DNA of 16,656 nt from assembly GCA_001871015.1 (NCBI GenBank), contig MNUO01000050.1, positions 1 to 16,656 on the forward strand, in the 5' to 3' direction. Of this stretch, positions 1-16,656 are shown in pieces. Position 1 is the first letter of the stretch. The number at the start of each line of letters is the position of its first letter. Under the pieces are notes generated by a model. It did not search any database, had not been told where the DNA came from, and saw nothing but the letters and a program-made list of their open reading frames with translations. The stretch is from Candidatus Desantisbacteria bacterium CG1_02_38_46 (GTDB lineage: Bacteria > Desantisbacteria > UBA1551 > UBA1559). The translations under genes and the position numbers were made by a program.

Positions 1-45
1 TACTGCAATTACTGAAATAACCGTTATTGCAAATGTATCTGGCAT
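1..45 (-). CDS. 5' end of an unidentified protein, cut by window edge
   Basis: An ATG at 45-43 follows a strong ribosome binding site (AGGAGG read on the minus strand, 55-50) and opens 15 codons, MPDTFAITVISVIAV, before the window ends. The hydrophobic run suggests a membrane segment near the N terminus. The start lies 8 bases past the stop of the upstream gene, so it is probably the next gene of the same operon. Product not recognised; too little is visible to assign a family. Confidence 0.55.
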   Translation of the reverse strand, partial: MPDTFAITVISVIAV

Positions 46-53
46 ATTTCCTC

Positions 54-659
54 CTAAAACTCATAAGCAAGCCCAACTCTATTGGTACTTTCTAAAACCT
101 CATTTTCGAAGTTTATTAGATTAGTGTAGTTAAGAATAAAAATCTTAAAAAAACGAACTCCGATTTTACTTTCTATCTTTGCTAAGGGAATGGCTGATAG
201 CGGAAAATTCAAGTCAATTATATTCTTAAAATCAACAATCTGCCACAAATCAAAAGTATAAATATTTTTGGCATTGATATTAAAGTAGGTCTTATCTTGC
301 AATAAAGCACCGACACCAACATCAATATTCCAACTATTGTTTATTGTAACACAATAACCGAGAATAATTAAACTTCTATTATATAGGGTTGCAAAGTCGT
401 ATGCTATTTCAAATTCTAAATAGAAAGGCCGATGTATCCAGAGGTCATTCCACACAGTTAATCTGTTTTTTGTATCAATATTGTTAATGTTAATACGAAA
501 CCATTCAATTGACCAATCCCACATTTCAGAGGTATAATTTGTTTTGGAATAAAATTGGCCAACACCATCGCAGCTAACCAACGAAACTTCCCCTCCTATT
601 TTAGCAAATAAAATTGCAGGTAATAAACAAATAAATAAACTCAAGATAAGCTTCTTCAT
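54..659 (-). CDS. Predicted secreted outer-membrane beta-barrel-like protein (201 aa)
   Basis: No family is recognised. Residues 1-19 form a clear signal peptide (MKKL, hydrophobic core, cleavage near LFA-KIG), so the protein is exported. The mature part is rich in aromatic and alternating hydrophobic/polar residues, as in short amphipathic beta strands, and it ends in ...VGLAYEF. A terminal Phe preceded by an alternating strand is typical of outer-membrane barrel proteins recognised by BamA. At about 180 mature residues it could form an 8-strand barrel. A ribosome binding site (AGGAA) precedes the ATG, and only 11 bases separate it from the stop of the broken mscS gene, so it belongs to the left operon. 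The outer-membrane location is inferred from composition and the C terminus, not from homology. Confidence 0.6.
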   Translation of the reverse strand: MKKLILSLFICLLPAILFAKIGGEVSLVSCDGVGQFYSKTNYTSEMWDWSIEWFRININNIDTKNRLTVWNDLWIHRPFYLEFEIAYDFATLYNRSLIILGYCVTINNSWNIDVGVGALLQDKTYFNINAKNIYTFDLWQIVDFKNIIDLNFPLSAIPLAKIESKIGVRFFKIFILNYTNLINFENEVLESTNRVGLAYEF

Positions 660-670
660 AATAGCTGTTC

Positions 671-1680
671 CTATTTTCGCATATGCAGGTCCATCTGCTG
701 GAAAGGTATCTCAACACTTTCTTCTTCAAATTTTCTTTTTATCTCCATATTCAATTCATCAGTAATGCGAAATTTCTCTTTGTAATCACTTACCCAGCAC
801 ACGAGCAGGATATTCAAAGAGGACTCTCCGAATTCCATAAAATAGGCATCAGGAGCAGGGTCATCAAGAACATCGGGATGAGCATGGCATATCTCTTTTA
901 GTATTCTTTTCACTTTTGTTATATCACTACCATAAGCAACACTGATAGTCTGACGAATTTTAACCTTTGGATTCGGGTAACCGTAATTGGTTATCCTTAC
1001 TTTTGCTATTTCTGAATTTGGTACAACAATCACAGTGTGGTCAAAGGAAAGAATCTTGGTTGACCTCAGTCTGCAAGTTCCACCCTATCACCAATCCTGA
1101 ATGGACGGTCAACCATTATTAAGAAGCCGGCTATCATATTTGCTATAGAATCCTGGGCTGCAAGAGCAAATGCAAGGGAAGCAATACCGGCAGTGGCAAT
1201 TAAACCGGAGATATTAACATTGAAATGGCTGAGAATTATCATTATACCTATAAACAGAATAATGAACTGGGTCAGGCGTTTTATCAGTGGGGCAAACCCG
1301 CCAACAGATACATCAGATTTTGAGGCTACCTCGAGGGTGTACCAGTCAAGTATGGCTTTTATAAGGGCATAGACAAACAGAGAGGCGACAATCACTACAG
1401 CTACATAAAAAATTCCATCCATAATTTTTAAAAATGAAAGTTTATCCATCTGCTGGTACTTCGCCAGACGCTTCAATACAAAATAGAATCCTGTGATAAG
1501 CACAAGAAAGCTTACAGGTTTCTCAGTGTATTCAAATATCATAATGTCTAATTTTGTGGGGGTCTTGTGAGCAATTCGCTTAAAAACATTGCGCCAGATA
1601 AACCCGACCAGAAAGCTACAAACTACAACACCTGCAAGATATATAACAGTCACAATCATTTCAAAAAGAATACCGCTCAT
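671..1680 (-). pseudogene. mscS: MscS-family mechanosensitive channel, disrupted by out-of-frame deletion
   Basis: Two adjacent open frames together make one small-conductance mechanosensitive channel. The first (1680-1066, 204 aa) has N-terminal membrane segments, then the pore helix region GIASLAFALAAQDSIANMI and the start of the beta domain, RPFRIGDRVELAD, followed by TGA. The second frame resumes with LRSTKILSFDHTVIVVPN and continues through the MscS beta and alpha/beta domains to the stop at 671. Between GDRVEL and LRST, MscS proteins normally have about a dozen residues (the G-x-x-G-x-V segment). These are missing here, so a deletion of roughly 30-35 nt with a frame change near 1065-1078 is likely. 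The only initiator for the second frame is an internal GTG at 1033, inside the beta domain and without domain logic, so it is not an independent gene. The start at 1680 overlaps the antiporter TGA by one base. An assembly error is possible. Confidence 0.85.
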
Positions 1681-2870
1681 CAGACCACCTCCTGTTTGCG
1701 TTCTATTTCCCCGGCTTTTTCCAGGGCAATCTTTGTACAGAGCGGTCCAAATAATTCAAAAATTACACTTGTGGTTACAATTGTGGTGATAATAATGCCC
1801 CCTACCTCGGGAAATACAGATTTTGCTACCAGAGCTGTACCCAGCGCCACACCAGCCTGCGGAAGAAGCGCAAGCCCCAGATATTTTTTAATAGCATATG
1901 GAGCGTTTGCAATCCTGCCACCTATTGAAGCACCCCATATCTTACCGAATGACCGGCAAACAATGTATACTGCCCCAACTGTCCCCAATTTTACTAAAAG
2001 TCCAACTTCGAGGCTGGCACCGGCAAGCACAAAGAAGAGCAGATAAAGCGGGGACTCAATTATCCTGATACTGTCAAAAAATTTCGAATTCCCGTGATTA
2101 ATATTGACAAGTATTCCACCCATAAACATATTTGTCAAAAGAATGGATAAGTGCAGGTAACTTGCAAGCCCCGCATTCAGAAGAATAAAACCGAGAGTAT
2201 ATGTGAGAAGTTCGGCAGTAGTACGTATGTAGCGGGAAAGCCGGACAAGAACCCATGCGGTTGCACCTCCGAGAATTAGAGCGCCAAAAATCTCGAGGAG
2301 AGATGAAAATAGAACCTTTGTAAGAAATAAGGGTGAGAGCAAGTGGGAGTATACTGCTCTTGAGATTGCAAGTGATATTGCAAAAATTATCAAACACCAT
2401 GCATCATCAATCGCAACAACGCCCAGCAAGGTATCAGTAAAAATTCCTTTTGTTCTGTATTCCCTGACCACCATTACGGTTGCTGCGGGGTCAGTTGCAG
2501 ATGCAATTGCTCCAAACAGCAATGAGAGATAAAACGGCTGCCTGAGGATAAGCCAGAAGGAAAGTGTGACCAGTACCCAGGGACCACATGCTCCCAGGAT
2601 TGAGGTCCATAACACCGACCTGCCTATTCTGCGAAAGGCCTCCCTGGAAAAACTCTGGCCCAGTGAGAATGCAATAAAACTCAGCGCCACATTGGAAATA
2701 AACCCGGATGTACTTATAACATTTTCTGAAATAAAATTCAAGATAGACGGTCCAATAAGGATTCCCAGAACAAGATAAGCCGTAACACCAGGGAATTTCA
2801 TCCTCCCTATCAATTTCGCAGCCAATAGCCCGGCGAGAAGGATGAAACCAAAACTTAAAATAGAGTTCAT
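1680..2870 (-). CDS. CPA-family Na+(K+)/H+ antiporter membrane protein (396 aa)
   Basis: An integral membrane protein with about 12 hydrophobic helices along its whole length, matching the Na+/H+ exchanger domain of the CPA superfamily. Diagnostic motifs are the unwound-helix motif SATDPAAT (residues 124-131) and AIDDAW (153-158). The Asp155-Asp156 pair corresponds to the ion-binding site; a DD pair is usual in electrogenic CPA2/NhaA-NapA-type antiporters, whereas ND is typical of electroneutral CPA1. There is no C-terminal TrkA or USP regulatory domain (length about 400), but the upstream CBS-pair gene overlaps it by 4 bases (ATGA), so the CBS protein may be a separate regulatory subunit. 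The cation cannot be told from sequence. Its TGA overlaps the mscS start by one base, placing antiporter and channel together, which would fit ion or turgor homeostasis. Confidence 0.85.
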   Translation of the reverse strand: MNSILSFGFILLAGLLAAKLIGRMKFPGVTAYLVLGILIGPSILNFISENVISTSGFISNVALSFIAFSLGQSFSREAFRRIGRSVLWTSILGACGPWVLVTLSFWLILRQPFYLSLLFGAIASATDPAATVMVVREYRTKGIFTDTLLGVVAIDDAWCLIIFAISLAISRAVYSHLLSPLFLTKVLFSSLLEIFGALILGGATAWVLVRLSRYIRTTAELLTYTLGFILLNAGLASYLHLSILLTNMFMGGILVNINHGNSKFFDSIRIIESPLYLLFFVLAGASLEVGLLVKLGTVGAVYIVCRSFGKIWGASIGGRIANAPYAIKKYLGLALLPQAGVALGTALVAKSVFPEVGGIIITTIVTTSVIFELFGPLCTKIALEKAGEIERKQEVV

Positions 2871-3352
2871 TTAATAATTCCCTTCTCTTTAAATATCGCT
2901 CTCAGGATGTCAAATATCCCCAACATCCCAACCAGTTTTCCCTCTTTATCAATCACTGGCAGAGTATCTACAGAATTGAGTTTCATTGCGGTATAAGCCT
3001 TCTCCAGGGGGAGGTCATCGTTAAGATAAAGAAATTTACGTTTCAGCAGGTCTTCAACTATAAAAAGAACGCCAGATTCTTCATCTATGTCCAGATTGAA
3101 AATGTCAATTTCATCCCTGTCAAGAAAGGGAACTCCTTTTATAAGACTCATTCCTTTTGCCTGGAATATTTCCACCAGGTCCTCAAATAAAATTGTGCCA
3201 ACCAACCTACCATCTTCTTCCACTACAGGCACAAGGGGGAATGTATGAAATTTTTGAAATTTTTTCAATAGTTCTGAAAGTGTGGTGCCACGACTCACAG
3301 TAAGAACTTCTCTGGTCATCACATCTCTGACCAGGGGAGAAACCTTGCTCAT
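2867..3352 (-). CDS. Tandem CBS-domain protein (161 aa)
   Basis: Two CBS motifs make up nearly the whole protein. The first is about residues 8-65 (VRDVMTREVLTVSRGTTLSELL ... FPLVPVVEEDGRLVGTI). The second is about 105-157 (LPLEKAYTAMKLNSVDTLPVIDKEGKLVGMLGIFDIL). A linker of some 40 residues separates them. Such Bateman modules bind adenine nucleotides and act as energy sensors, often on transporters. The start overlaps the stop of the cobalamin-protein gene by 4 bases, and the stop overlaps the antiporter start by 4 bases, implying tight translational coupling. Regulation of the antiporter is an inference from this coupling. No other domain is present. Confidence 0.85.
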   Translation of the reverse strand: MSKVSPLVRDVMTREVLTVSRGTTLSELLKKFQKFHTFPLVPVVEEDGRLVGTILFEDLVEIFQAKGMSLIKGVPFLDRDEIDIFNLDIDEESGVLFIVEDLLKRKFLYLNDDLPLEKAYTAMKLNSVDTLPVIDKEGKLVGMLGIFDILRAIFKEKGIIK

Positions 3353-4971
3353 TTTTTCTTCTCCTTCAGCAATTCAATTCTTTCCTTTTCTGAAATTACT
3401 TTGCCCGTGCTCCCATCAACTGCACAGCACTTCCCTTCAATCATTCGGGTAATTACCCTGCCTTTTGCATGAGGATTGTTTTTCAAGTGCGGGGCATCAA
3501 GCAAGCCCTGCTCTATTGCCTGTGTAAGAACCTCTGGATTACATAATGGTTCACTTTTACCTTTCCCGAGTGCATCTAACAGAACATTTGCTTCTATTAT
3601 CAATTCTTTTTTTCTTTTCTGAATCCTTTTATCATTCAGGAGGTCTGGAAAATCTTGAAGAGAAATGTGAATCATACCATGAATAATTTTACAACTTTCT
3701 ATTAGTTCTACGGGTGTCACAATATGATGTGCTTCACAATATCCTACCACATGCAGGATGTGTGGCTTCAGTGCAAGACTTAGCAAACCTGATGCAGCAA
3801 GTTGTCCTTTTGCAATATTGAGGTCAGGCAAGAAACTTGCAAGTCCTGCCCGAACCTGACGAAACGTAGTGAAATTTTCATCGTGTAAACTTTCAATTAA
3901 TTCAATCTTTGCGAGCATCTTGCCCAGGTCCATAACAGGAGATGTACCCGGTGGCGTATTAAACATATACTGGGATACATAGTAGCGCACACCAAGATTC
4001 TTGGCATTATAAGCGGCAAGAAATGCCATTGCAACTGCCAGGGAATCGTGTGCATCTCTGAGACTCCACTGATGGGATTCATTCACCTCAACAGGTATTT
4101 CCTGGCTCGCATACCAGCGAATTGCCTTCTGATTTTCCCTGATTGCCTCTTCAAGCGGTCTGGTTGAACGCCCATCAAGCAAGCTATACCAGCACAGCGG
4201 AACAGCTCCCCAGGCAATATTTATTGTTTCTTTGAGCATTTTTGCCCATTTGACCAAGTCCCGCGTGCCACTATAACAGCGCAAAAGCGGGTGGTTTGCG
4301 CATCGCGTTGCCTTATGTATTTGACGAAGGTCCCCGGGTTTCCTTAGTGGCACTCCTCCGGCACCGTCCTGCCCCGGCTTCATTTCATCCGGGCGAAAAA
4401 AACTTTCCTGTGCATTCTGGTCTGGACCCAAAGAAAGAACATCAAGGACTTGTGCCCGGGCAATTTTTCTGGCCCCCTTAACTGTTTCTTTAAGAGAAGG
4501 GAGTCCAAAATGATGGCGCAGTATTGGATAGGGATAACTTTTTTCTATCCGTGAAACAAGGTCCTGTGGAAATTTTTCTTCAGTCCTTTTGACAGATTCA
4601 CCTTTTAGATATGCCCTTATTTCATCAATGGATTGCGTCCCGTCAAACACGCATTCAAATAAGCCGCTCTTTTTTGCAATCTCTGCAACAGGAGCAGTTC
4701 CTCCGAATACAAATCTCACATCTGAAATATTGTTTTTCTCAAGTCTCTTTTTAACCTCTTCAAACAACCTCTCTGCAACTGACGGGTCAAGTCTATAACT
4801 TATTGCCACAAGGTCGGGTCTTTCTTTTTTTATGGCTTCAATAAGTCTTTCCGGCGATACTGCTGAACCAAGAAAGCTGGAACTGTATCCTTCGGCTTCA
4901 CATAATTTTAGAAAATTCAATAGTCCTGCAACATGAATACAGGTACCCAGCGAAACTCCTATTACTTTCAT
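3349..4971 (-). CDS. Cobalamin-binding domain fused to glutamate-mutase-E-like body (540 aa)
   Basis: Residues 1-122 look like a B12-binding Rossmann domain: an N-terminal strand, then the GTCIHVAG loop with His13 in the place of the cobalt-ligating His of the DxHxxG motif, an ISYRL segment near 57-61, and a GG at 90-91 as in the SxL/GG signature. The first Asp of DxHxxG is replaced by Cys11. Residues about 170-540 resemble the barrel-type catalytic chain of carbon-skeleton/amino mutases (glutamate mutase E), with conserved-looking stretches DQNAQESFFRPDEM, GAGGVPLR, CYSGTRDL and NESHQWSLRDAHD. This would be a fused S+E architecture. The substrate is unknown. The gene abuts the opine-dehydrogenase stop with no spacer (TAA-ATG) and overlaps the CBS gene, so enzyme and dehydrogenase are probably made together. 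The B12 assignment is moderately sure; the mutase reaction is inferred. Confidence 0.65.
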   Translation of the reverse strand: MKVIGVSLGTCIHVAGLLNFLKLCEAEGYSSSFLGSAVSPERLIEAIKKERPDLVAISYRLDPSVAERLFEEVKKRLEKNNISDVRFVFGGTAPVAEIAKKSGLFECVFDGTQSIDEIRAYLKGESVKRTEEKFPQDLVSRIEKSYPYPILRHHFGLPSLKETVKGARKIARAQVLDVLSLGPDQNAQESFFRPDEMKPGQDGAGGVPLRKPGDLRQIHKATRCANHPLLRCYSGTRDLVKWAKMLKETINIAWGAVPLCWYSLLDGRSTRPLEEAIRENQKAIRWYASQEIPVEVNESHQWSLRDAHDSLAVAMAFLAAYNAKNLGVRYYVSQYMFNTPPGTSPVMDLGKMLAKIELIESLHDENFTTFRQVRAGLASFLPDLNIAKGQLAASGLLSLALKPHILHVVGYCEAHHIVTPVELIESCKIIHGMIHISLQDFPDLLNDKRIQKRKKELIIEANVLLDALGKGKSEPLCNPEVLTQAIEQGLLDAPHLKNNPHAKGRVITRMIEGKCCAVDGSTGKVISEKERIELLKEKKK

Positions 4972-6126
4972 TTACTCTCCAATGGCAAACCTTCTCAGTT
5001 CTTTCACGCCCATTCCTTTAATGCCAAGTTTTTCTACATTTCTCCCATCTTTCCAGTAATCACAATTATGCATTGCGCAGGCAATATTAATCAAGGAACT
5101 AATTATGGGTGTAGGAACTCCGAGCATCTCTCCAACAGAAGCAATGGGAACCAGACTGAAGGGAATATCCTCTGTGATATAGCGGTTATTCAAAGAATTC
5201 GGTGCAGTAATTTTCTGATAAGCGGAATTGGTATGTATCATTTCGTAAAGACTATCCTTCTTGCCCCCATAAGAAAAGTAAAACCAGTCTTTTGCTGACA
5301 TTGCTCTCAATCCCAGTGCAGCTGCTACAGCAACTCTTTCTTCATCAATTTTCTCGAGAACCAAAGAAACACCAGGGGAACAACCATCCACATAAAATCT
5401 AAAACGAGGAACCTTTAACCTTGGCAATTGAAGACCGAGAAGAGAAAAACTGGAAGTATTTTCTATCCAGCCTGCGTTTAAAATAGTGATTGCCGGGTGG
5501 AATATTGAACCAATATTATTTAAACTTGTTTTAAACACATCATCGCCGGGGATAAACTGCGGGAATGCTTCTTTGAGCACCTCAATTACTTTAGGAATTA
5601 AATGGGAGTTAATTGAAGCAACAGGCACCTCTTTCTTAATTGCGAAAATTTTCACTTCACCTAATATGTTTGCCCGCGATGTATAAAGCAAAGTCTCTGC
5701 CTCAGCAACAATCACATCAGCCTGGCATTCTTTTTCTTTAAGAACCTGCTTGAATTCAATTGCTCCAAAAGTTCTCCCGGGATTAAGTACGATTACCTGA
5801 CCATTCTGCAGGTAGGGCGTGCAAATTTCAGCAATAAGCCGATGGGCTGTAGCCGGAGTAACTACCATTAAAACTTTAGCATCTTTAATTGCTTCTTTAA
5901 CATCAGTGGTAATCAACCCAACCCTGCCAAAACCTTCAATTTCCCCACTTACCTTTATTCCTTTTTGTATCAAAACAGAAAGAAGCCTTTTTTTACTGCG
6001 GTTATAAAGGTTGACTGGAAAACCCATTATTGCTAAATGCCCTGCCATCGCCAAACCACCATTCCCTGCACCGAGCACGCAGAATTTTGGTTTGGTCACA
6101 CTATCTTTATTTTCTCCTGTGGACAT
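4972..6126 (-). CDS. NAD/NADP octopine/nopaline (opine) dehydrogenase family protein (384 aa)
   Basis: The N-terminal Rossmann motif GAGNGGLAMAGHLA (from residue 19) binds NAD(P). The C-terminal octopine-dehydrogenase domain has the SIFHPAITILNAGWIE stretch with the catalytic-type His (residue 210) and a following DEERVAVAAALG helix. The family couples an amino acid to a 2-oxo acid by reductive amination, or runs the reverse oxidation; the substrate here is unknown. The longest frame starts at 6144, but that ATG sits immediately after a TATAAT box, upstream of the expected transcription start. The ATG at 6126 is preceded by GGAGG 4 bases upstream and is preferred. The stop abuts the cobalamin-protein start, making this the first gene of the left operon. 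A role in amino-acid or opine catabolism together with the B12 enzyme is an inference. Confidence 0.8.
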   Translation of the reverse strand: MSTGENKDSVTKPKFCVLGAGNGGLAMAGHLAIMGFPVNLYNRSKKRLLSVLIQKGIKVSGEIEGFGRVGLITTDVKEAIKDAKVLMVVTPATAHRLIAEICTPYLQNGQVIVLNPGRTFGAIEFKQVLKEKECQADVIVAEAETLLYTSRANILGEVKIFAIKKEVPVASINSHLIPKVIEVLKEAFPQFIPGDDVFKTSLNNIGSIFHPAITILNAGWIENTSSFSLLGLQLPRLKVPRFRFYVDGCSPGVSLVLEKIDEERVAVAAALGLRAMSAKDWFYFSYGGKKDSLYEMIHTNSAYQKITAPNSLNNRYITEDIPFSLVPIASVGEMLGVPTPIISSLINIACAMHNCDYWKDGRNVEKLGIKGMGVKELRRFAIGE

Positions 6127-6144
6127 CTTGCCTCCAGTAGTCAT

Positions 6145-6173
6145 ATTATATCACATTTTAAAAAATTATGCAA
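6145..6173 (-). promoter_or_regulatory. Proximal promoter (extended -10) of the left operon
   Basis: On the minus strand, TTGCAT (6173-6168), 17 bases, TATAAT (6150-6145), with TG one base before the -10 (TGATATAAT, extended -10). Transcription would start near 6138, giving a 12-nt leader that contains the GGAGG before the ATG at 6126. This is the main argument for that start. Confidence 0.6.
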
Positions 6174-6230
6174 GGATTTTTTACACTCTTTAATTTTCCT
6201 CCATTATTGTTTTATGCCTCCATTTCAATT

Positions 6231-6259
6231 ATTATAACACACTCCTGTATTTTTTTCAA
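6231..6259 (-). promoter_or_regulatory. Distal promoter of the left operon
   Basis: On the minus strand, TTGAAA (6259-6254), 17 bases, TATAAT (6236-6231), with an upstream TG. It would give a leader of about 100 nt that contains two further purine-rich GGAGG motifs followed only by very short frames. It lies about 30 bases from the plus-strand promoter of the HEPN gene, so the two face apart and may interfere. Confidence 0.5.
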
Positions 6260-6286
6260 GTTTTTGTTAGTTTTATTTTCTTTTCC

Positions 6287-6314
6287 TTGACAAATCCCTA
6301 AAATCGTATATAAT
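6287..6314 (+). promoter_or_regulatory. Consensus sigma70 promoter of the HEPN-MNT unit
   Basis: TTGACA (6287-6292), 16 bases, TATAAT (6309-6314): both hexamers are perfect. The transcript would start near 6321, inside GTGTCAGGTC (6316-6325), and reach the AAGGAG at 6341-6346 before the ATG at 6354. Confidence 0.8.
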
Positions 6315-6353
6315 TGTGTCAGGTCAAATAATTACCCAGAAAGGAGCATTGGT

Positions 6354-6755
6354 ATGAATAATAGGAAAAAAGAATTTAATCGATGGTTTGAACAGGCTCA
6401 GTTTGATTTAAAAGCTGCTAGGGATAGTTTAGAAGCAACCAATTTTGAATGGGCATGTTTTCAGGCTCAGCAAGCAGGAGAAAAAACTCTTAAAGGATAT
6501 TTGTCTTTACACGGGAAATCAGATTTAGAGACTCGTTCTATTTTTGCCCTTCTCAAGCGATGCAGTGAAATTAGTCCAGAGTTTAAGAATATTGAGCATA
6601 CTAAAGAACTTACCCAGTATTATATTCCTACCCGGTATATTAATGGACTTCCTGATGATATTCCTCATCATTTTTACGAAAAGGGGGATGCAGAGAAATG
6701 TATCAAACACGCAGAACAAATAATCAATTTAGTAAAAGAGATGAGCAGGACTTAA
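6354..6755 (+). CDS. HEPN-domain protein, partner of an MNT nucleotidyltransferase (133 aa)
   Basis: An all-alpha HEPN protein. It has the typical opening WFEQAQFDLKAARDSLEATNFEWACFQAQQAGEKTLKGYL (helices 1-2, residues 11-52) and the late motif YYIPTRYINGLPDD (about 89-102), seen in HEPN proteins paired with minimal nucleotidyltransferases. The usual His of the 'HSLxxLL' turn is replaced by Arg (ETRSIFALL). No R-x4-6-H RNase motif is present anywhere in the protein, so it is probably not a HepT-type RNase unless another site is used. The start is set by AAGGAG 7 bases upstream and a perfect promoter. The MNT gene begins within its last 58 bases. HEPN-MNT pairs often act as toxin-antitoxin or defence units in which the MNT protein AMPylates or otherwise modifies the HEPN partner; which role applies here is not shown. 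Confidence 0.8.
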   Translation: MNNRKKEFNRWFEQAQFDLKAARDSLEATNFEWACFQAQQAGEKTLKGYLSLHGKSDLETRSIFALLKRCSEISPEFKNIEHTKELTQYYIPTRYINGLPDDIPHHFYEKGDAEKCIKHAEQIINLVKEMSRT

Positions 6756-7054
6756 AAAATTTCCTTCCTCTTTTAGTTAAAAAATATAGACCAAAAAAAA
6801 TTATCCTTTTTGGTAGCCGGGCGCGGGGAGATGCCAATGAAAAAAGTGATGTTGATTTAGTAATTGTTGCTAATTTAAAGGTACGCTTTTTTAAACGCAT
6901 TGGGATGATTTTAGATTTATATAAAGGAAAACGTGATCTTGAACCCCTTGTTTATACAGAAGTAGAATTTGATAAGATGATTAAAGAAAAAAGGCCTTTT
7001 ATTGAAAAAGTATTAAAAGAGGGGATTATTCTTTATGAGAACAGATACTTGTAA
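6698..7054 (+). CDS. Minimal nucleotidyltransferase (MNT) domain protein (118 aa)
   Basis: A pol-beta-superfamily minimal nucleotidyltransferase. The core motif is FGSRARGDANEKSDVDLVIV (residues 38-57): Gly39-Ser40 and the metal-binding Asp51 and Asp53. A likely third acidic residue is Asp80, in RDLEPLVY. The active-site residues are therefore all present. It overlaps the HEPN gene by 58 bases in another frame. The ATG at 6698 is the only usable initiator before the core, with a G-rich run about 11 bases upstream; the first 15 or so residues lack family similarity, so the exact start is less sure. In characterised HEPN-MNT systems this protein modifies the HEPN protein with nucleotide. The propeller gene follows 42 bases downstream with its own ribosome binding site. 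Confidence 0.85.
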   Translation: MYQTRRTNNQFSKRDEQDLKNFLPLLVKKYRPKKIILFGSRARGDANEKSDVDLVIVANLKVRFFKRIGMILDLYKGKRDLEPLVYTEVEFDKMIKEKRPFIEKVLKEGIILYENRYL

Positions 7055-7096
7055 AGAGTTGGGGAATTTCTAAATTTCCCGAATGGGGGTGAAATT

Positions 7097-7984
7097 ATGA
7101 AAGAAGTGGAGAAAAGACATGTCTGGGGCAGGCAGCATAAAGTTGTGGAGGAATTTTATAATGTCTTTGCTTTAGATAAAAATCATGTCTGGGCAGTGAC
7201 AGGAAAAATGTCAATAGGTGGAGAGGGAAGCAGTATTTACTTCTTTGATGGCTCTTCCTGGAAAAAACAATATGAAGCAGATGTAGAACTTTATCATATC
7301 TCTAGTCTGGATGCAAGCCATGCCTGGGCAGTGGGCGGAAGAATAATTCTTGGAGGTGAAGGTAATATTTACTTCTTTGATGGCTCTTCCTGGAAAAAAC
7401 AATATAGAGTTGAGCAAGCTCTTTTTGCTATTGCTGCTTTAGACGCAAATCATGTCTGGAGCGTTGGCTTTGGCACCGTCTATTTCTTTGATGGTTCTTC
7501 GTGGAAGAAACAATTCGAGGCTGATGAACTATTCAATACTGTTGCAGTACTTGATAAGAATCGTGCCTGGGCAGCAGGTGGAAAAGTAATTCTCAGAAGT
7601 GAAGGTAGTATCTACTTCTTTAATGGAACTTTGTGGAAAAAACAATATAGATTAGGCGAAAAAGTTGATGAAAGCTTCAATAAACTGTACGTGTTAGACG
7701 AAAATCATATTTGGGCAGTGGGCAGTGGTGGCGGAATTTATTTCTTTGACGGTTCTTCCTGGGAAAAAGAATATAAATTGCGTGAAGGTATTTTAGGCGT
7801 AGCTGGTGCAGATAAAAATCATGTTTGGGCGGTAGGTTTTGGCGGCGTTTATTTCTTTGACGGTTCTTCCTGGAAAAAACAATACAATCCAGGTGAAGCT
7901 CTTTGTGATATTGCTGTTCTGGATGCAGAAAATGCCTGGGCTGTTGGCAGAGATGGCGGGATTTATTATTTAAGCAAGAAATAA
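7097..7984 (+). CDS. Seven-repeat beta-propeller protein (295 aa)
   Basis: Seven imperfect repeats of about 37-45 residues carry the pattern LDxNHVWAVG...GGxYFFDGSSWKKQY. The YFFDGSSW-type strand occurs near residues 48, 92, 128, 173, 215 and 252, and the VWAVG-type strand seven times. The last repeat lacks the WKKQY strand, whereas the N terminus begins with VWGRQHKV, which resembles it. This suggests a seven-bladed propeller closed by the N-terminal strand. No signal peptide, membrane segment or enzymatic motif is seen, so it is a likely cytoplasmic binding scaffold. The repeats are similar in sequence style to bacterial 'photosystem II stability factor/Kelch-like' propellers, but no specific family is claimed. 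The start follows GGGGGTGA at 7085-7092. Gene order suggests co-transcription with the HEPN-MNT pair; function unknown. Confidence 0.75.
   Translation: MKEVEKRHVWGRQHKVVEEFYNVFALDKNHVWAVTGKMSIGGEGSSIYFFDGSSWKKQYEADVELYHISSLDASHAWAVGGRIILGGEGNIYFFDGSSWKKQYRVEQALFAIAALDANHVWSVGFGTVYFFDGSSWKKQFEADELFNTVAVLDKNRAWAAGGKVILRSEGSIYFFNGTLWKKQYRLGEKVDESFNKLYVLDENHIWAVGSGGGIYFFDGSSWEKEYKLREGILGVAGADKNHVWAVGFGGVYFFDGSSWKKQYNPGEALCDIAVLDAENAWAVGRDGGIYYLSKK
7234..7405 (+). repeat. 40-nt perfect direct repeat encoding adjacent propeller blades
   Basis: The 40 bases at 7234-7273 recur exactly at 7366-7405. Both encode the core of IYFFDGSSWKKQY in neighbouring blades, with identical codons. Later blades are more diverged at the DNA level, but blades 5 and 6 again share synonymous choices (gacggttcttcctgg). 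This points to recent serial duplication or gene conversion. Confidence 0.85.
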
Positions 7985-7994
7985 TCCGATATCT

Positions 7995-8090
7995 ACTCGT
8001 AGCGCAACGCTTCTACCCACCGCTGTTTTCTTTGAAAACATACACGGGGGTTTCTGCTTTGTGGGTTTTTCACTCGTAGCGCAACGCTTC
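7995..8090. repeat. 19-nt direct repeat duplicating the 3' end of macB
   Basis: The 19 bases at 7995-8013 are repeated exactly at 8072-8090. On the minus strand the second copy is the macB 3' end, encoding EALRYE and the first base of its stop; the first copy would also read EALRYE then TAG. The copies are 77 bases apart, and the 58 bases between them are non-coding. It could be a scar of a lost second permease gene or a small insertion. Confidence 0.8.
8016..8070 (+). terminator. Possible terminator after the propeller gene
   Basis: CCCAC (8016-8020) can pair with GTGGG (8061-8065), which is followed by five T. An inner hairpin GTTTTC-TTT-GAAAAC lies between. The outer stem is short and the loop long, so this is weak. 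Its position between the convergent propeller and macB genes fits a terminator. Confidence 0.3.
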
Positions 8091-9284
8091 AATCGGGTCC
8101 ATGTCTGCTGCCTTTCGCGCTGGATAGTAGCCGAAAAATATGCCGATACCAATCGCAAAGCCAAACGCAAGGATTATCGAGCCGGCAGAAATTGAAACAG
8201 CCCATTTTGCTATTGCAGAAATGAGGAAAGATATGGTAATACCTGTCCCGATACCTATAACCCCGCCCATAAAGCTCAGCATCATTGCTTCTATTATGAA
8301 TTGCAGCAGAACTTCAAATCTTTTTGCGCCCACAGCCATCCTGATGCCGATTTCCCTTGTGCGCTCAGTAACAGATACAAGCATTATGTTCATTATGCCG
8401 ATACCGCCAACAAGGAGGGACACTGATGCGACGCTTCCTAAAAGCATTGTCATTGTACCTGCCATGGCAGTGGCTGCTGCCACTATGTCAGCCATATTCC
8501 TTACATGGAAGTCGTCGTCTTTCCCGGGCATTATGTGATGACGCTGCCTGAGCAGGTCTGTAACTTGTTTCTTGACTTCTGGTATTGCATCCTGGCTTAC
8601 AGCTGAAATCTGGATACTATTGATAAAAGTAACTCCCATAAGTCTTTTCATCGCCGTTGTATAGGGCATCAGTATGGTGTCATCCTGATCTCCGCCCCAT
8701 TCCGACCCTTTTGTTTCAAGCACACCGACAACTTTGAACGGTATACGGTTTATTCTGATAGTTTTACCTGCGGGGTCCTCGCTCCCAAATAGATTTTCAA
8801 CAACTGTTTTGCCAAGAAGACAGACCTTTGCTGCGCACTGGATTTCCTGCTCGGTAAAAGGCGCGCCGCTTTCAACCTGCCAGCTCCTTAGCTCTAAAAA
8901 ATCAAGGTTTGTGCCCTGAAGCCTGGCTGACCAATTCTGGGTTTTGTATATCACCTGACTTGTAGTACTTACCATTGGAGCAACAAGAATAGCAGATGTC
9001 ACTTCTTTTTTAATGGCTTGGAAATCCCCTTCCATAAGAGAAGGACTTGTTCCAATTCCACCTCTTACCCCGTGCTTTGTGACGCTGCCTGGAAATACCT
9101 GAAGTACATTATTGCCAAGACTTGACATCCGGTCCTGGATGTCTTTTTTAGCCCCTGCCCCTACGCTGAGCATTGCTATGACAGCACCCACTCCTATTAT
9201 CACGCCAAGCATTGTCAGGATTGAACGCATCTTGTTCTGAATCAGGACCTTAGCCGACATTTCAACAGTGTTTGTTAAATCCAT
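8070..9284 (-). CDS. macB: MacB-like ABC transporter permease (404 aa)
   Basis: MacB periplasmic core domain plus FtsX-type permease. The layout is: N-terminal helix 21-43 (SILTMLGVIIGVGAVIAML), a periplasmic domain to about 270, then three C-terminal membrane helices around 275-305, 325-355 and 368-387. The conserved cytosolic coupling stretch ERTREIGIRMAVGA is at 307-320, and the ending ARKAADMDPIEALRYE is typical of the family. The ATPase is a separate gene in the same operon, as in LolCDE/MacB-like split systems. The protein would carry mechanical force to the MacA-TolC conduit for export from the periplasm. The start lies 13 bases after the macA stop. The gene is intact although its adaptor gene is broken. 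Substrate unknown. Confidence 0.9.
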   Translation of the reverse strand: MDLTNTVEMSAKVLIQNKMRSILTMLGVIIGVGAVIAMLSVGAGAKKDIQDRMSSLGNNVLQVFPGSVTKHGVRGGIGTSPSLMEGDFQAIKKEVTSAILVAPMVSTTSQVIYKTQNWSARLQGTNLDFLELRSWQVESGAPFTEQEIQCAAKVCLLGKTVVENLFGSEDPAGKTIRINRIPFKVVGVLETKGSEWGGDQDDTILMPYTTAMKRLMGVTFINSIQISAVSQDAIPEVKKQVTDLLRQRHHIMPGKDDDFHVRNMADIVAAATAMAGTMTMLLGSVASVSLLVGGIGIMNIMLVSVTERTREIGIRMAVGAKRFEVLLQFIIEAMMLSFMGGVIGIGTGITISFLISAIAKWAVSISAGSIILAFGFAIGIGIFFGYYPARKAADMDPIEALRYE

Positions 9285-9297
9285 TTAGTTCCTTTTT

Positions 9298-10498
9298 TTA
9301 GTGCCGTATTCTGACACCGCCCATGCCTAAGGGTGTTGCCTGGCGGGCCGGAGTTGTACCAGATGAATTAAGCCCGACTACCACTTCGCTGCCTTCTGCA
9401 ATTTCTATAGATTCTGCTTCAGTCCACTGACCGTCGCTTATGCCTGTTTTGATTCTGACAGGTCGTAATTTATTGCCTTCAAGTATCCATATGGTACTAA
9501 AATTCTGCAGAATCCTCTTCTGGGCAAAACGCCTTGACGCCTCCTGCGTGTACGAATCAGGGCGGCGTCTTTGAGACTGCAGTTGTTGTAGCGCTGGCGC
9601 AGGTGGTTTGAAACGCAATGCTGCATTAGAAACCTTCAGGACATTGCTACTACGCTCTGTAATGATGTTTATGTTTGCAGTCATTCCGGGTTTAAGCAGC
9701 AGTTTGTCATTGCGAACCTTTATTATAACGATATAGGTCACAACCTTCTGCACTATTTGTGGCTCAAGGCGTACCTGGCGGACCTTGCCGCTGAAGTTCT
9801 CATCCGGAAAAGCATCTACAGTAAAAATCGCTTGCTGACCATTCTTTACTTTTCCTATGTCGCCTTCATCTATATTTGCCTCAATCTGCATTTCTGCAAG
9901 ACCCCTGGCGATGGTAAAAAGGGTGGGCGCGGAAAAACTTGCGGCAACAGTCTGCCCTGCATTTACATTCCTGGATATGACAATACCGTCAATTGGAGAA
10001 ACAATCGTTGTATTTTTAAGATCTGTCATAGCAAGGTCATAGGATGCCTGTGCCTGTTTCAGATTTATAAGGGCATTATCATATGCAGTTTGCGAGGAAT
10101 CTTTTTCACTCTGGGCAATAAGATTTTTGGAAAAAAGTTCTGTGTTGCGGTCCAGTGTGCGCTTTGTATCTGCCACTGCAATCTTTGCTTTCATCAGGTT
10201 TGCTTCTGCCTGGTCAAGTTTTGATTTGACCGAAGAAGGGTCTATCTGAGCAATGGCATCTCCCTTTTTTACAAACGAAAATATCCTGTATGATACCAGA
10301 AACCTGGCTGCCCACATCTACAGAGGTTACTGCATTAACTGTGCCGGCGGCTGAAATCATTGAAATTATATCCCCGCGTTCAACTTTTACAGTTTTGTAA
10401 TTTGGGGATTTTGCCTTTTTTGGAACAAAAAATATCCATACACAAACTGCAATAATAATTCCCGAAACAATCCACCATATTTTAATTTTTTTCTTCAT
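9298..10498 (-). pseudogene. macA: MacA/HlyD-type periplasmic adaptor, disrupted frame
   Basis: Two overlapping frames form one adaptor. Frame A (10498-10214) gives a membrane anchor (residues 8-25) and the first half of the lipoyl domain, ending VDVGSQVSGIIQDIF before it goes out of register. The other frame (read from about 10275 to 9298) resumes with FVKKGDAIAQIDPS, followed by a coiled-coil hairpin, the second lipoyl half (NTTIVSPIDGIVISRNVNAGQTV), the beta-barrel and membrane-proximal domains. The switch lies at 10262-10283, next to a run of six A on the minus strand. Related adaptors have about five more residues at this point, so a deletion of about 14 nt is one explanation. Alternatively one extra A arose in the run; removing it would restore a protein a few residues short. 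The start overlaps the TolC-gene stop by 4 bases. The 339-residue downstream frame begins at an ATG in the wrong register and is not a real start. Confidence 0.85.
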
Positions 10499-11718
10499 TT
10501 TACTATCCCTACCCCCATTGATTTTTTTATCTTCGCAACAGCTATTGCATAATCATAGATGGACTGAGTGAAATTCACCTGTGCGCTCTTCAATAAAACT
10601 CTGGCATCAGCCAACTCAATCATGGAACTTACTCCACTTATATATCTTCCCTCAGCAAGAAGGAGATTTTCCTGCGCCTGGATAAGCGATTTCTTCGCAA
10701 CCTCAATACTCTCCTGTAATTCTTTTATTGAAAGGTAAATCTGTTCAATTTCATAACCTACCGAAGATTCAATCTCCTCTTTTTTTATAATCTCCGAACT
10801 CAGGTTTTCTTTTGCACTCTTTATGTCAAGCCATTTGGAAAATCCATTGAAAACAGGAACAGAAAAGTTCAGACCTGCTCCCCACGACCAGGTATTTTGC
10901 AACGGGAATTCTTGTCCGCAATAAGCCAGATTTGTCCTTGCTGAAAGTGAGAGGTTGTAAAAGTTACGAGCAGAATCTAAATTAATCTGTGCTATTTTTA
11001 AATTAGACCCCTGTTGTTTAAGGTCTACTCTGAAACTGAATGCAGTTTTCATACATTGTTCAAGGCTTATGTCAAATGAACTTGTTTCAACTCTGTCCTC
11101 AACTTCGAAATATTCCTGGGGCTTCAAACCGATTGCGTTAATCAGTTCAAGTCTTGCAAGTTTAAGTGAGTTTTGTGCTTTGAGGTCTGCAAGTTGTGTA
11201 TTTGCAACGTCTACTTCTGCCCGTGTCACATCTATGCGCGGTTTTGTTCCGACTTCATAAAAACCCTTTGCTCGGAATAAATATTGCTGTGCCTTTTTAA
11301 GAGATTCTGAATTCAGTTCCTTAATATGCTTTGCTTTCAGGTACGAATAATAGGTCTGGGTTACATTATATATTATTTCCTGCTTCTTTGCTTCGAAAGA
11401 AGCAAGGGAAATGGCATTGCTTTCTTTTGCCTTAAGTGTTTCTCTGCGGGACCTTCCAAAATCATAGATATACTGTTCTAATGAAAGAAATGCTGAGTAA
11501 TTATTATCCGGGTCAGAACTGTTTGAACCTGCATAGGCTTTTTTCAGCGTCCAATCAGCTGATATCATGTTATGCTGTACAATCCTGAAGCCAGGCTTAT
11601 GTTCAAAAGCAAGTTTAATGCACTGTTCAAGCGATAATGTTTCTCCGCCAGCACAAACATTACCGTTAAAATAATATAAAAATGAAAAAATTATTAATAC
11701 GCTATATATTATCTTCAT
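10495..11718 (-). CDS. TolC-family outer-membrane efflux channel (407 aa)
   Basis: An outer-membrane efflux protein with a signal peptide (MKIIYSVLIIFSFLYYFNGNVCAGG) followed by the two internally repeated helical halves of the TolC fold. The LSLEQCIKLAFEHKP motif that opens half one recurs as ISLEQCMKTAFSFR near residue 220. YDFGRSRRETL and PVFNGFSKWLDIKSAKENL are the strand-to-helix turns. GVSSMIELADARVLL and the preceding EGRYISG are typical C-terminal motifs. It is somewhat shorter than E. coli TolC, mainly in the first barrel loop. The ATG at 11718 is chosen over the upstream ATG at 11757 because AGGGG lies 7 bases before it and the signal peptide then begins at residue 1. It overlaps the ABC-ATPase gene by 17 bases. 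It should form the exit duct of the pump. Confidence 0.9.
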   Translation of the reverse strand: MKIIYSVLIIFSFLYYFNGNVCAGGETLSLEQCIKLAFEHKPGFRIVQHNMISADWTLKKAYAGSNSSDPDNNYSAFLSLEQYIYDFGRSRRETLKAKESNAISLASFEAKKQEIIYNVTQTYYSYLKAKHIKELNSESLKKAQQYLFRAKGFYEVGTKPRIDVTRAEVDVANTQLADLKAQNSLKLARLELINAIGLKPQEYFEVEDRVETSSFDISLEQCMKTAFSFRVDLKQQGSNLKIAQINLDSARNFYNLSLSARTNLAYCGQEFPLQNTWSWGAGLNFSVPVFNGFSKWLDIKSAKENLSSEIIKKEEIESSVGYEIEQIYLSIKELQESIEVAKKSLIQAQENLLLAEGRYISGVSSMIELADARVLLKSAQVNFTQSIYDYAIAVAKIKKSMGVGIVK

Positions 11719-12421
11719 TATTACCCCTAACTTTAACTTCCTCTGTAATTTCGCCATCTTTTAGAATTACTATTCTTTCGGCATGCTCAGCAACTGCCCT
11801 GTCATGAGTGACTGTAACTATGGTATGCCCTTGTTCGTGGAGTTTTTTCAGGATTGCAATTATTTCCACTCCTGACTTGCTGTCTAAATTTCCCGTGGGC
11901 TCATCTGCAAGTATAATTGCCGGATTGTTTATAAGTGCTCTGGCAATGGCTACCCTTTGCTGCTGACCACCAGATAATTCAGCAGGGTGATGCTTTATCC
12001 GGTCACCGAGACCTACTCTTTCAAGTGCAGCAAGAGCCCTTTTCTGCCTTCCCTTTTTTTCCACATCACAGTATAAGAGGGGTAACTCTACATTTTCAAT
12101 TGCATTCATTCTTGGAAGAAGATTAAACATCTGGAATATAAACCCGATTTTTTTGTTTCTTATCTCTGCCAGTTCGTCTCTTTCCATTATGCTAACATCA
12201 GTCCCGTCAAGAAAAATTTTTCCTTCTGTTGGTCTATCAAGACAACCAATAATATGCATAAGCGTGGATTTTCCTGAACCGGATGCTCCCATTATGGAAA
12301 TAAATCCTCCCTTTTTTACAGAGATGGACACTCCATTGAGGGCGCGCACTTCAACATCTCCGAGTTTGTAAATTTTAATTAGATTATTTGTTCCAATAAT
12401 AAAATTTGTTTCTTTATTCAT
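11702..12421 (-). CDS. MacB/LolD-type ABC transporter ATPase (239 aa)
   Basis: A complete ABC ATPase: Walker A GASGSGKS (45-52), Q-loop FIFQMFNLLP (Gln97), signature LSGGQQQRVAIARAL (149-163), Walker B IILADEPTGNLD (169-180) and H-loop THD (His206). The sequence style (VEVRALNGVS, FNLLPRMNAIENVELPLLY) is that of the MacB/LolD/FtsE subgroup that works with FtsX-type permeases, in line with the macB permease gene downstream. It lies 9 bases after the Spy-like gene and overlaps the TolC gene. It supplies ATP-driven power to the tripartite pump on the cytoplasmic side of the inner membrane. Confidence 0.92.
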   Translation of the reverse strand: MNKETNFIIGTNNLIKIYKLGDVEVRALNGVSISVKKGGFISIMGASGSGKSTLMHIIGCLDRPTEGKIFLDGTDVSIMERDELAEIRNKKIGFIFQMFNLLPRMNAIENVELPLLYCDVEKKGRQKRALAALERVGLGDRIKHHPAELSGGQQQRVAIARALINNPAIILADEPTGNLDSKSGVEIIAILKKLHEQGHTIVTVTHDRAVAEHAERIVILKDGEITEEVKVRGNNEDNI

Positions 12422-12430
12422 CTGGTTAGA

Positions 12431-12943
12431 TTACCTGCCGAACTTCCTGGGTCCATGCATGCGTGGTCCTGTGAAGGTGTCCCCCCAGAAAAATTTTGAT
12501 TCAATTTTTTCAAAGGACTTATTCATTTTTTCTGCCTGCTCCGGGGTCAGCACATTTCTTATTCTTACAATATTGTCCAGAGACATGCCTTCAATCTGCA
12601 TCTGCAAAGAAGACATTTCCTTAAGGAGATTCTGCTTTTTCTTCTCGTCAATTTTCCCGCTTTTCGCCATTACAAACAACTCTTTTCTTTTTTCGTTCAG
12701 GTTTTTTCTCAAGGGGAAAATGTTTTTTTGCATTTCTTCCTGAAATTTAACGATTTTCTCACTCTGCTCTTTTGCCAAGCCAATCTTTCTGTGGAACGGG
12801 GATGTATGCATGCGACCCATAACCCCTGGACCTCTTCTCCAGAACCTTTTTGCCATTGCCCCGCGGTATAAAACTATTGATGCCACTCCAATATTAATCG
12901 CCAGAGAAACAACAAGCACTATTGCCACTATTTTTGATTTCAT
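12431..12943 (-). CDS. Spy/ZraP/CnrR-like periplasmic sensor or chaperone (170 aa)
   Basis: An N-terminal membrane anchor or uncleaved signal (residues 5-27, with no obvious signal-peptidase site) is followed by a helical periplasmic domain. That domain carries an LTxxQ-type motif, LTPEQAEKM (132-140), and a related first copy, GLAKEQSEKI (55-64), as in the Spy/CpxP/ZraP and CnrR 'heavy-metal resist' families. His46, His51 and His163 lie outside the coiled part and could be metal ligands; this is speculation. The ATG directly follows the anti-sigma stop (TAA-ATG), so the two are co-translated. In the Cnr system of cobalt/nickel resistance an analogous sensor controls an ECF sigma factor through its anti-sigma partner, and the same three-component logic is plausible here. 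Confidence 0.75.
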   Translation of the reverse strand: MKSKIVAIVLVVSLAINIGVASIVLYRGAMAKRFWRRGPGVMGRMHTSPFHRKIGLAKEQSEKIVKFQEEMQKNIFPLRKNLNEKRKELFVMAKSGKIDEKKKQNLLKEMSSLQMQIEGMSLDNIVRIRNVLTPEQAEKMNKSFEKIESKFFWGDTFTGPRMHGPRKFGR

Positions 12944-13411
12944 TTAAGCACCCCCTAATATTTCATTGTGGAAATCGCCAAGCGAACCATCAGGAATGTC
13001 TTCGAATACACCAAGATTGAATGATGATTTCGCTTCTTCTAAGGATAATTCAGAATTGGTCGCCTGGGTCCAGTAAGTTTCCCCCAGGAAAATGCCTGTC
13101 AGGGCTGAAAAAATTATTATAATTGAAAATAAGCTGATACCAAGAAAAGCAGGTTTCAGATTCAAAGGGAAAAAAACAGGGCTTTCTTTTTTGCCCTGTA
13201 TGATTTTTTCTCTCACTCCTGCAAAGAAATAAGGTGAAACTCTTAGAGTTTGGCTAACAGGCAAATTTTTCATTGTTTCACTCATAAACTCCATTTCTTT
13301 GCGGCATTTTGCACAGGCATTTATATGAACAAGCAAGTCCTCTGCTGCAACTCCCCTCATCTCACTATCTATATATAACGAAATCATTTTTTTCGCCTTC
13401 TGGCAGCGCAT
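12944..13411 (-). CDS. Zinc-finger (ZAS) membrane anti-sigma factor (155 aa)
   Basis: The N-terminal cytoplasmic anti-sigma zinc finger shows Cys3, then His29-x3-Cys33-x2-Cys36 (VHINACAKCRKEM). A single membrane helix follows at about residues 86-108 (FLGISLFSIIIIFSALTGIFLG), then a periplasmic tail of about 45 residues. This is the usual layout of a transmembrane anti-sigma factor that holds its ECF sigma factor inactive until an envelope signal. The ATG at 13411 follows a near-ideal AAGGAGG at spacing 6 and is preferred over the ATG at 13438, which would add nine residues. It lies 49 bases after the sigma gene and abuts the Spy-like gene. Confidence 0.85.
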   Translation of the reverse strand: MRCQKAKKMISLYIDSEMRGVAAEDLLVHINACAKCRKEMEFMSETMKNLPVSQTLRVSPYFFAGVREKIIQGKKESPVFFPLNLKPAFLGISLFSIIIIFSALTGIFLGETYWTQATNSELSLEEAKSSFNLGVFEDIPDGSLGDFHNEILGGA

Positions 13412-13460
13412 TATAACCTCCTTAATATAATTAGACAAAATATTTTATAGAAACTTGCGG

Positions 13461-14045
13461 TCAGAGTTCACCTTTTTCTCTGAATGGAAGGAGAAATTTC
13501 TTAAGATTTTGCTTGGCTCTGAACAGAAGGGATTCAATTGCAGGAATTGACAGGTTCATAATCTCTGATATCCTGGCATAGGAATGGTTCTCGTATTTCG
13601 AAAGTATAAAAGCTGTTTTTTGTGTGGGTGGAAGTGAGTCAACCGCATTTTTTATCAGTAAGGCTTGCCTGTTTTTTGCCATTGCAAAATCAGGTTGCAA
13701 ATCTATTGGCGCAGCGATGTCCTTTTTTATTTTGCCATCAGGCAGAAATATTCCTTTATCCAGAGACACTGTTTTCAACTTCTTCTTTCTCAGATGGTTT
13801 ATACTCAGATTGATTGCGATACGATACAGCCATGTGGACAATTTTGAATTACCCTTGAAGGACTTTGCCTGACTCCACACCTTTACAAAAACATCCTGTG
13901 CAATCTCTTCGGCTTCGGATGAGGAATTGATATGCCTGTAAATTAAATTCAGAACCTTGTTCTGATAGCGCAGAACCATTTCTTCAAACGCTATTTCGTC
14001 TCCTGTGGCAATTTTTTTTATAAGAATTTCATCGGTTTCCTGCAT
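13461..14045 (-). CDS. ECF-type RNA polymerase sigma factor (194 aa)
   Basis: A compact sigma factor with region 2 at about residues 20-90 (FEEMVLRYQNKVLNLIYRHI, then AEEIAQDVFVKVW and STWLYRIAINLSINHLRK) and region 4 at about 130-185 (LPPTQKTAFILSKYENHSYARISEIMNLS, then AIESLLFRAKQNLKK). Regions 1.1, 3 and a group-1 extension are absent, as in ECF sigma factors. It heads a seven-gene operon with its anti-sigma factor and an efflux pump, so it probably activates its own operon. No good ECF-type promoter is visible upstream, and the ATG lacks a clear Shine-Dalgarno sequence. Confidence 0.92.
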   Translation of the reverse strand: MQETDEILIKKIATGDEIAFEEMVLRYQNKVLNLIYRHINSSSEAEEIAQDVFVKVWSQAKSFKGNSKLSTWLYRIAINLSINHLRKKKLKTVSLDKGIFLPDGKIKKDIAAPIDLQPDFAMAKNRQALLIKNAVDSLPPTQKTAFILSKYENHSYARISEIMNLSIPAIESLLFRAKQNLKKFLLPFREKGEL

Positions 14046-14075
14046 AGATTAAATTTGGGACAGCACCCGTTTTTA

Positions 14076-14105
14076 TTTATATTGAATTAAGTATTGCGTC
14101 TCCAA
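14076..14105 (-). promoter_or_regulatory. Weak promoter candidate upstream of the ECF sigma gene
   Basis: On the minus strand, TTGGAG (14105-14100), 18 bases, TATAAA (14081-14076). The -35 is poor. No hairpin with a T-run separates this gene from the RelE toxin gene (stop at 14117), so read-through from the toxin-antitoxin promoter is equally possible. GGGTGCTGTCCC (14068-14057) occupies the place where a ribosome binding site would be expected. Confidence 0.3.
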
Positions 14106-14116
14106 AATTTATTCTT

Positions 14117-14485
14117 TTATTTCTTATAATATTTTATAATCCTTCCTCTGTCTTCATTTTCTTTGTCACCTTTATAATAAATTTCTATGAATTCGATTTT
14201 ATCTTCATTTTCATAATGGGCATATATTACTCTTATTCCTGACTGTGCACCATCCCTTAGGCATCGACAAGCAAATTTTTTAGCTTTATAGATTTTTGGA
14301 TATTCAATTTTTAAATCCGGTATTTGGAAAATTCCCTTGTTGTCAATTTTTAATTTATGATAAAGATTTAATTGTTTTTCAATAAATATTTTTAAGTCGC
14401 CTTCAAGTGTGTTAAATCTTTTTGTGAGTTTTTTCAGGTCTTTCTTGAACTCCGACAGATGGGAAACTTGACTAAATATTTTCAT
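14117..14485 (-). CDS. RelE/ParE-superfamily toxin (122 aa)
   Basis: A small basic protein whose C-terminal half carries the RelE-fold signature: FACRCLRDGAQSGIRVIYAHY (71-91), then KIEFIEIYYKGDKENEDRGRIIKYYKK (96-122). This corresponds to the central strands and C-terminal strand/helix of RelE-like endoribonucleases. Candidate functional residues are Arg74, Arg77, Arg85 and Tyr103-Tyr104, but catalysis is not provable from sequence. The gene overlaps the 3' end of the XRE-Panacea gene by 14 bases, the arrangement of a type II toxin-antitoxin pair with the antitoxin first. AAGGG about 7 bases upstream of the ATG serves as ribosome binding site. Confidence 0.8.
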   Translation of the reverse strand: MKIFSQVSHLSEFKKDLKKLTKRFNTLEGDLKIFIEKQLNLYHKLKIDNKGIFQIPDLKIEYPKIYKAKKFACRCLRDGAQSGIRVIYAHYENEDKIEFIEIYYKGDKENEDRGRIIKYYKK

Positions 14486-15248
14486 TATATGCCCTTACTG
14501 AGTAAGCCGGAGTTCTGTAAAACACCGATTCATATTCAATTTTTTTGCCTTCTTCTGTGGTTAACCAAGGCACATCATTGTGGGAATACTCGCTTATCTG
14601 AGCAGCTGTCATATCAGAAAGTCTATTTAACACATCGTCTATCACTTCGATTTCGTTAGCTTTCAATCTTGAAAGATCTGGTTTTCTTAAAGGTAAATAT
14701 TTAGTTTGTGGATATTTAAAAAATTCACTTTTAATTTTTGTTATTTCTTCTTCGTCAAGCATCTTTTCAACGATCTTTTTGAATTCTATTGGTGTAGGCC
14801 CAAAATGATTTTTAATATAAGTAGCGCCAATAAGTTGTTCTTCATATTTTTCGTAGAAATTGAAATCGATAAAGTAAAGAAGTTTATATATTACTGTTTC
14901 ACCGATATTAGGTTTTGCGCTGATTTTATTTAAGATGTAAAGAAAAACTTCTTTGAATTTTTCTAAATTTTTTTGAGGAACATTTATTCTTATAAACTTT
15001 TCTTCTTTATTAGCCTTTTTGTTATCCTCTAAAACTATTTCTGGCTCTTTCTCCAACCCGAGTAGATTATTTATAGATACTTCGAATATTTTTGATAGTT
15101 TGATTAATTCTTCCTCACAGACCTTTCTTTCGCCATTTTCTATTTGAGAAACAGTCGCTCTTAAAACCCCTAGTCGGTCAGCAAGTTCCTGCTGACTCAT
15201 GCCAGCTTTACCTCTTAATTCCTTTATCCTCTGTCCAATTTTAACCAT
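14472..15248 (-). CDS. XRE helix-turn-helix plus Panacea-domain antitoxin (258 aa)
   Basis: Residues 4-62 are an XRE/Cro-type helix-turn-helix (IGQRIKELRGKAGMSQQELADRLGVLRATVSQIENGERK). After a charged linker comes a Panacea (SocA/DUF4065) domain at about 95-250, with the landmarks KLLYFIDFNFYEKYEEQLIGATYIKNHFGPTPIEF (122-156) and SEYSHNDVPWL (219-229). Panacea proteins are known antitoxins that can neutralise many unrelated toxins, and fused DNA-binding domains allow autorepression. The downstream overlapping gene is a RelE-type toxin, which fits. The ATG at 15248 follows GGAGGG at about 7 bases, and a consensus promoter with flanking inverted repeats lies upstream. Confidence 0.88.
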   Translation of the reverse strand: MVKIGQRIKELRGKAGMSQQELADRLGVLRATVSQIENGERKVCEEELIKLSKIFEVSINNLLGLEKEPEIVLEDNKKANKEEKFIRINVPQKNLEKFKEVFLYILNKISAKPNIGETVIYKLLYFIDFNFYEKYEEQLIGATYIKNHFGPTPIEFKKIVEKMLDEEEITKIKSEFFKYPQTKYLPLRKPDLSRLKANEIEVIDDVLNRLSDMTAAQISEYSHNDVPWLTTEEGKKIEYESVFYRTPAYSVRAYNENI

Positions 15249-15258
15249 GGTAACCCTC

Positions 15259-15332
15259 CATCGTATATAACTTCCTCTTTATATTCTTGTATTATTATAT
15301 ATCATGAAAGAAAAAATGTCAAGTATACGATG
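15259..15332. promoter_or_regulatory. Inverted-repeat operator flanking the antitoxin promoter
   Basis: CATCGTATA at 15259-15267 and its exact reverse complement TATACGATG at 15324-15332 bracket the promoter. One arm touches the upstream edge of the -35 box; the other lies in the leader next to the ribosome binding site. Nine exact bases in inverted orientation around a single promoter suit binding of the XRE domain and looping or double-site repression. Binding itself is inferred. Confidence 0.6.
15294..15322 (-). promoter_or_regulatory. Consensus sigma70 promoter of the toxin-antitoxin operon
   Basis: On the minus strand, TTGACA (15322-15317), 17 bases, TATAAT (15299-15294): perfect hexamers and optimal spacing. 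Transcription should begin near 15287, about 40 bases before the ATG at 15248. Confidence 0.85.
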
Positions 15333-15358
15333 ATTTTTCTATCAAATTATTATAAATT

Positions 15359-15427
15359 TTAATTTTCAGAGAAGAAATGGTCATTGGCATTCCTTTTGAA
15401 GCGCTCATGCGATGTCATTTCATTCAT
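15359..15427 (-). pseudogene. 22-codon frame resembling the start of a UroD-family gene
   Basis: A short frame, MNEMTSHERFKRNANDHFFSEN, follows a good ribosome binding site (GGGGAGG, about 5 bases upstream). MTSHERFKR is similar to the N terminus of many uroporphyrinogen-decarboxylase/corrinoid methyltransferase family proteins (MTsRERf...), after which the similarity stops. It may be the truncated 5' end of such a gene. The match is short and could be chance; it may also be a non-functional small ORF. Confidence 0.25.
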
Positions 15428-15462
15428 TCCATCCTCCCCTCAAATCTGTGTAACCAAATGTA

Positions 15463-16218
15463 TTAAGTCCCGAAAAGTTTAAAAACATTTTCTGAAACAA
15501 TGCCCGCGAGTTTATCTACAGATATATTTTTCAGATTTGCTGCTTCTTCATAAATATATTTTATATAAGACGGTTCATTTCTCTCTCCGCGAAAAACCTG
15601 CGGAGCAAGATAAGGACAATCTGTCTCAAGAAGTAACCTATCATCAGGAATAATTTTTATAACTTCCTTTGGCTTTTTAGCATTTTTAAACGTAACTGGT
15701 CCTGCAAAAGAAATGTAAAAACCAAGGTTTAAATATTCTTTTGCTTCTTCTTCCAGGCCGGAAAAACAGTGCATCACCGCTTTTTTTATACCGCTATTAC
15801 TTATAATTGAGAATGCATCATCAAGTGCTTCACGGGAATGAATAATTACCGGCAGATTCCTTTCGCTTGCTATCTGAAGTTGTTTTTCAAAGACTGCTTT
15901 CTGTGTCTGCGCTGGAGAATTTAAATAATGATAGTCAAGCCCTGTTTCGCCAAGCGCCACTATTTTAGGCAAATCCAGCAATTGCAAAAAGATGTCTTTG
16001 TGTTTTTCATAATCTTTTGCATCGTGGGGATGTATGCCTACCGCACCGAAAATAAAGTCGTGCTCAAGCAGGCGATTGAAAATCTGCATACTTCTTTCAT
16101 CAAATTCTACAAGGATGCAGATTATTTTTTTCACTCCTGTTTCTTTTGCTCTTTTTACAACTTCTTCGCGGTCCCCATCATATCTTTCGTCTGTCAAATG
16201 CGCATGAGTATCAATCAT
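15463..16218 (-). CDS. tatD: TatD-family metal-dependent hydrolase / DNase (251 aa)
   Basis: A full-length TatD amidohydrolase-fold protein. Metal-site residues are present in order: DTHAH (His5, His7), GETGLDY (Glu91), IIHSRE (His127), MHCFSG (His150) and LLLETDCPYLAP (Asp200). Family members act as 3'-5' exonucleases on single-stranded DNA/RNA and are placed in DNA repair and quality control; earlier links to the Tat pathway reflect gene position only. The start at 16218 has AGAGGA upstream and a promoter at 16281-16255. The gene appears single and intact, and its codons look like those of its neighbours. Confidence 0.92.
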   Translation of the reverse strand: MIDTHAHLTDERYDGDREEVVKRAKETGVKKIICILVEFDERSMQIFNRLLEHDFIFGAVGIHPHDAKDYEKHKDIFLQLLDLPKIVALGETGLDYHYLNSPAQTQKAVFEKQLQIASERNLPVIIHSREALDDAFSIISNSGIKKAVMHCFSGLEEEAKEYLNLGFYISFAGPVTFKNAKKPKEVIKIIPDDRLLLETDCPYLAPQVFRGERNEPSYIKYIYEEAANLKNISVDKLAGIVSENVFKLFGT

Positions 16219-16254
16219 ATTTAATTCCTCTGCCGTCCTCTTCTGGAATCCAAT

Positions 16255-16281
16255 ATTATAGAATTAAATGTCATTTGTCAA
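16255..16281 (-). promoter_or_regulatory. Promoter of tatD
   Basis: On the minus strand, TTGACA (16281-16276), 15 bases, TATAAT (16260-16255). The hexamers are perfect but the spacer is short. The -35 lies in the 3' end of the beta-CASP remnant, directly after GTGTCAGGTC. Confidence 0.6.
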
Positions 16282-16452
16282 GACCTGACACCTGTTTACA
16301 TTTGGGATTGATGCTTTAATGCCGATTTCCTGCATTTTCTCTAAGAGTGCATAACTCTGTTTTGCTTCACCGTGGACAAGATAAAACTTCGGGTCTTTTT
16401 CTTTTATCTTTAGAGCATATTTGGCAAGTGCATATACATCGGTAACCCTAAA
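16264..16452 (-). pseudogene. 3' remnant of a beta-CASP / MBL-fold RNA nuclease gene
   Basis: Read on the minus strand, this frame gives TDVYALAKYALKIKEKD, then PKFYLVHGEAKQSYALLEKMQEIGIKASIPNV, and runs to TAA at 16266-16264. The VHGE motif followed by a helix and IxxxIPxxG-like end is the C terminus of beta-CASP metallo-beta-lactamase RNA-processing proteins, in which the preceding residues are usually SGHAD. Here the match begins after that point and an in-frame TGA lies at 16455-16453, so the rest of the gene is missing. The final residues (NRCQVLTNDI) also do not resemble the family and may be a replaced end. It borders the IS-type transposase, which probably explains the truncation. Confidence 0.7.
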
Positions 16453-16470
16453 TCAAAGAATTTTTGTTCA

Positions 16471-16498
16471 TTGACAAATTAAAAAATATTCCTATAAT
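16471..16498 (+). promoter_or_regulatory. Consensus promoter of the transposase gene
   Basis: TTGACA (16471-16476), 16 bases, TATAAT (16493-16498), about 22 bases upstream of the GGAGG at 16511-16515 that serves the ATG at 16521. It is almost identical in layout to the HEPN promoter at 6287-6314. Confidence 0.7.
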
Positions 16499-16520
16499 AT
16501 CTTTTAAAAAGGAGGATATT

Positions 16521-16656
16521 ATGGGAAAAGAACAAAAAGAATTTCTAAGGCGGTTTAAGGCAATAGAACTATATCAACAAGGGCTAAAACCAATTCAGAT
16601 TTATAAGAAACTCAGACGCTCAAAAAAGTGGTTTTTTAAATACCTGAAAGTTTATC
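16521..16656 (+). mobile_element. 5' part of an IS transposase (IS481-like), cut by window edge
   Basis: The first 45 codons read MGKEQKEFLRRFKAIELYQ, then QGLKPIQIYKKLRRSKKWFFKYLKVY. This is a helix-turn-helix of the type found at the N terminus of IS481-like DDE transposases, where the second helix commonly reads LGRSRKWFYKWL. The catalytic DDE domain lies beyond the window, so the family call is tentative. The left end of the element is probably between 16441 and 16470, where the beta-CASP similarity stops; no terminal inverted repeat can be defined because the other end is not visible. Confidence 0.65.

Follow-up and report, generated by a model that had tools for sequence, protein, structure and literature searches.

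Few adenosylcobalamin-dependent carbon-skeleton mutases are known, and we know of none that acts on an opine or serves in osmoprotection. Among the described systems, glutamate mutase (GlmS and GlmE; 1cb7, 6h9e) has the corrinoid-binding Rossmann domain and the TIM barrel in common with the mutase-like protein considered here, MUT. In contrast to glutamate mutase, MUT is one chain instead of two, has a CxHxxG motif for DxHxxG, and probably lacks the arginines of the substrate-binding claw, as far as a weak alignment indicates; it is encoded next to an opine dehydrogenase (ODH) and a ligase, not next to glmL and methylaspartate ammonia-lyase (compare locus L100). Lysine 5,6-aminomutase and ornithine 4,5-aminomutase have a barrel fold like that of MUT (Z 26-30), but MUT has Ala or Cys at the position of their PLP lysine, and its B12 domain comes first. 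The fused isobutyryl-CoA mutase IcmF combines an N-terminal B12 domain and a mutase barrel in one chain, like MUT; unlike IcmF, MUT is without a G-protein domain, and the CoA-mutase barrel is a more distant match.

For ODH, the described counterparts are N-(1-D-carboxylethyl)-L-norvaline dehydrogenase (CENDH, 1bg6) and octopine dehydrogenase (3c7a), to which ODH is homologous over its full length, with the catalytic His, Arg and Asp retained; in contrast to these enzymes, ODH always shares an operon with a B12 mutase. A third gene that recurs with the pair has the Asn_synthase domain of asparagine synthetase B (AsnB) and beta-lactam synthetase; it differs from AsnB in its N-terminal domain, which is short and lacks the glutaminase Cys in 33 of the 44 long proteins. 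The pyrrolysine pathway (PylB-PylC-PylD) is built alike, from a mutase, an ATP-grasp ligase and a dehydrogenase, with an unrelated mutase of the radical-SAM type and an unrelated product. The aminomutase of N-epsilon-acetyl-beta-lysine synthesis is likewise a radical-SAM enzyme and not a B12 enzyme. The N-epsilon-acetyl-beta-lysine genes combine an aminomutase-type rearrangement to an osmolyte precursor with tandem Na+ and c-di-AMP riboswitches (PMC9337991); in contrast to the genes described here, they include neither an opine dehydrogenase nor an amide ligase. The parts of the ODH-MUT operon belong to known superfamilies, whereas novelty appears to lie in the fused mutase, in the gene cassette and in the control of the cassette by riboswitches; no paper in the open-licence literature that we searched joins opine dehydrogenase genes with B12 mutase genes or with a c-di-AMP riboswitch.

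The operon in Candidatus Desantisbacteria

The window, i.e., the whole stretch of DNA analyzed here, comprises 16,656 nt of contig MNUO01000050.1 (GCA_001871015.1) from Candidatus Desantisbacteria bacterium CG1_02_38_46. Its relevant features are as follows.

4972..6144, minus strand: ODH, predicted opine (octopine/CENDH-type) dehydrogenase, 390 aa (ORF, Pfam, homology to 1bg6)
3349..4971, minus strand: MUT, one-chain cobalamin-dependent mutase-like protein, 540 aa (Pfam, structure model)
4597..4971, minus strand: B12-binding Rossmann domain, MUT residues 1-125 (Pfam E 1.7e-12; Z 16)
4924..4941, minus strand: CxHxxG motif, MUT residues 11-16 (family alignment)
3367..4575, minus strand: predicted glutamate-mutase-E-like TIM barrel, MUT residues 133-535 (Z 32 to 1cb7_B and 6h9e_B)
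2867..3352, minus strand: two-CBS-domain protein (Pfam CBS E 2.1e-26)
1680..2870, minus strand: Na_H_Exchanger-family antiporter (Pfam E 1e-29)
671..1680, minus strand: MscS mechanosensitive channel gene, broken into ORFs 1066-1680 and 671-1033 (ORFs, Pfam)

The ODH and MUT reading frames are both intact on the minus strand and abut in a TAA-ATG junction with zero gap, which bears out the tight coupling noted in the initial annotation; ODH starts at position 6144, and position 6126 is a second in-frame ATG. The CBS gene overlaps MUT by 4 bases, the antiporter gene overlaps the CBS gene by another 4, and the broken MscS gene touches the antiporter gene; the series ODH-MUT-CBS-antiporter-MscS reads as one transcription unit in the window. 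The gene order ODH-MUT-CBS is also found in a relative (L018/L002).

The opine dehydrogenase

ODH carries an NAD-binding domain and an Octopine_DH domain (PF02317, E 9e-47); its best solved relative is CENDH (E 2.5e-67, residues 19-384), followed by octopine dehydrogenase (E 5e-10), and its placement in the octopine dehydrogenase family is upheld. Residues H216, R321 and D326 align with H202, R292 and D297 of CENDH, which we take to be the catalytic residues of that enzyme, and they are kept in 64/64, 64/64 and 63/64 ODH homologues, respectively; opine-type dehydrogenase activity is expected on these grounds. Opine dehydrogenases also make the metallophores staphylopine and pseudopaline, and the pair could by analogy supply an opine-type metal chelator; we regard this as highly improbable, since ODH is of the PF02317/CENDH type, the regulation found in relatives of the operon involves ions and c-di-AMP, and neither a nicotianamine-synthase-like gene nor a receptor or exporter gene recurs.

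A one-chain mutase-like protein

B12-binding was the sole Pfam family recognized in MUT (residues 1-114, E 1.7e-12). The Met_asp_mut_E family found no match in the MUT of the window up to an E value of 1, and was weakly matched by 14 of 52 members of the MUT family (best E 4.7e-6); PF06368 had no match in the genome of the window. An AlphaFold2 model built from the 52-sequence alignment reached a mean pLDDT of 92.7. In this model, residues 133-535 resemble glutamate mutase E most closely (VIA-align; Z 32.1 for 6h9e_B and 31.9 for 1cb7_B, over 375-376 residues at 3.2 A and 16% identity), followed at lower rank by the alpha subunit of lysine 5,6-aminomutase (Z 28-30), ornithine aminomutase (Z 27) and methylmalonyl-CoA mutase (Z approximately 22), and residues 1-125 resemble corrinoid-binding domains (VIA-align, Z 16). 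As modeled, MUT is a single chain in which an N-terminal GlmS-like domain precedes a GlmE-like barrel; the fusion and the mutase-like fold proposed in the initial annotation are thus both recovered. The single-chain layout, in place of separate S and E subunits, extends to the relatives.

The CxHxxG motif is a variant of the base-off/His-on motif DxHxxG, in which His13 and Gly16 are invariant and Cys replaces Asp in 78 of 80 family members. Residue 24, eleven residues past the B12 His and presumably equivalent to the PLP-lysine position of lysine 5,6-aminomutase, is Ala (69/82) or Cys (11/82). Migration of an amino group is less likely for this reason, and the alignment makes MUT more probably a carbon-skeleton mutase than a PLP aminomutase; the rearrangement envisaged in the initial annotation stands for carbon skeletons more than for amino groups. 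His154, Gln188 and Tyr233 are invariant across the MUT family and align with R66, R100 and R149 of GlmE (hhalign E 0.065, non-significant, and compared visually with the predicted strands), presumably the arginine claw that binds glutamate in glutamate mutase. With these residues in place of the claw arginines, binding of glutamate in the manner of glutamate mutase would be unlikely for MUT, to the extent that residues can be equated at 16% identity. Profile-profile comparison of MUT and true GlmE (hhalign) yielded no significant score; the residue mapping is therefore weak, and the fold comparison carries the mutase assignment. A CobA-type adenosyltransferase piece is present in the genome of the window, and no PduO-type adenosyltransferase was found there.

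Conservation of the gene pair

A scan of species-representative genomes yielded at least 80 MUT loci at 50-76% identity. Among the matches listed, the carriers belong to Bacteroidota, Ignavibacteriota, Acidobacteriota, Aminicenantes, Hydrogenedentota, Spirochaetota, Bacillota, Atribacteria, Gemmatimonadota, Actinomycetota and Desantisbacteria, and to several archaeal lineages, including Thorarchaeota and Thermoplasmata. Together with L002-L004, the scan matches form a set of 83 loci, in which L002 and L018 represent the same genome. The ODH gene lies on the same strand within 400 bp of MUT in 77 of the 83 loci listed; the adjacency is therefore not peculiar to the Desantisbacteria genome. Of the other six, four are cut at a contig end, one (L063) has a ligase gene in between, and one (L075) is without an adjacent ODH. 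In 59 genomes sampled from different families, the MUT gene occurred in four, including that of the window and its order-mate; none was found on the plasmids searched.

Many carriers are anaerobes (among the matches listed), mutases of glutamate-mutase-like fold mostly serve fermentation, and opine dehydrogenases are reversible; these points would suit a catabolic pair, in which MUT rearranges an amino acid or an opine and ODH splits it oxidatively for carbon, nitrogen or energy, comparable to glutamate mutase in glutamate fermentation. We consider catabolism unlikely, since genes for ammonia-lyases, transporters or CoA pathways do not recur near the pair, c-di-AMP and ion riboswitches occur in relatives, and the third recurrent gene encodes an ATP-dependent ligase, which points to biosynthesis. 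The two-step route ending in deamination that was suggested at the outset retains its coupled pair; with the ligase as a third recurrent member, two steps appear incomplete, and deamination as the outcome unlikely.

A probable amide ligase

Clustering of the neighboring genes revealed one further widespread gene, which encodes an asparagine-synthetase-like protein (PF00733). By tblastn, and counting 83 loci with the window included and the duplicate L002 left out, an AsnB-like gene is found near the pair in 49 of the loci listed and a Ddl-like ATP-grasp ligase gene in 11 others; the remaining 23 have neither ligase near the pair, in some cases because the contig ends. The two ligase types are mutually exclusive: loci with both were not observed, as against 6.5 expected (P 2e-5, with related loci treated as independent).

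The glutaminase Cys that most of the long AsnB-like proteins lack is kept in 11 of the 44, and on the tree this Cys-bearing group sits between Cys-less groups; the PPi loop and a K..F..G motif are present in 44/44. Beta-lactam synthetases, which close a ring on N2-(2-carboxyethyl)arginine, are likewise without the glutaminase Cys, and such ring-closing logic would fit an opine substrate: an N-carboxyalkyl amino acid made by ODH would be isomerized by MUT to a beta-type form, on which the AsnB-like enzyme would close the ring to yield an osmolyte, a signal or an antibiotic; lactam or amide formation would also suit both ligase types. Ring closure nevertheless has a low probability, ranking below catabolism, since the third gene matches AsnB (1ct9, E 1.8e-60) far better than it matches beta-lactam synthetase (1.9e-17) or CarA (9e-16), most members have the AsnB-type LES-F-D motif, and the glutaminase Cys persists in a quarter of the long members. 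The forms with and without this Cys occupy the same operon position, and for this reason ammonia would be the simplest common nucleophile and a primary amide the product; the sequences thus point to carboxamide formation with ammonia. Ddl-like ligases normally use an amine, not ammonia; the Ddl-like form therefore fits ammonia less well, and the two ligase types may catalyze different reactions.

An AsnB-like partner was not found in the 88%-complete genome of the window, which contains only an ordinary AsnB of 626-630 aa. The Ddl of the same genome was considered as an ATP-grasp partner and rejected; it sits in a mur/fts setting. A gene in the portion of the genome that the assembly lacks, or an unrecognized gene, may complete the pathway of the window; alternatively, the pathway may be incomplete.

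Riboswitches and osmotic context

In four relatives, a c-di-AMP riboswitch (RF00379, gathering threshold 38 bits) lies directly upstream of the first operon gene (L067, 97.6 bits; L093, 77.9; L004, 107.4; L076, 97.8). In L018/L002, the closest relative of the window among the matches listed, an nhaA-I RNA precedes ODH, and a second one precedes the AsnB-like gene, which forms a separate transcription unit approximately 2 kb beyond MUT; the nhaA-I RNA common to both ties this separate ligase gene to the ODH-MUT pair. In both nhaA-I leaders of L018, the RNA leads into a terminator, a strong hairpin with a U run behind it. The nhaA-I RNAs sense Li+, and a rare terminator-bearing variant that was tested senses Na+ (PMC9646797); an osmolyte gene under the joint control of Na+ and c-di-AMP riboswitches has been described (PMC9337991). 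In all, c-di-AMP or nhaA-I RNAs were found in five related genomes, and the scan of the 54 remaining sources, including the window, found no riboswitch near the pair; the ODH leader of the window has none even in a permissive scan, and its genome has no nhaA-I RNA.

MarC and MscS (6 each) lead the Pfam families counted in 144 genes that lie one or two places from the operon, ahead of families such as amino-acid permease and CBS (4 each); among 144 more distant genes, none of these families ranks with the commonest. In four loci, a fused trehalose-6-phosphate synthase/phosphatase gene lies near the pair; L020 has a P-type cation ATPase gene nearby, and antiporter genes also recur in the vicinity of the pair. 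The neighbor families support an osmotic link without proving it, the counts being small and the loci related; overall, the regulation of the operon looks osmotic in several lineages.

Among the targets of c-di-AMP riboswitches are also wall-remodeling enzymes (PMC3766115), which together with the Ddl-like ligase would be compatible with a cell-envelope precursor, a modified amino acid for wall or surface polymers that the Ddl-like enzyme would ligate, with c-di-AMP controlling the pathway. This explanation is improbable, as the pair occurs in archaea without peptidoglycan (Thorarchaeota, Thermoplasmata) and no wall genes recur nearby. Catabolism, lactam formation, a wall precursor and a metallophore are all ranked lower than the synthesis of an osmolyte.

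A proposed pathway to an osmolyte

With roughly even odds (a probability of about 0.5), we propose that ODH and MUT form the conserved core of an operon devoted to the synthesis of a compatible solute. ODH would use NAD(P)H to couple a 2-oxo acid reductively to an amino acid at the amino group; the product would be an N-(carboxyalkyl) amino acid. MUT would bind adenosylcobalamin through its Rossmann domain and rearrange a carbon skeleton, either that of the opine made by ODH or that of the amino acid before N-alkylation. The ATP-dependent ligase, AsnB-like in most lineages and a Ddl-like ATP-grasp enzyme in others, would convert one carboxylate to an amide, and the product would be a net-neutral zwitterion fit for accumulation. 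Expression would follow the ionic or osmotic state of the cell, by way of c-di-AMP or Na+/Li+ riboswitches in some relatives; in the window, osmotic coupling might instead come from the operon shared with the CBS protein, the antiporter and the MscS channel.

A broader claim is more tentative and falls somewhat short of even odds: amidated, B12-rearranged opines might constitute a new class of compatible solutes, made in many phyla of bacteria and archaea by an ODH-MUT-amide ligase cassette that riboswitches for Na+/Li+ or c-di-AMP control, and MUT might be a new one-chain adenosylcobalamin-dependent carbon-skeleton mutase with a new substrate. If this holds true, a solute of many uncultivated bacteria and archaea would come within reach; the time of its production and its rough shape would be predictable from the cassette, the RNA switches and the chemistry of the ligase, and the sensing of c-di-AMP and Na+ would be tied to vitamin B12 chemistry.

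Gene neighborhood

The opine dehydrogenase gene (ODH) and the fused B12-binding/mutase-like gene (MUT) share the window with these features:
671-1680, minus strand: MscS mechanosensitive channel gene, broken
6354-7054, plus strand: HEPN-MNT type pair, in which the HEPN gene comes first and the nucleotidyltransferase (MNT) gene overlaps it
7097-7984, plus strand: beta-propeller-like repeat protein, 295 aa
9298-10498, minus strand: HlyD/MacA-type efflux adaptor gene, two ORFs (10214-10498 and 9298-10317)

The HEPN-MNT type pair is divergent from ODH; the repeat protein, with units of the form 'YFFDGSSWKKQY ... ALDANHVWAVG', matched no Pfam family. The adaptor gene is divided by a frameshift, which reflects either a sequencing error or a pseudogene. 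Approximately 30 bases are absent from the beta-domain of the MscS gene, and its frame shift point lies near 1033-1066. In the archaeal loci L075 (2305-3165) and L088 (754-1605), an MscS gene is located directly upstream of MUT; the gene order in L088 is reversed, with MUT preceding ODH.

Riboswitch candidates

The Desantisbacteria genome represented by locus L018 contains two nhaA-I (Li+/Na+ riboswitch class) RNAs (4766-4848 and 9459-9545), both with intrinsic terminators. Since the published terminator-bearing nhaA-I variants come from Deltaproteobacteria only, as reported in PMC9646797, these RNAs may be Na+-II switches, which would extend Na+-II to another phylum.
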